Source of the DNA: Bacillota bacterium
GTDB lineage: Bacteria > Bacillota > Clostridia > Lachnospirales > Bianqueaceae
Direction: 5' to 3'
Assembly (NCBI GenBank): GCA_017620135.1
Contig: JAFZQZ010000075.1
Span: forward strand, 1 to 64,000
DNA length: 64,000 nucleotides
Made by a program: the position numbers and the translations under genes. The notes under the pieces are model-generated. The model searched no databases. It had not been told where the DNA came from and saw only the letters and a list, made by a program, of their open reading frames with translations. This document shows positions 1 to 64,000 of the stretch, in pieces. The first letter of the stretch is position 1. Each line of letters starts with the position of its first letter.

Positions 1-417
1 AGAGATTCCTTTGGTTCTGTCTTTTTGTTGGTTTTTGAAGAATTAGATGGTTCGGAATGATGCATGCGCCTTGACGAAGGCTTCGCGGCACAGGGCATAA
101 TGCAAGGTGGTTCTTGGTGAAGACTTGATCTAATTACGATATAAGATCTATATTTTCGAACCTGAAACCATGATTGATGCGGAAATCCGGCCGGGAGCAA
201 TCTATACTCACATACAAGATTTTACAGATCCGGACTATCTGACACAGCTTATGTTGGCTAAATACGGGAATTACTGTTTGTATGGTCTAACCTATGGTTA
301 TGCCTGTTATCTGTTGGAAATACCAGCAGGAAATGAAGCTCGGTATAGTATAATTAAAGCAAAATCATTCTGCAGTATCTGTGTTGACAAAAGGTATAAT
401 ATAGGTATAATATAATT
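1..417. other. Left edge, no confident gene
   Basis: Bases 1-60 are open in frame 1 and end in TGA, so they could be the last 19 codons of a gene that begins outside the window; nothing in them is recognisable. An 81-codon reading frame at 170-415 has an ATG but no ribosome binding site and no recognisable motif, and its 3' end overlaps the brnT promoter. I therefore do not call it as a gene. The rest of the stretch is AT-rich and featureless apart from the brnT promoter at its right end. Confidence 0.4.
384..416 (+). promoter_or_regulatory. brnTA promoter with tandem -10 repeats
   Basis: A consensus -35 TTGACA (384-389) is followed after 16 bp by TATAAT (406-411). Two exact 11-bp direct repeats GGTATAATATA (393-403 and 404-414) cover the -10 region, so three overlapping TATAAT hexamers are present. 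The predicted transcription start falls on or next to the brnT ATG at 418, which would make the message leaderless. The repeats are the obvious place for BrnA or BrnTA autorepression; that is inference from how brnTA operons are known to be controlled. Confidence 0.75.
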
Positions 418-717
418 ATGGACACAATCACTTTTGAATGGGATGAGCATAAGAACCAAAGCAATATTTCGAAGCATGGAATAAGCTTTGAAGAAGCACA
501 GACTGTTTTTTATGACGAGAATGCAATCATGTTTGATGATCCGGACCACTCTGCGGAGGAGGAGCGGTTTTTGATCATTGGAATCACATCACATGAAAAT
601 CTTTGCATTGTAAGTCATTGTTATCGAGGGCAGGATGATATCATCCGTATCATTTCTGCAAGGAAAGCAACGAGAAATGAAACCAGAACCTATCAAAGCT
701 ATCTGGGAGGTGAATAA
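418..717 (+). CDS. brnT: BrnT family type II toxin
   Basis: This is a 99-residue RelE-fold ribonuclease toxin of the BrnT family (COG2929). The start MDTITFEWDEHKN followed by SKHGISFEEA is the family signature, and the RIISARKATRNE segment near the C-terminus matches the conserved RxISAR block that carries active-site residues. BrnT cleaves RNA and stops growth when its partner BrnA is lost. The length is normal and the gene appears intact. It has no Shine-Dalgarno sequence and starts at about the predicted transcription start. brnA follows two bases after its stop codon. Confidence 0.92.
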   Translation: MDTITFEWDEHKNQSNISKHGISFEEAQTVFYDENAIMFDDPDHSAEEERFLIIGITSHENLCIVSHCYRGQDDIIRIISARKATRNETRTYQSYLGGE

Positions 718-719
718 TA

Positions 720-935
720 ATGCGTGAAGAATATGATATTGAGAAACTGAATCCGAGGAAAAACCCGTACTCTAATCGGTTAAAAAAACAGGTTACGATC
801 AACCTAAATACCGAGACGATTGAGTATTTTAAGGAAATGTCATCCCAGTCAGGAATACCGTATCAGACATTGATTAATCTATATCTGACAGATTGTGCGC
901 AGAATCATCGGAAGTTACAGATGGTTTGGGACTGA
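720..935 (+). CDS. brnA: BrnA family antitoxin
   Basis: This 71-residue protein is the antitoxin partner of BrnT (COG3514). It has a charged, flexible N-terminus followed by a ribbon-helix-helix-like segment: the strand KKQVTINLN, helix ETIEYFKEMSSQSG, and second helix YQTLINLYL. In the family this part binds DNA as a dimer while the other part neutralises BrnT. The ribosome binding site GGGAGGTGA lies inside the brnT end, so translation is probably coupled. The toxin-first gene order is usual for brnTA. Confidence 0.9.
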   Translation: MREEYDIEKLNPRKNPYSNRLKKQVTINLNTETIEYFKEMSSQSGIPYQTLINLYLTDCAQNHRKLQMVWD

Positions 936-1001
936 TTACGATTATGTTACACTTTTTGTTACAAAGGGAGTGACGATGCCTGCGCTTTCCCCTTTCTATG
1001 C

Positions 1002-1053
1002 GGGTTTGAGAGTAAAGGGTTGTTCTCAAGCCCTTCAAATCCCTCCTTCTCCG
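1002..1053 (+). other. Putative attachment site resembling a tRNA 3' end
   Basis: Bases 1034-1053 read TTCAAATCCCTCCTTCTCCG, which looks like the T-loop through discriminator base of a tRNA-Ser-type gene. The 5' side of the T stem and the rest of the tRNA are missing. Just upstream is an inverted repeat, GGGTTTGAGA (1002-1011) against TCTCAAGCCC (1024-1033), with one mismatch. A tyrosine recombinase gene ends 100 bp away. Integrative elements commonly use tRNA 3' ends as att sites and leave such a fragment at the far junction. A 17-bp exact copy (from 1040) recurs at 24034. Confidence 0.55.
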
Positions 1054-1066
1054 TTTGTCTAAAGTA

Positions 1067-1105
1067 CCGGGAGACCGCTGTTTATGCGGGCTCCCGGGTT
1101 TTTTT
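1067..1105 (+). terminator. Strong intrinsic terminator after the att-like site
   Basis: A 12-bp stem with one mismatch (1067-1078 with 1086-1097), a 7-base loop and a T7 run. It sits 13 bp after the tRNA-like 3' end, where a tRNA terminator would be expected. It points on the plus strand towards the convergent integrase gene. Confidence 0.85.
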
Positions 1106-1118
1106 GTTTTCAGCTTTT

Positions 1119-1183
1119 TTGACAACAATTGACAACAACTGGTGTCAAAATAAATCATGCTTTTTTCTGCGATTTGTTGTCAA
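1119..1183. repeat. Candidate integrase arm-type sites
   Basis: TTGACAACA occurs at 1119-1127 and 1129-1137, and inverted at 1175-1183 inside the 3' end of the integrase gene. GGTGTCAAAA lies at 1141-1150 and recurs at 2586-2595, with its inverse at 2544-2553, on the other side of the integrase gene. Short repeats of this sort flanking an att core are typical arm-binding sites for tyrosine recombinases with an N-terminal arm-binding domain. That role is inferred. Confidence 0.45.
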
Positions 1184-2477
1184 AAATGTTCGTCAAGTCA
1201 GCGTACTTCTTCTCAGTTCGTGCGGTTGAATAAGTGTAAGAATTTAAGGTCGTCTGAATTTCTTTGTGTCCGACCTGTTCTCTTACAAAATCCAAATCCA
1301 TCATCTGATTGATTAGTGTTGAAATATAAGTTTTTCGAATCTTATGAGGAGATCGCTCTTCTATTTTCGTCATCTTGCAAAGCTTTGCCAGTTTCCTCTG
1401 CAGATTGTTAGGTGTTCGGACGTTAAAAAGCATCTTTGAGTAGTTTCCTTTTGCTCGTTGAAGAGCTCTGACTTTGTCTACGATCTCGAAACATTCATCT
1501 GTGGCAATCACCTCTCGTTCTTCTGCGTTTTTTTTCAAATATTCTTCTACGCGATACTCACGTTTTCCCCAATTGCGATTCTCATCAACTGTATCAACGA
1601 CTATCAGAGAACGGTGAATGCGAATCGTATGGAGATCTTCATCGAAATCATCGTAAGAAAGTCCTAGACATTCTCCAATTCGAACTCCAGTGAGAAAAAA
1701 CAATGGAATCGCAAGAAAATTTTCATCTCCAGTCTCTTCAGCCATCTGGTATGCAGCAGCAATCAGCTGGTCTTTTTCATCTGCAAAGAAGATTTGAGTT
1801 TTAGCAGGTTTCTTTCTGACCGGTCTGAAATGTCCCTTATCAATATGAACATTTCTTACAGGGTTAACAGAAATGATATCCTTATCAATCATATAATCCA
1901 GCATCTGCCTGAGGGGAGTGATCATGTTCATATAGGCTTTCCTTGTCAGGTCATGTTGATGAATCATACTGTATGCCCATTTTTCGATCTGAAGTTTTTT
2001 CAGCATATAGATGGGTGTAGAGATCAATTCCCGAGATAAAGGTTCGTTCAGATAGAATCGCTTAAAATCGTTGTCGTAACGATGAAGCGTGTTTAATCTG
2101 GCGACCTTTATTTTTTTGTATTCAAACCATTCCGGATAGATATCCAGAAGTGTCTGCATACCGGGGACTGCTTTTGGTCCAAAATATAGTTCATAAAGGT
2201 ATTCCAATAATTCAGCCTCTGTTTTCTTCACCACCCTTCTCCGATGGTTAGGCTTGTCCAGGTCTTCTACATAGGTAGCCCAGCGGGTATCTTTGCCTTT
2301 TCCTTTTGTAATAGTGTATGGATGCACACTAATAATCATAGTCTTTTTGTTCATGATGGCTGCGTTCTTCATATCATCCGCAGATATTATACCGCTGCCT
2401 ATTAGACCTGCAAGGATGCTTTCCGCTTCTGTTTGGGGCTGAAACTGTATGATTGCAGGTTTTCGTGTTTTGTTCAC
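1155..2477 (-). CDS. int: Tyrosine recombinase (integrase)
   Basis: This 440-residue site-specific recombinase catalyses integration and excision of a mobile element. The catalytic set is visible: Arg266 in TGVRIGE, His378 and Arg381 in SPHKIRKT, His404 in VGHKEIQTT, and the nucleophile Tyr414 in LNSYTYST. The N-terminal 100 residues fit an arm-binding domain, followed by a SAM-like core-binding domain at about 105-215. The gene points toward the att-like site and looks intact. Nothing resembling an excisionase is visible beside it. The family resembles ICE and prophage integrases of Firmicutes. Confidence 0.93.
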   Translation of the reverse strand: MNKTRKPAIIQFQPQTEAESILAGLIGSGIISADDMKNAAIMNKKTMIISVHPYTITKGKGKDTRWATYVEDLDKPNHRRRVVKKTEAELLEYLYELYFGPKAVPGMQTLLDIYPEWFEYKKIKVARLNTLHRYDNDFKRFYLNEPLSRELISTPIYMLKKLQIEKWAYSMIHQHDLTRKAYMNMITPLRQMLDYMIDKDIISVNPVRNVHIDKGHFRPVRKKPAKTQIFFADEKDQLIAAAYQMAEETGDENFLAIPLFFLTGVRIGECLGLSYDDFDEDLHTIRIHRSLIVVDTVDENRNWGKREYRVEEYLKKNAEEREVIATDECFEIVDKVRALQRAKGNYSKMLFNVRTPNNLQRKLAKLCKMTKIEERSPHKIRKTYISTLINQMMDLDFVREQVGHKEIQTTLNSYTYSTARTEKKYADLTNIFDNKSQKKA

Positions 2478-2543
2478 AGATCCTCTCCATTTATAAGACT
2501 CGAGAACAAAAGAGTCCTCTAAAAGTTAGGATCAGAAACACCA

Positions 2544-2595
2544 TTTTGACACCCGTCTCTGGAGAAAAATTTTTCTTTTTGGACGGGTGTCAAAA
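2544..2595. repeat. 14-bp inverted repeat upstream of int
   Basis: TTTTGACACCCGTC (2544-2557) is mirrored exactly by GACGGGTGTCAAAA (2582-2595) around an A/T-rich centre. It lies 67 bp upstream of the integrase start. It could be an operator for int, a recombinase accessory site or, if transcribed, a hairpin. Its outer 10 bases recur near the 3' end of int at 1141-1150. Confidence 0.6.
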
Positions 2596-2597
2596 CG

Positions 2598-2931
2598 CGA
2601 TTTTCAATCCCTACTTATAGAGGGGTTTTTATTTTCCTCTCTTGGGACATTGAAAATCGAATAGCCAAAACCAGGACTTCGAATTCTGATGGAAGCCATA
2701 GACCAGGTGCGCCGTGACCCTTTCGGCAGCGATCTACTCCTGGTCTGAAGGCAGGATAGACTCCTGCCGGGCCATGATCATCAGGACGATAATGATACTT
2801 CCGGATGGCGCTGTAATCGGCGGTCCGGCTCGGAGCGATCCTCGGAGGGGTTAGATTCCCATGAGATGAGCTAAGCGGCTCAGAAACTGGAGGCGGCAGT
2901 ATCTTCTATATTAAAAAGGAAAACAAAAACA
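2598..2931. other. Structured non-coding region before parA
   Basis: No gene is supported here. The stretch is rich in inverted repeats: CGATTTTCAAT (2598-2608) against ATTGAAAATCG (2649-2659); AGACCAGG against CCTGGTCT about 40 bp apart (near 2710 and 2746), enclosing GC-rich bases that can also pair; and GGCAGGA against TCCTGCC (near 2750-2770). This fits a folded leader or antisense RNA region, or a partition or replication site next to parA. No iterons are seen. Confidence 0.45.
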
Positions 2932-3759
2932 ATGAATCAAGTGATATGTATATCAAACAGTAAAGGCGGCGTCGGAAAAACGACCACCGCCCTGAACCTT
3001 TCAGCCGGACTGACTATGCTCGGCGCGAAAGTGTTAGCGATTGACGCGGATCCCCAGGCAGATCTGACGGCCCACATGGGATGGACCAGGTCAGATGAAC
3101 TGGAGATCACGCTGAATACCAAATTAAAAGACGTATTAATGGAGAACGGAGAAGATCCTTTGAATGGCATTCTTCATCACCCGGAAGGCATAGACCTGCT
3201 TCCATCAAATCTGGAGCTTTCTTCCATGGAGATGAACCTGGTGAATGCCATGTCCCGGGAAACTGTTCTCAGGAGTTATGTATCAGAGGTAAAGGATATG
3301 TACGATTTTATCGTTATAGACTGTCAGCCTTCTCTGGGAATGGTCAGTCTCAATGCACTCACTGCTGCTGATAGTGTGATCATCCCAGTACAGGCACAGT
3401 ATCTGCCTGCAAAAGGCATGACGGATCTTCTGAATACGATCCAGAAAGTCTGCAAGCATCTGAACCCTACTATTTCTATAGAAGGAATTCTGATCACACT
3501 GGTAGACAATCGGACAAACCTGGCAAAAAACACGATCCAAACCATACAGGAAACCTTCGGAGACAGGTTGCGGATTTTTCCGGATACGATTCCGATCGCA
3601 GTCAAGGTAGCCGAAGCCAGTGCCAAAGGACAGAGTATCTTTTCCTATGACGCAAGTTGTCCGGCAGCGCAGGCATATATGAACTTAGCGGAGGAGGTGA
3701 TCAGGGATGCCGAGCGGGAACAAGCGAGAAATCAAACTCGATCTTCGTTCGTACGATGA
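2932..3759 (+). CDS. parA: ParA/Soj family partition ATPase
   Basis: A 275-residue deviant-Walker ATPase of the ParA/Soj/MinD superfamily. The signature SKGGVGKTT lies at residues 10-18, with both lysines of the deviant P-loop, followed by DADPQADLT near 39-47 and the Walker B-like FIVIDCQPSLG near 127. Such proteins move ParB-bound DNA along the nucleoid. In integrative elements they stabilise the excised form. AAAAGGA precedes the ATG. parB overlaps its last 53 bp, so the two are co-translated. Confidence 0.92.
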   Translation: MNQVICISNSKGGVGKTTTALNLSAGLTMLGAKVLAIDADPQADLTAHMGWTRSDELEITLNTKLKDVLMENGEDPLNGILHHPEGIDLLPSNLELSSMEMNLVNAMSRETVLRSYVSEVKDMYDFIVIDCQPSLGMVSLNALTAADSVIIPVQAQYLPAKGMTDLLNTIQKVCKHLNPTISIEGILITLVDNRTNLAKNTIQTIQETFGDRLRIFPDTIPIAVKVAEASAKGQSIFSYDASCPAAQAYMNLAEEVIRDAEREQARNQTRSSFVR

Positions 3760-4249
3760 TATCTTCAGCACCCAGGAACAACGGGATGAAGAAAAGAAAG
3801 CAAAGATCAATGAGATCCCTCTGGATCAGATCGACGACTTCCCAAATCACCCCTTCAAAGTCAGAGATGATGAAGATATGGCAGCACTGATCGACAGCAT
3901 CCGGGAACACGGGATCATTACTCCGGCTACCGTTAGAAAGAAAGAAGACGGAAGATATGAACTGATATCCGGCCATCGCAGAAAACGAGCCTGTGAGATC
4001 ATAGGGATCCCGACTCTCCGTGCGGAGATCGTAGATTTGACAAGGGACCAGGCAACTGTTTTAATGGTGGAAAGTAATTTCCAGCGATCGCAAATATTAC
4101 CGTCTGAAAAAGCGTTTGCTTATCGGATGCGATACGAAGCGATGAAAAGGCAAGGCGCACGAAACGATCTAACTTTGTCCCCACTGGGGACGAAGTTAAG
4201 ATCAGACTCTGAGATGGCTCAAGAGAGTGGCGATAGCAGAGCTGACTGA
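3707..4249 (+). pseudogene. parB: ParB partition protein, 3' truncated
   Basis: The first 165 or so residues are a normal ParB/Spo0J N-terminus. There is KINEIPLDQID, then the NPFK-like NHPFKVRDDED, then the CTP-binding box with SGHRRKRA, and then VMVESN-like MVESNFQRSQILPSEKAFAY. Full-length relatives run to about 300 residues, with a DNA-binding helix-turn-helix and a dimerisation domain. Here the frame closes right after the QESGDSR segment that begins the helix-turn-helix. The protein may therefore bind CTP but should not bind parS. Start 3707 is supported by GGAGGTGATC. Truncation by recombination is inferred. Confidence 0.85.
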
Positions 4250-4340
4250 AATCAGGGAGATTCAGAAGCAGAATCGAGATAAAAGACTTTATTCGTACTT
4301 AATGGGAAATGCAGGAGCAGTGGATCAAGTGGAGAAGTAA
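4224..4340 (+). pseudogene. Short gene remnant fused behind parB
   Basis: A second frame is open from 4224 to a TAA at 4338-4340. It encodes 38 residues that include TEIREIQKQNRDKRLYSYL and end GAVDQVEK. It has no ribosome binding site of its own and begins in the last codons of the truncated parB. It reads like the C-terminal end of another protein brought in at the parB breakpoint. I do not recognise the family. Confidence 0.4.
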
Positions 4341-4343
4341 GTT

Positions 4344-4376
4344 TCGGTTTTAAGATTGGAAAGGATATGATATACT
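4344..4376 (+). promoter_or_regulatory. Extended -10 promoter of the NUDIX gene
   Basis: TGATATACT (TG at 4368-4369, -10 at 4371-4376) forms an extended -10 element. The upstream block GTTTCGGTTTTAAGAT is nearly the same as one before the GH43 xylosidase at 22106-22121, which also has an extended -10 TATACT. Confidence 0.6.
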
Positions 4377-4409
4377 CAAAGGCAAATAAGGATTTGTGGA
4401 GGTGCAAGT

Positions 4410-4868
4410 ATGACAGGCTACATGGCAGAGATGCGTAAATTAGTCGGGCATAGAACAGTCATCCAGTGTGCAGCAAGCATCATCTGCATAGATGAACACG
4501 GTCGCATTCTTTTGGGAAAACGCAAAGACAATCACAAATGGGGATATTCTGGCGGCTCTGTTGAAATCGATGAGTATGTTGAGGATTGCGCAAAGAGAGA
4601 ATTATACGAGGAAATGGGATTGACAGCGGAAAATATCGAGTTCTTTTTTGTTAATTCCGGTCCAGAAGCTCATTATATTTATCCCAACGGAGATGAAGTG
4701 TCCAATTTCGAAATCGTATATATTTGTAGGCATTGGAAAGGAGAACCCATCGCTCTTGATGGCGAAATGGAAGAGTTGAGGTTCTTCTCCTCCAATGATA
4801 TTGATATCTCCGAAATCTCTCCACCTATCCGCAAAGTGCTTGTTGAACTGTTAAAAAAGATCAACTGA
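4410..4868 (+). CDS. NUDIX hydrolase
   Basis: A 152-residue NUDIX protein that hydrolyses a nucleoside diphosphate linked to another group. The complete Nudix box runs from GGSVEIDEYVEDCAK to RELYEEMGL (about residues 47-70), matching GX5EX7REUXEEXGU, so metal binding should be intact. The C-terminal half (YPNGDEVSNFEIVYICRHW) is the usual substrate-pocket strand of the ADP-ribose or dNTP type, but substrate cannot be read from sequence. GGAGGTG lies 8 bases before the ATG. It stands alone between the parB remnant and a small element gene. Confidence 0.88.
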   Translation: MTGYMAEMRKLVGHRTVIQCAASIICIDEHGRILLGKRKDNHKWGYSGGSVEIDEYVEDCAKRELYEEMGLTAENIEFFFVNSGPEAHYIYPNGDEVSNFEIVYICRHWKGEPIALDGEMEELRFFSSNDIDISEISPPIRKVLVELLKKIN

Positions 4869-4914
4869 CAACTTCGAGTTTATCTGTTCCAATGAACTAA
4901 AGGAGAAGATACTG

Positions 4915-5094
4915 ATGGATCAAAAACCTAGTGAGCGGGAAGCTCTAGAATACGAAGAAAAGAATCGTCAACTATTTGAAAGCCAAGTGAAATTACTCAA
5001 GCAGTTTTTGGAACGAGGAGCCATTTCCCAGACCCAATATGATAAGAGCCTTCATGATTTGATCGAGAAGACAGGTTATCGTTTGTCAGAATAA
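4915..5094 (+). CDS. Small conserved element protein, 59 aa
   Basis: A short gene of 59 codons with a good ribosome binding site (AAAGGAGA, 9 bases before ATG). The product is highly charged and probably all-helical. Its second half, KQFLERGAISQTQYDKSLHD, resembles the SHOCT-like 'long helix then GxIsxxqYxk' segment found in many small proteins of Firmicutes mobile elements. No enzymatic role is suggested. It follows the NUDIX gene by 46 bp and may be co-transcribed with it. Confidence 0.72.
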   Translation: MDQKPSEREALEYEEKNRQLFESQVKLLKQFLERGAISQTQYDKSLHDLIEKTGYRLSE

Positions 5095-5175
5095 TTCTCT
5101 TGTAATCCTGAAACCACAGGAAAAGAAATTCCGTCTTTTAGTGCATAAAGGCATTTTCTCATACCGAGGTATTTT

Positions 5176-6342
5176 ATGATGAAAAGAATAGCAGCAGTTA
5201 TATTAATAGCCGCATTATGCATCTTTCTTCTTGTGTCCTGTAGAAAAGAAAGTACGGAAGGAATCAGTTTTAGAGCGACAATCGCTGAAATAAACAACGG
5301 AACAATGCTGGTAAAACCAGTTGAAGGATCAGATGAACTACGATCCTCCGATCTTTTTTCTATCAACATCTCAAAGATGCCTGCTTCACCAGAACCTGAA
5401 GTCGGAGATCTGATTGAAATCACCTATACAGGGGAGATCCTGGAAATATATCCGGCGACTCTGAGTGAAATAATCAGTATTGAAATCATTGAGAAGGCCG
5501 ACAAAACGGCAATCGGGAATAATAAGACAGCGCTTGGAGAAAGAGCATCGGTCAGTGGGCCTTACGGGCAGATTTCCATAGAGATTCCGGAGAACTGGGA
5601 ATGGAAAGAATCTCCAATCGATCAGGAAGGAATCATATCCGATAGTGGTTTATATGGCATTGCCCTGAAACCGAAAAATGCAGAAAAAGGACATGTCGAG
5701 CTCATCTATGTCAAGAATATTGGTCTGTGTGGAACAGGCATGACACAGGAAGAAATCAACCTCTCCGGAAGGAAAGCCTGGCAGATCTGGTATGATGATT
5801 TTCCTCAGTGGTTTGCGATCAGGTTTACTGACGATTGGGAATACATCTGGGCAATGCAGATAGAGACAGATGGCTGGACAGAAGAAATGAACAGTGAAGT
5901 GCTGCAGATGCTGGATACGGTTCGATTTGATAAAGAAGTAGTATCTGGCTGCGTAGGTCAGTATATCCCGGAATCAGAGAACGATGAAATAGCTGTCATA
6001 ATGGAAGTGGATCATATCATACCTTCAGGCGCGATTGTCCGTTTCATACAATATGATGCTCATAAAACATATGACCTATCTTATGGACAGGATTTTGTGC
6101 TGGAGAGAAAGATCGACGATAAATGGGAACCGGTTCCGATGGTCGATCAGAAGAATAAGATTGCGTTTACAGCAGAAGGATACCCCCTACCTAACGGAGG
6201 AGAAGCGACGATAGAAGTGAACTGGGATTGGCTATACGGGGCGCTTTCTTCTGGAACATACCGGATAGGAAAACAGATCGTTGCCCATAATGCAAACGGA
6301 AGTAAAGTGTATACATTATATGCGCAATTCATAATTACTTGA
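5176..6342 (+). CDS. Lipoprotein with C-terminal Ig-like domain
   Basis: A 388-residue surface lipoprotein. Residues 1-21 form a signal peptide ending in the lipobox LLVSC. Residues 30-105 resemble a DUF3221-like beta-barrel (FRATIAEINNGTMLVKPV, VGDLIEITYTGEI). The middle has a PsbP-like or lipoprotein-like sheet (YGQISIEIPENWEW onward). The last 110 residues carry YGQDFVLERKIDDKWEPV and LYGALSSGTYRIGKQI, a bacterial Ig-like domain known from Firmicutes lipoproteins. The ligand is unknown. A terminator follows at 6367. The gene may be cargo on the element. Confidence 0.8.
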   Translation: MMKRIAAVILIAALCIFLLVSCRKESTEGISFRATIAEINNGTMLVKPVEGSDELRSSDLFSINISKMPASPEPEVGDLIEITYTGEILEIYPATLSEIISIEIIEKADKTAIGNNKTALGERASVSGPYGQISIEIPENWEWKESPIDQEGIISDSGLYGIALKPKNAEKGHVELIYVKNIGLCGTGMTQEEINLSGRKAWQIWYDDFPQWFAIRFTDDWEYIWAMQIETDGWTEEMNSEVLQMLDTVRFDKEVVSGCVGQYIPESENDEIAVIMEVDHIIPSGAIVRFIQYDAHKTYDLSYGQDFVLERKIDDKWEPVPMVDQKNKIAFTAEGYPLPNGGEATIEVNWDWLYGALSSGTYRIGKQIVAHNANGSKVYTLYAQFIIT

Positions 6343-6366
6343 TTAACAGGATTTCACAAATCATGA

Positions 6367-6396
6367 GACGTCATCCACACGATGGCGTCTTTTTTA
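6367..6396 (+). terminator. Terminator after the lipoprotein gene
   Basis: Stem GACGTCATC (6367-6375) with GATGGCGTC (6381-6389), one G-U pair, a 5-base loop, then TTTTTT. Confidence 0.9.
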
Positions 6397-6429
6397 TTGT
6401 CAAAAATCAAGAAAGGAAGGTGATATTCC

Positions 6430-7473
6430 ATGTCCAGACCATGGAAAACAAAAGAAGAACGAACAGCTGAAATGGAGCAGATCACAAATCAGTTGGAGGA
6501 AGGAGTGAAGAGGTTTTTTACCAGCGAAACCTATAAAGACTATCTCAAAACTATGAGCAAGTTTCATAACTACAGCTTCAACAACGTCCTGCTGATCGCA
6601 CTGCAGAAACCGGAAGCGTCTTTGGTTGCCGGCTATACAACCTGGAAAAATCTGAACCGGTATGTTCTGCGAGGGGAGAAAGGAATCCGTATCCTGGCAC
6701 CGGCTCCATTCAAGCAGAAAGTTGAACGGGAAGTGATAGATCCACTGACCAACCGAGTGACTAAAGAGACAGTCGAACGAACAGTTCCAGTGTATAAACC
6801 GACATACGTTTATGACGTATCTCAGACAGACGGAGAGCCATTGACTTTGCCGCAGGTTTTTGACCTGGAAGGAAGCGTGGACGGTTATGAGATCCTGAGA
6901 GAAGCGGCTGAACGGATTGCTCCAGTGCCAGTCTGCTATGAAAAGATCGATGGAGAAGCTAAAGGATATTTCAGTCCCGGCGATGAAAAGATCGTCATTC
7001 AAAATGACCTCAGCGAGCTGCAGACAGAGAAAACCCTGCTTCATGAAGTGACGCACAGTATTCTCCACAATAAAGAAAAGATGATTGATGGTCCGAAGAA
7101 TTCCAAGACAAAAGAGGTGGAAGCGGAAAGCGCAGCCTTTATCGTATGCACTCATCTCGGTCTGGATACTTCGGACTATTCTTTTCCCTACATCGGTCTT
7201 TGGGCCAGCGGAATGGAGATGGCCGAACTTAGAAAAGTGATGGACGGAATCCGATCGACTGCCGCGGATATGATCGAAGACCTGGATAAAGAGATCCATG
7301 AAATCAGAAAAGAAAAGGCGATCAGTTCCCTGGCAAATGAGCTGGTAGAGTTCGCGGTTTTCCTTGATCCTTATGATTATCTGGATACAAATCATGACAG
7401 AGAAACAGCGCAGAAAGAGATGAAAGATCATTTACTTTCTGACGGACCAGACAGTCTGATTATTCTTGCCTGA
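6430..7473 (+). CDS. ArdC-like antirestriction metalloprotease
   Basis: A 347-residue protein with an ArdC N-terminal ssDNA-binding domain (about residues 1-130, including YKDYLKTMSKFHNYSFNN and TTWKNLNRYVLRGEKGI). It is followed by a zinc-peptidase domain with LLHEVTHSIL (HExxH) and the downstream glutamates of EVEAESAAF. ArdC-type proteins coat incoming single-stranded DNA during conjugation and protect it from host restriction. This fits an ICE-derived segment. GGAAGGTGATA precedes the ATG. Its 3' end overlaps the convergent LysR gene by 46 bp, which suggests that a recombination joint lies there. Confidence 0.87.
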   Translation: MSRPWKTKEERTAEMEQITNQLEEGVKRFFTSETYKDYLKTMSKFHNYSFNNVLLIALQKPEASLVAGYTTWKNLNRYVLRGEKGIRILAPAPFKQKVEREVIDPLTNRVTKETVERTVPVYKPTYVYDVSQTDGEPLTLPQVFDLEGSVDGYEILREAAERIAPVPVCYEKIDGEAKGYFSPGDEKIVIQNDLSELQTEKTLLHEVTHSILHNKEKMIDGPKNSKTKEVEAESAAFIVCTHLGLDTSDYSFPYIGLWASGMEMAELRKVMDGIRSTAADMIEDLDKEIHEIRKEKAISSLANELVEFAVFLDPYDYLDTNHDRETAQKEMKDHLLSDGPDSLIILA

Positions 7474-8309
7474 GACAACGTTAGAAGTCTATCCAGCTTT
7501 GCTTTATTTGACTTCATACAAGTCAAATAATATTGGACGTGAGCTTCCGGATCAATGATTGGAACGGCAGTACGCCCCGGTACTATGTAGCCGCCTTTGA
7601 GCATCCGGTCAGAATTAAAAGCGGGCAAACTGGAAGCATCCGCGAGTTTTGCCATTGCGTCCGCATCACTTTGAATAAGAAGAGATGCATTTGGAAGCTT
7701 TGACTTACAGATCTTCAGCCAAAAACCAGCACTGCCACTGACCAATAACCTGCTACCATCTAAGTCCTGAAAAGATATGGAATCCCGCAAAGCCCATGGG
7801 TGATTTTCCGGAATTGTAATATATAGACGTTCATCCAAAAAGTTCATTGAAACAACCTGATCATTTTCAGGTTTTTGGGGAAGGACAATGAACTGATATC
7901 GACTGTCCTGCAGTCCGGTTAAAAGCATATCTTCTTCTGCGACTTCCGCCGCCAGTGTCACTCCGGCGAAGCAATCCTGAAGAACCGGTAGTAGTACCCG
8001 AATGGGATAGGGAGCACATGAACCGATGACGATCATATGTCTGCTTCGATCAAAAGCAAGTGTTTTCTCCAGGACTTCTCTGTTTGCATCAAGAGCTTTC
8101 TTTGCGCATTCAGCTGCGTACTTACCCGTTTCGTTCAGGAAGATCCGATTCTTCTCTCGGAAAAAGAGAGGAACACCAAATGCTGCTTCCAGCTTTTTCA
8201 TGGAACGGGACAATGCAGGTTCCGTAATATGCAGTTCCTCGGCGGCGCGCCGCAGCGTTCCGAACCGTGCTAATGCATCCAGATGTTCAAGGAGGTAAAT
8301 GTCGATCAT
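7428..8309 (-). CDS. LysR family transcriptional regulator
   Basis: A 293-residue LysR regulator with a winged helix-turn-helix at residues 1-60 (LRRAAEELHITEPALSRSMKKLE) and a periplasmic-binding-like effector domain after that. It is divergent from the flavin reductase/aldo-keto reductase pair and most likely controls them through the palindrome at 8331-8355. Its last 15 codons lie inside the end of the ArdC-like gene, so its native C-terminus may have been replaced when the two were joined. A perfect 10-bp hairpin TATTTGACTT/AAGTCAAATA lies at 7505-7529 within the coding region. Confidence 0.9.
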   Translation of the reverse strand: MIDIYLLEHLDALARFGTLRRAAEELHITEPALSRSMKKLEAAFGVPLFFREKNRIFLNETGKYAAECAKKALDANREVLEKTLAFDRSRHMIVIGSCAPYPIRVLLPVLQDCFAGVTLAAEVAEEDMLLTGLQDSRYQFIVLPQKPENDQVVSMNFLDERLYITIPENHPWALRDSISFQDLDGSRLLVSGSAGFWLKICKSKLPNASLLIQSDADAMAKLADASSLPAFNSDRMLKGGYIVPGRTAVPIIDPEAHVQYYLTCMKSNKAKLDRLLTLSQARIIRLSGPSESK

Positions 8310-8330
8310 AGTAGATCATCTTCTCCTTCC

Positions 8331-8400
8331 ATATGATAACTTTTGTTTATCATATGATACCCCAAAAGCAATGGACGGGCAAGAGAAATTCTGTTATAAT
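8331..8400 (+). promoter_or_regulatory. LysR operator and flavin reductase promoter
   Basis: ATATGATAA (8331-8339) and TTATCATAT (8347-8355) form a perfect 9-bp inverted repeat with a 7-bp spacer, of the T-N11-A type recognised by LysR proteins. It lies between the two divergent starts. TATAAT at 8395-8400 is the -10 of the rightward genes. Confidence 0.75.
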
Positions 8401-8433
8401 TCAGTTAACAAATCTGGAAAGGAGCTATGAAAA

Positions 8434-8952
8434 ATGAGCGAAGAGATTACCATGGAGAATTATATTGAAGCGAAATATGATGTATTTCAAAAGTTTCATA
8501 AGCAGCTTGCGGTGGTTACTGCAGGGGATATCGATGACCTGCGGTGCATGACGATTGGCTGGGGAGCGATGGGGAATATATGGGGGCACCCCGGTTCAAC
8601 GTTAACGATCTATGTTAGCCCTGCCCGCCATACATTTGAGTATCTTCAGGAAAAAGATTACTTTACCGTATGCTTCTTCCCGGAAGAGTATCGGAAAGAT
8701 GTGATGACTTTGGGAACAAAATCCGGGCGTGAAACAGATAAAATTGCGCTTACCAGTCTGACTACGAAGAAACTTGAAAACGGTGTAGGCTTTGAACAGG
8801 CAGAGCTGACGTTTGTATGCAGGAAGATTTACGCTGATCAGTTCAAACTGGAATTGACACCGGAGAATATGCAGAAGAATGTTTATACGAAGATTCCTCC
8901 GCACTGGTTCTTCATTGGATCCATTGAGCAGGTTTTCGGAAAGGTTGAATAA
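8434..8952 (+). CDS. Flavin reductase-like FMN-binding protein
   Basis: A 172-residue split-barrel protein of the flavoredoxin/flavin reductase group. Conserved pieces are FHKQLAVVTAGD at the N-terminus, MTIGWGAMGNIWGHP (FMN pocket), YVSPARHTFEYLQE, and FTVCFFP. Such proteins bind FMN and pass electrons in anaerobes. The start at 8434 is placed by AAAGGAG 10 bases upstream; the out-of-frame ATG at 8427 is not used. The aldo-keto reductase follows three bases after its stop codon, so the two form an operon. Confidence 0.85.
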   Translation: MSEEITMENYIEAKYDVFQKFHKQLAVVTAGDIDDLRCMTIGWGAMGNIWGHPGSTLTIYVSPARHTFEYLQEKDYFTVCFFPEEYRKDVMTLGTKSGRETDKIALTSLTTKKLENGVGFEQAELTFVCRKIYADQFKLELTPENMQKNVYTKIPPHWFFIGSIEQVFGKVE

Positions 8953-8955
8953 GGA

Positions 8956-9942
8956 ATGAGAAAAGTATTCTTGGGAAATACAGGAATAGAGATCAGTCCG
9001 GTCGGCCTGGGGTGCATGGGATTCACTCATGCCTATGGAGATCCCATACCAGAGAAAGAAGCCGCGGATAAGATTCGAAAAGCCTATGATATAGGGTATA
9101 CATTTTTTGACACAGCACAGAGATACACCGGAATATGGCCTGATGGAACGATCGCCTACAATGAAACAGTTGTTGGAGAAGCGTTAAAGGAAATAAGAGA
9201 TCAGGTAGTTATAGCAACGAAATGCGGCATTTCCATGGTCAATGGAATGAGGACACTGGACTCCCGTCCGGAAACGATCAAAAACTCATTGGACGATTCT
9301 CTGCTGCGCCTGCAGACAGATTATGTTGATCTTTACTATCTGCATAGCATGGATGAGCATACAGACATTGAACAGGTAGCTTATACCATGAAAGAACTGT
9401 ATGAGCAAGGGAAAATCCGTGCGTGGGGTATTTCTCAGTGTGATGAAAAAGCACTGCGAAAAGCACATGCTGTTTTTCCAGTATCTGCGGTACAGCTTCG
9501 TTACTCTATGATGGCACGATGGGAAGAGAGGATCTTTCCTGCATGTAAGGAGCTTGGCATAACCTTTGTTGCCTTTTCACCGATGGCGAACGGATTTCTG
9601 ACCGGGAAATATGATGGAAGAACTGTCAACGGATCAACTTCAAAGGCAGATTTTCGAACGATGATGCCACAGTTCACAGAAGAAGGATATCAGGCCAACA
9701 AAGAATTGCTGAATTATCTGGGTGAGCTTGCGAATGAAAAACAGGCAACCATGGCACAGATCTCTCTTGCGTGGATGGAAAACAAAGACATTGATATTGT
9801 ACCGATCCCGGGAAGCACTAAACTGGAACGCCTTGAAGAAAACTTTAATTCCAGCAGAATCATCATGACAACTGAAGAAGTTCAGAGCATCGATCAAATA
9901 CTGGATCGAATTGCAAACGGGCCCGTATTCGGGAAAAGATAA
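8956..9942 (+). CDS. Aldo/keto reductase
   Basis: A 328-residue TIM-barrel NAD(P)H-dependent oxidoreductase. The catalytic tetrad is recognisable: Asp and Tyr in FFDTAQRYTG, Lys in VIATKCG and His in LYYLHSMDEH. The NADP-binding end carries VPIPGSTKLERLEEN. It is closest to the Tas/YajO-like group of AKRs that reduce small aldehydes. It is co-transcribed with the flavin reductase gene, and both are divergent from the LysR regulator. This suggests a small redox or detoxification cassette. A terminator follows. Confidence 0.92.
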   Translation: MRKVFLGNTGIEISPVGLGCMGFTHAYGDPIPEKEAADKIRKAYDIGYTFFDTAQRYTGIWPDGTIAYNETVVGEALKEIRDQVVIATKCGISMVNGMRTLDSRPETIKNSLDDSLLRLQTDYVDLYYLHSMDEHTDIEQVAYTMKELYEQGKIRAWGISQCDEKALRKAHAVFPVSAVQLRYSMMARWEERIFPACKELGITFVAFSPMANGFLTGKYDGRTVNGSTSKADFRTMMPQFTEEGYQANKELLNYLGELANEKQATMAQISLAWMENKDIDIVPIPGSTKLERLEENFNSSRIIMTTEEVQSIDQILDRIANGPVFGKR

Positions 9943-9966
9943 CAGACACAAGAACAGAACGGAAAA

Positions 9967-9994
9967 AAACCGGGTGATACCATCCCGGTTTTTT
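9967..9994 (+). terminator. Terminator after the aldo/keto reductase
   Basis: AAACCGGG (9967-9974) pairs with CCCGGTTT (9984-9991), with a further GAT/ATC inside the loop, followed by a T run. Confidence 0.88.
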
Positions 9995-10016
9995 GTTTTG
10001 AAGGGAGATATATTAT

Positions 10017-10355
10017 ATGCATAGGACAATTCAAAAACACATTATGATGAATTCAAATGAAGCAGAAGAACTTAGAAAGAAAGCCAAGCTTACATGTCTG
10101 ACGGAGGCAGCTCTTATAAGATTGCTGATCAAAGGATATGAACCCAGAGAAAAACCGGATGAAGAATTCTACAGCTATATGAGAGAGATGTCGCTCATAG
10201 GAAACAACATCAATCAGATCGCGGCCAAGGTGAACAGCCTTGGTCTTTTTGATTCTGATAGATTCGAAGGCGAGATGGAAAGGCTTCACAAGCTGTCTGC
10301 TGATCTGAAGGCAAAATTCCTGGAACCGGTAGATCGGAGAGGGTTTTGGCAGTAA
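10017..10355 (+). CDS. mobC: MobC-like relaxosome protein
   Basis: A 112-residue mobilisation accessory protein. It has a ribbon-helix-helix-like N-terminus (IMMNSNEAEELRKKAKLT) and the MobC signature in EMSLIGNNINQIAAKVNSLG. MobC proteins bind the transfer origin and help the relaxase open it. GAAGGGAG precedes the ATG. The relaxase frame begins inside its last codons, the usual coupled mobC-mobA layout. It looks intact, although its partner is broken. Confidence 0.87.
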   Translation: MHRTIQKHIMMNSNEAEELRKKAKLTCLTEAALIRLLIKGYEPREKPDEEFYSYMREMSLIGNNINQIAAKVNSLGLFDSDRFEGEMERLHKLSADLKAKFLEPVDRRGFWQ

Positions 10356-10969
10356 GTAAGATCTGGGCCGTCAAAGGCAATCTTGGCGGCGTACTGGAAT
10401 ATGCTAAGAACAAGGAAAAGACAGACTCATCCATTTATTCGGAAAAGCAGTATCAAGCCCTGGCAGATGTTCTTCAGTATGCAGCTAACGAGGAAAAAAC
10501 AGAGACTCAGTTCTTTGTGGAAGGGATCAACTGTAATCCGTCAACTGCTCGTCAGGAATTCATTTCGATAAAAAGACAGTTTGATAAAGAAGATGGGATT
10601 CAGGCTTGGCATGGGTATCTGAGCTTCGATCAAAATGAAGTCACTCCCACCCAGGCACAGGCAATCGGGATGGAGTTTGCCAACAAGGTTTGGGGAGAGC
10701 GATTTCAGGTGATCGTAACCACACATCTGAACACCAAACACCTGCACTGTCACTTTGTTGTCAATTCGATTTCTTTCAAAGATGGACTAAGAGCCCACAG
10801 CGAAACCAACTGGTTCCGGATCTCCAGAATTGCTGATGAAATCTGTAAGGAACATGGACTAACTGTGGTAGATAACGATGAATACGAACCGTATGATAGC
10901 ATAGCTGTCCGGACGATACCATTGGATTCTTATCGCAGAGGGGCGGATTCCGTGAAGGATTCCCGGTAG
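10346..10969 (+). pseudogene. Relaxase (MobA/VirD2 type), 3' truncated
   Basis: The N-terminal 190 or so residues of a MOBP-type relaxase. The start is a TTG inside mobC (AVSKIWAVKGNLG). A candidate nicking tyrosine lies in GVLEYAKN, and motif III is HLNTKHLHCHFVVNS. Homology ends at TIPLDSYRR; after that the frame runs about nine codons into unrelated DNA and stops. Full relaxases of this kind are 400-500 residues. A 44-bp piece of the same end (10895-10938) recurs at 27292 with five differences. The breakpoint also forms the end of the convergent LacI gene. Confidence 0.85.
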
Positions 10970-11958
10970 TGGATCACTGGATTGCAGACAATGTGCCGGG
11001 TGGGCTCGGACGGATCGCTCACCAGTTTCAGGATCTGTCGCAGGGATTCGTGCGCGATCTCTTCGAGAGGCATTGTGACCGTCGACAGGGATGGACTGAA
11101 GTAACGGCTGTATTCATCTGTCAATAGACCTACCGAAAGGATTTCGAGATCCTCGGGAACATGGAAGCCACGCTTGGCACATTCATGGATCATGCCCATG
11201 GTAATATAATCACAGTCGGAAAAGACAGCTCTCGGACGATTCTTCAGCGCCAGATAAGTCTTTGCGGCATCGACGCCGCCCTGCATACTGTTGTCTGTCC
11301 AGATCATGCTTTCATTCGGGATACGGATCCCGCTGTTTCTGGCCATTTCCGCGAATAATCGCACACGTAGGCCGGACGCGCTTTTCGGGTTTTTGGCACA
11401 GATGACGGCCGCTTCGTGAAAGCCACGGTTTAGGAAGGCGGTGTGCGCTTTTTCAATGAGCAGCAGATCGTTGGACGAAACCGTGGTATATTTTTCGCTG
11501 TTGCGGTTGACCAGAATGATCGGGACACGGAAAGCAGATGTTTCTAAAAACGCCAGATCTTCGGGAGAAGCTCCCACGATGATCACTCCGTGAAAACTAC
11601 CCTGCCGGATCAGCTGGACACTGTCTTCGATCCGTCCGCCGTGGTATCCCTGCAGGACGATCTCACACTTTTGATTCGGAAGACCAGCCTGCTGCATCAG
11701 GCTGTGCAAAAACCGATCGAGATAGGAAAGGCGTGAATCGGAAGGCCAGAGCAGGGCAACAGTAGGCATAAAGGAATCTTTATTTTTCATTCGTCTGGCA
11801 CTGATGTTGGGATGATAGTCCAGTTCTTTCATGGCGTCCCAAACTTTCTGACAGGTAGACAGAGGGATTTTTCTTTCTTCATATTGGCCGTTCACGACGA
11901 TCGAAACAGTAGCGCGTGAAACGTTTGCGAGCCTGGCAACATCGGCCATGGTATACAT
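10930..11958 (-). CDS. LacI family repressor of the GH3 locus
   Basis: A 342-residue LacI/GalR regulator. The helix-turn-helix is MADVARLANVSRATVSIVVNG, and it is followed by a periplasmic-binding-like sugar-sensing core (HGVIIVGASPED, VFSDCDYITMGM, SLSTVTMPLEEIA). The start at 11958 is preferred over 11973 because GAGG lies at the right distance. It is divergent from the GH3 beta-glucosidase and very probably represses it through the palindrome at 12099-12126, being released by a glucoside or breakdown product. The final codons, including the stop, lie in relaxase-derived DNA, so the C-terminus may be altered. Confidence 0.9.
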   Translation of the reverse strand: MYTMADVARLANVSRATVSIVVNGQYEERKIPLSTCQKVWDAMKELDYHPNISARRMKNKDSFMPTVALLWPSDSRLSYLDRFLHSLMQQAGLPNQKCEIVLQGYHGGRIEDSVQLIRQGSFHGVIIVGASPEDLAFLETSAFRVPIILVNRNSEKYTTVSSNDLLLIEKAHTAFLNRGFHEAAVICAKNPKSASGLRVRLFAEMARNSGIRIPNESMIWTDNSMQGGVDAAKTYLALKNRPRAVFSDCDYITMGMIHECAKRGFHVPEDLEILSVGLLTDEYSRYFSPSLSTVTMPLEEIAHESLRQILKLVSDPSEPTRHIVCNPVIHYRESFTESAPLR

Positions 11959-11987
11959 AATGTAAAACCTCATATATCTCTTAATCT

Positions 11988-12009
11988 GCTGACAGAATAC
12001 TCTGTCAGC
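11988..12009. promoter_or_regulatory. Perfect 9-bp palindrome in the lacI leader
   Basis: GCTGACAGA (11988-11996) and TCTGTCAGC (12001-12009) with a 4-bp centre. It lies 30 bp upstream of the repressor start. It could be a binding site for a different regulator or a leader hairpin. It does not resemble the LacI-type operator at 12099. Confidence 0.55.
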
Positions 12010-12071
12010 TTTATATATCTATGCTACTTCGTGTTAGTAGAATTGTCAATTTAAAAATCGGAAATTATCTC

Positions 12072-12126
12072 TTGACTTTTAAGGAAATGAGTGATATAAG
12101 CATAAGTAGCACGTGATACTTATGCT
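12072..12126 (+). promoter_or_regulatory. GH3 promoter with LacI operator
   Basis: A -35 TTGACT (12072-12077) and a -10 TATAAG (12095-12100) are separated by 17 bp. A perfect 10-bp inverted repeat, AGCATAAGTA (12099-12108) and TACTTATGCT (12117-12126), overlaps the -10 and the start of transcription. This is the position expected for LacI-type repression. Confidence 0.82.
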
Positions 12127-12174
12127 ATAACGAACTTTTGTGTCAACATCCGGAACCGCTAGAAGGAGGTCTTT

Positions 12175-14751
12175 ATGAAAAAGCGAAATCTGCAGGAACT
12201 TTTGTCCCCGAACATGACCGAAACCGAACGAAAAGGCATAGCCTTGGCCAGACAGGCATCCTGTGAAGGAAGTGTTCTGCTGGAGAACAACGGCACTCTG
12301 CCTATCAAGCCGTGCCGAGTCGCGCTTTTCGGCTTTGGCGCGAGACATCTGATCAATACCGGCGTAGGCTCCGGGGATGTTTCGGCGCGGTATGAGATCC
12401 AGGTGGAAGACGGACTGAAGCAGGCAGGCTTTGAAATCGCAACGACCGCCTGGCTGGATACTTTTGATCAGATCTATGCCAAACACCGGAAGGATCTTCG
12501 GGAGGAGCTGCTGAAAAAGTCGGAAGAGACGGGGATCGACTGTATCCATGTCTGGTATCAGTATTCGCATGAACATATCGCCTGCCAGCCGATCCTTGAG
12601 ACTGATATGCCACCAGCGGAAGCCGCGATCTATGTGCTTTCCCGAAAGGAAGGAGAGGGGCGGGACAACGCGTGGCAGAAAGGATGTTACCTGCCTGCGG
12701 ACTGGGAAGTCGAGCATATCCGGGTGTTGCGTGAAAGGTATGAACGTCTCATCGTCCTGCTGAATATCGGGACGGTGCTGGATATGCAGGAGATCCGAAA
12801 AATCGGTCCGGACGCGGTGCTGGCGATTTATCAGGGCGGCGCGGAACTGGGATACGCGGTGGCTGACATGTTGACCGGCGCGGTACCGCCTTCCGGCAAG
12901 CTGACCACTACCTGGGCAGAAGATTACTGGGATTACAGCAATTCCAAGGTGTTCGGGCCGCAGTATCCGGAACTGATGGTTCCATACTCGGAAGGCATCT
13001 ATTTCGGTTATCGGTATTTTGATTCTTTTAAGGTGAAGCCTCTCTACGCGTTTGGGTATGGACTGACCTACACACAGTTTGAGTTCAACTGCAAGGCGAT
13101 CAGCCACGAGAAAGACACGATCAGGATGGATGTATCCGTTCAGAATGCCGGCTCTTTCAAAGGCAAACAGACGGTGCAGCTTTACCTTTCCGCTCCGTGG
13201 GGCAAGCTCGATAAACCTGCGCAGGTCTTGTGTGCCTACGCGAAGACAGATATGCTCCTTCCCGGTGAAAGCCAGGAGCTTTCCCTTAGTTTTCGTCTGG
13301 CTGATTTCGCCTCGTATGATACCGAAGAGGCATGCTATCTTCTGGAGAAAGGCGCCTATGTCCTTCGGCTCGCGGATGTGTCTGACAGCAGCAGACCGTG
13401 TGGTGTGATCGAGCTTGCCGAGAACTTTATCACCCGGAAGGTAAAGAATGTCTTTTCCGTGCCGATTGAATTAGATGAGATCCGGCCGGAACGACCTGGT
13501 GAAACAACTTTGCCGGAAGATCTTCCACGCATCAGCCTGAATCGGGACGATATCCCGTGGACAGAAGAGCCGGTATACAGCGAAGCGCCGGTCAACTATC
13601 TGGGGCGCCTTACGGAAGAAGATGTCCTGCTCAGCGCGGGAGAAAAACGCCGGATGAACGTTCGGGAAGATATCACTCTTCCGGATGTGATCACAGGAAA
13701 AGCGACATTAGAGGAGCTCATCGCTTCCATGACGGTCGAGGAACTGATCCATCTGGTGACGGGTCAGATCTATGTACATCCGGTTTATAAAATGAACTGC
13801 TATTCACAGCATGTCCTGGGCTGCTGCGGAGAGACGACGAACTATTTCGCGGGCGAAGAACATCCGCGAAAGATCCCGTTCCTGACCACCGGTGACGGCG
13901 GCAGCGGTCTTCATCTGATCGAAAAGTTCCAGCTGGATGAAAAAGGCGAGATCATCTATCTGGATCCCGTGCTGGTATTTGAACACGGCGCGTTTGGAAT
14001 CGACGGATATGTGGACGGTCTGCCTTATTACTATCAGTATACGACGGCGCTGCCTGTTCCGACACAGCTCGCCAATACCTGGAACACGGAATTGACGGAA
14101 AAGCTGGGTGATGTGGTAGGCGCGGAAATGGAACGGTACGGCGTCGATATCTGGCTGGCGCCGGGCGTCAACCTGCATCGCAATCCTCTGGGCGGAAGAA
14201 ACTTTGAGTATTATTCGGAAGATCCCTTCCTCACGGCGTCGATCGCTTCCTCGATCGCTCGGGGAACACAGAAGCATCCCGGAAAGGGCGTGTGTGTCAA
14301 ACATATGGCAGCCAACAACCAGGAAACCAATCGCACCAGTCATACAGCCTGTGTTTCGGAGAGAACAATGAGAGAGATGTATCTGCGGCCTTTCGAATGG
14401 GTCGTGCGGGATGCCAGACCGTTCTCTATTATGACCAGCCTGAACTGTGTCAACGGTCCTCACGGCACCAACAGCCATGAACTCGCGACCAGTATCCTGC
14501 AGGATGAATGGGGCTTTGACGGACTTATCATGACAGACTGGAATACCACCCGTAAAGACCGCGGCGCCAGCACCTCCGCCTGTATCCGGGCCGGTATGCA
14601 TATCATCATGCCCGGTTCCGAGAACGACCTGCGGTTGTTGCGTGAGGGACTGGAGAAAGATTCTCCTTTGGAAAAAGCTGTTCCTCTGGGCGATCTTCAG
14701 AAATCGGCCATGGGCGTGCTTCGGGCCGTGATCAGAAGCATGGAAGACTGA
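12175..14751 (+). CDS. GH3 beta-glucosidase, domain-permuted
   Basis: An 858-residue cytoplasmic glycoside hydrolase family 3 enzyme with no signal peptide. The domain order is inverted. The GH3 C-terminal domain comes first (residues 20-300: GSVLLENNGTLPI, GKLTTTWAEDYWDY), then a fibronectin III-like domain (about 310-420), then the (beta/alpha)8 N-terminal domain. The nucleophile Asp788 lies in LIMTDWNT; VKHMAANNQETNR is the GH3 active-site lysine-histidine block. This arrangement is known for Ruminococcus and Butyrivibrio beta-glucosidases. It probably hydrolyses imported cello- or aryl-glucosides. AGAAGGAGG precedes the ATG. Confidence 0.92.
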   Translation: MKKRNLQELLSPNMTETERKGIALARQASCEGSVLLENNGTLPIKPCRVALFGFGARHLINTGVGSGDVSARYEIQVEDGLKQAGFEIATTAWLDTFDQIYAKHRKDLREELLKKSEETGIDCIHVWYQYSHEHIACQPILETDMPPAEAAIYVLSRKEGEGRDNAWQKGCYLPADWEVEHIRVLRERYERLIVLLNIGTVLDMQEIRKIGPDAVLAIYQGGAELGYAVADMLTGAVPPSGKLTTTWAEDYWDYSNSKVFGPQYPELMVPYSEGIYFGYRYFDSFKVKPLYAFGYGLTYTQFEFNCKAISHEKDTIRMDVSVQNAGSFKGKQTVQLYLSAPWGKLDKPAQVLCAYAKTDMLLPGESQELSLSFRLADFASYDTEEACYLLEKGAYVLRLADVSDSSRPCGVIELAENFITRKVKNVFSVPIELDEIRPERPGETTLPEDLPRISLNRDDIPWTEEPVYSEAPVNYLGRLTEEDVLLSAGEKRRMNVREDITLPDVITGKATLEELIASMTVEELIHLVTGQIYVHPVYKMNCYSQHVLGCCGETTNYFAGEEHPRKIPFLTTGDGGSGLHLIEKFQLDEKGEIIYLDPVLVFEHGAFGIDGYVDGLPYYYQYTTALPVPTQLANTWNTELTEKLGDVVGAEMERYGVDIWLAPGVNLHRNPLGGRNFEYYSEDPFLTASIASSIARGTQKHPGKGVCVKHMAANNQETNRTSHTACVSERTMREMYLRPFEWVVRDARPFSIMTSLNCVNGPHGTNSHELATSILQDEWGFDGLIMTDWNTTRKDRGASTSACIRAGMHIIMPGSENDLRLLREGLEKDSPLEKAVPLGDLQKSAMGVLRAVIRSMED

Positions 14752-14770
14752 GTTTTACAGGAGAAGAAGG

Positions 14771-16048
14771 ATGGAAAATATCAGGAAATGGAAGATCTGC
14801 GGTATGCCGCCTCTGGTGTTTGCCGTTGTTTGCGGCCTGACGATCCTGCTGACCGCTACAGGGAGCCTTCCGAAAGATATCACAGGTTCCATGCTGTTTC
14901 TTTTCTCGATCGGCGGTCTGCTTTCCTTTGTCGGGGAACATACGCCTTTTGTAGGCAAATGGCTCGGTGGGGCTATGCTGGTGCCCATGCTGGTCGGAAG
15001 TCTTCTGGTGCATCTTCAGATCATTCCTTCTGTCGTGACAGAGCAGGTCACGGGTTTCATGACGCTTGGTCCGATCAATATCCTGCTGTGTTCCGCTATC
15101 GCGGGTTCGATCCTCTCCCTGGATAAGGATACTTTGAAAAAAGCAGCCATAACGATCCTGCCTTCCGTGCTGATCGTTCAACTGTGCAGCTTTGGCGCGC
15201 TGTTTCTGGGAAGTCTGGTCGCGGGAAAGACTTTTTTTGAAGGCGTATATATGGTGGGCCTTCCGAATTTCTGCGGCGGATCGACGTCATCGATTGGCGC
15301 TATCCCTGCTCTGTACGCGGAACGATTCGGGGAAAGCCCTCTCACTTATTCCGGCAGGTTCATGGTGTATCTGAACATCTCAAATGTTCTTTCTATTGTG
15401 TTCGCCGGCATCCTTCACCATATCGGGAAGAAAGCGCCGCGCCTTACCGGCAGAGGTCAGCTCCTGAAAACCCGTCAGGGACTTGACCATCAGGAAAAGA
15501 CTTCTTCGCCGGCAACACCTGAACAGTATCTGGCCGGATGCCTTGTTTCGCTGGCGCTTTACGGCGGCGGCGTCCTGCTGAGTAAATATCTCCCGTTCCT
15601 GAACGCGCCGGCCTGGATGATCGTGATCTGTGTGATCGTTAAGATAGCGAATCTGCTTGACGAGCGGATCTGTGGACATCTGCAGTCCTGGTACTCCGTG
15701 ATGATGAAGCTGCTGGTTCCGGGCCTGATGTTTGGCATGGGCATTTCAAGTATCAGTATTTCCGGCCTTATGGAATGTCTTTCCGTCGCGAATGTATGGA
15801 TCATCCTGACGGGCATCCTCGGCGGACTGGCCGGCTCGCTGCTGGTCTCGAAGTGGTTTCACTACTATCCCATCGACGCGATGATCGCGCTGGGATGCAA
15901 CAATGCTACATTTGGCTCCAGCGGGACGATCGGTGTGCTGAGTGCTTCGGATCGGATGGAGCTGATGCCTTATGCCAGTATCATGCTTCGGATCGGCGGC
16001 GCGCTGATGCTGGTGCTGCTCACCTCGACAGTCCAGCTGTTCATGTGA
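14771..16048 (+). CDS. 2-hydroxycarboxylate transporter family protein
   Basis: A 425-residue membrane protein with about 11 hydrophobic segments, of the 2HCT family (CitS/MaeN type). The two re-entrant loop signatures are present: GLPNFCGGSTSSIGAIPA in the first half and GCNNATFGSSGTIGVLSAS in the second, followed by MELMPYASIMLRIGG. Known members exchange or symport citrate, malate or lactate with sodium or protons. It starts 19 bp after the glucosidase, with GGAGAAGAAGG, so it is probably in the same operon. A sugar hydrolase paired with a carboxylate carrier is unusual. Confidence 0.83.
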   Translation: MENIRKWKICGMPPLVFAVVCGLTILLTATGSLPKDITGSMLFLFSIGGLLSFVGEHTPFVGKWLGGAMLVPMLVGSLLVHLQIIPSVVTEQVTGFMTLGPINILLCSAIAGSILSLDKDTLKKAAITILPSVLIVQLCSFGALFLGSLVAGKTFFEGVYMVGLPNFCGGSTSSIGAIPALYAERFGESPLTYSGRFMVYLNISNVLSIVFAGILHHIGKKAPRLTGRGQLLKTRQGLDHQEKTSSPATPEQYLAGCLVSLALYGGGVLLSKYLPFLNAPAWMIVICVIVKIANLLDERICGHLQSWYSVMMKLLVPGLMFGMGISSISISGLMECLSVANVWIILTGILGGLAGSLLVSKWFHYYPIDAMIALGCNNATFGSSGTIGVLSASDRMELMPYASIMLRIGGALMLVLLTSTVQLFM

Positions 16049-16077
16049 TACAATTAAAGAAAAAGGAGGATTAGAAA

Positions 16078-16476
16078 ATGAGTGAAGAAAAAAGATTGCT
16101 GGAAAAACTTCAGCAGTATATTCATCTGGTCCACACCCAGGAGGAAAGTGACGGGGTCGGTCTGTGGGCTGATGAGTGTGAAGTTTCGCTGATTTCCGGC
16201 GCGAATCGCTTTGTGGGGAAAAGGGCCATTCAGGACGAATTCCTCGGATTGATCCACGGACTTTACGAGAAGATCGATCTCATCTCAGAAAGTGTGGATG
16301 TCCGGCTGCTGAATGAACAATGCGCGCTGATCATCTTCGCCTATCATACAGATTGCATCCGCAGAGAGTCCGGGGAGCCTTATGGGATTGCCGGACTGGA
16401 AACTCAGGTCTATATCCTTGAAAACGGAGACTGGAGGCTCGTGCATGTCCAGTACAGCGGCGTGCCTCGCGGTTGA
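16078..16476 (+). CDS. SnoaL/NTF2-like protein
   Basis: A 132-residue protein of the NTF2/SnoaL fold (DUF4440-like). It has an N-terminal helix (LLEKLQQYIHLVHTQEESD), then FVGKRAIQDEFLGLIHG, ending with the sheet ENGDWRLVHVQYSGVP. Family members are small-molecule isomerases, hydratases or binding proteins. The substrate is not evident. AAAAAGGAGGA precedes the ATG, 29 bp after the transporter, so it is the likely last gene of the LacI-controlled operon. Confidence 0.78.
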   Translation: MSEEKRLLEKLQQYIHLVHTQEESDGVGLWADECEVSLISGANRFVGKRAIQDEFLGLIHGLYEKIDLISESVDVRLLNEQCALIIFAYHTDCIRRESGEPYGIAGLETQVYILENGDWRLVHVQYSGVPRG

Positions 16477-16595
16477 GTTTTCAGTTTCAAAAAGCATGTG
16501 GTACTTTGATATTGATGAATCTCTAAATGTTGGGACATCGACAAATAGTGATCAAACATCTCGACAACTCAGAATTTTTAGGGGAGGACTCTGCA

Positions 16596-17192
16596 ATGAT
16601 AGAGAAGATGAAATGGACGAGAGAACCCATTAAATATGCGATGCAACCAGATTGGATTGAAATAACTACGGAGCCTCATACTGATTTATGGCAGAGAACA
16701 TATTATCACTTTCGCAATGACAATGCACCAGTACTTCAGATGGAAACGGAAGAAAAGTTCTTCTCCTTCGTTGTGAAGACTGATTTCTCGGGTAGTCATC
16801 ATCGGTTCGATCAGTGTGGGATTGTCATGTACTTGGATAGTGAAAACTGGCTGAAAGGGTCGGTCGAATATGAGAACGATCAGTTTCAGCATCTGGGTTC
16901 TGTTGTAACAAACCATGGGTATTCTGATTGGGCAACGACAGAGATACCGGCAAATGTAAAAACAATGTGGTATCGGTTCAGCCGCCGTGAGGATGACTAC
17001 TGCATCGAGTGTTCACAGAATGGGAAAGCTTTCAGCCAGATGAGAGTATGCCATATGTGGGAGGGCGCTGGAAAGATCAGCTTTGGCATCTATGCCTGTA
17101 GCCCGGAAGATTCCAGCTTTACGGCTGTTTTTTCCGACATGCAGATTACAGAATGTGCCTGGAAAGCGCATGACGGCCAAAAACCAGACTGA
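16596..17192 (+). CDS. DUF1349 family protein
   Basis: A 198-residue beta-sandwich protein of DUF1349 (concanavalin-like, 'regulation of enolase' family). Typical blocks are FFSFVVKTDFSGSHHRFDQCG, MYLDSENWLKGSVEYEND, and the final GIYACSPEDSSFTAVFSDM. The start at 16596 is chosen because GGGGAGGA lies just upstream; the longer frame from 16527 has no such site. The fold suggests carbohydrate or ligand binding, but no function is established. It is the last plus-strand gene before an inverted-repeat gap. Confidence 0.82.
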   Translation: MIEKMKWTREPIKYAMQPDWIEITTEPHTDLWQRTYYHFRNDNAPVLQMETEEKFFSFVVKTDFSGSHHRFDQCGIVMYLDSENWLKGSVEYENDQFQHLGSVVTNHGYSDWATTEIPANVKTMWYRFSRREDDYCIECSQNGKAFSQMRVCHMWEGAGKISFGIYACSPEDSSFTAVFSDMQITECAWKAHDGQKPD

Positions 17193-17595
17193 CAAATTCC
17201 AATAGATTTGTGAATGTATGCTTTCTGCGAATCAAATTAAAAGATAGTCATAAGAACAAAAACTGCAATAACCAGACGTCGTCACCTCGATGGCTTCTTT
17301 TCAAGATGGACTGAGTTTTTTAATATCTGCAATTTTTATCCCTTTTCGCTCTGTCTAGCCTTGGTCTGATGGAATCTTTTTTTCAAATATGCATTTCTTG
17401 CCCCACTTTTTCTGTCGTTTGGCTGAAAAGTGGGATAAAAACCTGTACTTTTTGCAATTCATAGTCCTCATCCGGTTGATCAGAAGGCTGAAAAGGGACA
17501 ATAAACCTCGATTTCTGCAAATCTTAGTCCATCGGCGTGTCAACACGAACGGCCTGGGGAAAGCACGGCCCAGTAGACCGGAGGACTATAGCCCA
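17193..17595. repeat. Intergenic inverted array, family 1
   Basis: No gene is supported here. Two forward units start GGCTGAAAAG and end TAGTCC (17421-17467 and 17486-17530). Two diverged units lie in reverse orientation (17308-17349 and 17363-17412). CCCACTTTT (17402-17410) pairs with AAAAGTGGG (17426-17434) at the centre. TCCCTTTTC (17339-17347) pairs with GAAAAGGGA (17490-17498), and GGACT (17308) with AGTCC (17530) outside. The whole could fold as one long interrupted hairpin. It lies between convergent genes and is not a simple terminator. Confidence 0.65.
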
Positions 17596-18978
17596 TCAGA
17601 TCACTTTCCGGTTTTTCCACTTGCCGCTTCTGAAGCGCCAGACGTCCATCGCGGCTTTGATGCACCAGTCAAGCACCATCGCCAGGGCGATCCCGATGAC
17701 GCCCAGACCCAGCCATTTCGCCAGGATGAAGGAAAGAATCGTACGGCAGACGACCGTACAGAAGATGGAAGCCCACATGGTGAACTTGACATCCCCGGCG
17801 GCCCGAAGACCGGCGGACAGAGGGCCGGAGAAGGGCTGGACCGTCGCGGAGAACAGGTTGTGGATCGCTACGATGATCAGGATCAGGTGTTTGGTTTCGC
17901 TGCTCAGATCATACAGCGGAAGCAGCACAGGCGTGAGCGCCATCACAATAATATTCCAGACGGTGGCCAGGACCAGGGACAGACGGGTCAACTTATGCAT
18001 ATACCACTCGGCGGCTTCCTCGTCGCCGGCGCCGACACACTGTCCGATGACTGTGATAAACACCATGTTCATGGCCGATCCCATGCACGCGGCCAGTGAC
18101 CAGAAGGTCTGGCCGGTGGAGTTCGCGGCGATCTGGGAAGTGCCGAAGGTCGCGATCAGCACGCCCAGTACGACTTTCGCCGCCTGGAAAAGGGTGTTTT
18201 CAATGGAGTTCGGGATCGCCACGCCCAGGATCCGTTTTGCCATGGGCACATCCAGGCGAAGCATTTGTTTCAGGTTGATCTGCACGGCCTGACCGTCTTT
18301 AAAGCACAGCGTGGTCATGATGATCGCGGCCACATACCAGGAAATCGTGGTCGGCCAGGCCACACCGGCCGCACCGGCATGCAGGACGAAAATACCGATC
18401 GCGTTACCGACGACATTCACGAAGTTGGTGACCAGAGAAACCTTCATCGTCACAGAGGTTTTTCCCATGGTACGGTGGATCGCGGCGCCGGCGTTGTAAA
18501 GGGCGTTCGCCGGGAAGGAAAGGGAAACGATCCACATGTATGTTTTGCAGGCTTCCATCGTCGCAGCCTCTGTCGAGGGATACATCAGCGCCAGAAGTCC
18601 GGAGCCGAAGAACAGCATCAGCACCATACAGATCAGCGAGACGACGCCGGACAGGTGAAAGATCTGTGAAGCCGACAGATTGCCGTCTTCCGTGTTTTTA
18701 CTTCCGATATACTGCGCGACAACGACGGAGCCGCCTGCGGAGATCGCCGTAAACAGAAAGATAAAGATCGTATAGATCATGGTATCGAGGCCTACCCCAG
18801 CGACAACGGCTTCCCCGGCGTAGCTGACCATCATGGTATCGGCCAGACCAACGACCATCTGCAGCAGATTCTCGATGACCATCGGAACGATCATCGCCTT
18901 CAGCATACTGTCGGTAAATCGCTGACGTTCCACCGGTAAAACTGATTTGGGTGTAATCATTTTCTGAAGCAAACTCAT
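17596..18978 (-). CDS. MATE family efflux transporter
   Basis: A 460-residue multidrug and toxic-compound exporter with 12 predicted membrane segments in two similar halves (VIENLLQMVVGLADTMMVSY and SIENTLFQAAKVVLGVLIAT mark the two repeat starts). It exports cationic compounds using a sodium or proton gradient and sits in the cytoplasmic membrane. GGAGGTCGTCCC precedes the ATG. Its promoter carries a palindrome at the transcription start. The adjacent LysR gene, in the same direction, is a possible regulator. It is not closely similar to the second MATE gene at 54.9 kb. Confidence 0.92.
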   Translation of the reverse strand: MSLLQKMITPKSVLPVERQRFTDSMLKAMIVPMVIENLLQMVVGLADTMMVSYAGEAVVAGVGLDTMIYTIFIFLFTAISAGGSVVVAQYIGSKNTEDGNLSASQIFHLSGVVSLICMVLMLFFGSGLLALMYPSTEAATMEACKTYMWIVSLSFPANALYNAGAAIHRTMGKTSVTMKVSLVTNFVNVVGNAIGIFVLHAGAAGVAWPTTISWYVAAIIMTTLCFKDGQAVQINLKQMLRLDVPMAKRILGVAIPNSIENTLFQAAKVVLGVLIATFGTSQIAANSTGQTFWSLAACMGSAMNMVFITVIGQCVGAGDEEAAEWYMHKLTRLSLVLATVWNIIVMALTPVLLPLYDLSSETKHLILIIVAIHNLFSATVQPFSGPLSAGLRAAGDVKFTMWASIFCTVVCRTILSFILAKWLGLGVIGIALAMVLDWCIKAAMDVWRFRSGKWKNRKVI

Positions 18979-19001
18979 GGGACGACCTCCTGGGATATAA
19001 A

Positions 19002-19057
19002 AATGACAGCGCTTTTGTTTACGCTGTCATTATATCTCTATGGGCACAATATAGCAA
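19002..19057 (-). promoter_or_regulatory. MATE promoter with palindrome
   Basis: Read on the minus strand: TTGCTA (19057-19052), 17 bp, TATAAT (19034-19029). AATGACAGCG and CGCTGTCATT (19002-19011, 19022-19031) form a perfect 10-bp inverted repeat covering the transcription start. It may be an operator or a 5'-leader hairpin. Confidence 0.7.
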
Positions 19058-19114
19058 ATACCTATTCTGATGCGTTATCCATGCTCAAAAGGCATGGGCG
19101 GAGAAGGACACACT

Positions 19115-20002
19115 TTATTCCTTTTCGGTTACGCTGTTTCGAATATATTCGATCAGTTTTTCTGTCGCACGGCTAAATGGGACGTCCCTCTTCCACGCGA
19201 TCACCAGCCCGGCGGATAGTTCCGGAGTCAGCGGTCTTACGGCGATCCGTTCCGGATTAAGTAAATCTGTGCCCCCATCAGAGGACAGCGCATATCCATA
19301 GCCCAGCATAGCGGCGATGGCATTGTTGGTTTTCAGATTACCGAAGAACGCGACATTCAGTTCTTTTATGTCTTTTCCCAACCAGTTTTCCAGTTCGCTT
19401 TGTACCGTTGCCCGTCCCGGCAGGATCAATGGCGCGTCCAGCAGATCCTCCTTTGTGACGGCGGCTTTTTGCGCCAGGGGATCATCCGTTCGCATAAGAA
19501 CAACATAATGTTCTCTGGAATCCAGGCGCACATAGTTGAACTTTTCTTTGTCCACCGGCTCCAGCAAAAGACCGATATCGACCAGACCCTGCTCCATTCG
19601 TTCCTTTACGGTATCGGCCTCCGCGGTATAGATCCGGAAATTGACCCGGGGATACTTTTCTCTGAATGACTGACAGATCTGAAGGAAGGTCTCCATCCCG
19701 CCGACTTCGCCTCCGCCGATGGCGATCGTCCCTTCGATCTCTTTTTGCTGCAATGGGACTTCCGCGGCGGTCCGATCCGCCAGTTCCACGATCTCCTCGG
19801 CACGGCGCCGTAGCAGCAGGCCTTCTTCCGTCAGATTGATTTTTCTGGCGCCTCGCTGAATCAGCCGGACGCCGAGCTCCTCTTCCAGCTGCGCGATCTG
19901 CCTGGATAAGGTCGGCTGCGTAAGATGCAGGACTTCCGCTGCCCGGGTGATGCTTTCTTCCTGCGCGATGGTCAGAAAATACTTTAAAACTCGGATTTCC
20001 AT
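19115..20002 (-). CDS. LysR family transcriptional regulator
   Basis: A 295-residue LysR regulator. The helix-turn-helix is SITRAAEVLHLTQPTLSRQI, followed by a typical effector-binding domain (IAIGGGEVGGMETFLQI onward). AAGGAAGAG precedes the ATG. It is followed by the MATE gene in the same direction and preceded by a TetR gene, so it may act on either exporter. The effector cannot be predicted. Confidence 0.92.
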   Translation of the reverse strand: MEIRVLKYFLTIAQEESITRAAEVLHLTQPTLSRQIAQLEEELGVRLIQRGARKINLTEEGLLLRRRAEEIVELADRTAAEVPLQQKEIEGTIAIGGGEVGGMETFLQICQSFREKYPRVNFRIYTAEADTVKERMEQGLVDIGLLLEPVDKEKFNYVRLDSREHYVVLMRTDDPLAQKAAVTKEDLLDAPLILPGRATVQSELENWLGKDIKELNVAFFGNLKTNNAIAAMLGYGYALSSDGGTDLLNPERIAVRPLTPELSAGLVIAWKRDVPFSRATEKLIEYIRNSVTEKE

Positions 20003-20030
20003 AATGTCTCTTCCTTTATTTATGAACGGA

Positions 20031-20594
20031 TCATGTCAGATAGCCCTTTGCCAGACGAACGAGCAGCGACGCGACCTTCTCGGGCGGTTCCGGACAGCCC
20101 CTCTCGATCCACCGGTTCGCTACCGCGAGCCATCCGCTCATGAAGTAATGATAAAAATATTCTCTTTCATCCGCCGGAACATGATGAGCGTCAAAGAGCG
20201 GTGTATAGATTTCATAGTAGGCGATGTGATGTCCTTCTAAAATCGGCATTTTCCCTCCGATTCCTCGGTGCCGGACACAAAGGATGAGGCCCCGGTATTT
20301 CTTCATGACGTTCAATGAAAGGATATAGTAGTCGGGATTCAATATGAAGTCAGGCTCCCGGACTACAGAAGCTGTTGAGGATGCGATGTCATCCCGCATG
20401 GCATAGTACATTTTCTCCAAAAGCCCCTGCGTATCCTGAAAATGGGTATAAAAGGTCGTGCGGTGAAGCCCCGCGCGCTCGCAGAGGGCCTTGACCGTGA
20501 TCTTCTCAAAAGGTTCCGTCTCAAGCAGCATTTCCATGGCGGTATAAAACGCGGATTCATTGACCTGATACCGTTCATTCTCTTTTGTATTCAT
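20031..20594 (-). CDS. TetR/AcrR family regulator
   Basis: A 187-residue TetR repressor. The N-terminal helix-turn-helix is ITVKALCERAGLHRTTFYTHF, and the C-terminal part resembles TetR_C_11 (a YYHYFMSGWLAVANRWIERG tail), common for Firmicutes regulators of MFS pumps. It is divergent from the MFS exporter at 20720 and is its likely repressor. GGCAGGAGATAAGCC precedes the ATG. A 28-bp gap separates it from the LysR gene, so these two may form one transcript. Confidence 0.9.
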   Translation of the reverse strand: MNTKENERYQVNESAFYTAMEMLLETEPFEKITVKALCERAGLHRTTFYTHFQDTQGLLEKMYYAMRDDIASSTASVVREPDFILNPDYYILSLNVMKKYRGLILCVRHRGIGGKMPILEGHHIAYYEIYTPLFDAHHVPADEREYFYHYFMSGWLAVANRWIERGCPEPPEKVASLLVRLAKGYLT

Positions 20595-20719
20595 GGCTTA
20601 TCTCCTGCCTTCATTATCGCTACACATTGGAAGAAATTATCTCTACAAAACCTGTCAAAGCTAATATACAATAATGACAACAGGAAATCAATCACTGACA
20701 AAATTTGGAGGTTCTGGCC

Positions 20720-22102
20720 ATGAAAGAAAACACCGCACCGGTCAAAAAAATGATGCTGATCTTTATCAGTCTGCTTCTGGGAAGCGTCGTTTCTTCGTTT
20801 TTATCTACCGCGCTCAATACAGCCCTTCCGGCTATCATAGGGGAGCTTCGGATCAGCGTCGATACCGGACAGTGGATCACGAGCGGGTTCTCGCTCGCGA
20901 TGGGCATCGTTATGCCGCTCACCGCTTTTCTGATCACACGTTTTAAGACCAAGCCGCTGTTTCTGGTCGGACTTCTGCTGTTTATCGGAGGCTCCATACT
21001 CTGCGCCGTTGCGACATCCTTCGTCCCTATGATGATCGGTCGCGTGATGCAGGCGGCCTCTTCGGGGATCCTGACCGCGATGACACAGGTCGTGATCCTT
21101 TCGATTTTCCCGAAGGAAAAACAGGGCACCTATATGGGCTGGTATGGTCTGGCCGTGTCCGCGGCGCCGATCGTCGCGCCGACGCTTGGCGGGATCCTGG
21201 TCGATTCTCTCGGATGGCGGAGCATTTTCTGGATCGTCGCGGCGATCATGATCCTTGTTTTTATCCTCTCGGCGGCATCCTTCGAAAATGTCCTCGAAAC
21301 AAGGAAGACTTCTTTCGATGTACTCTCTTTCATGATCAGTATTTTTGCTTTCGGTGGGATCACCCTGGGCGTCGGACGTCTGTCGTCCAAAGGGATCCAG
21401 GATCCGATGACACTTATCGCGCTTGTTCTGGGGCTTGGAGGGTCATTGCTCTTTGCGCTTAGACAGCTGCGCGCTTCCGAACCTTTCCTGAATATCCGGA
21501 TCCTGAAATATAAGAACTATACGCTGAGCGTCGTCGGGTCGATGATCCTCTACTTAGTGATGATGGGCGGATCCGTGCTGGTTCCTTTATATCTGCAGCG
21601 GACCGCGGGCTTTTCCGCGACGGTTTCAGGTCTCATGACACTTCCCGGATCGCTTCTTTCGATGCTCTGTTCGCCGATTGCCGGAAAGCTCTTTGACCGT
21701 CTTGGCATGCGGAAACTCTTCCTTCTGGGCGGAGCGCTGTTCCTGATCGGCAATACGGGAATGATCTTCCCTGAAATGCTTCCTGTACTGATCGTTTCAT
21801 ACGCCATCCGGTGCGGAGCGATCTCCTTCCTGATGATGCCATTTGTGACCTGGGGCGTTGCGGGCATCAAGGACAAAGGCGCGACGGCACACGGGACCGC
21901 GCTTCTGACCTCCCTTCGCACGGTCGCCGGCGCCATTGGAACAGCGGTCTTTGTCGGCATCATGACAAGCGCTTCCGGAAGTCAGGCCGCCACCTTGGCC
22001 GGTAACGCGGGTGCGTACGGTTTCAGAGTTTCCGCGGCCGGAATGGCAGCGGTCGCCCTGTTGATGTTCGTTTTAGGAATGATCCTGATCAAAGACGAAT
22101 AA
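20720..22102 (+). CDS. MFS drug exporter, DHA2-like
   Basis: A 460-residue major facilitator protein with 12-14 membrane helices. Family markers are STALNTALPAIIGEL in helix 1, GQWITSGFSLAMGIVMPLTA, GRVMQAASSGIL, and LGGILVDSLGWRSIFWI. Such proteins export drugs by proton antiport. The start at 20720 is favoured by GGAGG 8 bases upstream; the upstream in-frame ATG at 20705 has none. The divergent TetR gene is the expected regulator. It is separate from the downstream xylosidase, which has its own promoter. Confidence 0.92.
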   Translation: MKENTAPVKKMMLIFISLLLGSVVSSFLSTALNTALPAIIGELRISVDTGQWITSGFSLAMGIVMPLTAFLITRFKTKPLFLVGLLLFIGGSILCAVATSFVPMMIGRVMQAASSGILTAMTQVVILSIFPKEKQGTYMGWYGLAVSAAPIVAPTLGGILVDSLGWRSIFWIVAAIMILVFILSAASFENVLETRKTSFDVLSFMISIFAFGGITLGVGRLSSKGIQDPMTLIALVLGLGGSLLFALRQLRASEPFLNIRILKYKNYTLSVVGSMILYLVMMGGSVLVPLYLQRTAGFSATVSGLMTLPGSLLSMLCSPIAGKLFDRLGMRKLFLLGGALFLIGNTGMIFPEMLPVLIVSYAIRCGAISFLMMPFVTWGVAGIKDKGATAHGTALLTSLRTVAGAIGTAVFVGIMTSASGSQAATLAGNAGAYGFRVSAAGMAAVALLMFVLGMILIKDE

Positions 22103-22105
22103 AAG

Positions 22106-22136
22106 GTTTCAGTTTTAAGATCGGATATGGTATACT
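22106..22136 (+). promoter_or_regulatory. Extended -10 promoter of the GH43 gene
   Basis: TGGTATACT (TG at 22128-22129, -10 at 22131-22136). The block GTTTCAGTTTTAAGAT upstream matches the one before the NUDIX gene at 4341-4356 at 15 of 16 positions. Confidence 0.55.
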
Positions 22137-22178
22137 CGTAAACAGGAAGGCAATCTTACGATTTATGAGGACATACCG

Positions 22179-23771
22179 ATGTCAAGAACCTATTCCAATC
22201 CGATCATTCCCGGGTTTTTCCCGGATCCGACGATCTGCCGCGTGGGAGAAGATTATTATCTGGCTACCTCCAGCTTTGAACTGTTTCCCGCCCTGCCGGT
22301 GTTTCACAGCAAAGACCTGGTACACTGGAAGCAGCTGGGCTGTGCCCAGGATCGCCCGGAGCAGGTGCATGTCAGTTCCAACCTGTTTTCCGGCGGCATG
22401 ATGGCTCCTACCCTGCGCTATCATAACGGGACCTTCTATATGATCTGCTGCAACTTCGCCGAGAAAGGCAACTTCCTGATCACGGCGCAAGACCCGGCTG
22501 GACCCTGGTCGATGCCGCTGTTTCTGGAAGAGGTCGACGGGATCGACGCCACCATTTTCTTCGATGACGACGGTAAATGTTATGTGGCGGGAACCGGAGA
22601 TCTTGAATTCCCGGATGGCACGGACAGAGGGATCTGGGCCGCGCAGATGGATCCTGCCACAGGAAAACTTCTGACCGAGAAAAAGACTCTGTGGCGCTCG
22701 GCCCTTCGCAGCGCGACTTCTCCGGAAGCGCCGCATATCTATCATATCGGGACCTGGTACTATCTGCTTACTGCGGAATGCGGTACGGAACACTATCACA
22801 GCGTGGTCTTCGGACGGTGCAAAGAGGTCCTGGGTACCTATGAAGCCTGCCCTAACAATCCGGTACTGGCGCACCGGCATCTGGGCAAGCTGTACCCCAT
22901 CGGCAATCCCGGTCACGCGGATCTGGTCCAGACACAGAACGGCGAATGGTATGCGGTGTTCCTGGCTTCCCGCCTGGTGGACGGATTCCACAAAAATATG
23001 GGCCGCGAGACCTATATGGTCCCGGTGATCTGGGAAGATGAGTGGCCTGTCTTTTCGCCGGGCACGGGCAAGGTGGAATGGACCTATCCCGCCCCGAACC
23101 TGCCGGAAGACGAGCCGGTGGAGCCCTTACCGGAGACGGATGATTTTGACAGCGAGAAACTGGCCATGTGCTGGTGTTTCTGGGGAACGCCTTATACAGA
23201 TTTCTGGAAGCTGGAGGAAAGCGCGCTGAAACTTCAGGCCCTGCCACGACCCATGGCGCGGCCGCTGCGTTCGGTGATCAGTGATTCGCAAATACGAAAA
23301 GACGACAACGCGGCTGTCATCTTCCGGCGGCAGTGCCAGCCGAATTTCGACGCCGCGGCAAAGATCCGGTTTGCGGCAGGCGAAGGCGAATCCGCCGGTA
23401 TTTTGATGCTGCAGCAGCTGAATCATCAGCTGCGGGTGGAAAAGCGTGCGGGCGAGATCCGTGTTATAAGAGCGGAGGCGAAGACCAACGGACCGGTGTA
23501 TCTGCCGGATTTCAAGGATGAGACGGCGGAATTTGTTATAGCTTCGATCCCGTACGAGCGGGAAGAGGCTGTCCTTCGGATCAACGCGACAGGCCAGGAT
23601 ATTTCTGTTTTCTGTAATGATGAACAGATCTGCCATGTGGACGGCCGGCTGATCAACCCTGAAAGCCTCGGCCCCATGACCGGAACGATGGTAGGCATGT
23701 TCGCCTGCACGGAAAAAGAAGAGGCCGGCTCCTGGGCGGCGTTCGACTGGTTCAGGTATAGAGAATTCTGA
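22179..23771 (+). CDS. GH43 beta-xylosidase/arabinofuranosidase
   Basis: A 530-residue glycoside hydrolase of family 43 (subfamily 11/12-like). The five-bladed propeller carries the catalytic base Asp16 (FPDPTIC), the pKa-modulating Asp123 (GIDATIFF) and the acid Glu183 (SPEAPHIY). A C-terminal beta-sandwich of about 200 residues follows (AVIFRRQCQPNFDAAAKI onward), as in XynB-type enzymes. There is no signal peptide, so it acts on imported xylo- or arabino-oligosaccharides. No regulator or sugar transporter lies directly beside it. Confidence 0.93.
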   Translation: MSRTYSNPIIPGFFPDPTICRVGEDYYLATSSFELFPALPVFHSKDLVHWKQLGCAQDRPEQVHVSSNLFSGGMMAPTLRYHNGTFYMICCNFAEKGNFLITAQDPAGPWSMPLFLEEVDGIDATIFFDDDGKCYVAGTGDLEFPDGTDRGIWAAQMDPATGKLLTEKKTLWRSALRSATSPEAPHIYHIGTWYYLLTAECGTEHYHSVVFGRCKEVLGTYEACPNNPVLAHRHLGKLYPIGNPGHADLVQTQNGEWYAVFLASRLVDGFHKNMGRETYMVPVIWEDEWPVFSPGTGKVEWTYPAPNLPEDEPVEPLPETDDFDSEKLAMCWCFWGTPYTDFWKLEESALKLQALPRPMARPLRSVISDSQIRKDDNAAVIFRRQCQPNFDAAAKIRFAAGEGESAGILMLQQLNHQLRVEKRAGEIRVIRAEAKTNGPVYLPDFKDETAEFVIASIPYEREEAVLRINATGQDISVFCNDEQICHVDGRLINPESLGPMTGTMVGMFACTEKEEAGSWAAFDWFRYREF

Positions 23772-23787
23772 TTTCCGGGAGGCGAAA

Positions 23788-23928
23788 ATGCATCACAACT
23801 TTCTTTTTGATCTGGATCAGACGCTGCTGGATTTTCATGCGAAGGAAAAAATCGCGCTGGAAATTGTATTAAAAGAGAACGGGCTTTCGTTTTCAGATGA
23901 GATCTACGCGGCGTTCATCCGAATTTGA
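23788..23928 (+). pseudogene. HAD hydrolase remnant
   Basis: The first 46 codons of a YjjG-like HAD phosphatase: MHHNFLFDLDQTLLDFH contains the DxD nucleophile motif. GGGAGG precedes the ATG. The frame then stops; the next bases (23930-23975) read like a fragment of another gene. A full-length HAD protein would be about 220 residues. Truncation occurs about 110 bp before the att-like repeat at 24034, so the element junction may have removed the rest. Confidence 0.8.
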
Positions 23929-24033
23929 TGAACTGTATATGGTTCTGGAAAAGTGGTCCAGCTTGAAATCATGATGCGCTAATAACTGTTTTTAATGGAG
24001 ATAAGCCATGAGAGACTTTCTTATCCGCATCTG

Positions 24034-24050
24034 TCCCTCCTTCTCCGTTT
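24034..24050. repeat. 17-bp copy of the att-like sequence
   Basis: TCCCTCCTTCTCCGTTT matches 1040-1056 exactly and in the same orientation, and like it is followed within 10 bp by a terminator hairpin. It may mark the other end of a 23-kb island beginning at the integrase. The T-loop part of the tRNA-like sequence is not conserved here, so the call is tentative. Confidence 0.45.
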
Positions 24051-24056
24051 TAGATC

Positions 24057-24098
24057 GATGAGAAAACCTCGAGAACTCAAGGATTTCTCATCTTTTTT
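24057..24098 (+). terminator. Intrinsic terminator
   Basis: GATGAGAAA (24057-24065) pairs with TTTCTCATC (24084-24092). The loop can extend the stem through CCTcGAG/CTCaAGG. TTTTTT follows. No intact plus-strand gene ends here, so it probably belonged to the gene lost at the junction. Confidence 0.82.
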
Positions 24099-24113
24099 AT
24101 TGCTTAATCTCAT

Positions 24114-24926
24114 CTACAGTTCGAGCACCATGCCGTCATAGGCGATCTCTATCCCGTAGGGCTTCATATACTCACACATCTCTTGATGTAAAAGCTTCCC
24201 GTTATGAGAAAAATGAGCTGCCACGAACCGGGTATATCCATCTGCGACCCCTTCTTCCAGAAAGCGTCTCTTGAGATGGATATTCTCTGCAAATCCCATA
24301 TGGGAAGTATAGCCTTTCGGCAGTGGATTGGGTCCAAAGGTACAATCCATGCTGACCAGATCCACCGGATGCGTCACATGCTTCATAATCAAATCCAGTG
24401 CCTCCCGGCAAGGAAAACCCGTATCATGCAGGTACAAAAGGCTCTTTCCTTCACGTTCAATCAGATACATCTTGCCGTTTACCGCACTGTGAACGGCAGG
24501 AAGTGTCGTAATATGGTGCTTAGTTGTATCGAATACATCGCCCGCTTCCACCACATGCAGCCGGATATATTGTTCATAAGGTTTCAGGCTTTCCGCGATA
24601 TCCCAAGGACCATAGACCGGTAAAAGAGGCAGTGGTTTTCCATAATATGCTGGATTACGAAACTCCATATAAAGGGGTGTCAGATGATCCCCATGGTTGT
24701 GTGTAATCAGAACATCCTGAATCCGATTTAAATCCAGTCCGAAATGCAGTTTCTGTGCATAGAGATCCGGATTCAGGTCAAGCAGCAGAATGTCATCGAT
24801 GATTGCGCCAAGTCGTGTCCTGATATTCTTTCCGCCCAGAAGTGCTGCTTTCCTGCAGGCTTCACACTGACAGAAAACCGCTGGCCAGCCTTCCGCTGCA
24901 GCGGTTCCGATCCATTGTATCTTCAT
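24114..24926 (-). CDS. PhnP-like metallo-beta-lactamase phosphodiesterase
   Basis: A 270-residue MBL-fold hydrolase. The metal site is visible in LITHNHGDH, with further ligands in PAVHSAVNG, YLHDTGFP and the C-terminal RFVAAHFSHNG. An N-terminal zinc-binding piece, CQCEACRKAA, resembles the one in PhnP-type cyclic phosphodiesterases. The likely role is cleavage of a cyclic phosphate ester. The start at 24926 (AAAGGA upstream) is used; the longer frame to 25046 overlaps its neighbour and has no ribosome binding site. No phn genes are nearby. Confidence 0.85.
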   Translation of the reverse strand: MKIQWIGTAAAEGWPAVFCQCEACRKAALLGGKNIRTRLGAIIDDILLLDLNPDLYAQKLHFGLDLNRIQDVLITHNHGDHLTPLYMEFRNPAYYGKPLPLLPVYGPWDIAESLKPYEQYIRLHVVEAGDVFDTTKHHITTLPAVHSAVNGKMYLIEREGKSLLYLHDTGFPCREALDLIMKHVTHPVDLVSMDCTFGPNPLPKGYTSHMGFAENIHLKRRFLEEGVADGYTRFVAAHFSHNGKLLHQEMCEYMKPYGIEIAYDGMVLEL

Positions 24927-24997
24927 CTCAATTCCTTTCATGGTTCCAGATGAACGTTGCTGCAGATCGAAAAGTCTTTTTGTAATCGTATCACGTG

Positions 24998-25654
24998 TCA
25001 CCTTGACTTTTCTTCCAACTCGGCTAACGCTCTGGGTTTCCCACATCCTGTACAGAAGCGGCCAAGATTGACTGTACCGCAGCTACAGGTCCACTCTCGT
25101 TTCTTTCCGCATTCCATACAGAACTTTGCAGAATTGATCGTACCGCATTTTGGACATTGCCATTTGGAAGGTCCCAGGGCGGCGGCTTCTCTGGCAGCCT
25201 GAAGATTCATCTCTATCAGCTTTTTCTGCTGTTCTTCCAAAAGTCTCACTGCCTGATTCGGATCCCTGAATTCTGCCATGCGATAGAAGCGATCCAGCAT
25301 GTTTCTGTCAGACTCATCAATATAGAATTTCGTGACTTCCAGACCCATGATCTCGATGCCATGTCCGTCCCACTGATCCTTTAGTTTCTGTATGGTCATC
25401 TGGGCAAAGGCTTCTTGGCTTGGCGCAAGATTTCTTCCATCAATCTCTTCCGGTTTCAGGGACTGAACGGACATCCGGGCAAAGTTCATCGTCGAATCCC
25501 GCAGCTCTTCGCTTCTGTCACCGCGTCCCGGATCCATCAGTTTAAAGGAGAGGATCCCTTCAAAAATGATATTCACATCCAGATCCAGTCCGATCGAGGC
25601 ATCCTTTACATTGATAGTGCACGGTCGATCTTCATTGGTAAATCGGATCTTCAT
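24998..25654 (-). CDS. SPFH-like protein with two zinc ribbons
   Basis: A 218-residue protein. Residues 1-130 resemble an SPFH/virion-core-like domain (DLDVNIIFEGILSFKLMDPG, GIEIMGLEVTKFYIDESD). A helical linker follows (EEQQKKLIEMNLQAAREAA), then two zinc ribbons, CPKCGTINSAKFCMECGKKR and CSCGTVNLGRFCTGCGKPR. Such proteins assemble at membranes; the exact role is unknown. The start at 25654 is set by the AGGAATAAAAGGGA leader; the 284-residue frame upstream has no ribosome binding site. A similar single ribbon ends the gene at 33567. Confidence 0.78.
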   Translation of the reverse strand: MKIRFTNEDRPCTINVKDASIGLDLDVNIIFEGILSFKLMDPGRGDRSEELRDSTMNFARMSVQSLKPEEIDGRNLAPSQEAFAQMTIQKLKDQWDGHGIEIMGLEVTKFYIDESDRNMLDRFYRMAEFRDPNQAVRLLEEQQKKLIEMNLQAAREAAALGPSKWQCPKCGTINSAKFCMECGKKREWTCSCGTVNLGRFCTGCGKPRALAELEEKSR

Positions 25655-26013
25655 AACTGGTTCCCTTTTATTCCTCCTATTATCCAGATGATTCACAAAA
25701 GACACCTCTATCATACCGAAAAAGAGCAGAGAAGGCAAGCAAAGAGTCATGTACTGCTGCCGGATACCGTCCGGTTCATCTTGCCGAAGAGCTGTCCGAA
25801 AGAAGAATAAGAGGTGCAAAATACCGCAAACCTCTTTTATAATCGTTTGCAATCGGTTATGATATTCTCTATCATGGAACCGTAATGATGTTTGGCTGAC
25901 AAAAAAGATACCACCAGAGTACCTTTAAAAAGTACAGGTAGAGTAGCAGATTATGGATTGGCGGCTTCTACGAGATGAAGCAGGAGATATATGAGATGGA
26001 GGAGAGAAGGAAC
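25655..26013. other. Intergenic gap, divergent starts
   Basis: It separates the minus-strand SPFH gene from the plus-strand small gene at 26014. A GATAAT at about 25679-25684 on the minus strand could be the SPFH -10. No hairpin array, RNA gene or further reading frame with a ribosome binding site was seen. Confidence 0.4.
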
Positions 26014-26283
26014 ATGCTGAAGATCTGGGGAAAGCTTTGGGTCAGAGACAAAGTGGTAAAAAGTTATACCGTAGAAAATGTACAGCGTACTGAGTCATTG
26101 GAGGCTTGTATCAAAAGTGCACTTCCGGAGATTATCGAGGTATTTGATCTTCCCATGCCCATCTTCCTTCCTTCCAACAGGGAAGATATTGAGCGCTTCG
26201 GTCAAACACGCTTTACAGCGGATCATTTTGTCGAATCTTTTCCTTATCAAAGTCTGGAAATAGAAATCATAGAGACGGAATAG
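26014..26283 (+). CDS. Conserved hypothetical protein, Clostridia type
   Basis: An 89-residue protein starting MLKIWGKLWVRDKVVKSYTV. It contains LPEIIEVFDLPMPIFLPSN, and the end ESFPYQSLEIEIIETE. The pattern (MLK-WGK start, 'fDiP-P-wLp-N', acidic EIEII end) matches a small protein of unknown function that is widespread in Clostridia. The start at 26014 is chosen from the upstream GGAGAGAAGGA; in-frame ATGs at 25975 and 25996 are alternatives. The protein is predicted to be soluble with no known motif. Confidence 0.75.
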   Translation: MLKIWGKLWVRDKVVKSYTVENVQRTESLEACIKSALPEIIEVFDLPMPIFLPSNREDIERFGQTRFTADHFVESFPYQSLEIEIIETE

Positions 26284-26296
26284 TGAGAAACCGTAT

Positions 26297-26383
26297 ATGA
26301 AGCAGGACATTAATCAATGCCTCGCTCAGACAAAGGCACGATTCGAGCAGAATAAACAGACAGGGCTCCCATTTTCTATCTAG
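26297..26383 (+). pseudogene. Gene-end remnant, copy 1 of a 62-bp repeat
   Basis: Twenty-eight codons ending AQTKARFEQNKQTGLPFSI. Bases 26322-26383 recur at 29297-29358 with three mismatches, where the peptide ends AQTKARFEQNKQAGLPFSI. It is the 3' end of a gene whose body is missing here. The parent family is not recognised. Its stop codon shares CTAG with the stop of the convergent transglutaminase gene. Confidence 0.6.
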
Positions 26384-27225
26384 TCCCCGATGCACCCCGT
26401 ATTCGGGTCGTATTCTTCCTCCGTTTCGTCCGGATCCCAACCTGAAAGCGCCAGTCTCTCCAGGCTCTGCGGAGTCGGGTTATCCGGCATGTAGGTCAGT
26501 GCGTTGACATCGTAGGGGATAGCCTCATCGGTACCGTAAATCACCAGGTAACAGTCCCGATCCCATTCCTGCTGAACCTCAGGGTCCAGCACATACGTGG
26601 TGCCGTCGATATCGATCTCGACCCAGGAATGGTGGAAGGGATTGTTTCCAATCAGATTGCCGGCCACCTGACGGGCTTCATAGCCAAGAAGCCGGGCAAA
26701 TTCGGTCATCATAGCGGCGAAGGTATAGCAGTGCCCCCTTCCTGTTTCAAATCCCAGCTGGGCGTACCATTTTGTTCCCAGCTCCCAGTCAATGGGGTCT
26801 ACTTCCACATAGTGAAAATTCGCGACCCAGTCGTAGGCTGTTCGCAGATCCCAGCCGATCTCATCCAGCTTGGCGGCGGCTTCCGGATACTGGGCCCGAA
26901 GACAGACTTCCTGTGTCTTGGGGAGGAGGCCGGACGATTCAGATATTTCAGATGCTTCGGATGTTTCAGCCGATTCGGAAACTTTAGACGGTTCAGATGC
27001 TTCGGATATTTCGTAAAGCTGGCTGTCGGCAGCGCTTTCTTCAGTGTCAGCCGATACATCGGCCGATGCATCCGCTTCCGACTCCGAGGCTGCTTCAGAT
27101 GCTGACTGGGAAGCCTCTTGGGATGGCTGTGGCTTCGCTGGCTGCACTCCCCGGCAACCCGTTAGGAGGACAAGGACGGAGAGAAGCATCAGCACTCTGC
27201 CCATCCAGATAGTAACTTTTTTCAC
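26380..27225 (-). CDS. Transglutaminase-like lipoprotein
   Basis: A 281-residue exported lipoprotein. The signal peptide ends in the lipobox LLTGC (Cys24). Residues 30-100 are a Ser/Glu/Ala-rich, low-complexity linker likely to span the cell wall. The C-terminal domain is transglutaminase-like, with the catalytic Cys in GRGHCYTFAAM, His in NPFHHSWVEID and Asp in VLDPEVQ. Such domains act as proteases or crosslinkers on surface proteins. An extended -10 TGCTATAAT on the minus strand (27297-27289) lies at the edge of a relaxase remnant. It shares its end with a repeat remnant. Confidence 0.86.
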   Translation of the reverse strand: MKKVTIWMGRVLMLLSVLVLLTGCRGVQPAKPQPSQEASQSASEAASESEADASADVSADTEESAADSQLYEISEASEPSKVSESAETSEASEISESSGLLPKTQEVCLRAQYPEAAAKLDEIGWDLRTAYDWVANFHYVEVDPIDWELGTKWYAQLGFETGRGHCYTFAAMMTEFARLLGYEARQVAGNLIGNNPFHHSWVEIDIDGTTYVLDPEVQQEWDRDCYLVIYGTDEAIPYDVNALTYMPDNPTPQSLERLALSGWDPDETEEEYDPNTGCIGD

Positions 27226-27291
27226 TTACCTTTCCCACTCCGAAAATTCTTTTTTATATGTCTGACGGTAGTTCTTCAGAATTGTATCAAT

Positions 27292-27335
27292 TATAGCACA
27301 GCTGTCCGGATGATATCACTGGATTCTTATCGCAG
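27292..27335 (+). repeat. Second relaxase-end remnant
   Basis: Forty-four bases matching 10895-10938 at 39 positions. There, the same bases encode the last conserved stretch of the truncated relaxase (ending PLDSYRR). Nothing else of the relaxase is present here. The extended -10 of the transglutaminase gene begins inside it on the opposite strand. Confidence 0.7.
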
Positions 27336-27420
27336 GCTGTCGGCAAACAGTTCTCGGCACCGGATCATCTGGATTGTCGTGTCCTCCCTATTTACCAAAG
27401 GCTGATCAATCGAATATAAC

Positions 27421-28887
27421 TCAGTAAAACTGTCTTTTGCGGAACAGTACACCGTACTCCTCAGATGGGATTTTTTCAATAAATCCCGTTTTGCAAAGGG
27501 TTTCGACTGCTGTTTTCAGTTTTTTCGTGATTCCCTTATAGCCCATTTCATGTGACAGATCTGTCAGATTCAATGCTTTACTTTCCAGAATCGACAGGAT
27601 CCGTTCATCGTATTCGCTGCTGCGGTTCTTGTTTTTTGGAAGGAAATGAGGATGAACAGGGATTTTGACCGTCAGATAACCTCGTGCCGGATCCATTTCA
27701 AATGCCGGCATTTCAGAGCCGTTTTCCTGCAATGCAGCAAATGCTGTTGGAAAACCTGTGTTCCGACCTTCTGTGAGTTTCAGTTCCTTCAGAAAATCTC
27801 CGATTCTGCGGTTTCGATATACCATGGATCGAATGTCAAGTGCTTTGATCTTCTCATCCGTAATACTGCTGTCAAAGCCGGGAAAGCTTGTAATCTCCAT
27901 CGCTGCAGGCGTAATCCGCACCGTGATTGGTTCGCTGATCTGGTAGGATCTGTGGTATACTGCATTGGAAAGGATTTCTTCCACTGCCGCATATGGGTAG
28001 TTCATAATCCGGTCGGATTCTGCCTTATTTCTGCTTTTGATGACAGCTTCCTTCAATACATAATTCTTGATATAGAGAAGTGCTTCCGTAAGCTGGCGCT
28101 GAATTGGACCAGTAAAAACCTTTTCAGTCATATTTGATCCGGTGGGATCAGGAATATCCACTACTTCAATTCGAGCATATCTAAAGTATTTTTCCGGACG
28201 CTCAGAAAACATCAGCAAGCCGACGTTTTTTGGTTTTCGGTATTCTGTTGGCCCGGAAATCAACTGCATATCCTCGGCAAGTCGGTTGAGATCCTGTTTC
28301 AGCGAATAAGCATACAGATCGCTTCCCACTTTTTTCAGGTGTTCCCGTATCAGTCCAAGGTCCAGGTCTTCAACTTCTGCCGCGAGGTTTGGCCGATCGT
28401 CAAATGGAATATCAGAGGAAACATAGTATAGCTGTTTCTCCTCTTCCGGCGTCGCAATCACAGTACTGCTTGCCTTTCGGATATAGTACCGTTTGTCAGA
28501 GCGCTTATCCGAAAGAGATACTGATGCCTTATACGGACGGGAAAAACCTCCTGACACCCAGATGACAAGAACATATTTGCCCTCAAATTCAAATGGTTCG
28601 GCAACAGGCTGATAAAAAGGTTCCAAATAATGGCAGTATTCGCGAAGTTTCTTCTCTATTCCATCAATACGGTTTCGCTCAATTCCCTTAATCGGGAAAA
28701 CAGGCATACCATCTGCTTCCTCAACACCGACAACGATATACCCTCCGCCCATGTTATCAATGTCATTGGCAAAAGCGCAGATGGTATGAAGAACCGGTTC
28801 TGGATTCCAATCTGATTTGAATTCTACTCTGGCTGATTCAACAATGGTTCGATTGATCAGCTCATTAATGTTGACAGGAATTGCCAT
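27421..28887 (-). CDS. AlbA_2/HATPase putative transcriptional regulator
   Basis: A 488-residue protein of the 'RecG-related helicase/putative transcriptional regulator' family. The N-terminal Schlafen AlbA_2 domain contains VEFKSDWNP, CAFANDIDNMGGGYIVVGVEE and RYYIRKASSTVIATPEEE. The middle is a HATPase-c_4 domain with NYPYAAVEEILSNAVYHRSY and SFPGFDSSI. A winged helix (LTDLSHEMGYKGITKKLKTA) closes it. It probably binds DNA or RNA and ATP. AGGAGGTGG lies upstream of the ATG at 28887. Its own promoter carries a double palindrome, which suggests autoregulation. Confidence 0.87.
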   Translation of the reverse strand: MAIPVNINELINRTIVESARVEFKSDWNPEPVLHTICAFANDIDNMGGGYIVVGVEEADGMPVFPIKGIERNRIDGIEKKLREYCHYLEPFYQPVAEPFEFEGKYVLVIWVSGGFSRPYKASVSLSDKRSDKRYYIRKASSTVIATPEEEKQLYYVSSDIPFDDRPNLAAEVEDLDLGLIREHLKKVGSDLYAYSLKQDLNRLAEDMQLISGPTEYRKPKNVGLLMFSERPEKYFRYARIEVVDIPDPTGSNMTEKVFTGPIQRQLTEALLYIKNYVLKEAVIKSRNKAESDRIMNYPYAAVEEILSNAVYHRSYQISEPITVRITPAAMEITSFPGFDSSITDEKIKALDIRSMVYRNRRIGDFLKELKLTEGRNTGFPTAFAALQENGSEMPAFEMDPARGYLTVKIPVHPHFLPKNKNRSSEYDERILSILESKALNLTDLSHEMGYKGITKKLKTAVETLCKTGFIEKIPSEEYGVLFRKRQFY

Positions 28888-28918
28888 ACAGACCACCTCC
28901 TACTCTGATTCTGACCAT

Positions 28919-28995
28919 ATTATAGCATATCGAAAGCAGATCATCAAGACGCTCGACAAACAAATTGTCGAGTCACTCGACAAATCATCGTCGAG
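28919..28995 (-). promoter_or_regulatory. Promoter and double operator of the AlbA_2 regulator
   Basis: On the minus strand, TTGATG (28947-28942) and TATAAT (28924-28919) are separated by 17 bp. Immediately upstream, CTCGACAA-N5-TTGTCGAG (28952-28972) is followed by CTCGACAA-N5-CGTCGAG (28976-28995), two adjacent palindromes. This is probably an operator; the bound protein may be the gene's own product. Confidence 0.72.
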
Positions 28996-29532
28996 TCTTG
29001 TTGCGTCGGTGATTCTACGAAATTCCTTTGATCGAATTAGAATTATGTTATCTCCCAATCCGGTTACTTCTTAGAGATGATGAACAAGCGAAAGAACTGT
29101 TCCATGATGTACTCAGGATCGGGGATATGACAGATGACCCGAAATTGAAAAAAGGAGCGGAAACGGCTCGGCTTTTTATGACTCACATTTGGCCAGAAGA
29201 AGTCTAGATCATTGAACCAAATAGTTCGAAATGTTCGTAAGTTAGCGAAGCTCCCCTGGAACGCCGACTACCTGCCTCGTTTCGATGAGGCTTTCATCGC
29301 TCAGACAAAGGCACGATTCGAGCAGAATAAACAGGCAGGGCTCCCGTTTTCTATTTAGAAGATGTCCATGTCTCTTTGACTGGCTTCATATACCATCTGG
29401 CTTCCATCCTCGCCTTTTTTGGGGTCACATCAGTATAGAACTGCCCCATGAGCTAATCGCTCATGGGGCTTCTCTGATTTTGAACAATGCCTTGATTGGA
29501 ACGAATAGTAAATCAGGATCTCGTCCTGATGA
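28996..29532 (+). pseudogene. Gene remnants, including copy 2 of the 62-bp repeat
   Basis: No intact gene is present. Bases 29061-29207 are open for 48 codons (EQAKELFHDVLRIGDMTDD, ending THIWPEEV). Another frame then continues from about 29209 to the TAG at 29356-29358 (LAKLPWNADYLPRFDEAFI, ending KQAGLPFSI). Together they look like one decayed gene with a frameshift near 29205. The final 62 bp duplicate 26322-26383. Bases 29359-29532 show only an inverted repeat, CCCCATGAGC/GCTCATGGGG (29443-29468), which may terminate transcription. Confidence 0.5.
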
Positions 29533-30417
29533 TCATAGCCACCAGGCCTGGTGGATCACGGTGGGATCGATGCTCTTTACATCGGCCGCGCCGGTGCGGT
29601 ACATCATGGAAAGCAGTTCGTCGGTCATCGTCCGGAGGGTCTTTGCCACGCCTTCGGACCCTTCCTTGATATAAGGCGCCATCAGCGGACGGCTGGTGCA
29701 AACCATATCCGCACCGAGAGCCAGCATTTTGAAAGCGTCAAAGCCGTCTTCCACGCCGCCGTCGCCGATCAGCAGCAGGTCGTTGCCTACTGCCTTGCGG
29801 ATTTCAGGAAGAAGCAGTCCGGGAGGCGTACACCATTTCATCAAGTTGTGGTGATGACCTACGATCACGCCGGCCGCGCCGATCTCTTTCGCGAGCATCG
29901 CGTCCTGTACGCTTACGATATCCTTCAGGAAGAAGGGCAGTTTCGTGTAGGCGATGTATTCTTTCAGTTCATCCAGCGTAGGCAGTTTCATCGGATAGCC
30001 TTGAATAGTATCAAATTCCGGAGACTCTTCCTTGATAGCGTGGCCGCCGTCGAGACCCACGGCAAAAGCACCATTCTCTTCCGCATAGCGAAGACGGCTG
30101 AAGATCTCTTCCCGATCCGCATAAGGCTTAATGATCTTGATGACCTTGGCACCTGTTGCAAGGCAATCGCCGAGTGTTTCGTTATCACCCATGCCGATAC
30201 AGCAGGCCGCGCCGGCAAGCTTCGCACCTTCGGCGTAGATGCCCATGCCGTTCTTCAGATGGCTGAGCGCTCCGGCCATGATCGGTGAATCAAACTCCTC
30301 ACCGAGGAAAGTAACTTTGGATGTGGGCTTCGCCGCACCGAGCACACGTCCTTCGATCACAAGGCTGTCCATAAATTTACGGGCGATCTGGTCTGAATTG
30401 GCGTTTGGATTCTTCAT
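29533..30417 (-). CDS. Alpha-hydroxy-acid oxidase family FMN protein
   Basis: A 294-residue TIM-barrel protein of the FMN-dependent alpha-hydroxy-acid dehydrogenase superfamily, in the short form found in anaerobes. Visible blocks are SPIMAGALSHL near the N-terminus, LPFFLKDIVSVQDAMLAKEIGAAGVIVGHH with the conserved Lys, and the phosphate-binding LLIGDGGVEDGFDAFKMLALGADMV. It probably oxidises a 2-hydroxy acid or acts on a related substrate. It is last in a minus-strand cluster with two Gfo/Idh/MocA dehydrogenases, which suggests sugar-acid or polyol catabolism. Confidence 0.82.
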   Translation of the reverse strand: MKNPNANSDQIARKFMDSLVIEGRVLGAAKPTSKVTFLGEEFDSPIMAGALSHLKNGMGIYAEGAKLAGAACCIGMGDNETLGDCLATGAKVIKIIKPYADREEIFSRLRYAEENGAFAVGLDGGHAIKEESPEFDTIQGYPMKLPTLDELKEYIAYTKLPFFLKDIVSVQDAMLAKEIGAAGVIVGHHHNLMKWCTPPGLLLPEIRKAVGNDLLLIGDGGVEDGFDAFKMLALGADMVCTSRPLMAPYIKEGSEGVAKTLRTMTDELLSMMYRTGAADVKSIDPTVIHQAWWL

Positions 30418-30507
30418 TTGATTATTCCTCCTGGGAAAGATAGACTATACAGATATATTCTGTTTTTATTGTAATAAATAGCCGTCACAAAAACAACATT
30501 TTTATTA

Positions 30508-31560
30508 TCAGTATTCGATCTCAATCCACCGGCCTTTCTTTGAGGACTCTTCGGCTCCGATCACGATCGCCAGTGCCTGATGTCCGTCAAATCCGGTGAC
30601 CACCGGCTCGCGGCCTTCTACGATCGAGCCTACGAACTCGTCGATCACACCACTCTTGAGCTGGTTCGTGTTCGTGCTGATCGATCCGACGCTATAACGG
30701 ATCTGTACGCCGTCGCGCATCTCCACGACGATATCATCCGTATAGTCACCGAAGATCTTCATAACGCCTTTAGTGCCATAGATCACGGCGCCGTTGTCTT
30801 CCTGGGAACCGTAATTAGTCCAGCTGAAATGCATGATGCCGTGAAGCCCGTTTTCCATGACGAACATACAGATCGTATTGTCATCCATGTCGATGGGTTT
30901 TCCGGACGCATCTTTCTTGTCCAGGGTACGGGAAGAAGCGAAGACGCTTTTGATCTCGGATTCCGTCAGGTACCGGATCAGGTCAACCTTGTGTACGCCC
31001 AGATCTCCCATGACGCCAAATCCAGCCAGATCTTTATTGAAGAACCATGTGCTGTTTGTTCGGTCGATACTCCAGAACTCCGGACCAGGATGCTGGAAGT
31101 TGCACTGGAAGAACAACAGATCGCCGATGATCCCCTGCGAAAGCAGTTCATGTGCCTTCTTAAAAGAACGAACCAGCCGCTGGTTATGGTCGGGCATCAG
31201 AATCTTACCGGAGGCCTTCCACACTTCCAGCATTTCATGGGAGTCCTTCAGGGAAGTAGCCATGGGTTTTTCTACCAGGACATGTTTGCCCGCTTTCAGG
31301 GCCGCGATCGCGTAGCCTGCGTGGAACTTATTGGGCACACACACGCTCACTGCCTCCACTTCCGGATCGGCCAGTGCCTCTTCTAAAGAGTTATAAACCT
31401 TGCAGCCATATATCTCCGCAACCTCAGCGGCTCTTTTCTCGTCACGGTCGAAGATCCCTATGATCTTCGCGTTTTTGTTTTCCGCATATTCCGGCAGATG
31501 TCTGCGCTGTGCCACGGCGCCGGCACCGAGAACGGCTACTCCAACAACTCGGTTATTCAT
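30508..31560 (-). CDS. Gfo/Idh/MocA family oxidoreductase, copy 1
   Basis: A 350-residue NAD(P)-dependent sugar or polyol dehydrogenase. The N-terminal Rossmann domain has VLGAGAVAQRRHLPEY, and the signature VEKPMATSLKDS (the EKP motif) follows. The C-terminal alpha/beta domain begins near FFQCNFQHPGPEFW. The start at 31560 follows CAGGAGGAAA; the longer 361-codon frame is not supported. It is clearly paralogous to the next gene upstream along nearly its full length (RRHLPEYA, SGVIDEFV, GRWIEIEY against GRWLDIEY), which points to tandem duplication. Confidence 0.9.
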   Translation of the reverse strand: MNNRVVGVAVLGAGAVAQRRHLPEYAENKNAKIIGIFDRDEKRAAEVAEIYGCKVYNSLEEALADPEVEAVSVCVPNKFHAGYAIAALKAGKHVLVEKPMATSLKDSHEMLEVWKASGKILMPDHNQRLVRSFKKAHELLSQGIIGDLLFFQCNFQHPGPEFWSIDRTNSTWFFNKDLAGFGVMGDLGVHKVDLIRYLTESEIKSVFASSRTLDKKDASGKPIDMDDNTICMFVMENGLHGIMHFSWTNYGSQEDNGAVIYGTKGVMKIFGDYTDDIVVEMRDGVQIRYSVGSISTNTNQLKSGVIDEFVGSIVEGREPVVTGFDGHQALAIVIGAEESSKKGRWIEIEY

Positions 31561-31589
31561 CGTTTTTCCTCCTGTGCGCTTCGCAAAGA

Positions 31590-32642
31590 TCAATATTCAA
31601 TATCCAGCCAGCGGCCTTCCTCGGAAGACTTCATGGCCGTTTCGATGACTGCCAGTGTATTGTGTCCGTCGCGGCCGGTAACGATCGGTGCGCGTCCCTC
31701 AATGATGGAAGCTACAAATTCATCGATCACGCCGCTCTTGGTCTGGTTGGTGTTGGTTGCGATGCCGCCGACCGTATATTTCACCTGGACGCCGTCTCTC
31801 ATCTGCAGCACGATATCATCCGCGTAATCGCCGAAGATCTTCATGACACCTTTGGTACCGTAAATCGTGGAGCCATTGTCTTCCTGTCCGTAGTTCGTCC
31901 AGCTGAAATGCATGATCCCGGGCATGCCGTTTTCCATGTTGAACAGGCAGACCGCGTTGTCTTCCAGATCGATCAGGGTGCCGTCCGCATAGCGCTTGTC
32001 GAGGGTAAGCATACTCGCGAACACGTTTTTGATCTCGCTGCCGGTCAGGTAACGGATCAGGTCAATCTTGTGAGCGCCGAGGTCGCCCATGACACCGAAG
32101 TTGGTTTGATCCTTACGGAAGAACCACGTCGCGGCGCCGGGGTCTGCGGACCAGGTCTCCGGGCCCGCATGTTTGAAATTGCACTGAAAGAACAACAGGT
32201 CTCCGATCGCTCCCTGATCCAGCAGTTCTTTTGCTTTCATATGTGCTTTGATAAGTCTCTGGTTATGGCCGAGCATTAGGATCTTGCCGGATGCTTTTTC
32301 CGCTTCCAGCATGGAACGGGTCTCTTCCAGCGTCTGTGCCATGGGTTTTTCACAAAGGACATGCTTACCGGCCTCCAGGGCTTTGATAGTAGTGGAACAG
32401 TGCGTGACGTTAGGCGTGCAGACACTGATCGCGTCTACGGTGGGATCCGCCAGCGCCTCTTCCAGGGAAGCATAAGCCTTTCCTCCAAAGCGCTCAGCCA
32501 GCTCACGGGCGCGGTCCTGATTGAAATCCACGATACCTGCGATTTCAGCGTTGGGATTTGCCGCGTACTCCGGCAAATGACGTCTCTGCGCGATCGCACC
32601 TCCGCCAACGACAACTACACGGACTTTTTTGTTTTCTTTCAT
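31590..32642 (-). CDS. Gfo/Idh/MocA family oxidoreductase, copy 2
   Basis: A 350-residue dehydrogenase and the tandem paralogue of the gene 29 bp downstream. The nucleotide-binding loop is VVGGGAIAQRRHLPEY, the catalytic-domain motif is CEKPMAQTLEET, and the substrate domain contains MGDLGAHKIDLIRYL with its conserved D-x-x-x-H. The two copies differ mostly in the first 100 residues and around SMLTLDKRY, so they may handle two steps or two epimers. It is the first gene of the cluster and has a good ribosome binding site. Confidence 0.9.
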   Translation of the reverse strand: MKENKKVRVVVVGGGAIAQRRHLPEYAANPNAEIAGIVDFNQDRARELAERFGGKAYASLEEALADPTVDAISVCTPNVTHCSTTIKALEAGKHVLCEKPMAQTLEETRSMLEAEKASGKILMLGHNQRLIKAHMKAKELLDQGAIGDLLFFQCNFKHAGPETWSADPGAATWFFRKDQTNFGVMGDLGAHKIDLIRYLTGSEIKNVFASMLTLDKRYADGTLIDLEDNAVCLFNMENGMPGIMHFSWTNYGQEDNGSTIYGTKGVMKIFGDYADDIVLQMRDGVQVKYTVGGIATNTNQTKSGVIDEFVASIIEGRAPIVTGRDGHNTLAVIETAMKSSEEGRWLDIEY

Positions 32643-32893
32643 GACCGAACCTCCCGTTAGATTGGTTTATTTATTTTAATTATATCATCCGGACACCGTT
32701 AAATATATTATATTTATCCTGTTGGTAGCAGATTTGTTTTGCCTGACAGGTTTCTTTCTTGATTTTTATACGATTATTCACACAAATCCCATAACAGTTA
32801 TGTTATACTACTCGAAAACTATGTCATTGAGCGGAAATAATAAGTTTTGATAGGAGATAACGGTAGAAAAAAGGGGAAAGACGAGATCTTACA

Positions 32894-33580
32894 ATGAATG
32901 ATTTACAGAAGAAGATAATAAAGATATTTGACAATACAGATATTATATTTGGATTCACCAAAACAGAAAACGAACGATTCGAAAAAGATTACAGTTCAGC
33001 TTTTATTTTCGCTGTACCATATACGCATCAGCTTTCTTTGAAAAACTATCGTGAAAATGTTTTTCATGAAGGTATACTTGGAGCTAAAAGGATTCTGGAA
33101 GATAAAGTGGATGAAATAGAGACGCTCCTGAAAAAGGAAGGGATAAAGTACTATATCCCTGAAGTTGCGCAGAAAGATGACGGTCAGTTTCGGGCAGAGT
33201 TCTCTTTTAAGGATGCTGCGGCTGCTGCCGGAATAGGCTGGTTCGGAAAGAACGATGTCATAATAACAGAAAAATACGGTCCCCGAATCAGGCTGTCCGC
33301 GATACTCATAGATCAGGAATTCGAGTATTCCAAACCATATGAAAAAAGCCTGTGTCCTGTTGATTGCGATAAATGTATTCAGGTATGTCCAGGGCATGCC
33401 TTACGCAATGTCATCTGGGAAAAAGGAATGCGAAGAGATGATCTTATCTATATTGTAAACTGTAATAAAATCAGAAGTGCATTCGTTTCCAAACTGGGAC
33501 GATGGGGTGCCTGCGGGCTGTGTCTGGCGGTATGCCCGTATGGAAGTTCGGAGGAGGAGAAACAAGATGGAATTGTATAA
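32894..33580 (+). CDS. QueG-like two [4Fe-4S] cluster protein
   Basis: A 228-residue protein related to epoxyqueuosine reductase (DUF1730 plus ferredoxin), but shorter than true QueG. The N-terminal half has FKDAAAAAGIGWFGKNDVI, the typical QueG core. The C-terminal half has two cluster motifs, CPVDCDKCIQVCP and CGLCLAVCP, enough for two [4Fe-4S] clusters. Relatives in Clostridia are annotated as epoxyqueuosine reductase but may have another reductive role. The gene is AT-rich relative to its neighbours, which suggests separate origin. Its end overlaps the next gene. Confidence 0.82.
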   Translation: MNDLQKKIIKIFDNTDIIFGFTKTENERFEKDYSSAFIFAVPYTHQLSLKNYRENVFHEGILGAKRILEDKVDEIETLLKKEGIKYYIPEVAQKDDGQFRAEFSFKDAAAAAGIGWFGKNDVIITEKYGPRIRLSAILIDQEFEYSKPYEKSLCPVDCDKCIQVCPGHALRNVIWEKGMRRDDLIYIVNCNKIRSAFVSKLGRWGACGLCLAVCPYGSSEEEKQDGIV

Positions 33581-33935
33581 TAGTTCTTCATATGTCAGAT
33601 CTGCAGAAGAGGATCAAAGAGAGGCGGATGCCTGGCTGCAAAAAGTGGCGCAACTGGAAAAGCAATACCAGGATGAATTAACTGCCGCCAGCGATGATCC
33701 GGAAAAAAAGAACGCAGTCGTCAGATTGATCGCCGAGGAGGCGGGTATGCCTCCGCGACTGGCTATTGGTATTATGAATCGACCTATCGTGTCTCTGATC
33801 AATCAATATTTCAGATACAATAAGGTGAACGAACCAGCGCCTGCTGATACATCCGCCAGCCGATGGACATGTCCGAAATGCAATACAGAAAATACCGGAG
33901 TTTTCTGCACAGCATGCGGAGCAAAACGGGCGTGA
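33567..33935 (+). CDS. Small zinc-ribbon protein
   Basis: A 122-residue protein. The N-terminal 60 residues are helical and charged (YVRSAEEDQREADAWLQKV). A middle segment, IGIMNRPIVSLINQYF, precedes a C-terminal zinc ribbon, CPKCNTENTGVFCTACGAKRA. GGAGGAG precedes the ATG at 33567, and the gene overlaps the end of the QueG-like gene by 14 bp, so the two are translationally coupled. Its ribbon closely resembles those of the SPFH-like protein at 24998. Function is unknown. Confidence 0.75.
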   Translation: MELYNSSSYVRSAEEDQREADAWLQKVAQLEKQYQDELTAASDDPEKKNAVVRLIAEEAGMPPRLAIGIMNRPIVSLINQYFRYNKVNEPAPADTSASRWTCPKCNTENTGVFCTACGAKRA

Positions 33936-33942
33936 AACGAGA

Positions 33943-34674
33943 ATGAAAACTTTAGAAAGAGGATTCGTAAAACTTGCGGCTCTGGTCCTGCTCGCAGCAG
34001 TACTGCTGAGCGGGTGTGTGCCGAAAAGATATTCCGAAAGCCAGGAAGAGGCGCTTGTACAGGCCTGTTTGCCTGCCATACAGGAATTTCTGTCGGACAG
34101 GTACGGCGAATATGAACTGGGCGAGTTCCATCTGCTGAAAGGCCTTATTGCGCCGGATAAGCCCCTGGATGGGCGCTACGGGAGCAATATCGTCAGAGGA
34201 AACTATACGGTCGGGGAGAACACCTGGGAGCTGGTTTATGACAGGGAGACCGGTCGTTTCTATACCAGTGAACTGCTGGAGAAGCTTATGGAACAGGAAA
34301 CGGAGCGGATGCGGGGATATCTGGAAACCGAACTGCCAAAGGAAGACCTGAGGGAATTCCGGCTGACAGTGCTTGATTTATATTATCTCGTGGAGTCTCA
34401 TGATATCGTGATCGACAACCATAATAATACGGCAGACACTTATGTATATATCAATTCTGTGCTGCCGGCTGAGATCACGGAAGAAGATCTTCCGGCATTT
34501 GCCGAAAGAGGTTTTGACGGCGGCATCGTCAGCAGTATTCGATGTCATTATTACAGTGACAGGAAAAATGCTCTGACAGACGAAGCTTTTCAGACTTTCT
34601 TTGCCGACAATCCGGCTTATCAGGTGGGACAGTATCTTCTCATCGACAATGACAATCCTTCAGCCAAGGAGTAA
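33943..34674 (+). CDS. Lipoprotein of unknown function
   Basis: A 243-residue lipoprotein. The signal peptide ends in the lipobox LLSGC (Cys25). The mature part has an N-terminal segment like a 'DUF'-type sheet (FLSDRYGEYELGEFHLLKG, GRYGSNIVRGNYTVGENTW), and no enzyme motif is seen. It follows the zinc-ribbon gene by 7 bp with a weak ribosome binding site and is likely in that operon. Its 3' end abuts an acetyltransferase remnant. Confidence 0.72.
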   Translation: MKTLERGFVKLAALVLLAAVLLSGCVPKRYSESQEEALVQACLPAIQEFLSDRYGEYELGEFHLLKGLIAPDKPLDGRYGSNIVRGNYTVGENTWELVYDRETGRFYTSELLEKLMEQETERMRGYLETELPKEDLREFRLTVLDLYYLVESHDIVIDNHNNTADTYVYINSVLPAEITEEDLPAFAERGFDGGIVSSIRCHYYSDRKNALTDEAFQTFFADNPAYQVGQYLLIDNDNPSAKE

Positions 34675-34924
34675 AAAAGCTCCTATAGAACAGACAATAG
34701 AGCATTTTGCCGCAGATTTAGATGATTACAGAGGACTGGGTTATGGCGCATTATTGATCGAATGGGCAATAAATAGATTTGCCAGTCATGGAATTCATGA
34801 TATTGATGTGAAGGTAGCTGATGGAAATGAGGCAGTCTCATTCTATGAAAAATATGGATTCAAAATGAATGCGCATATATTGCGGCTGAGCAGTTCTGCA
34901 GAGGTGAAACATGAGTTTATATGA
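34675..34924 (+). pseudogene. GNAT acetyltransferase C-terminal remnant
   Basis: Codons ending in YRGLGYGALLIEWAINRF and GNEAVSFYEKYGFKMNAH are the acetyl-CoA-binding loop and last strand of a GNAT acetyltransferase. The N-terminal two thirds are missing, and the frame runs directly out of the preceding lipoprotein gene in another phase. The next gene starts inside its last codons. Confidence 0.75.
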
Positions 34925-35924
34925 ATTAAATGACTTCTCCAAGATAAAGTGCATGTTCGGAGACTGGGACGAGTTCGATGCCGTCGATGTGGAGATCAAG
35001 GTTTTTGTGACAGATCCGGACACACCGCGTTCGGCATTACTGTATTCTTCATATGACGGCATATTTTTGGGCGGAGAACCGGACAGAGAACTTGTCGAAT
35101 ACAGTCAGTTCGGCGACGATTCTGTACTCCCACAGAATGAAGCGTGGGAAAAGCTGATCCGGGAGTGCTATCCGGAAGCCAAACCGACGACCCGCTACGC
35201 GATCCATCGGTGTAAAGAATTCGATCGGGAAAAGCTGCAATCGTTTGTTGACGCACTGCCGGAGGGCTACGAGATCAAACGCATCGACAGTGAAATCTAT
35301 GATCTCCTTTCCACCAACGACGATCTGGAAGATCTGACAGGTGAGTTCAAGACGAAAGAAGCGTTTCTGGAGAAAGGACGCGGTTATGTCGTGCTGAAAG
35401 ACGGTAAGGTTGTTGCCGGCGCATCCTCCTGCTACTGCTACCACTTCGGCATTGAGGTCGAGATCGACACAGTACGATCGGAGCGCCGCAAGGGGCTTGC
35501 GACTGCCGTAGGCGCAAAGCTGATCCTTTCCTGTCTTGAAGATGGGTTGGAGCCGGTATGGGACGCGGCGAACATGATCTCGGTCCATCTGGCGGAAAAG
35601 CTGGGATATCGGTTCGACTGCGAATATGTGTACTACTGGATAAACGAGGCGCAGCGTCTCATGATCAAAGACCCCGATAAGAGTCACTGGCCGGATTTCT
35701 GCGGTGAATACGAAGAGCTGGTCGAAGCATTCATGCTCAAAAAGGTCTGGATGAAGGACGGCGATCTGTACGGGCTCGCGTGTAACGACCCGGAGGAAGA
35801 TTATTTCGAATTCAAGTTACTGCCGATCGGAGAAAATACGTTCGGCAGAGCGAACGGTTCCGTGCGGATCACATTCGGCGACAACTGCCTCGTCATAGAC
35901 GGGATCACCTGCAAAAAGCTGTAA
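34911..35924 (+). CDS. GNAT acetyltransferase (PF12746-like)
   Basis: A 337-residue protein of the GNAT_acetyltran type. The N-terminal half is a divergent domain (ALLYSSYDGIFLGGEPDRE). The acetyl-CoA site is in VEIDTVRSERRKGLATAVGAKLI, with the closing VWDAANMISVHLAEKLGY. A C-terminal extension of about 70 residues (YGLACNDPEEDYFEFKLL) is not part of the usual fold. The substrate is unknown. AGAGGTGAAAC precedes the ATG, which overlaps the end of the preceding GNAT remnant. Confidence 0.8.
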   Translation: MSLYELNDFSKIKCMFGDWDEFDAVDVEIKVFVTDPDTPRSALLYSSYDGIFLGGEPDRELVEYSQFGDDSVLPQNEAWEKLIRECYPEAKPTTRYAIHRCKEFDREKLQSFVDALPEGYEIKRIDSEIYDLLSTNDDLEDLTGEFKTKEAFLEKGRGYVVLKDGKVVAGASSCYCYHFGIEVEIDTVRSERRKGLATAVGAKLILSCLEDGLEPVWDAANMISVHLAEKLGYRFDCEYVYYWINEAQRLMIKDPDKSHWPDFCGEYEELVEAFMLKKVWMKDGDLYGLACNDPEEDYFEFKLLPIGENTFGRANGSVRITFGDNCLVIDGITCKKL

Positions 35925-35945
35925 ACAGAGTGTTGAGGGATATGA

Positions 35946-36143
35946 GGTGATGGAAGAGAAAATGATTGGCCGATCCCCTATACCGGAGCAAACAGTAAAT
36001 GGATAATCCAATCTAACATAGGATGTCTTGTCAGGATCTATACCGACAGCAATGGTGAATGGCACATCAGTGATTATTGCTGCAACGAGCAGACATCAGT
36101 GAAAGAACTCGGTATCACCTGGACATTCGGCGACAGAGAGTGA
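35946..36143 (+). pseudogene. Orphan gene-end remnant
   Basis: A 65-codon open segment without a start codon. It reads coherently (ENDWPIPYTGANSKWIIQ, VRIYTDSNGEWHISD, KELGITWTFGDRE) and ends in TGA. It looks like the C-terminus of a longer protein of unknown family, left behind by deletion. Confidence 0.4.
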
Positions 36144-36186
36144 GATAGGAAAAGGTCAGAATATTACAAAAGCTCATTCAAACAGA

Positions 36187-36485
36187 TACTTGCGTCTGAA
36201 AAACAGAGTTTGTCACTTTTTGACGGACATTCTTTAAAGAATGCGTCTGAGAATCCAATTAAGTCATTTTTTGACGGACGTAAAGAGAGAAATTACCAGA
36301 TTGTCATCGCCGCAATGCATTTTTCAAGGCAAAAGTCTTTTGAACAAAAACAAGCGTCTTTGCGTAAAAGACAACCGTGTCTGATCTGCAAAATCCATGC
36401 GGCAGAAAATGGAAAAAGATTCTTTTCAGACGCACCAAGGGAAAGACTTGCGTACAGAACTGGTGAAAAGACAAAATCAGACGCA
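36187..36485. repeat. Intergenic inverted array, family 2
   Basis: TGCGTCTGA occurs at 36191 and 36242 (51 bp apart). Its inverse TCAGACGCA occurs at 36426 and 36477 (again 51 bp apart). TTTTTGACGGAC repeats at 36217 and 36268, also 51 bp apart. The midpoint, near 36336, is the palindrome CAAAAG-T-CTTTTG (36330-36342). A second hairpin, GTCTTT/AAAGAC, lies at 36356-36372. The array stays open in frame with the GNAT gene downstream, but the ribosome binding site puts that gene's start at 36525. Confidence 0.65.
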
Positions 36486-36524
36486 ACAGACATAAAACAG
36501 AAACGAATTTGCGAGGACAGGAAA

Positions 36525-36995
36525 ATGCTGGAATTGTACAAGCCACGAGTGGAAGATCTCTGGTTCCGGGAGAAGATGCTGAGTGATGAAGAAACGATGT
36601 CATACAACCATGCCTGGGGAGGAACGATCCCGTTTCCCGAGAGTGAATGGAAGTCGTGGCATGAATACTGGGTCCTCTGTGATGACGGAAAACGGTTTTA
36701 CCGTTATCTGAAAGACGCGGATTCCGGTGAGTTCGTCGGAGAGATCGCTTATCATTTTGACAATGAAAGAATGATCTGGCTGGCCGATGTGATCGTCATC
36801 GCAGATCAACGTGGAAAAGGATATGGAAAACAAGGGCTGAAGATCCTCTGCGAGCTGGCAGCAAAAAACGGGATCGAGAACCTGTACGATGATATCGCAA
36901 TCGATAATCCGGCGATCTCTCTTTTCAAAGAAAACGGGTTCATAGAAGAGTATCGCACGGATGAAATTATTATGCTGAAAAAAGAGCTTAGATAA
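36525..36995 (+). CDS. GNAT family N-acetyltransferase
   Basis: A 156-residue GNAT enzyme. The acetyl-CoA loop is VIVIADQRGKGYGKQGLKIL, and the final strand includes NPAISLFKENGFIEEYRTDE. It starts at 36525 after GAGGACAGG. The frame is open for 105 further codons upstream through the inverted array, but those have no protein-like composition. The next gene begins at the base after its stop codon, so the two are co-translated. The acceptor substrate is not evident. Confidence 0.85.
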   Translation: MLELYKPRVEDLWFREKMLSDEETMSYNHAWGGTIPFPESEWKSWHEYWVLCDDGKRFYRYLKDADSGEFVGEIAYHFDNERMIWLADVIVIADQRGKGYGKQGLKILCELAAKNGIENLYDDIAIDNPAISLFKENGFIEEYRTDEIIMLKKELR

Positions 36996-37763
36996 ATGTG
37001 CAGATTAATACTTTCTGATTTAGACCATACGCTGCTCAGATCGGACGGCAGCATATCGGATCGGACGCTTGATGTATTGAAGCGCTGCAGGGATAAAGGG
37101 ATCCTTTTTGCGATCGCCACGGCCAGATACTGGATCGGGGCAGAACGTTATATCGAACTTCTTAAACCGGATTTTGAGATCACTACGGACGGCACGCTGG
37201 TTCATTCCGACGGCAAATGCATCTACAGTTCGGAATTCACGGCGGAAGACACGAATAAGATCATACAATTGTTGCTTAAGAAAAAACCTGATACCGAGAT
37301 AACCGTAGCAAATGGCAAAACCGTTTACTGGAACAGTAAGCATATTGCCGAATCAGAAAAACTCCATAAAGCGATCTATATGGAATACGATAAGCCGCTG
37401 GAATGCCGCGCAAACAAGATCGTAGCAGAACTTCCCGATGAAGGTATCGCACGGCAGATAGCTGATGAAATCGACTGCAGACTGCAGTGCTACAGAGGAG
37501 AGAAATGGTATTCATTTCTCCCGAAGGGTTCCGGAAAGATCGAAGCGATCAGGGCCATGTCTGCAGTCAGTGGAATAGATATTGAAGATATGGTTGCTTT
37601 TGGTGATGACAGGAATGATATCGAAATGCTGAAGATCTGCGGAAAGGGAATAGCAGTATCCAATGCTATTAAGGATATTCTTGATCTGGCTGACGAGGTA
37701 ACGTTATCAAACGATGAAGACGGTGTTGCCAGATGGATCGAAAACAGAATCGCAAATGAATAA
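36996..37763 (+). CDS. HAD-IIB (Cof-type) phosphatase
   Basis: A 255-residue HAD hydrolase of the Cof/YidA group. Motif I is LSDLDHTLL with nucleophile Asp8 and Asp10. A C2 cap follows (residues 85-185), and motif IV is VAFGDDRNDIEMLK with a conserved Lys (GSGKIEAI) before it. It dephosphorylates small sugar or cofactor phosphates. Its ATG directly follows the stop codon of the acetyltransferase gene. Confidence 0.9.
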   Translation: MCRLILSDLDHTLLRSDGSISDRTLDVLKRCRDKGILFAIATARYWIGAERYIELLKPDFEITTDGTLVHSDGKCIYSSEFTAEDTNKIIQLLLKKKPDTEITVANGKTVYWNSKHIAESEKLHKAIYMEYDKPLECRANKIVAELPDEGIARQIADEIDCRLQCYRGEKWYSFLPKGSGKIEAIRAMSAVSGIDIEDMVAFGDDRNDIEMLKICGKGIAVSNAIKDILDLADEVTLSNDEDGVARWIENRIANE

Positions 37764-37801
37764 AGCAGAAAATGGAAAGAGTCTCAGCCGTTCTTTCTTT
37801 T

Positions 37802-38482
37802 TTATCTGACAACTTTATATCTTAATCTTATATACGAATCCTGCAGCGGGATACATTCGATCAATTGCAGCACACCAAGGCTGGACAATTCATTGGAAGA
37901 GGTCAATGATTTTCCGTCGATCAGGGTCGATGTATCTTTTCCGCCGATCAGGACAGGCGCGACAACGATATCCACAAAATCGATCAGCTTTTCTCTCAGA
38001 AGCAAACCATTCACGGTACCGCCGGACTGGATCGTCAGGCGTTCACAGCCATATTCTTTTTTCAGGCGCTCGAACGCATCGCTGAGAGAAAGACTGTCCT
38101 GTAGGATAATGTGGAGGTTTTCTGCTTCGACATGAAATGCCGGGTGATCCTTGTTTGACGTTATCAATACGAATCGATCTGACTTTGCGCAGAAGTATCG
38201 TACACCGTGATCTGTTAGATGACGGTTGTCAAGCACTACAAAGGAAACGGGTGTTTTTGAAGGAAACTCTTTTTGGTTCACACCCATTTTTTCCTGTACC
38301 CGACCGGTATTGAAGGACCACAGATCGGTCGTCTGTTCGATTTCATAATACTGGTGAAGGCCTTCCTTTAAACCGTCAATACCCGGAAAATCCCGGTCTA
38401 CGTCCAGTTCGTCCGTGGAACCGGTACTGATTTTTCCGTCAACGGACATCAGCATGAATAATGTGGTGAATGGTCTGTCCAT
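37802..38482 (-). CDS. RibD C-terminal/dihydrofolate reductase-like protein
   Basis: A 226-residue reductase with the DHFR-like fold of the RibD C-terminal domain. Markers are TLFMLMSVDGKIS near the start, LWSFNTGRVQEKMG, ERLTIQSGGTVNGLLLREKLIDFVDIVVAPVLIGG. It reduces a pyrimidine or pterin-like substrate with NADPH; no other riboflavin genes are nearby, so the pathway is open. The start at 38482 follows GGAGGAAAAG. Confidence 0.85.
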   Translation of the reverse strand: MDRPFTTLFMLMSVDGKISTGSTDELDVDRDFPGIDGLKEGLHQYYEIEQTTDLWSFNTGRVQEKMGVNQKEFPSKTPVSFVVLDNRHLTDHGVRYFCAKSDRFVLITSNKDHPAFHVEAENLHIILQDSLSLSDAFERLKKEYGCERLTIQSGGTVNGLLLREKLIDFVDIVVAPVLIGGKDTSTLIDGKSLTSSNELSSLGVLQLIECIPLQDSYIRLRYKVVR

Positions 38483-38509
38483 CTTTTCCTCCACAAATTA
38501 GGTTTTCTT

Positions 38510-40090
38510 CTACAAGTATATCATATCTGGGTTTCCTATGCAGCGCAGGTCTTTGGCTTGGATATCAGCCAGGATGGCTGCCGCGCGGCGCCGGGACAGA
38601 AGGCCGGGCCGTTTGGCGAGCCCGCCCGCGGGCGAATCTGCATGCCAGGTCTTTTCGGAAAGGATCGGCATGCGTTCGAGGATCATCCGACCTTTCTCGC
38701 TAAGCTCGAATTCCTTGTCGCCGTATACTTCCGCGTAGCCGCCCCAGGCGCAAAGCTGGCCGCCGATCACCTGCTCAGTCGGCGGGACCTGAAGGTCGTT
38801 GTGGAAGATGAGCGATTTTGGCCACCAGTGCATCCAGGTGTATACGCTCCAGCGCGAAATGTCGCGCTCGGACCAATATGTGTCGGGAAAGTCGAGATAC
38901 ATCGGCTCCCAAGACGCGTTGATCACCTCAAATCCCGACGCGAGCAGGTCGGTTGCGAGCTGATAGTACGACTCCCACGCGAAAACCTGCGTGCGCCGGT
39001 CCAGCAGATGGTTCCACTCAGGCGGGAACCCTTCCCACACGACCGGGATTCGTCCCAGGCTAAGCACATAATCGGACATCTGCGCGACAAAATGCGCATA
39101 CGCCTGGTGGATGTCGTTCATCTGGTGCTCTTTCATATAGTCTACGCTTGCAGGATCCTTGTACCAGCGTTCCAGCACGGCCTCGTCTCCGCCGATATGG
39201 ATCCGCTTCGCATGCGGGAACAGTTCAGCAGTCTCGCGAAGCAGCGCCTTTGCGCCTTCCTGTGCATGTTCGGAAAGCGAGATGATTCCTGAGCTGCCGA
39301 ACACATCCGGGTAGGCCTGCTGAAGCTTCGTGCAGTGGCCCGGAGTCTCCAGTTCCGGCATCAACTCGACGCCGCGCACATAGGCATATTCACCCAGTTT
39401 TTCGATCTCTTCGAAGGTATAGTGACGGCCGGGCGTGGGCAGGTCCGGGAAGATCCGGCTGGGCAGGGTATAGCTTTGGTCATCGGAAAAATGCAGATGC
39501 AGCACGCGGATACCGTAAAGGCGGCAGGCGTCGACCATATGAAGAACAAACGGCAGCGGCATAAAAGACCTCGCCATATCGAGCATGACGCCTCGGTATT
39601 CTTTGTCTGGTTTTTCCCGGATCTCGAGATCCGGCAGGAAGAAAAGCGGTGCTTCAGCGGCAGATTCACTTTCCGCGGTCACACCCAGCTGCAGCAGCAT
39701 CGCGGCTGCATGATTGATCCCATACAGTGTCGACGCAGTCAGGACAGCTTCATCGGCAGAGATCTTTAATCCATACTCTTCTTCTGCCAGTACCGTATCC
39801 TGCCGGATGACGATGGAAGAGAGCGTTTCACAGGGCAGTAGGGTGACGGCAGGGACAGCCGGAGCCCAGGCCGGAGTAAACTCCGGCTTTGTTTTTTCTC
39901 CCAGCCGGATCGTACCGGCATTGATAGCGTCACAACCGGGACCGGTCAGGCGCGTAAGCTCTTCCTGCAGCAGAGCTGCGGCCGCAGCGAACGCAGGCGT
40001 CTCACAGACGACGTCCGGTTGATGCGGATGGAAAAGAAGATCCTCAGGGATCGTGTTATGTAAAGAAGGAATGGGCGGATAGAATTTCAT
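38510..40090 (-). CDS. GH20 beta-N-acetylhexosaminidase
   Basis: A 526-residue glycoside hydrolase family 20 enzyme. The N-terminal GH20b-like domain (to about 150) is followed by the TIM barrel: YRGVMLDMARSFMPL, LHLHFSDDQSYTLPS, then the catalytic Asp302-Glu303 pair in HIGGDEAVLERW. Aromatic substrate-site residues lie in WSVYTWMHWWP. There is no signal peptide, so it acts on imported GlcNAc- or GalNAc-containing oligosaccharides. AGGAGGCTGTC fixes the start at 40090. No transporter is adjacent. Confidence 0.92.
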   Translation of the reverse strand: MKFYPPIPSLHNTIPEDLLFHPHQPDVVCETPAFAAAAALLQEELTRLTGPGCDAINAGTIRLGEKTKPEFTPAWAPAVPAVTLLPCETLSSIVIRQDTVLAEEEYGLKISADEAVLTASTLYGINHAAAMLLQLGVTAESESAAEAPLFFLPDLEIREKPDKEYRGVMLDMARSFMPLPFVLHMVDACRLYGIRVLHLHFSDDQSYTLPSRIFPDLPTPGRHYTFEEIEKLGEYAYVRGVELMPELETPGHCTKLQQAYPDVFGSSGIISLSEHAQEGAKALLRETAELFPHAKRIHIGGDEAVLERWYKDPASVDYMKEHQMNDIHQAYAHFVAQMSDYVLSLGRIPVVWEGFPPEWNHLLDRRTQVFAWESYYQLATDLLASGFEVINASWEPMYLDFPDTYWSERDISRWSVYTWMHWWPKSLIFHNDLQVPPTEQVIGGQLCAWGGYAEVYGDKEFELSEKGRMILERMPILSEKTWHADSPAGGLAKRPGLLSRRRAAAILADIQAKDLRCIGNPDMIYL

Positions 40091-40219
40091 GACAGCCTCC
40101 TGATACGGAATGTGACTCGAATATAGCACTTCACTCCCGAAAAGTAAAGGGACGCGGCGCGCTGGTCAAAGAGGGACTGCTTTTTTGAAAAAGACATTCC
40201 CGGTGATCCGCCCCATTTT

Positions 40220-40777
40220 TTACTGTGACAGGATCGTCTGGATAAACTTTTTCAGGTAACTTCGCTGTTCTTCATCTTTCATGGTCTCGAACGCCGCGGA
40301 GTGGATCGTGGCGGAGGCCCCGTAGACCAGCTGTCTGGCGAGCAGTTCCTTTGGCAGCGGAGAAGAAACATCCATCTTCTCCAGCTGCTCACTGAGGACT
40401 GGCACCAACGCGTCGATCGTCTTCGCGTGCATCGCGTAGCGGATCGACCAGTGCATGCCGCCCTCGATCCGGCCGTACTGGCCCATCGCGGCCTGGTACA
40501 GCGGCAAAAATGCGTCCACGAACTCCTCGGGCGTCCGGCATCCGGAGATCATTTCCCGGCACTTTGCTTCAAAGTCCCGGAAGAACCGCTCGACGACCTG
40601 GTCGAACAGGTCCTCCTTGGACTTGAAATAGTGATAGAACATTCCGATCTCGCCGCCGACTTTGTCCGTGATCATCCGGACGGAAGTCGCTTCAAATCCG
40701 CTTTGGAAGAACATTTCTGTGGCGGCCCGGATGATCTCGTCCTTCCGGCCGCCGCTTAGTACCGCTTTTCTAGGCAT
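40220..40777 (-). CDS. TetR/AcrR family regulator
   Basis: A 185-residue TetR repressor. The helix-turn-helix is TSVRMITDKVGGEIGMFYHYF, and the ligand domain is of the common Firmicutes type. Its start overlaps the end of the alpha/beta hydrolase gene by 8 bp, so both are made from one message. It presumably represses its own operon through the paired sites at 41952-42031 and responds to a hydrolase substrate or product. Confidence 0.9.
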   Translation of the reverse strand: MPRKAVLSGGRKDEIIRAATEMFFQSGFEATSVRMITDKVGGEIGMFYHYFKSKEDLFDQVVERFFRDFEAKCREMISGCRTPEEFVDAFLPLYQAAMGQYGRIEGGMHWSIRYAMHAKTIDALVPVLSEQLEKMDVSSPLPKELLARQLVYGASATIHSAAFETMKDEEQRSYLKKFIQTILSQ

Positions 40778-41936
40778 TCGTCTTTTCCTCTAACCATGTT
40801 GTGATCGTCTCCAGCAGCAGTCCCATGTTGCCGATCTGGCAATGATGGTCGGCGTTTTCCTCTTTTGTGAAAAGCCGCCCGGTGACTGAGCGTGCGTTAA
40901 CGAGCGCGTCCAGTTGATCCTGATAAAAGATCGTATACAGGTCGCCCGCGCCGGCCAGCACCAGCACATCCTGCGTGAGCTCTTTCGACAGTTCGCGTGT
41001 GTTGAACTTGCGGATGTAGTTGAAATACTCGCAGGGCGTGTGGACGTTTTCGTAGATCGCGTAGCCCTGGTGCAGGAGCCACTTGGTGAAATAGTTTTCT
41101 TCGAGCTTCTTGTCCAGCCATTTCCACAGGAGATTTTTCGGGTGACGGGTCATGTAATCGAAGAACTTTGCTTTCTTCTCATCCATCTTTCCGAGGATCG
41201 CGCCGTAGAAATCATAGATCAGGTCGTACATGACCACGCGTTTGATCCGCTGGTCGTGAGCTGCCGCGCGCGGAGCGAGATATCCGCCCAGCGAGACACC
41301 GATCAGTGTGACGTCGTCCAGACCAAAGTAGTCGAGCACCGCGCTCGTGCAGTGCTCCCACTCCGGGGTCATTCGCACGTGATAGCGCATCAGCACCTCG
41401 CCCTGACCCGGTCCCTCAAAGAAATAAACATTGTAGTTCAGTTTCTGCAGGTAGAACAGCAGGACCAGGAACTCCTGTGCGAAGCTGTCGTAGCCGCCGT
41501 GGATCACGACCGTGCCTTTGGGGGCCTCACACTGAGTATAATAGACCGGCAATTCATAGTTGTCAAAGGGAATATGGATATACTTCAGATCCGGGAACTG
41601 GCTGTAGTAGGCGTCGTACAGCTTCCGGCAGCGTTCGTAGAGTACCCGTTTGGGGGAGGTCTCGTCATCATCGCCTTCACTGAGCGTATAGAACTGCGCT
41701 GAGCGGAAACAGGTCGCAGCCTTCAGCAGTTCACCCTTTTTCTCCGCCTCTTCTCCCAGCTCGCAGAAGATCGAGATCCACTTTTCAAATCCGTCGATCT
41801 GTTTCGCGATCTCCATCAGTTCTTCCTTCCCGAAGACGCCCTGGGAATAGAAGCGGTTCAGCTGGAAATTGAAGGCTTCCACCTCGTGAAAATCAATATA
41901 TCCTACCGGGAAATGCATCGTTGTTTCCTGTGTCAT
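40770..41936 (-). CDS. Alpha/beta hydrolase
   Basis: A 388-residue alpha/beta-hydrolase with a long helical N-terminal region (residues 1-120), as in the FrsA or 2,6-dihydropseudooxynicotine hydrolase group. The oxyanion region is VVIHGGYDSFAQEF, the nucleophile elbow is GVSLGGYLAPRAA, and the acid-histidine end is AGAGDLYTIFYQDQ with ENADHHCQIGNMG. GGAGGATAAAG before 41936 fixes the start. The TetR gene follows in the same operon. The substrate is probably a small ester, amide or C-C-bonded aromatic. Confidence 0.87.
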   Translation of the reverse strand: MTQETTMHFPVGYIDFHEVEAFNFQLNRFYSQGVFGKEELMEIAKQIDGFEKWISIFCELGEEAEKKGELLKAATCFRSAQFYTLSEGDDDETSPKRVLYERCRKLYDAYYSQFPDLKYIHIPFDNYELPVYYTQCEAPKGTVVIHGGYDSFAQEFLVLLFYLQKLNYNVYFFEGPGQGEVLMRYHVRMTPEWEHCTSAVLDYFGLDDVTLIGVSLGGYLAPRAAAHDQRIKRVVMYDLIYDFYGAILGKMDEKKAKFFDYMTRHPKNLLWKWLDKKLEENYFTKWLLHQGYAIYENVHTPCEYFNYIRKFNTRELSKELTQDVLVLAGAGDLYTIFYQDQLDALVNARSVTGRLFTKEENADHHCQIGNMGLLLETITTWLEEKTNA

Positions 41937-41951
41937 TTCTTTATCCTCCAT

Positions 41952-42031
41952 AAACCGAATATCGTTCTGTAAACGGATGATAACACATCCTGGACAGCTT
42001 TGTCAAGAATAAAGAGAACGATATTCGGTTT
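41952..42031. promoter_or_regulatory. Paired mirror-image operators and TetR operon promoter
   Basis: AAACCGAATATCGTTCT (41952-41968) is repeated exactly in inverse (42015-42031), 46 bp apart. Each copy contains the short palindrome CGAATATCG in imperfect form. On the minus strand, TTGACA (42006-42001) lies between the two sites, with TTATCA 17 bp further on. One operator thus sits upstream of the -35 and one downstream of the -10. Confidence 0.8.
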
Positions 42032-42114
42032 TGAGAAAAAAGTATACCATCCGGGAAAACTTGTGTATAATAGGGAACAGAGACTCTGTAAATCCGGGAA
42101 TGGAGACCGATACT

Positions 42115-43041
42115 ATGAATATCCGAACGAAACAGTTTCAGATCCTGACAGACATCGAGCTTGTCTGGAAGCTGATGACCGACGTCTACGATCACGAAGA
42201 ATCAAACGGACCGGCGGCTCCGTTTTTTGAGTACGCGATCATCAGTTCCTGGATGGATAAAACTTATCTGAGACAGAACCGTTTCTGGCTGGACGGGGAT
42301 CTGCCGGTCGCTTTTGTGTTCTATGAGCAGCCGGTATCGGCTACGTATTTTGTCCTGCGGCCCGGTTATGAGTTTCTCGCGGGAGAAATGATCGCCTATG
42401 CCGAGACAGCCTATCCGGTTTTCAGTGAACCGCACGAGCTGGTCCTGGTAAGCGGACAGAAGGCGCTGATCCGCGAGGCGGAAAACCGCGGCTATGAAGT
42501 GGTCTATGAGGAAAAGGACTATGTCTTCGATTTTCGGAAAGGAAAACTCGACTATCCGCTTCCGGAGGGCTACCATTTCGTGGACGCGAGAACGTCTGAC
42601 CCGCTGAAATCCGCGAAATGTCTCTGGGACGGGTTCAACAGCGAGGAGATGGGTCCGTTCAGGGACTGGGAGATCCGCACAAGGAACGATGGCCTGAGCC
42701 CGCATGAACTCTATCAGAATGTATACGGCGCCACCATATCGCCGTCACCTCACGCGACCTATGACTACACCGTGATCATAGCGGATGAAAAGGAAGAGTA
42801 TGTGTGTTTCTCCGGCATGTGGTGGGTCCCCGGGAACAAACTGGCCTATATGGAACCGCTCTGTACGGTGCCCGCGCATCAGCGAAAAGGACTTGCCGCG
42901 GCCGCACTGTCCCGGCATGACAAGGTGATGCGGGCGCTCGGCGCGGAGGTCATGACCGGCGGCGGAAATGAGTTTTACCGGAAGATCGGCTATCAGAACG
43001 TCCATGTGATGCTTCATATGAGGAAAACCGAAAGCAGATGA
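42115..43041 (+). CDS. GNAT acetyltransferase, two-domain
   Basis: A 308-residue GNAT protein with two related domains. The acetyl-CoA site is in the second: LAYMEPLCTVPAHQRKGLAAAAL, closing with VMTGGGNEFYRKIGYQNVHV. The start at 42115 is placed by GGAGACCG; in-frame ATGs at 42031 and 42100 are weaker. A TATAAT at 42066-42071 gives its promoter. The paired operators of the divergent TetR operon lie just upstream, so it may also be under TetR control. Confidence 0.82.
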   Translation: MNIRTKQFQILTDIELVWKLMTDVYDHEESNGPAAPFFEYAIISSWMDKTYLRQNRFWLDGDLPVAFVFYEQPVSATYFVLRPGYEFLAGEMIAYAETAYPVFSEPHELVLVSGQKALIREAENRGYEVVYEEKDYVFDFRKGKLDYPLPEGYHFVDARTSDPLKSAKCLWDGFNSEEMGPFRDWEIRTRNDGLSPHELYQNVYGATISPSPHATYDYTVIIADEKEEYVCFSGMWWVPGNKLAYMEPLCTVPAHQRKGLAAAALSRHDKVMRALGAEVMTGGGNEFYRKIGYQNVHVMLHMRKTESR

Positions 43042-43061
43042 CCGCAGAAAGGAAAGAGACA

Positions 43062-44123
43062 ATGGCAGACAGACAGCTGGTACTTGGATATTACGGCAAC
43101 GGCAAAAGCACGAACCGCTATCACATCCCGTTTCTGATGAGGCGGACGGACAGGATCCGGGTCAAGACCATCTATGCCCGGACACTGAAAAACGACTGGG
43201 CCCGCTGGGAGTCAGTTACCTATACCGATCAGCCGGACGAGCTGCTGCAGGATCCGGAAATCGATGTGGTGGTCATAACTACGCCTTCTCAGGCGCATTT
43301 CTCAGCTGCGAAGCAGGCGCTGGAAGCGGGAAAGAATGTCGTGCTGGAAAAACCGTTCACCCAGAGCTCGGCGGAAGCGAAGGCCCTTTTCGATCTCGCC
43401 AGAGAAAAGGGCCTGATGATCCAGTGCTTTCAGAACCGGCGGTTCGACAGCGATTATCTGACCATGCAGAAGGTGATCGCCTCCGGAAAGCTGGGGGATC
43501 TTCTGGAAGTCGAGATGCATTTTGATTACTACCGTCCGGAAGTTCCGACGGGCGTGGACCACTATTCGAAAAACGAGTCCTACGTATACAACCACGCGTG
43601 CCATACCGCGGATCAGGTCCTCGCCTATTTCGGCGAGCCGGACCGGATCGTCAGTGACGTGAGGCAGATCCTGGGGAAAGGCCGGATGAACGACTACTTC
43701 GATCTGGACTTTTTCTATGAAAAGGCCAAAGGGCCTTATCCGGTACCCGCCGGCGGACTGAAAGTCTCCGTCAAATCCAGCTATTTCCGCGTTAAGGAAC
43801 GGCCGAGCTTTGTCGTTTACGGGACTAGAGGCATGTTTGTCAAAAAAGAAAAGGACCGGCAGGAAGCCGATCTGAAAAAGTTCTATCTGCCGGATCACAA
43901 GGACTTCGGAATGGATCTTCCGGAGAACTACGGGATCCTGACCTATTATGACGAGAACGGGAAATTCCACGAAGAGACCGTGGAAACGGTGCAGGGCGAC
44001 AACGGCAGATATTATGACGCGCTTTATGAATCGATCATCCATGGAGCACCGCCACTGGTCACGGAGGAGCAGACCATGCTTCAGATGAAGATCCTGGAAG
44101 AGGTCACCGCACACCTTAGCTAG
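43062..44123 (+). CDS. Gfo/Idh/MocA family oxidoreductase
   Basis: A 353-residue dehydrogenase of the YdgJ-like group. It starts LVLGYYGNGKSTNRYHIPF in place of the usual GxGxxG, and has VLEKPFTQSSAEAK (the EKP motif) and IQCFQNRRFDSDY. The C-terminal domain carries VYNHACHTADQVL. The start at 43062 follows AAGGAAAGAG. The upstream ATG at 43038 overlaps the stop codon of the GNAT gene (ATGA) but has no separate ribosome binding site. It is unrelated in detail to the tandem pair at 30.5-32.6 kb. Confidence 0.88.
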   Translation: MADRQLVLGYYGNGKSTNRYHIPFLMRRTDRIRVKTIYARTLKNDWARWESVTYTDQPDELLQDPEIDVVVITTPSQAHFSAAKQALEAGKNVVLEKPFTQSSAEAKALFDLAREKGLMIQCFQNRRFDSDYLTMQKVIASGKLGDLLEVEMHFDYYRPEVPTGVDHYSKNESYVYNHACHTADQVLAYFGEPDRIVSDVRQILGKGRMNDYFDLDFFYEKAKGPYPVPAGGLKVSVKSSYFRVKERPSFVVYGTRGMFVKKEKDRQEADLKKFYLPDHKDFGMDLPENYGILTYYDENGKFHEETVETVQGDNGRYYDALYESIIHGAPPLVTEEQTMLQMKILEEVTAHLS

Positions 44124-44125
44124 AG

Positions 44126-44761
44126 ATGGAAAAAACAATGAGCAATCCCTGGAATGAGATCCGACTGGAAGATTATGAGAATCACATGAAGCTGGACTGT
44201 GTCCGGCAGCTCCAGAGCCTGAACGGCATGATGAAAGAGCAGTTTGAAGCTTATCCTGTCTCGACGGCCGCGGTGCTGGGTGTGGCCGGAGGAAACGGGC
44301 TGGAGCACGTGGACCCGGGAAAATACAGCACGGTCTACGGCATCGATATCAACGCGGATTATCTGAAGGCGGCCGCCGGGAGATATCCGCGGCTGGAAGG
44401 CATTCTGAAATGTCGTCAGGTTGATCTTGCGGAAGAAACAGAAACGCTGCCGCAGGCGGAACTGGTGATCGCCGATCTTCTGATCGAGTATATCGGCTAT
44501 CCGGTTTTTCAGAAAGTGATCCGGCAGATGGCGCCACTGTATGTCTCCTGCGTCATTCAGATCAATACGGATAAGAAAAACTGGGTCTCGGACTCCCCTT
44601 ATCTGCATGTGTTCGACGGTCTGGATGAGATCCACCATCAGATGGACGAGATAACGCTGACAAATATAATGGAAGAAACAGGATATGAAAAGATCCTGAT
44701 GAAGAAAGAAGACCTTCCGAACGGAAAAGCCCTGGTTCGTGTGGATTATAGGAAAAAATAA
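44126..44761 (+). CDS. SAM-dependent methyltransferase
   Basis: A 211-residue class I methyltransferase. The SAM-binding glycine motif is AAVLGVAGGNGLEHVDP, the acidic end of strand 2 is VYGIDINADYL, and motif IV is ELVIADLLIEYIG. The opening MSNPWNEIRLEDYENHM is typical of a Clostridia methyltransferase family of unknown substrate. The ATG at 44138 is an equally possible start. It lies 3 bp after the dehydrogenase and is likely co-transcribed. Confidence 0.85.
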   Translation: MEKTMSNPWNEIRLEDYENHMKLDCVRQLQSLNGMMKEQFEAYPVSTAAVLGVAGGNGLEHVDPGKYSTVYGIDINADYLKAAAGRYPRLEGILKCRQVDLAEETETLPQAELVIADLLIEYIGYPVFQKVIRQMAPLYVSCVIQINTDKKNWVSDSPYLHVFDGLDEIHHQMDEITLTNIMEETGYEKILMKKEDLPNGKALVRVDYRKK

Positions 44762-44875
44762 AGGGACACGGTGTGTCTCATTCGTAAAAACCGCAGAAAT
44801 GCTCGCTTTGTGTCCTGTTTTGACACTGCTTCGTGAAGTATAGTCGGCACAGAAACCACGAGAGAGGGAACAGAA

Positions 44876-45388
44876 ATGGATCAGATCAAAATCGGTAAGT
44901 TCTTACAGGATCTCAGAAAAGAGAACGGATATACCCAGGAACAGCTGGCGGAAAAAGTCGGCGTATCCAGAAGGACCGTGTCCCGCTGGGAAACGGGCAG
45001 CAACATGCCGGATCTTGATATCCTGATCGATCTGTCTGATCTGTATGAAGTTCCCCTCCGCGAATTACTTGACGGAGAAAGGAAAAGCGAGAAGATGGAC
45101 AAAGAGATGGAAGAGACTGTATTAAAGGTAGCGGAATACAGCAATGAGGAAAAGAAACGCGGCACGACGATCGTCAGGATATATTTTATCATTGGGATCA
45201 TCGCGCTGGTCGTGAACGGGATGATGAATCTGATGGAAGTGGAAGGCACGTTCTGGATCGGATTCGTGCAAGGGATCACCTACGGACTGGCTCTCGGCGC
45301 CATGATCCTGGGGATCCTTTATACGACCGGTGTGATGGGAAAGATCTATGCCTTCAAAATGCGGTTGCTGCATGGAGGAAAAGAGTGA
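44876..45388 (+). CDS. Membrane-anchored XRE regulator
   Basis: A 170-residue protein. The N-terminal 65 residues are an XRE/Cro helix-turn-helix (LRKENGYTQEQLAEKVGVSR, RTVSRWETGSNMPDLD). A linker rich in charge follows, then two hydrophobic segments (IYFIIGIIALVVNGMMNLM and GFVQGITYGLALGAMILGIL). It is therefore probably a membrane-tethered transcription factor. A small membrane protein gene overlaps its stop codon, which suggests that the two proteins interact. Confidence 0.86.
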   Translation: MDQIKIGKFLQDLRKENGYTQEQLAEKVGVSRRTVSRWETGSNMPDLDILIDLSDLYEVPLRELLDGERKSEKMDKEMEETVLKVAEYSNEEKKRGTTIVRIYFIIGIIALVVNGMMNLMEVEGTFWIGFVQGITYGLALGAMILGILYTTGVMGKIYAFKMRLLHGGKE

Positions 45389-45546
45389 TGAATATCTGGA
45401 TCATCATTGGAATCGTGCTGGGGGCCGGCGTCATTCTGACAGACAGATATATCCGCCACCTGCCCAATTGGTTGGCCGTCGTTCTTTATACGATCGCCGT
45501 GATCCTGATCCTTGTCGGGATGATCATCAGCCGGACAAGCACGTAA
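45388..45546 (+). CDS. Small membrane protein, 52 aa
   Basis: A 52-residue protein with two hydrophobic helices (MNIWIIIGIVLGAGVIL and NWLAVVLYTIAVILILVGMI) joined by a short basic loop. Its ATG overlaps the TGA of the XRE gene, and GGAGGAAAAG lies inside that gene's end, so the two are co-translated. It has no known family; it may be a partner or sensor for the membrane-anchored regulator. Confidence 0.7.
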   Translation: MNIWIIIGIVLGAGVILTDRYIRHLPNWLAVVLYTIAVILILVGMIISRTST

Positions 45547-45581
45547 GTCAGAAGCGATAGATTGAATTATTGGAGGTACCG

Positions 45582-46391
45582 ATGGTAACCTGGTTTGATC
45601 CGAAGGATCGATCAAAACCTGTGATCGACCCGCGGCGGCAGATCGAAAGCAAATATCCGGACATGGATATACCGGTGCTGCCGCCGAAGGCTGTCGTGTT
45701 TTGCCTGGGAAGAGGCCTGCCGGTTTTGAAAGAGCACTACCCATGTTTTCCGATCATGGAAAAACTGCCGGGCTTCATCACGCACTCGGAAGTCCTTGGT
45801 ATCGAGGGGAACCCGAATATCTGTTTTCTGCACGGAGGATATGCCGCGCCTCAGATCGCGTGTACCATCGAAACGCTGTATGTCCTCGGTGTCAAAGAAG
45901 TATGCCTGGTTGGACTGTGCGGCGGTTTTGATGAGCGTCTTTCTGTCGGGGATATCGTCCTGCCGGAAAAAGTCTGGAGTGAAGAAGGGACGTCCCTACA
46001 TTATCTGGAAGCGCCGGGATTTGCTGAGGTGAGACCGGCTGGATCTTTGGCTGAGTTCTCTTCTTTCTTTCAGGGAAAGGGATATCAGGTTTGGCGAGAA
46101 GCCACAGTGACCACAGACGCGGTCTACCGGCAGACATTTCAAAAGGAACAGTTCTGGCGGGAGAAAGGCTGTGTAGCGGTCGACATGGAAGCATCCGCAC
46201 TGGTCAATCTGTGTAACCTTCGCGGGATCAAAAACACAGTCATCCTGATGGTCTCGGACCGGCATCCGATCCGCGAGGAAGACAGCGGCTGGAGCTGGGG
46301 AGGCGCTGATTTCGCGGAGCTTACCAGGAAATTCATTCTTGATTCGATCGATTTGGCAATAGACAGTTACTGGAGGAAAGAAAATGGATAA
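45582..46391 (+). CDS. Nucleoside phosphorylase family protein
   Basis: A 269-residue PNP/UDP phosphorylase-superfamily enzyme. The phosphate loop region is VCLVGLCGGFDERLSVGDIVLP, and the ribose-binding motif is VAVDMEASALVNLC. A late acid is in LMVSDRHPIREED. It probably cleaves a purine or uridine nucleoside. The start at 45582 follows GGAGGTACC. The DinB gene overlaps its last 8 bases. Confidence 0.87.
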   Translation: MVTWFDPKDRSKPVIDPRRQIESKYPDMDIPVLPPKAVVFCLGRGLPVLKEHYPCFPIMEKLPGFITHSEVLGIEGNPNICFLHGGYAAPQIACTIETLYVLGVKEVCLVGLCGGFDERLSVGDIVLPEKVWSEEGTSLHYLEAPGFAEVRPAGSLAEFSSFFQGKGYQVWREATVTTDAVYRQTFQKEQFWREKGCVAVDMEASALVNLCNLRGIKNTVILMVSDRHPIREEDSGWSWGGADFAELTRKFILDSIDLAIDSYWRKENG

Positions 46392-47058
46392 GGGCTGGTC
46401 TGAGAAAAACAAGGAAATGCAAACCCTGCTTTCAAAAGAAGCCACGTTCAAAGAGGGTATCGAAAAACTGATTGCATTCCGAAAGGAAATGTTCGAGCAG
46501 ATCTGTCAGATCGTGATGAACTATCCGGTGGAAGCGTTTGACAAAATGCCGTTCGCCGGCGCGAACGGATATCACAGCAAGACGCTGGCTTATTCGATCT
46601 GGCATATTTTCCGGATCGAGGACATCGTCGCGCATGAAATGATCGCGGAAGATCAGCAGATCCTGTTTGCCGATGGTTTTTCCGAGAGTATCCATTCTCC
46701 GATCATCACCACGGGAAACGAGCTTTCCGGAGAGGAAATCGCGGAGTTTTCGAGAAAGCTGGATATCCGGCAGCTTTTCCTTTACGCGAAGAAAGTGATG
46801 GAGTCCACGGACCGGATCCTGCTTGGACTGACGTACTCCGACCTGAAGCGGAAATTCGGGAAAGAAATGGCCTCGAAACTGGAAAGCACCGGCTGTATCA
46901 GCGAAGACGAAAAAGCCTTCTGGCTGATCGATTACTGGTGCGGAAAAGACGTCAGAGGGCTCATCAAAATGCCGTTTTCCCGGCACTGGATCATGCATAT
47001 CGAAGCGATGCGCCGTATCAAGGATAAACTTGAAAAGGATTTCAAAGAGAAAAGATGA
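46384..47058 (+). CDS. DinB-like four-helix protein
   Basis: A 224-residue protein of the DinB/YfiT metal-binding four-helix bundle. The likely metal ligands are His in YSIWHIFRIEDIVAHEMI and in SRHWIMHIEAM. Known relatives include thiol transferases and phage-type stress proteins. It overlaps the nucleoside phosphorylase gene by 8 bp and the NUDIX gene by 4 bp, forming a compact three-gene unit. Confidence 0.8.
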   Translation: MDKGWSEKNKEMQTLLSKEATFKEGIEKLIAFRKEMFEQICQIVMNYPVEAFDKMPFAGANGYHSKTLAYSIWHIFRIEDIVAHEMIAEDQQILFADGFSESIHSPIITTGNELSGEEIAEFSRKLDIRQLFLYAKKVMESTDRILLGLTYSDLKRKFGKEMASKLESTGCISEDEKAFWLIDYWCGKDVRGLIKMPFSRHWIMHIEAMRRIKDKLEKDFKEKR

Positions 47059-47456
47059 AAACGATCAAAGTGGCGGCTGCCGTTATCGTGTCAGAAAATG
47101 AACAGAGAGAAAAAGTCATCTTCGCGACCGAACGGGGGTACGGTGATTATAAGGATTGGTGGGAATTCCCCGGAGGAAAGCTCGAAGCGGGCGAAACCTC
47201 GGAAGAGGCGCTTGTCCGGGAGATCCGGGAGGAGCTGAATGTCCGCATTTTTGTGGATCAGTTTCTTCTGACTGTTGAACACGAATATCCGGCTTTTCAT
47301 CTGTCCATGGACTGCTTTTTGTGCCATATGCAAGAGGGACACATGACACTCCTGGAACACGAGGACGCCAGGTGGCTGAAAGCGAGTGAACTTCGGTCGG
47401 TAAGGTGGCTGCCGGCGGACGTGAAAGTCGTGGAAATGATAGAAAAAATGTTGTAA
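47055..47456 (+). CDS. MutT-type NUDIX hydrolase
   Basis: A 133-residue NUDIX enzyme of the 8-oxo-dGTP diphosphatase type. It begins TIKVAAAVIVSENEQREKVI and has the full Nudix box GGKLEAGETSEEALV-REIREELNV. The length and the WWEFPGGK segment match MutT. It removes oxidised dGTP from the nucleotide pool. The ATGA overlap with the DinB gene indicates coupling; a nucleoside phosphorylase in the same unit fits nucleotide turnover. Confidence 0.9.
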   Translation: MKTIKVAAAVIVSENEQREKVIFATERGYGDYKDWWEFPGGKLEAGETSEEALVREIREELNVRIFVDQFLLTVEHEYPAFHLSMDCFLCHMQEGHMTLLEHEDARWLKASELRSVRWLPADVKVVEMIEKML

Positions 47457-47497
47457 AAAAAGTTATTTCACCCCCTTTCTTTTTCGATCTCATATGC

Positions 47498-47503
47498 TAT
47501 AAT
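47498..47503 (+). promoter_or_regulatory. Extended -10 of lepB
   Basis: TATAAT preceded by TGC (47495-47497), 59 bp before the lepB start. The -35 is not clear, as expected for an extended -10 promoter. Confidence 0.6.
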
Positions 47504-47562
47504 CAAAGATACTCTATAGAAATAAGTAGCCTACAGAGATATAAGAAGAGGGTGAGCAGGCT

Positions 47563-48162
47563 ATGGAAGATAAAAATTTAGCTAAGGTCGTTCGGGAATC
47601 GCTGGAAGATCAGCACGAACAGGCCGAAGGATCCGCGGGAAAAGAATTCTTCAGCTGGATCCTGATCATAGCAGTGGCGATCGGGGCGGCACTGCTTCTT
47701 AATCGTTTCATTATCGTGAACGCACAGGTGACCAGCGGATCGATGTCCAACACGATCCATACCGGCGACCGGGTGCTGGGTCTTCGTGTGGATTACTGGT
47801 TCCACGGGCCGGTGCGGGGAGACGTGATCTTCTTCAATAATCCGGACAGGGAAGATGAGATCTATGTGAAACGTGTGATCGGTCTGCCCGGGGATACGGT
47901 CGAGATCAAAGCGGGCGTGACTTATGTGAACGGGACAGCGCTGGAGGAACCGTATCTGGCGGAAACGCCGTGGGAGATGGATTTCGGCCCCTATGAGGTG
48001 CCGGAAGGATATTATTTCTTCCTGGGCGACAACCGCAACAATTCCCAGGACAGCCGATACCTGAATCACACCTATGTGGCCAGGGAGAAGATCCTCGGCA
48101 AAGCCTATCTGATCTATTACCCGGAAGTCAGAAGGATCGATTACAGCGATCAGACAGAATAG
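47563..48162 (+). CDS. lepB: Signal peptidase I
   Basis: A 199-residue type I signal peptidase that removes signal peptides from exported proteins. One N-terminal membrane helix (FFSWILIIAVAIGAALLL) precedes the catalytic Ser60 in SGSM and Lys103 in YVKRVIGLPGD. The conserved box E, FLGDNRNNSQDSR, is complete. GAGGGTGAGC lies upstream of the ATG. The gene stands alone; the large structured intergenic element begins 12 bp after its stop codon. Confidence 0.95.
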   Translation: MEDKNLAKVVRESLEDQHEQAEGSAGKEFFSWILIIAVAIGAALLLNRFIIVNAQVTSGSMSNTIHTGDRVLGLRVDYWFHGPVRGDVIFFNNPDREDEIYVKRVIGLPGDTVEIKAGVTYVNGTALEEPYLAETPWEMDFGPYEVPEGYYFFLGDNRNNSQDSRYLNHTYVAREKILGKAYLIYYPEVRRIDYSDQTE

Positions 48163-48174
48163 AAACGAATAGAT

Positions 48175-48560
48175 TTGGGCTTATTCTCATGTTTTTTCTT
48201 ATCCGCCCCAACCCTTTGGGGCGGATAGTCATTTTTATCCATATGTGCCCCAACCCATTGGGGAAGATGGTGCATTTATAAGACTCGCCACCCAGTACAT
48301 TTTTGCATTTTTGGGCGACGCATCAATTTGACTCGCTATCTTATCTAAATCCTGGGCAGGAAGAGCCGATCGGCGGTTATCTCATCCAGAAAAACCGATG
48401 AACAGACGATTCGATTGGGCGAGATTCTTTTCTGACGAATTATCTTTTCCAATCCTTGGATAAGATAGCTCGTCAAGTTGATAAACACTCCAGAAATCAT
48501 AGGAATTCTTGGGTGACGGAACGAGAAAACAAGCTAAACGCCCCAAAAGACGCACAGAAT
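48175..48560. repeat. Structured intergenic element, copy A
   Basis: A 386-bp non-coding element lies between convergent lepB and asd, with a diverged copy at 59347-59708. It begins TTGGGC-TATTCTCAT, then has a perfect hairpin (TATCCGCCCCAA pairing across a short loop). Inside it has CCCAGTACATTTTTGCAT, closed by TTGGGC, and two blocks of the form AATCCnTGG. It ends GGGTGACGGAACGA, then CTAAACGCCCCAAA, which can pair with TTGGG upstream. The first hairpin may also terminate lepB. The orientation of any transcript is not known. Confidence 0.7.
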
Positions 48561-48625
48561 GGCGGTTGGCAGTTGTCCTTACAGGTTCAACGTGTACCGC
48601 GAGGAACAGAGAGCGAGGACCTCAT

Positions 48626-48652
48626 AAAAAAACCACCCGACCAGCGGGTGGT
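48626..48652 (-). terminator. asd terminator
   Basis: ACCACCCG (48632-48639) pairs with CGGGTGGT (48645-48652). On the minus strand the stem is followed by a T7 run. Confidence 0.85.
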
Positions 48653-48679
48653 TGATTTTAAAAGTGCATACAAAATGAC

Positions 48680-49789
48680 TTAATCCAGATATCCTTTGAC
48701 AGCCAGAAGCTCAGCCAGTTCCACGCCGCCGCCGGCAGCGCCGCGCAGGGTGTTGTGGGACAGGCAGACGAACTTGATGTCGTACTGAGAATCTTCTCTC
48801 AGACGGCCGGCGGATACGGCCATGCCGTTTTCCAGATTCCGGTCGAGACGGGTCTGCGGACGATCCGGTTCTTCGAAGTAGTAGATGAACTGCTTGGGCG
48901 CGGAAGGAAGCGCTTCGCTCATCGGGACCAGGCCTTTGCCCGGGACTTCCAGCATCGGGCCGGCGTAAGAGGCCCATTCTTTCTTGATCTCCTCGATGGA
49001 AGGTTTCTTCTCGAAGCTGGCGAAAACAGCGGCCATATGACCATCGCTCACCGGTACGCGCAGACACTGGACGGTGATCGCGACCTTATCGTCATTAACG
49101 ATGTGTCCGTCCACGACTTTGCCCCAGATCTTCAGGGGCTCTTTTTCGCTCTTCTCTTCCTCTCCGCCGATATACGGGATGACGTTGTCGATCATTTCCG
49201 GCCAGCGTTCGAAGGTCTTGCCGGCGCCGGAGATCGCCTGATAGGTGCAGGCGAGGACTTTGGTCAGACCATATTTGTCCTTGAGGGGAGTCAGGGTGGG
49301 CACATAGCTCTGGATGGAGCAGTTGGATTTTACGGCAACAAAGCCTTTTTTCGTTCCGAGACGTTTTCTCTGGGTGGGAATGACGTCCACATGATCCGCG
49401 TTCAGCTCCGGAACGACCATCGGGACGTCGTCAAAGCCGCGGTGTGTTTTGTTATTAGAGATGACCGGGATCTCAGCCTTGGCGTAGGCCTGTTCGAGGG
49501 CCAGGATCTCTTCGTTCTTCATAGCGACCGCGCAGAAGACAAAGTCGACCAGCGGCGCGATCTCATCGATATGGGAAGCGTCCATTACGATCATGTCAGC
49601 CATGGACTCAGGCATGGGGGTCTGCATCGCCCAGCGGTTCCCCGCTGCTTCACGGTATGTTTTTCCTGCGCTCGAAGCTGAGGCGGCCAGAGCCGTCACA
49701 TGGAACCACGGATGGTTCTCGAGCAGTGTCGCGAAGCGCTGACCGACCATTCCGGTCGCACCAAGAATACCAACACGATAACTTTTCAA
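48680..49789 (-). CDS. asd: Aspartate-semialdehyde dehydrogenase
   Basis: A 369-residue enzyme that reduces aspartyl phosphate to aspartate semialdehyde for lysine, threonine, methionine and diaminopimelate synthesis. The NADP loop is VGILGATGMVGQRF, and the catalytic Cys157 is in AVKSNCSIQSY. The length is that of the archaeal/Clostridia-type ASADH. It starts with TTG, placed by AAGGAGGATTTGCA. It is monocistronic. No lysine riboswitch is seen upstream. Confidence 0.94.
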   Translation of the reverse strand: MKSYRVGILGATGMVGQRFATLLENHPWFHVTALAASASSAGKTYREAAGNRWAMQTPMPESMADMIVMDASHIDEIAPLVDFVFCAVAMKNEEILALEQAYAKAEIPVISNNKTHRGFDDVPMVVPELNADHVDVIPTQRKRLGTKKGFVAVKSNCSIQSYVPTLTPLKDKYGLTKVLACTYQAISGAGKTFERWPEMIDNVIPYIGGEEEKSEKEPLKIWGKVVDGHIVNDDKVAITVQCLRVPVSDGHMAAVFASFEKKPSIEEIKKEWASYAGPMLEVPGKGLVPMSEALPSAPKQFIYYFEEPDRPQTRLDRNLENGMAVSAGRLREDSQYDIKFVCLSHNTLRGAAGGGVELAELLAVKGYLD

Positions 49790-49941
49790 TGCAAATCCTC
49801 CTTTTCAATTAAGAATTAGCCGCATGATATCATACATGGGGGGTCATGTCAATTGAAAAAACAAACAAAAAGGTTGACACATACAAGAAGTCGGCATATA
49901 CTGGGAAACATCAAAGAAAGCTGTCACATAAGGAGGTTATC

Positions 49942-50184
49942 ATGACCATTTTAGAGCAGATCAAAAATATCCTCGATGAGCGCGGACTTCTGGACGACAT
50001 CGAACTGACCAGAGACACGAACCTGATCGAATCCGGCCTGGATTCCCTGGACCTGGCAGACCTGGCGATGGACTGTGAAGATATTTTCGGAATCTCGATC
50101 GACCTGGAAGCGGCACCGCAGACTGTCGGTGACCTGATCGACATCATCAAGGAAAAAACCGGAATCGAAGAAGATGATGAATAA
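49942..50184 (+). CDS. acpP: Acyl carrier protein
   Basis: An 80-residue acidic four-helix carrier protein. Ser35 in ESGLDSLDLADL is the phosphopantetheine attachment site. TAAGGAGGTTATC fixes the start at 49942. No fatty-acid or polyketide enzymes are nearby, so this is an orphan acp, possibly an additional copy. A short terminator follows directly, then a GH3 lipoprotein gene. Confidence 0.92.
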   Translation: MTILEQIKNILDERGLLDDIELTRDTNLIESGLDSLDLADLAMDCEDIFGISIDLEAAPQTVGDLIDIIKEKTGIEEDDE

Positions 50185-50196
50185 GAAAAATAAAAT

Positions 50197-50224
50197 TGCC
50201 GGCTGCAAAAGGCCGGCAGTTTTT
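50197..50224 (+). terminator. acp terminator or attenuator
   Basis: TGCCGGC (50197-50203) pairs with GCCGGCA (50212-50218), followed by GTTTTT. The T run ends at the favoured ATG of the next gene, so it could act as an attenuator between the two. Confidence 0.7.
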
Positions 50225-51559
50225 ATGAGAAAATATATCGCGCTGTTTTTTATGTCAGCCATGATCATCCTGACGATGGCCGGCTGTCAGACTACGCCGG
50301 ATACTGCGGCTTCCTCAGGCGAACAAGCGCAGGCCACGGGCCAGGCTTCGGAAGAGGCTGCCACGGCGGAGGATCAGACGACCGATGCCGGATCCTCGCA
50401 GGAAGAGGCGGAAGCCGCCGCAGAATCTTCAGAAGAGGAGCCTACGGAAGAAGTCGAACTCTTCGGTTACGGGCTTTTCGGCGGCGATCCCTATGTGGGG
50501 AGCGGTCTTGCTGAGATCACGCCTGAGCAGGAAGCGGCGATCCGTGCGATGATCGCGGAAATGTCCGTCGAAGAAAAGGTCGGTCAGATGTTCCTGGCCC
50601 GCTTCCCCGGTGCTAAGGAAGACGGTCCTGAAAGCTCCGCGGCCGCGGAAGAAGATGTCCGGACCTATCATCTGGGCGGATTTGTCCTGTTCCGACCGGA
50701 TTTCAAGGTGGATTCAGAGACCAAGATCATCGAAAAACTGGATGCGGTCCAGGCGGCTTCTGCCATTCCGCTGCTTCTTTCTGTCGATGAAGAAGGCGGC
50801 GACGTCGTTCGCGTGAGCACTTATTTCCGCAACGTACCTTTCACGGCGCCCAGAAACGCGTATGACTGGTTTGGAAGCGAAACGGTGATTTCCGAGATCT
50901 ATGAGCGGTGTGAACTTCTCGGCAGTCTGCACCTGAATATGAACCTCTATCCTGTCTGTGATCTTTCCGGCGACGTGTCTGACTTTATCTACTACCGTGC
51001 CTTTTCCGGCGATCCGGACACCGCGGCAGATTATATCGCCAAAGTCGTCAGTACGATGAAAGACTATCACATGGCCTGCAGCCTGAAACATTTCCCCGGC
51101 TACGGCAACAACAAGGACACCCATACGGATCTGGTGGTCGATGAGCGGCCCGCGGAAACATTCTATGAAGCGGATTTCAAGCCCTTTATGGCTGGGATCG
51201 CGCAAGGCGCGGAAACGGTGATGGTCAGCCACAATATCGTGAATTGCTTCGATCCGGAAAATCCGGCGTCGATCTCGCCGGAGGTACATCGGATCCTTCG
51301 CGAGGAGCTGGGATTTGAAGGCGTTATCCTCACGGATGATCTGGGGATGGAAGGCGTCAAGAAATATTCCGACGAGGATGTCGCCGTGATGGCGGTACTT
51401 GCCGGAAACGATATGCTGGTTTCCTCCGACTATCAACTGCAGTATGAAGCGGTGCTCGCGGCGGTGCTGGACGGCAGGATCAGCGAGGAAAGGCTCGATG
51501 AATCGGTCTACCGGATCCTTCGGATGAAAGTTTCGATGGGGATCCTGGTCGTAGAGTAA
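50225..51559 (+). CDS. GH3 beta-N-acetylhexosaminidase-like lipoprotein
   Basis: A 444-residue lipoprotein. The signal peptide MRKYIALFFMSAMIILTMAGC ends in a lipobox at Cys21. An Ala/Glu/Gln-rich linker of about 70 residues follows, then a GH3 N-terminal domain of the NagZ type: PLLLSVDEEGGDVVRVS, SLKHFPGYGNNKDTHTDL (the KHFPG-G-D-H motif), and VILTDDLGMEG with the nucleophile Asp. It would act outside the membrane on cell-wall muropeptides. The start at 50174 is possible but overlaps acp; 50225 gives the better signal peptide though no ribosome binding site. Confidence 0.87.
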   Translation: MRKYIALFFMSAMIILTMAGCQTTPDTAASSGEQAQATGQASEEAATAEDQTTDAGSSQEEAEAAAESSEEEPTEEVELFGYGLFGGDPYVGSGLAEITPEQEAAIRAMIAEMSVEEKVGQMFLARFPGAKEDGPESSAAAEEDVRTYHLGGFVLFRPDFKVDSETKIIEKLDAVQAASAIPLLLSVDEEGGDVVRVSTYFRNVPFTAPRNAYDWFGSETVISEIYERCELLGSLHLNMNLYPVCDLSGDVSDFIYYRAFSGDPDTAADYIAKVVSTMKDYHMACSLKHFPGYGNNKDTHTDLVVDERPAETFYEADFKPFMAGIAQGAETVMVSHNIVNCFDPENPASISPEVHRILREELGFEGVILTDDLGMEGVKKYSDEDVAVMAVLAGNDMLVSSDYQLQYEAVLAAVLDGRISEERLDESVYRILRMKVSMGILVVE

Positions 51560-51583
51560 GCACGATCATACCTGTAAAAAACG

Positions 51584-51624
51584 ATACCCTTTTCAAGGAA
51601 AGCCTCCTTGAAAAGGGTATTCTT
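51584..51624 (+). terminator. Long hairpin terminator
   Basis: A 16-bp perfect stem (51584-51599 with 51605-51620), a 5-base loop, then TCTTTT. It lies between the convergent GH3 lipoprotein and proA genes and could serve both. Confidence 0.9.
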
Positions 51625-51658
51625 TTGCGTATACGGGAAAAAACTGTCCCTCAATAGC

Positions 51659-52930
51659 TTATCGTATGTGGCCGTCGCCGGTCACGATATATTTGTAGGA
51701 ACAGAGCTCCTCGAGCCCCATGGGGCCGCGCGCGTGGAGCTTCTGGGTACTGATGCCCATCTCACAGCCAAGACCGAACTCGCCGCCGTCGGTGAAGCGG
51801 GTCGAGCAGTTGACATACACGGCCGCGCTGTCGACTTGGGCGGTGAAAGCAGCTGCTGCCGCGGGGTCTTCGGTGACGATGGCGTCCGAATGATGGGTGG
51901 AATGTTCCTGGATATGGTCGATGGCCGCCTGAACGGACGGGACGACTTTGACAGCCAGGATATAGTCCAGGAATTCGGTGTCGAAGTCCTCGGGACCTGC
52001 CGGCGTTCCGGGGATGATCCGGGCAGCGGCATCATCCAGACGAAGCTCCACCGGCGGTTTGCCGTAGACCATGCGGTCATCGACAAGGCGGTTTTTCAGG
52101 ACAGGAAGGAAAGCTTCGGCAACATCCTCGTGGACCAGCAGGACCTCTTCGGCGTTGCATACGCTGGGACGGCTCGTCTTGGCGTTGTCGATGATCTCCA
52201 GGGCTTTTTTCAGGTCGGCGGCTTTGTCCACATAGACGTGGCAGATGCCGGTACCGGTCTCGATGCAGGGAACGATAGACTGTTCGACGCAGGTCTGGAT
52301 GAGGCCTTTGCCGCCGCGGGGGATCAGAAGATCCACCAGGCCTCTGGCCCGCATAAGATCCACGGCACTCTGCCGGCTGACATCCTCGACCAGCTGGATC
52401 AGATCCGGATCCAGGCCGGCTTTTTCCAGGCCCTTCCGCATGGCGGTCACGATGGCCTTCGCGCTTCGCCAGGCATCCTTTCCGCTTCGGAGCACGCAGG
52501 CAGAGCCGGCTTTGACGGCAAGTGCCGCGGCGTCCGAGGTGACGTTCGGCCGGCTCTCATAGATGATGGAGATGACGCCCATAGGAACGGTGACCTTTTG
52601 GATCTGAAGTCCTTTGGCGGCGCCTTCCTCGCGTGTCTGCACAGAGAGGATACGGCCGACGGGATCAGGAAGCGCGGCGACCTGGCGGATGCCTTCCGCC
52701 ATGGCCTGGATCCGGCTTTCGTTCAGCATCAGGCGATCCAGCATGACCTGAGAGATCCGGCCTTCGGCCTGCACCATGTCGAGATCGTTGGCAGCCAGGA
52801 TGGGTCTGGTCTCTTCGATCAGCGCGTCCGCTGCCTGAAGCAGCGCGGCGTTCTTCTGTTCGGTGGTATACAGGCCGCCCTTGCGGGAAGCCGCTTTGGC
52901 GAGCAATAAAAGTTCCTGTGTGGTTCTCAT
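51659..52930 (-). CDS. proA: Glutamate-5-semialdehyde dehydrogenase
   Basis: A 423-residue gamma-glutamyl phosphate reductase, the second step of proline synthesis. [19 protein letters not shown] and the catalytic Cys258 in [12 protein letters not shown] identify it; [20 protein letters not shown] is the typical end. Its start follows proB by 3 bp, with AAGGAGGAATAAAGG inside the end of proB. The length is normal. Confidence 0.96.
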
Positions 52931-52933
52931 CCT

Positions 52934-53719
52934 TTATTCCTCCTTGGATGCGCTGGCAGTAAAGCGGGTACCGGCGGCGCCGGCTTTATTTTCGATAATG
53001 TCGTACAGGTTTTCCGGGTGGGCGCCGTTGGTGATGACCAGATCCGCGCCGGCCTGAGTGACGATCCGGGCTGCGTTCAGCTTGGTTTTCATGCCGCCGG
53101 TGCCGAGAGAAGAGCCTTTGCCGGAAGCGAGCGCTTCAAGCTCGGAAGTGATCTCGGTAACCTGCGGGATAAGGCTGGCTGAGGGATCCTTGTGTGGATC
53201 AGCGGTATACAGGCCTTCGATATCGGAGAGCAGGACCACGAGATCCGCGTCCGCACACTGCGCGACGATCGCGGCCAGGGTATCGTTATCGCCTACCGCG
53301 ATCTCAGTGGTGGCGACGGTGTCGTTTTCGTTGATGATCGGCAGGGCATCCAACTCGAGCAGCCGGTAGAGCGTATTCTGGAAATTCTGCCGGCGGACGG
53401 GATGATCCAGATCCTCGCCGGTCAGCAGGATCTGGGCGACGGTATGGCCATAGAGGCGAAAATACCGGTCATAGGTGTCCATCAGTTCACACTGCCCGAC
53501 GGCCGCGGCGGCCTGCTTGGTGGGCATATCCTCCGGCCGGGCCTTCAGCATCAGTTTGCCGACGCCCATACCGATGGCGCCGCTGGAGACCAGTACGATC
53601 TCGTGCCCGGCGTTTTTGAGGTCGCTGATCACCTTGACGAGCTCTTCCATGTGACGGATATTCAGCCGCCCGGTGGGATGAGCGAGGGTGGATGTTCCTA
53701 CTTTTACTACGATCCGCAT
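52934..53719 (-). CDS. proB: Glutamate 5-kinase without PUA domain
   Basis: A 261-residue amino-acid kinase that phosphorylates glutamate for proline synthesis. It starts RIVVKVGTSTL and has IVLVSSGAIGMG, PIINENDTVAT and LGTGGMKTKLNAARI. It lacks the C-terminal PUA domain of the E. coli enzyme, as in many Firmicutes. GAGGAACGTT precedes the ATG. proA is translationally linked behind it. Feedback inhibition by proline is expected from the family. Confidence 0.95.
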   Translation of the reverse strand: MRIVVKVGTSTLAHPTGRLNIRHMEELVKVISDLKNAGHEIVLVSSGAIGMGVGKLMLKARPEDMPTKQAAAAVGQCELMDTYDRYFRLYGHTVAQILLTGEDLDHPVRRQNFQNTLYRLLELDALPIINENDTVATTEIAVGDNDTLAAIVAQCADADLVVLLSDIEGLYTADPHKDPSASLIPQVTEITSELEALASGKGSSLGTGGMKTKLNAARIVTQAGADLVITNGAHPENLYDIIENKAGAAGTRFTASASKEE

Positions 53720-53861
53720 AACGTTCCTCTTAACAAAAAAAGATATGATTGAACAGTATAACAGCAGAAGGCGCTGATTGCAAGGACTGAAGTCTTGCCA
53801 GATGAGAAAAAGTGTGTTACAATGCGGTTATTAAAGATGTTTTTAAAACGTGAGGGTCACT

Positions 53862-54893
53862 ATGGGAGATATCAGATACAACAAATCGATCGTCAAGAAC
53901 ATTAATGAAAGTTTGATCCGCCGGATACTGCAAGGCGCCGGTACCTTTACCAAGACCAAGGTCGCGCGCGAAACAGGACTGAGTTTTCCGACGGTCAGCC
54001 GGATCCTCGATGAGATGGCGGAGAGCGGGGAGATCCTGGGCGGCGGTGTCGATCCTACTACAGGGGGACGTCACGCGCAGTCCTATGTACTCAATCCGGA
54101 ATATGCCTATGTCCAGTGCATCTATTTTCCGAATACCCGGACGATGAGATCACTGCTCATCAACGCGCTGGGGGAAAGGGCTTTTGAAGAAGACATACCG
54201 ATCGATGATCTGAAGGCAGCTGTTGAGGAAGGGATCGATCGCTGCATCGAGAACAATCTCGCGAAATATCCCGTCAAGGCGATCTCGATCGGCCTTCCCT
54301 GGGGCGTTTCGCAGGGAAAGATCCTTTTCGGCGCCAGTCCGGTCGGGCTGGAGAACTACCCCATCGAAGAGCATCTGAAAGAGAAATTCGGGATCAGCGC
54401 CCGGGTGGAAAACGATATGAATTCGGCGGCATCCGGCTGTTATGTACGGATGTTCGGCCGTGACGAGCGGGTTTCGCTTGCCTGTCTGTCGGTGGGAAGC
54501 AGCGGATGCGGATGCGGTCTGTACGTGAGGGGCCATCTGGTCCGCGGCGCGCACGGCTTCGCCGGAGAGCTTCGTTATATCGCGTCCAGCCCCGAAAGCA
54601 ATATGGAAAAAGCGTTCGACGACGGGACGATCAAAGCGGATGCGACGGATTACGTAGCGCAGATGATCTCTTCGATCTGCGCGGTCGTCGACCCGGCCTA
54701 TGTCGTTTTCTATGAAAGAAAGGATGTGCCGCTGGATCTTTCCGCGGTAGAAGAAGCATGCCGCCGGTTCCTGCCGGAAGAGGTCGTTCCGCATCTGACG
54801 GTCACGAATACATTCAATCAGGATCTGGAGAACGGTCTGATCGAATACGGCATGGAACTGCTGCTGCAGGGATATGAGATCGTCAACCGCTAA
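53862..54893 (+). CDS. ROK family regulator/kinase
   Basis: A 343-residue ROK protein. An N-terminal winged helix-turn-helix (FTKTKVARETGLSFPTVSRIL) precedes an actin-like sugar kinase domain (AISIGLPWGVSQGKI, NDMNSAASGCY, LSVGSSGCGCGLYVRGHLVRGAHGFAGELRY in pieces). The usual zinc-site CxCGxxGC motif is not seen, so it is more likely a repressor than a kinase. The start at 53862 follows GAGGGTCACT. It leads the MATE gene by 29 bp and may regulate it. Confidence 0.87.
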   Translation: MGDIRYNKSIVKNINESLIRRILQGAGTFTKTKVARETGLSFPTVSRILDEMAESGEILGGGVDPTTGGRHAQSYVLNPEYAYVQCIYFPNTRTMRSLLINALGERAFEEDIPIDDLKAAVEEGIDRCIENNLAKYPVKAISIGLPWGVSQGKILFGASPVGLENYPIEEHLKEKFGISARVENDMNSAASGCYVRMFGRDERVSLACLSVGSSGCGCGLYVRGHLVRGAHGFAGELRYIASSPESNMEKAFDDGTIKADATDYVAQMISSICAVVDPAYVVFYERKDVPLDLSAVEEACRRFLPEEVVPHLTVTNTFNQDLENGLIEYGMELLLQGYEIVNR

Positions 54894-54922
54894 TCGTCCG
54901 GTTGATGAAGAAGTGGAGATGC

Positions 54923-56284
54923 ATGAAAACAGACTGGCTCGTAAGAGATAAGGAATTCTATAAAAAACTGTTTTTGCTGGCGCTGCCGATGGCCGGGCAG
55001 AGTATCCTGACGTTCGCGGTGGGGCTGGCCGACAATATCATGGTGGGAAGAGTCGGGGATCTGGCTCTTTCCGGCGTTTATATGGCCAACCAGTGGATGA
55101 CGATGCTGCAGCAGTTCATCCACGGGTTTATGACGGCCGCGCTCGTGATCGCGACGCAGTACTGGGGCAAGAAGGATACGGACAGTATCAAGACGATCCT
55201 GGCGATCACCGCCAGATTCGCGGCTGTCACCGGCCTTCTTTTCTTTATCGCGGCGTTTTTCTTCCCGATCCGGCTGATGGGGCTCTATACCGACGATCCC
55301 GTGGTCGCGGCGGAAGCGGGACGCTATATCCGGATCGTGGCCTGGTCGTACCTTTTCTATGTAGTGACAGAACTTCTGATGACGTCTCTGAAGTCGGTGG
55401 AGACGGTAGGCATCGCGCTCTATACATCCATCAGCACGCTGATCATCAATGTGGTTTTGAACTATCTCCTGATCTTCGGCCATCTGGGTTTCCCGGCCAT
55501 GGGCGTACGCGGCGCGGCAGTGGCGACGCTGGCAGCGCGCGTGGTGGAGACGGGGATCATGCTCTATTACGTCAAATTCCGAGACAAGAAGCTTAGTCTC
55601 AGGCTGTCTGATTTCGCGCGTCGTTCGAAGGTGTTGCTGAAAGACTATATCCGCTATGGGATCCCGATCTTTGCCGGGGCCGCTGTCTGGGGCATCAATA
55701 TGACAGGACAGGGCGCAATCATCGGCCGCCTCGGACAGAGCGCCATCTCCGCCATCAGCATTTCCAACAATATGTTCCAGATCGTATCCGTCGGCGTGTA
55801 CGGCGTGGCTTCCGCGACGGCGATCATTATCGGCAAGACCGTGGGAAGCGGCGATTACGAGCTGGTAAAAAAATACGCGAAGACCTTGCAGCTGGTGTTC
55901 GTGGCGATGGGCCTGAGCACCGCGGTTCTGATGTACGCGAGCCACTGGCTGATCCCTCTCATGTATCCGACTGCCTCGCCGGAAACGGCGTCGATCGTCG
56001 ATCAGCTGATCCTGGTGCTGACCGTCATGGTGATCGGGACCGCGTATCAGATGTCCTCGCTGACCGGTATCGTCCGTGCCGGCGGGCTGACGCACTTTGT
56101 TTTCGTGAATGATACGATCTTTGTCTGCTTCGTCGTGCTGCCGCTGGGCTTTTTGTCCGCGTTCGTGCTGCACGCGCCGGTCTGGGTGGTTTTCGCCTGC
56201 CTGAAATGTGACCAGATCCTGAAATGTTTCGTCGCGCTGGTCAAGGTCAACCGATTCAAGTGGATCAAGAATATCACAAGATAG
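54923..56284 (+). CDS. MATE family efflux transporter
   Basis: A 453-residue MATE exporter with 12 membrane helices. The halves begin near LLALPMAGQSILTFAVGLAD and YGIPIFAGAAVWGINMTGQG. The start at 54923 follows GTGGAGATG; the upstream ATG at 54902 is less likely. It appears to be in an operon with the preceding ROK regulator, which would sense the exported compound or a sugar. It belongs to a different MATE subgroup from the gene at 17.6 kb. Confidence 0.9.
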   Translation: MKTDWLVRDKEFYKKLFLLALPMAGQSILTFAVGLADNIMVGRVGDLALSGVYMANQWMTMLQQFIHGFMTAALVIATQYWGKKDTDSIKTILAITARFAAVTGLLFFIAAFFFPIRLMGLYTDDPVVAAEAGRYIRIVAWSYLFYVVTELLMTSLKSVETVGIALYTSISTLIINVVLNYLLIFGHLGFPAMGVRGAAVATLAARVVETGIMLYYVKFRDKKLSLRLSDFARRSKVLLKDYIRYGIPIFAGAAVWGINMTGQGAIIGRLGQSAISAISISNNMFQIVSVGVYGVASATAIIIGKTVGSGDYELVKKYAKTLQLVFVAMGLSTAVLMYASHWLIPLMYPTASPETASIVDQLILVLTVMVIGTAYQMSSLTGIVRAGGLTHFVFVNDTIFVCFVVLPLGFLSAFVLHAPVWVVFACLKCDQILKCFVALVKVNRFKWIKNITR

Positions 56285-56332
56285 TTTTGGAAGAATTAAT
56301 GCCTGAAAAAACATTTATTGGAGGTACAAACG

Positions 56333-56599
56333 ATGATCAAAGTTTACGGAATGCCCACTTGCCCTTACTGTGACTATATTTATGAGCAGATCAAAGGACG
56401 CGAAGATGAGTTCCAGTACATCAACATAGGTGAAAACATTCGCAATATGAGCGCGTTTACAAGGCTTCGTGACACGAACCCTGTTTTTGACCGTATGAAA
56501 GCGATCGGTGACGTCGGGATCCCGGCTTTTGTCCTGGAAGACGGAAGCGTCACGATCGATCCCGCGGACGTAGGCCTGATCGAGTTTGGCTCAGTGTGA
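56333..56599 (+). CDS. Glutaredoxin-like protein
   Basis: An 88-residue thioredoxin-fold protein. The redox motif CPYC is in MPTCPYCDYIYEQ, and the cis-proline segment is GDVGIPAFVLEDGSV. It probably reduces disulfides or mixed glutathione or bacillithiol adducts. GGAGGTACAAACG fixes the start at 56333. A family-3 inverted array begins 7 bp after its stop codon. Confidence 0.88.
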   Translation: MIKVYGMPTCPYCDYIYEQIKGREDEFQYINIGENIRNMSAFTRLRDTNPVFDRMKAIGDVGIPAFVLEDGSVTIDPADVGLIEFGSV

Positions 56600-57091
56600 C
56601 AAGTTGCTCCCTGAAAAGCGAGTTTTTCAAAACCACGCGTACCTGCTCCCTGAGAGGCTTGTTTTTCAAAATCGCACGTTTCATTTGCTCCGTAGAATAG
56701 GGATTTATCAAAATGACGCGTATTTCAGGCCTTCTGACTGCTTTCTGAATGACCTTTTACGCGCAGTTTTGATAGATCCCTGTTTCATGCCGCAGATGAT
56801 GCGTTCGATTTTGAAAAACGTGGATTATAGGGAGCACGAACGCGTGATTTTGAAAAAAGCTGAATTTCTACCGCCGCGTGATTTTGAAAAACATCGATTT
56901 TGCAGAGCTTGAAAAAGTACAGGACCATAGGACGGCCAAATTGACATGGGAAAGAACCAAATCAGCACGAAGGGTACAGCTGCGGGAAAAGGGCGGTATA
57001 ATCAGCTCAGAATTCTGCGAGGATAAAAGTTGACAAGCAGAGAAATTATGATATCCTGAGAAATATCAGAGAACGAAAGGAGACATGATCG
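56600..57091. repeat. Intergenic inverted array, family 3
   Basis: Three forward units of about 35 bp (56606-56640, 56645-56680, 56687-56721) start GCTCC and contain TTTTTCAAAA or its variant and CGCG. Four inverse units follow (56758-56781, 56801-56838, 56841-56874, 56875-56908), three of which contain GATTTTGAAAAA. The innermost pair (56699-56722 with 56758-56781) matches at 20 of 24 positions. TTCAG/CTGAA (56724-56728, 56745-56749) forms the apex. No convincing gene lies within. Bases 56909-57091 carry only the promoter and ribosome binding site of the next gene. Confidence 0.75.
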
Positions 57092-58519
57092 ATGTCAGAA
57101 TTTGAAAACATCCCTGAAAAGATTGAAGAAATGGCACAGGAAGAGATCGTACAGGCTGAGGAAGCGGCTGAAGTGATCGAAGAAGCTGTGGAAGAAGCTG
57201 CCCCGACGCCGGTCGAGATCGCGGAAGAAGTGGAAGCGGATGTTGCCGCTGAAGTTTCAATGGGAGAAACCGCCCCGGTCGTATCCGAAGCCGCAGAAGA
57301 GATCGTCTCTCCCGCCGAGCCGATCGTTCCGGAACTGGAACCCGCAGCGGACGCGGCTATGAATTTTATGAAAGAAACCGATGAGTTTGCGACGGAATAT
57401 TTGAAAGAGACCATGCCCGGCGTGATTTCCGATATGCCGGCAGAGCCGATCGTACAGGAAGCACCTGCGATCCAGCCCGCGCCGGAAGTGGCGGCAGAGC
57501 CGGTCGTAACCCCTGAGCCGGCCTGGCAGCCGGTCGAGACCAATCCGCTTCCGCCGGAGAACGTGGACTTTGGCTCCAAGCCTTTCGCACAGGACAATTT
57601 CGCTCCAACAGCTGCTGCAACCCCCGTACCTCCGGTACAACCAATGCCTCAGCAGGAAGCGCCTGTTCCCCCGGTAGCGCCGATGCCCCAGCAGGCGGCA
57701 CCGGTTCCTCCGGTAGCGCCTATTCCCCCGGCAGCCGCTGCTCAGCCCGTATCCGCGCAGGATCAGTTCCAGCAGTATCAGGCGCAGCAGAATCAAAGAG
57801 CCGCGCAGATGAATCAGCAATTCCAGCAGTATCAGCAAAGACAGGGCGTCGAGATCCCTCAGCAGTATCAGAATCATCCGTATACCAGCCAGGAAGGCCA
57901 GGTCGGCGGATTTGCCACCGGATATACCGGCGGCGCGGATACGGCATGGCAGTCTCAGCCGAACAACATCGACGCGAAACCGAATCCCTCTTTCGCACAA
58001 AGTGCGAATGCACAAAGTTCTTTCGCGCAGCAGATGGGTCCGCAGAATCCTTCTGAAACACAGAATAGCCCGTACAGCGGTGCGGCAGGCGGTTTTGCTA
58101 CCGGTTATATTCCCGGTCAGCAGACCTCGACGGAAGGCCGCGGCACGTTCGGCGATTATGCCGGACAAGGCCAGCCCGGCACGACTTCTCCTTACGGAGC
58201 GCCGAATTACACTTATCAGCAGCCGGCTTCCTCTTCCAGTGATCCCGGTTATACGATGGCCCTGATCTCCATGATCTGCGGTATCGTCAGCTGCGTGATG
58301 TTCTGGATGCGTATCGGCGGCTTCTTCGCACTGTTGGCCGGTATTGCAGCCATTATTCTGGGCATTATGTCCGGTAAGAGATCCCTCACCGGCAAACGCA
58401 ACGGCATGGCGACCGCCGGCCTGATCTGTGGTATCATCGGCATTTCCCTGACCGTGATCGCAATGGCCTGCTGGGCATGCGCCTGCTCGTATCTGGCCAG
58501 CACTTTCGGGAATTTCTGA
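57092..58519 (+). CDS. DUF4190 membrane protein with disordered N-terminus
   Basis: A 475-residue protein. Residues 1-130 are very acidic and Ala/Glu-rich. Residues 130-390 are Pro/Gln/Ala-rich and repetitive (PVPPVAPMPQQ occurs in tandem form, then QQYQ-type repeats and two FATGY-containing segments). The last 85 residues hold two membrane helices of the DUF4190 type (GYTMALISMICGIVSCVMFW and GMATAGLICGIIGISL). It is therefore anchored at its C-terminus with a long flexible region. GGAGACATGATCG precedes the ATG. Function is unknown. Confidence 0.82.
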   Translation: MSEFENIPEKIEEMAQEEIVQAEEAAEVIEEAVEEAAPTPVEIAEEVEADVAAEVSMGETAPVVSEAAEEIVSPAEPIVPELEPAADAAMNFMKETDEFATEYLKETMPGVISDMPAEPIVQEAPAIQPAPEVAAEPVVTPEPAWQPVETNPLPPENVDFGSKPFAQDNFAPTAAATPVPPVQPMPQQEAPVPPVAPMPQQAAPVPPVAPIPPAAAAQPVSAQDQFQQYQAQQNQRAAQMNQQFQQYQQRQGVEIPQQYQNHPYTSQEGQVGGFATGYTGGADTAWQSQPNNIDAKPNPSFAQSANAQSSFAQQMGPQNPSETQNSPYSGAAGGFATGYIPGQQTSTEGRGTFGDYAGQGQPGTTSPYGAPNYTYQQPASSSSDPGYTMALISMICGIVSCVMFWMRIGGFFALLAGIAAIILGIMSGKRSLTGKRNGMATAGLICGIIGISLTVIAMACWACACSYLASTFGNF

Positions 58520-58525
58520 TTTCCC

Positions 58526-59308
58526 ATGGCACCTTATATCGAGATCTTAGGAAGACAGATCCCCACCTACGGCCTTCTGGCCCTGGTGGGGATGCTTCTT
58601 AGCGGGTGGTTTGCCGAGCATCAGGCCGTGAAACACGGTGAGCATCCTTTCTATATGATAGAAACGCTGCTGATCGCGCTGATCGGCACCATGATCGGCG
58701 GCCACGGGCTCTACGCGATCACCAACCTGAAACATGTCGGCGAATGGAGTTTTCTGAGCCTCTTCGGCGGCATGGTATATTTCGGCGGTCTTTACGGCGG
58801 TCTTGCCGCGGGTTACGCGTGGGCACGGTATAAAAAATACCGCATTCCCCTCTACGCCGACCTGACCGCCATGGCGCTTCCGCTTTTTCACACATTCGGA
58901 CGGATCGGCTGCTTCTTCGGCGGATGCTGTTACGGGATCCCGTGGGAACACGGCATCCTGTATTACAGCCGGGAGATCCCGGCGGATCAGATCGTTCGCC
59001 GTTTCCCGGTCCAGCTGCTGGAATCCGCCCTTGTCCTGGCCCTTTTTCTGACACTTTATTTTTTCTTTTACCGTGTCACACCGAAAAGCAGCGAAAAACA
59101 GATCAACCGGACGAACCTCTTCCGCGGTCATCTGCTGGAGATCTATCTGGCCAGCTATTCGGTCATCCGTTTCCTGGATGAGTTCTTACGAGGCGACGAG
59201 ATCCGCGGCCATCTTGGTCCTTTTTCCACTTCGCAGTGGATCGCGCTCGTCACGTTGATCGTACTAGCGATCATTCGCGTATATAAAAAACAAAAAAACC
59301 CGATGTGA
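58526..59308 (+). CDS. lgt: Prolipoprotein diacylglyceryl transferase
   Basis: A 260-residue, seven-helix membrane enzyme that adds diacylglycerol to the lipobox cysteine of prolipoproteins. The signature GRIGCFFGGCCYGIP is complete, and the essential arginine/histidine region includes FGGMVYFGGLYGG. It supplies the modification needed by the lipoproteins in this window. Its ATG lies 6 bp after the preceding gene, with only a weak ribosome binding site, so it depends on upstream translation. Confidence 0.94.
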   Translation: MAPYIEILGRQIPTYGLLALVGMLLSGWFAEHQAVKHGEHPFYMIETLLIALIGTMIGGHGLYAITNLKHVGEWSFLSLFGGMVYFGGLYGGLAAGYAWARYKKYRIPLYADLTAMALPLFHTFGRIGCFFGGCCYGIPWEHGILYYSREIPADQIVRRFPVQLLESALVLALFLTLYFFFYRVTPKSSEKQINRTNLFRGHLLEIYLASYSVIRFLDEFLRGDEIRGHLGPFSTSQWIALVTLIVLAIIRVYKKQKNPM

Positions 59309-59346
59309 TATGAAAGAGAACGCTTCGTTTTCATTTGAAATCAATT

Positions 59347-59708
59347 TTGGAGCTATTCTCATATTTATTCTTATCCGCCCCAAAGGATTGGGGACCCCCA
59401 ACGAGTTGGGGGAGATAGTGCATTTTTAGCCCTCGCCGCCCAGTACATTTTTGCATTATTGGGCGGTGTATCAATTTGACGAGCAATCTTCTCCAATCCC
59501 TGGGCGAGAAGAGTCTTCAGTCTTCTATCTCACCCAGAGATTTCTATAAATGAAAGGCTCGTTTGGGCGAAAAGCTTTCTTTAAAGACTATCCTTTACAA
59601 TCCCTGGGCAAGATAGCTCGTCCTGTTGATATCTCTTCCAAAAAACACAGGGGATTTTGGGTGACGGAACGAAAAAAACAGCTAAACGCCCCAAAGGACT
59701 CACGGAAT
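59347..59708. repeat. Structured intergenic element, copy B
   Basis: A 362-bp diverged copy of the element at 48175-48560, between convergent lgt and the peptidase gene. It has the same ends (TATTCTCATATTT and TTATCCGCCCCAA on the left; GGGTGACGGAACGA and CTAAACGCCCCAAA on the right) and the same inner blocks (CCCAGTACATTTTTGCATT, AATCCCTGGGC twice, AAGATAGCTCGTC). Its stems re-form with different bases at several positions, for example CCCCCAA/TTGGGGG. CGCCCCAAAGGA occurs twice (59376, 59687). Confidence 0.7.
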
Positions 59709-59759
59709 CACCTTTCCACAGGGATTTTCTCTCTGTATGATCTGCTTTTCGCAAAAAGG

Positions 59760-59790
59760 GACTGTCGCAAAAAATGCGACAGTCTCTTTT
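59760..59790. terminator. Bidirectional terminator
   Basis: GACTGTCGCA (59760-59769) and TGCGACAGTC (59775-59784) form a perfect 10-bp stem with T-rich flanks on both sides. It probably ends the peptidase gene. Confidence 0.85.
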
Positions 59791-59821
59791 CCTATCGTTA
59801 CACTTGATTTTATAGAAGAAA

Positions 59822-61525
59822 TTATTCGATCCCGGTCATGTCATAGGCGTCGAGCCATTTCTTGGCTGCTTCCGCGACCGTTTTCAGGGTATCGCCTTCG
59901 AAGGGGCTGTCCATGCCCGCGTTCTTTAGAAGGTCGGTGAAGGTATGGGTGCCGCCTTGCTTGGTGTAAGCCATATAGTGGGCCCAGGCATTCTTGAAAT
60001 CGGACTGGATCATAGCCCAGAACTCGAGAGAAACGGTCTGCGCCAGACAGTAGTCGATATAGTAGAACGGCATGTCGTAGATGTGAAGCTGCCGCTGCCA
60101 GCCCTCGCCCTCGGAGTAGAACGGGATATCACCGTCCAGCTTTTGCCAGGGCATGTAGATCCCGAGGAGCTCTTTCCAGGCGGCATGGCGCTCGGCCGGC
60201 GTATATTCCGGATGCTCGTAGACGATGTGCTGGAAGTGATCGACCATCGTGCCGTAGGGGATGAATTTCAGCGCTTCAGCCAGATGGCTGTAGTAGAACT
60301 TGCGGGTGTCGGGACCGAAGAAGCCTTCCGCCCAGGGCCAGGCGAAGAATTCCATGCTCATGGAATGGACTTCACATGCTTCCATGCTGGGCCAGCAGTA
60401 TTCCTCGGGGACGCGGTCCACGTTTTCCCAGGCGGCAAAGGCATGGCCGGCCTCATGGGTGACGACGGAAACATCGCCCTGGGTACCGTTGAAGTTCGCG
60501 AAAATAAAGGGAACATTGTAATCCGGGAAACCGGTGCAGTAGCCGCCGGCCTGCTTGCCGTCCTTCGCGAGGACATCGAGCAGTTCGTTATCCATCATGG
60601 TCTTGAAGAAGACAGCCGTCTCGGGGGACAGTTCGGTGTAGAACTTCAGGCCGTGGGCCAGGATATCGTCAGCGCTGCCGCAGGGACGCGGATTGCCGGA
60701 ACGGAACTCCAGCGCGTTGTCGGCAAAGCTCATGGGATAAGCCTTGCCGAGACGCTCCGCCTGATGCTGGTAGATCTCGTTCGCGATGGGGACGAGGTAC
60801 TTGACGACGGCTTCACGGAATTTGGCGATGTCTTCCTTTGTATAGCAGTTGCGGTTCATGCGGTAGTAACCGAGCTGCGTGTAGTTTTCGTAACCGAGCT
60901 TTTTGCCCATGGCATCCCGCAGACGGACCAGTTCGTCATAGATGCGGTCGAGATCCGCCTGATGCTCTTTATACCAGGTTCCGTCCGCTTTCCACGCGGC
61001 CAGACGCACGGCATCATCGGGACCTGTCTTGAAGGGACCGAGCTGAGCCAGTGTGTAGGTCTTGCCTTCAAAAGGAACCTGGGCGCTGGCGATCAGGGTG
61101 TCGTATGCCATCGTGAGTTCATTCTCTTTCTGCAGTTCGGGAATGATCTCGGGAGAGAACGCTTTGAGTGCGATCTCGGCATTCACGAACATCAGATCGC
61201 CGAATTCTTTTTCAAAGTCAGGACGGAAAGGAGATTCCAGCATGGCTTTGGTGAAGGCCTGCGAATATTCGGCCAGTTCAGGTGTCGCGGAGGCCCAGAA
61301 TTTGGCTTCGGAGTCGTAGAATTCGTCGCGGGTGTCGATGCTGTGACGCACTTCCGACAGAGAAGAAAGTGTGCTGATGTGGCGGCCCAGCCGGTCGTTG
61401 GCCAGGAACGCGGCTCTGGCACTTTCATAATCGGAAGCGGCCTTCAGGTCTTCGGTGTTTTTCTGAAGTTTCTGTTTCAGTTCGTCAAGATCGGGTCGCG
61501 CATAAGGCATGTCCTTGAATTTCAT
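59822..61525 (-). CDS. M3 family oligoendopeptidase
   Basis: A 567-residue zinc peptidase of the M3B/oligoendopeptidase F-like type. The zinc motif is VVTHEAGHAFAAW (His357, Glu358), with the third ligand in the helix that follows (WPSMEACEVHSMSMEFFAW). It trims short peptides in the cytoplasm. The start at 61525 follows AAGGAGAACCTC; the longer frame to 61600 is not used. It is downstream of, and in the same direction as, tRNA-Pro. Confidence 0.92.
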   Translation of the reverse strand: MKFKDMPYARPDLDELKQKLQKNTEDLKAASDYESARAAFLANDRLGRHISTLSSLSEVRHSIDTRDEFYDSEAKFWASATPELAEYSQAFTKAMLESPFRPDFEKEFGDLMFVNAEIALKAFSPEIIPELQKENELTMAYDTLIASAQVPFEGKTYTLAQLGPFKTGPDDAVRLAAWKADGTWYKEHQADLDRIYDELVRLRDAMGKKLGYENYTQLGYYRMNRNCYTKEDIAKFREAVVKYLVPIANEIYQHQAERLGKAYPMSFADNALEFRSGNPRPCGSADDILAHGLKFYTELSPETAVFFKTMMDNELLDVLAKDGKQAGGYCTGFPDYNVPFIFANFNGTQGDVSVVTHEAGHAFAAWENVDRVPEEYCWPSMEACEVHSMSMEFFAWPWAEGFFGPDTRKFYYSHLAEALKFIPYGTMVDHFQHIVYEHPEYTPAERHAAWKELLGIYMPWQKLDGDIPFYSEGEGWQRQLHIYDMPFYYIDYCLAQTVSLEFWAMIQSDFKNAWAHYMAYTKQGGTHTFTDLLKNAGMDSPFEGDTLKTVAEAAKKWLDAYDMTGIE

Positions 61526-61582
61526 GAGGTTCTCCTTTCTTTCTGACACTTCAGCGCATCGTCCGGATGAAGTGCCGATGGC

Positions 61583-61612
61583 AAAAAAACGGGCTGTCAT
61601 CTCTGACAGCCC
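61583..61612 (-). terminator. tRNA-Pro terminator
   Basis: GGGCTGTCA and TGACAGCCC (61591-61599, 61604-61612) form a perfect 9-bp stem, followed on the minus strand by G and T7. Confidence 0.9.
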
Positions 61613-61619
61613 TGTTCAG

Positions 61620-61693
61620 TCGGAATGACAGGATTTGAACCTGCGGCCTCTGCGTCCCGAACGCAGCGCTCTACCAAACTGAGCCACATTCCG
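61620..61693 (-). tRNA. tRNA-Pro (CGG)
   Basis: Read on the minus strand: acceptor CGGAATG with CATTCCG; D arm GGCTCAGTTTGGTAGAGC; anticodon stem CTGCG/CGCAG with loop TTCGGGA (anticodon CGG); T arm GCAGGTTCAAATCCTGT; discriminator A. CCA is not encoded. It is flanked by a consensus promoter and a terminator. Confidence 0.96.
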
Positions 61694-61738
61694 ATAAATC
61701 CACCGTGGGAAAATCCCCTTGGGATTGATAGCTTTACA

Positions 61739-61767
61739 ATTATATCCTGCCATTCGCGTTCTGTCAA
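61739..61767 (-). promoter_or_regulatory. Consensus promoter of tRNA-Pro
   Basis: On the minus strand TTGACA (61767-61762), 17 bp, TATAAT (61744-61739), both hexamers perfect. Confidence 0.9.
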
Positions 61768-61789
61768 GAGGGATTTTCAGGCACCTTTC

Positions 61790-61818
61790 TTGATTGATCC
61801 GACAGATTATGATATCAT
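61790..61818 (+). promoter_or_regulatory. Promoter of the aroQ/K-aroA operon
   Basis: TTGATT (61790-61795), 17 bp, TATCAT (61813-61818) with TG one base before the -10. Confidence 0.65.
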
Positions 61819-61854
61819 GGGGACACGAAAATCAAGGACAGGAAGAGGGATTTC

Positions 61855-62631
61855 ATGAGCGAACTGGAGAAGATCAGGCAGACGATCGATGAGATCGACC
61901 ATCAGCTGGCGGCGCTGTTTGAGGAAAGAATGAAACAGTCGGCGGCCGCGTCGGCCTATAAGAAAGCCCGAAAAATGCCCATCTACGCACCGGAGCGCGA
62001 ACAGCAGATGCTGGAAAAGGAAGCCGCGTGGATCGAGGATCCGGCGCTTCGGCCGTATTATACATCTTTTCTTAAGCATATTTTAGATCTTTCGAAAGAT
62101 TATCAGCGGACTCTCGGCGCCGGAACGGTCACGGAAGGAAAAGACTGGAACATCGTCCTTTCCGGTATGCCCGGAAGCGGAAAGTCGGCAGTCAGCCGGA
62201 TCCTGGCGGAAAAGACCGGCCGACCGCTGGTCGATACCGACGAGGTGATCGTCAGGAGGACCGGGATCTCTATCCGGGAGATCTTTTCCCGTTACGGAGA
62301 ACCGTATTTCCGCAATCTGGAAAGTGAAGTGATCCGGGAAGCCGCTTCCAGACCGGGCCAGATCCTGTCTGTGGGCGGTGGCGCCATTCTTCGCAGAGAA
62401 AACGTCAGAGCGCTTCATCAGAGCGGACGGATCTTTTTCCTCGACCGGGATCCGGCGCTGATCGAAGTATCCGAGGAACGGCCGCTGGCGGATACCAGAG
62501 AAAAACTGTTTGACCTTTATCAGAACCGATATGAGATCTATCTCTCCACGGCTGATGAACGGATCGAGATCATTTCGCCGGAAGAGGCCGCGGAAAAGAT
62601 CCTCTCTTCCATCGAAAGGTGTTTGTCATGA
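61855..62631 (+). CDS. Chorismate mutase-shikimate kinase fusion
   Basis: A 258-residue bifunctional enzyme. Residues 1-85 are an AroQ-class chorismate mutase (LEKIRQTIDEIDHQLAALF; active-site Arg8, Arg25 and the APEREQQML block). Residues 98-258 are shikimate kinase, with the P-loop GMPGSGKSAVSR (Lys110), the shikimate-binding DTDEVIVRR and the lid VGGGAIL. It works at two points of aromatic amino-acid synthesis. Fusions of this kind are known in Clostridia. GGAAGAGGGATTTC precedes the ATG. aroA overlaps its stop codon (ATGA). Confidence 0.92.
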   Translation: MSELEKIRQTIDEIDHQLAALFEERMKQSAAASAYKKARKMPIYAPEREQQMLEKEAAWIEDPALRPYYTSFLKHILDLSKDYQRTLGAGTVTEGKDWNIVLSGMPGSGKSAVSRILAEKTGRPLVDTDEVIVRRTGISIREIFSRYGEPYFRNLESEVIREAASRPGQILSVGGGAILRRENVRALHQSGRIFFLDRDPALIEVSEERPLADTREKLFDLYQNRYEIYLSTADERIEIISPEEAAEKILSSIERCLS

Positions 62632-64000
62632 TCGTACTAAGGATCCGGCCGGGCCATGCCAGAGGAACGGTCGCCGCGCCGGCTTCAAAAAGTCAGCTGC
62701 ACCGGGCGCTGATCGCAGCGGCCCTTTCGGAAGGGGAAAGCCGGATCAACCGGACGGATGGACCGGCTTTTTCCGAGGATATTCTGGCAACGATCGATTG
62801 CCTGAAAGCACTGGGATGTGAGATCGTTCCCGGTGATAGTGCGATCACCGTTCGGGGGATGGGAAAAGACCGCAGGGTGGTCCCCGCGGAGAACACGACG
62901 GACAAAAAAGAGCAGACGCCTTTGATCCTGCCTGTCCGCGCCAGCGGCTCAACGCTGCGCTTTCTGATCCCGCTGGTCCTTTCTCTTGGTCATCCGGTAC
63001 GGTTCGTAGGAGAAAAATCTCTCTTCGAGCGGCCGCTGACCGTTTATGAAGAGCTATGTCAACAATACGGAATGACCTTCCGGCGCGGAGAGACGAAAGA
63101 GGAAGCTTTTCTGGACATCTGCGGCAGAAAAGAAGAAAACGCATCCGTGATTTCTTCACCGGCCGGATCTGGGCAGCCCGGACCTGAATACACGCGTCTG
63201 GAGCCGATGGCTATCACCATAGACAGTCATATCAGCAGTCAGTTCGTGACGGGACTTTTGTTCGCCCTTCCTCTTTTCCCGGGTGGAGGGCGGATCGAGC
63301 TTATCCAGCCCATCGTCAGCCGGCCGTATATCGAGATGACCCGACAGATACTGGAACGGTTCGGTATCCGGACCTGCTGGGAAAAGAAAGCCATCCAGGA
63401 GCGCGAAGCGATCCAGGAGCGGGAAACGCTGCTTATCCCCGGCGGGCAGCATTACACAGCCGCAAATATCTCCATCGAGGGGGATGAATCACAGGCAGCG
63501 TTTTTGAAAGCGATCCCGCTGCTCGATCCGGAAAGTGAAATAACGATCACAAACCTGGATCCCGAGACCCTGCAGGGGGACAGGCGATTTGACGAGATGG
63601 CCAGGTCCATTCTGGAACAGGACCCGCAGGAAGATGGCCCGCAGAAAGAAAACTTGCGGGAAGAGCCAGCTCCGATCGACCTCTCCGATACACCCGATCT
63701 TGGCCCGATCCTCTTTGCGCTGGCGGCAGCCTGCGGCCGCGGCGGCACATTTATGGGCACTGCCCGCCTTCGCGGGAAAGAAAGCGATCGTATCCGGGCG
63801 ATGGCGGAAGAACTGGACAAATTCGGTATGCAGACAAAGACCGGTGAGGACAGTTTCACAATCCTGCCCGGGAGACTGCAGACCCCGGAAGAGCCGCTGG
63901 ACGGCCACGGCGACCACCGGATCGTCATGGCGCTCGTCGTCCTGTTGATCCGGACCGGCGGCGTGATCCAAGGCACGGAAGCCGTAAACAAGAGCGATCC
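62628..64000 (+). CDS. aroA: 3-phosphoshikimate 1-carboxyvinyltransferase (5' part)
   Basis: The first 457 codons of EPSP synthase, cut by the right edge. Visible motifs are ASKSQLHRA (Lys21, Arg26), SGSTLRF, ARLRGKESDR and HGDHRIVMA. It makes EPSP from shikimate-3-phosphate, the substrate produced by the fused kinase just upstream. Two oddities are a tandem 18-bp duplication encoding AIQERE twice (around 63391-63426) and an extra acidic loop, EQDPQEDGPQKENLREEPAP, before the conserved DLGPILFALAA segment. Confidence 0.94.
   Translation, partial: MIVLRIRPGHARGTVAAPASKSQLHRALIAAALSEGESRINRTDGPAFSEDILATIDCLKALGCEIVPGDSAITVRGMGKDRRVVPAENTTDKKEQTPLILPVRASGSTLRFLIPLVLSLGHPVRFVGEKSLFERPLTVYEELCQQYGMTFRRGETKEEAFLDICGRKEENASVISSPAGSGQPGPEYTRLEPMAITIDSHISSQFVTGLLFALPLFPGGGRIELIQPIVSRPYIEMTRQILERFGIRTCWEKKAIQEREAIQERETLLIPGGQHYTAANISIEGDESQAAFLKAIPLLDPESEITITNLDPETLQGDRRFDEMARSILEQDPQEDGPQKENLREEPAPIDLSDTPDLGPILFALAAACGRGGTFMGTARLRGKESDRIRAMAEELDKFGMQTKTGEDSFTILPGRLQTPEEPLDGHGDHRIVMALVVLLIRTGGVIQGTEAVNKSD

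Follow-up and report, generated by a model that had tools for sequence, protein, structure and literature searches.

Layout of the array in the window

In the 64-kb stretch of DNA analysed here (hereafter, the window), a glutaredoxin/thioredoxin-like gene is followed by a set of related units of about 36 bp that switch orientation half-way, which raises the question of whether the locus works as the giant RNA hairpin described in the first-pass annotation or in some other way. A search of the window with a unit profile built from 42 units identified exactly seven units (19.5-31 bits), all located in 56605-56908, and the same profile detected no eighth unit anywhere else in the 64 kb. Three forward units (56605-56721) and four inverse units (56759-56908) surround an apex near position 56740, in agreement with the arrangement first described. 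The left arm comprises, on the forward strand, units L1 (56605..56640; 31.0 bits; repeat family D1), L2 (56644..56679; 25.2 bits) and the innermost L3 (56686..56721; 29.2 bits), which is the best conserved unit between copies according to the column consensus. A linker of 37 bp (56722..56758), the length of which differs among copies by 10-11 bp, leads to the right arm, composed on the reverse strand of the innermost R1 (56759..56794; 19.5 bits), R2 (56802..56836; 28.3 bits), R3 (56840..56874; 24.4 bits) and the outermost R4 (56875..56908; 27.4 bits), which abuts R3. Motif-to-motif spacings are 39 and 42 bp in the left arm, 56 bp across the apex and 42, 39 and 34 bp in the right arm, so that the initial estimate of about 40 bp is right for all pairs within the arms save the outermost inverse one, which is closer. 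The units diverge and invert half-way, supporting the earlier view that they are not a CRISPR array and not a plain tandem repeat either; a CRISPR array, with identical direct repeats and unique spacers, is ruled out by these same two features.

A dispersed element restricted to two species

In its own genome, that of a rumen-type bacterium, the window array is one of 13 copies of a dispersed, intergenic and non-coding element of ~290-300 bp, designated here F1. The sister species (G006) harbors about 7-8 copies, some of them decayed. The two assemblies are drafts, of 121 and about 80 contigs, and in either genome profile matches to the unit are essentially confined to the arrays. The unit thus has the other genomic copies without which the initial description would have failed, and the recurrence of the three-plus-four layout in most of the 13 copies argues that the layout is not due to chance. 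The number of units varies between copies, with two to four in the left arm and three to five in the right arm; outer units are more degenerate and inner units are the best kept. The window copy is closest (87-89%) to a copy that is common to both species and lies downstream of what we take to be a carB-like gene. Unit number shifts between the orthologous arrays at this locus: the copy in the sister species (L028; G006 C35:27401-27745) presents four left units versus three, two of which score equal in the profile.

Beyond these two species, searches for F1 found no copy in the remaining five species of the genus, in the 12 other members of the family and 39 of the order sampled first, or in a further sample of ~275 genomes of the order. 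The unit profile, run with stricter filtering over 295 genomes of the order, returned matches in the two species only. When 84,980 species genomes were scanned with a pattern, only the sister species (goat-omasum MAG RGIG2931) and five single matches without an array were recovered, one of these matches, in an Oscillospiraceae bacterium, inside coding-like sequence. Nothing convincing was detected in 50,697 phage records, 72,556 plasmids and IMG/VR, where a loose pattern yielded eight matches that were at most isolated weak profile matches and formed no arrays, and spread by phage or plasmid was rejected on these grounds.

Arrival at the window locus

Comparison with related species indicates how the window copy came to its present position. 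The sister species has no F1 element at the corresponding locus. There, as in the outgroup, the glutaredoxin/thioredoxin-like gene ends in GSAGACSIEDHKSGRKGC*, whereas the window gene (56333..56599, + strand) is cut off by the insertion and ends in GSV*. The sister species and a more distant congener have the missing 16-residue end (AGACSIEDHKSGRKGC) in identical form. Since the outgroup shares the gene end of the sister species, the state without the element is ancestral and F1 arrived in the window lineage, replacing about 48 bp of target and truncating its neighbour. With this gain the gene lost the 16 conserved residues at its end, and because two cysteines were lost with them, the function of the encoded protein may be altered.

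Other loci also have element-free counterparts: an ordinary terminator stands in place of F1 at the C39 site in the sister species, just a short gap between genes is found at the g6C68b site in the own genome, and the C45 site lacks F1 in the other species. Inspection by eye of a handful of element-free sites revealed no target-site duplication. F1 has ragged outer ends: some copies carry additional, decaying units past both ends, and the box of the outermost R4 unit is degenerate and variable. By reading of the loci, seven of the 13 copies lie at convergent gene ends, and several begin no more than ~30 nt past a stop codon. In the window itself 10 of 32 gaps are convergent; measured against this background, the enrichment at convergent ends is not significant (P = 0.08), and a preference for such positions is suggestive only. 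In the reading that we consider probable, F1 is a mobile, clade-specific element.

The ends of Tn7 carry three TnsB sites on the left and four on the right, in inverted orientation (PMC8649781). F1 could accordingly be a cargo-less, MITE-like derivative of a Tn7/Mu-type transposon mobilised in trans, its left arm corresponding to the three-site left end and its right arm to the four-site right end, an origin that we regard as unlikely. The three forward and four reverse putative sites match that layout and F1 is an insertion at the window locus, but its units measure 36 bp instead of about 20 bp, its outer units are ragged, and it carries no cargo or transposase. No units were detected next to a gene set fit to be an autonomous parent, and no tnsB-type transposase was seen adjoining the arrays in the loci read. 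F1 was not filed under Tn7 ends because fixed termini and a target-site duplication are missing; by analogy, it may still work like them, with the two arms paired in one protein complex. With MITEs in general F1 shares a short non-coding insertion, inverted halves, multiple copies and empty sites. It differs from them in that no duplication was seen at sites lacking the element, and in that neither an autonomous relative with the same ends nor any convincing unit outside arrays was found in the genus.

RNA folding and coding potential

The predicted RNA of positions 56590-56920 folds at -131.2 kcal/mol on the + strand, compared to -80.2 ± 5.2 kcal/mol for shuffled sequences (z = -9.84), and at -120.0 kcal/mol on the - strand (z = -8.73). 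No shuffle reached either energy, confirming the expectation of a fold better than shuffled on both strands. Such stability, together with the possible co-transcription of the several copies that begin ~30 nt or less past a stop codon, is what would be expected of a long double-stranded regulatory RNA, acting as a 3'-UTR or in antisense and cut by RNase III. A selected hairpin should make the arms of one copy fit each other best, and they do not: for every arm pairing tested, complementarity is the same within copies as between them, left-right chimeras fold as well as natural copies (-112.6 versus -113.6 kcal/mol, with 23% of permutations at least as low), and no compensatory changes keeping the pairing within an F1 copy were found. 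The arms show no co-evolution, the hairpin is probably not what selection preserves, and an RNA function was rejected on the test of co-variation, the arms being exchangeable between copies. Moreover, six representative single units fold no better than shuffles (z from -0.23 to +0.81), and insertions of 10-11 bp between R1 and R2 occur without a matching insertion between L2 and L3.

No Rfam family matches F1, and no promoter-like site was detected within the element. Two copies (C15 and C14) appear, by reading, to lie between two convergent intrinsic terminators, from which it follows that transcription is not required of these copies. We hence deem a regulatory double-stranded RNA improbable. 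Of the long duplex first proposed, the possibility of a very long imperfect duplex stands, but not its role as what matters, given interchangeable arms and single units that do not fold. Because the same site is present in both orientations, a long RNA or cruciform hairpin would arise as a by-product, and the giant RNA hairpin seems to be just such a by-product of inverted DNA sites. The Rfam matches in the window, a tRNA and a pemK RNA (RF02913; 67.3 bits), lie elsewhere; the latter, at 2789-2864 and upstream of an ORF at 2932, is possibly a toxin-antitoxin leader.

The left arm contains a reading frame (LLREKHVFQNHA) that is open in every copy examined, and the spacings of 39 and 42 bp are multiples of three, as they would be if F1 were a small protein-coding element. 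Third codon positions are, however, no freer than others, the right arms contain stops and frameshifts, and the ORF matches no Pfam family. F1 presents no coding signal; a protein-coding nature was rejected for want of a third-position excess, for the broken right arms and for the missing family, and we give it hardly any credence.

Unit anatomy and spacing

What is conserved among copies is the structure of the unit and the distance between units. The unit follows a bipartite motif, GC[TG]CC-N12-TTTTTCAAAA-TCACGCG, in which a GC box (GC[TG]CC or GCGGY) at one end is separated by some 12 less constrained bases from a T-tract block in the centre (TTTTTCAAAA), followed by a CACGCG box. Across 123 units, conservation is concentrated in columns 2-6 (GC[T/G][C/G][C/T]) and 19-35 (TTT[T/A]TCAAAA-N-C-N-C-N-CG), while columns 13-18 are almost free of it. 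Two conserved blocks with a free middle have the appearance of a bipartite binding site.

Spacings of 39 and 42 bp were found in 19 of 19 left arms, and spacings of 39 and 34 bp in nearly all complete right arms. This near-constancy holds despite a mean between-copy identity of only 77% over the units. The variable distances are that across the apex, where the L3 and R1 motifs lie 46, 56 or 57 bp apart, and that between R1 and R2, of either 42 or 52/53 bp. One turn of the DNA helix spans 10-11 bp, and the length variants, which step by this same amount, are suggestive of a constant helical phase of the units; we hold the argument as suggestive because independent length changes are few. The conserved features speak for sites in double-stranded DNA whose helical phase is fixed.

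The explanation that we favor as the probable one is that F1 is a mobile intergenic element of the BIME/BOX kind, specific to this clade, in which the working part consists of putative DNA-binding sites arrayed in phase. About seven bipartite sites of 36 bp would be arranged in mirror image along double-stranded DNA, and a sequence-specific DNA-binding protein would occupy these units side by side, on a constant helical face. The inverted halves would allow both arms to be joined in one nucleoprotein complex, and F1 would spread to, or be tolerated at, sites just downstream of genes, as BIME or BOX elements are. No binding protein, transposase or autonomous relative was identified.

Relation to known dispersed repeats

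BIMEs are dispersed, intergenic elements with units of ~40 bp in both orientations (PMC2817692). F1 resembles them in its dispersal, in the clustering of ~35-40 bp units of either orientation between genes, frequently on their downstream side, in its turnover between related strains and in the suggested role as a protein-binding platform. These parallels would be explained if F1 were a REP/BIME-type element spread by a REP-associated tyrosine transposase (RAYT), and at least one match to the Y1_Tnp domain is indeed present in seven of seven genomes of the genus, above the family cut-off in six of the seven. F1 units, however, are not palindromes and do not fold singly, carry no GTAG or CGTC tag in the 123-unit column table, and are organized in two blocks, three forward and four reverse, instead of alternating. 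The host's single Y1_Tnp gene lies beside ftsY, unflanked by units, and seems to lack the HxH motif; a Y1_Tnp gene also adjoins ftsY in a species without F1 (G001). REP elements with a RAYT are thereby largely refuted for this host, which has no unit palindrome, no tag and no flanking RAYT, and we consider this origin of F1 very improbable. The Y1_Tnp-domain protein itself (L188, at G000 C121:23065-23364; L187; L189) is single-copy and adjoins ftsY in the host, the sister species and another congener; the seeming lack of the HxH motif in the host and sister proteins makes a domesticated or dead RAYT possible.

The BOX, RUP and SPRITE repeats of Streptococcus pneumoniae are over-represented between convergent genes (PMC3049150). 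Like F1, they are small, foldable mobile repeats of a Firmicute, and the number of inner modules varies in BOX. F1 has no order comparable to boxA, boxB and boxC, its modules being all versions of one site, and no target-site duplication was seen in it. Rickettsia palindromic elements are dispersed, palindrome-like inserts that have an open frame and can alter a host gene. F1, in contrast, is intergenic, truncates a gene end, and has a reading frame without sign of selection.

Other array families at the same loci

Two further repeat families, F2 and F3, occupy sites where the own genome has F1. At loci C109 and C15 the sister species carries an F2 array instead, and at locus C45 an F3-like repeat (AAAGCA...TGCTTT). 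The F2 unit, TAGCAAGGT-N19-ACCTTGCTA with a T-tract in the middle, is exactly 37 bp long in every match, in a search that allowed 8-36 inner bases. The own genome contains 26 perfect units and the sister species 38, and none occurs in the five remaining species of the genus; 61 of 63 gaps between adjacent units correspond to a spacing of 43 or 53 bp, the two values mostly alternating. F2 arrays lie at L130:1638-1919 (G006 C9:62137-62418), L137 and L153-L163. To judge from its T-tracts, the L163 array (G006 C12:58700-59500) switches orientation half-way, with four A-type followed by three T-type units, a mirror layout that resembles F1; some other F2 arrays alternate. The two half-sites of F2 face each other with eight A-C mismatches and three A-T pairs, and hence with no compensatory change, which makes them look more like DNA half-sites than RNA stems.

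F3 consists of 36-bp units (AAAGCA...CGTC-ATTTGATGCG...TGCTTT) that are mostly single (L027:2857-2892; L136:626-661; L164-L172) and in places adjoin another hairpin repeat. The one search that covered F3 returned matches from the same two species only. Profile comparison detected no sequence homology of F1 with F2 or F3. That these families interchange may be due to gene ends being places that they all prefer or at which they are all tolerated. We also entertain, tentatively and as a doubtful possibility, that F1, F2 and F3 belong to a new chromosomal system of rigidly phased arrays of ~36-37 bp sites, with a T-tract centre enclosed by a box at either end, in which families are interchangeable at the same loci.

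Implications

The small dispersed repeats of Clostridia-type gut bacteria are poorly charted, and F1 adds to them an element that is not a REP. Its strong predicted fold carries a warning, in that a stable RNA structure can arise as no more than a side effect of DNA sites that lie in both orientations. With its rigid spacing, and with unrelated array families replacing it at some loci in a closely related species, F1 provides a clean route to the function of gene-end arrays. If a system of interchangeable arrays does exist, what would matter is that a given place has an array, serving as a nucleoprotein platform at the 3' ends of genes, and the sequence of the array would turn over like satellite DNA.
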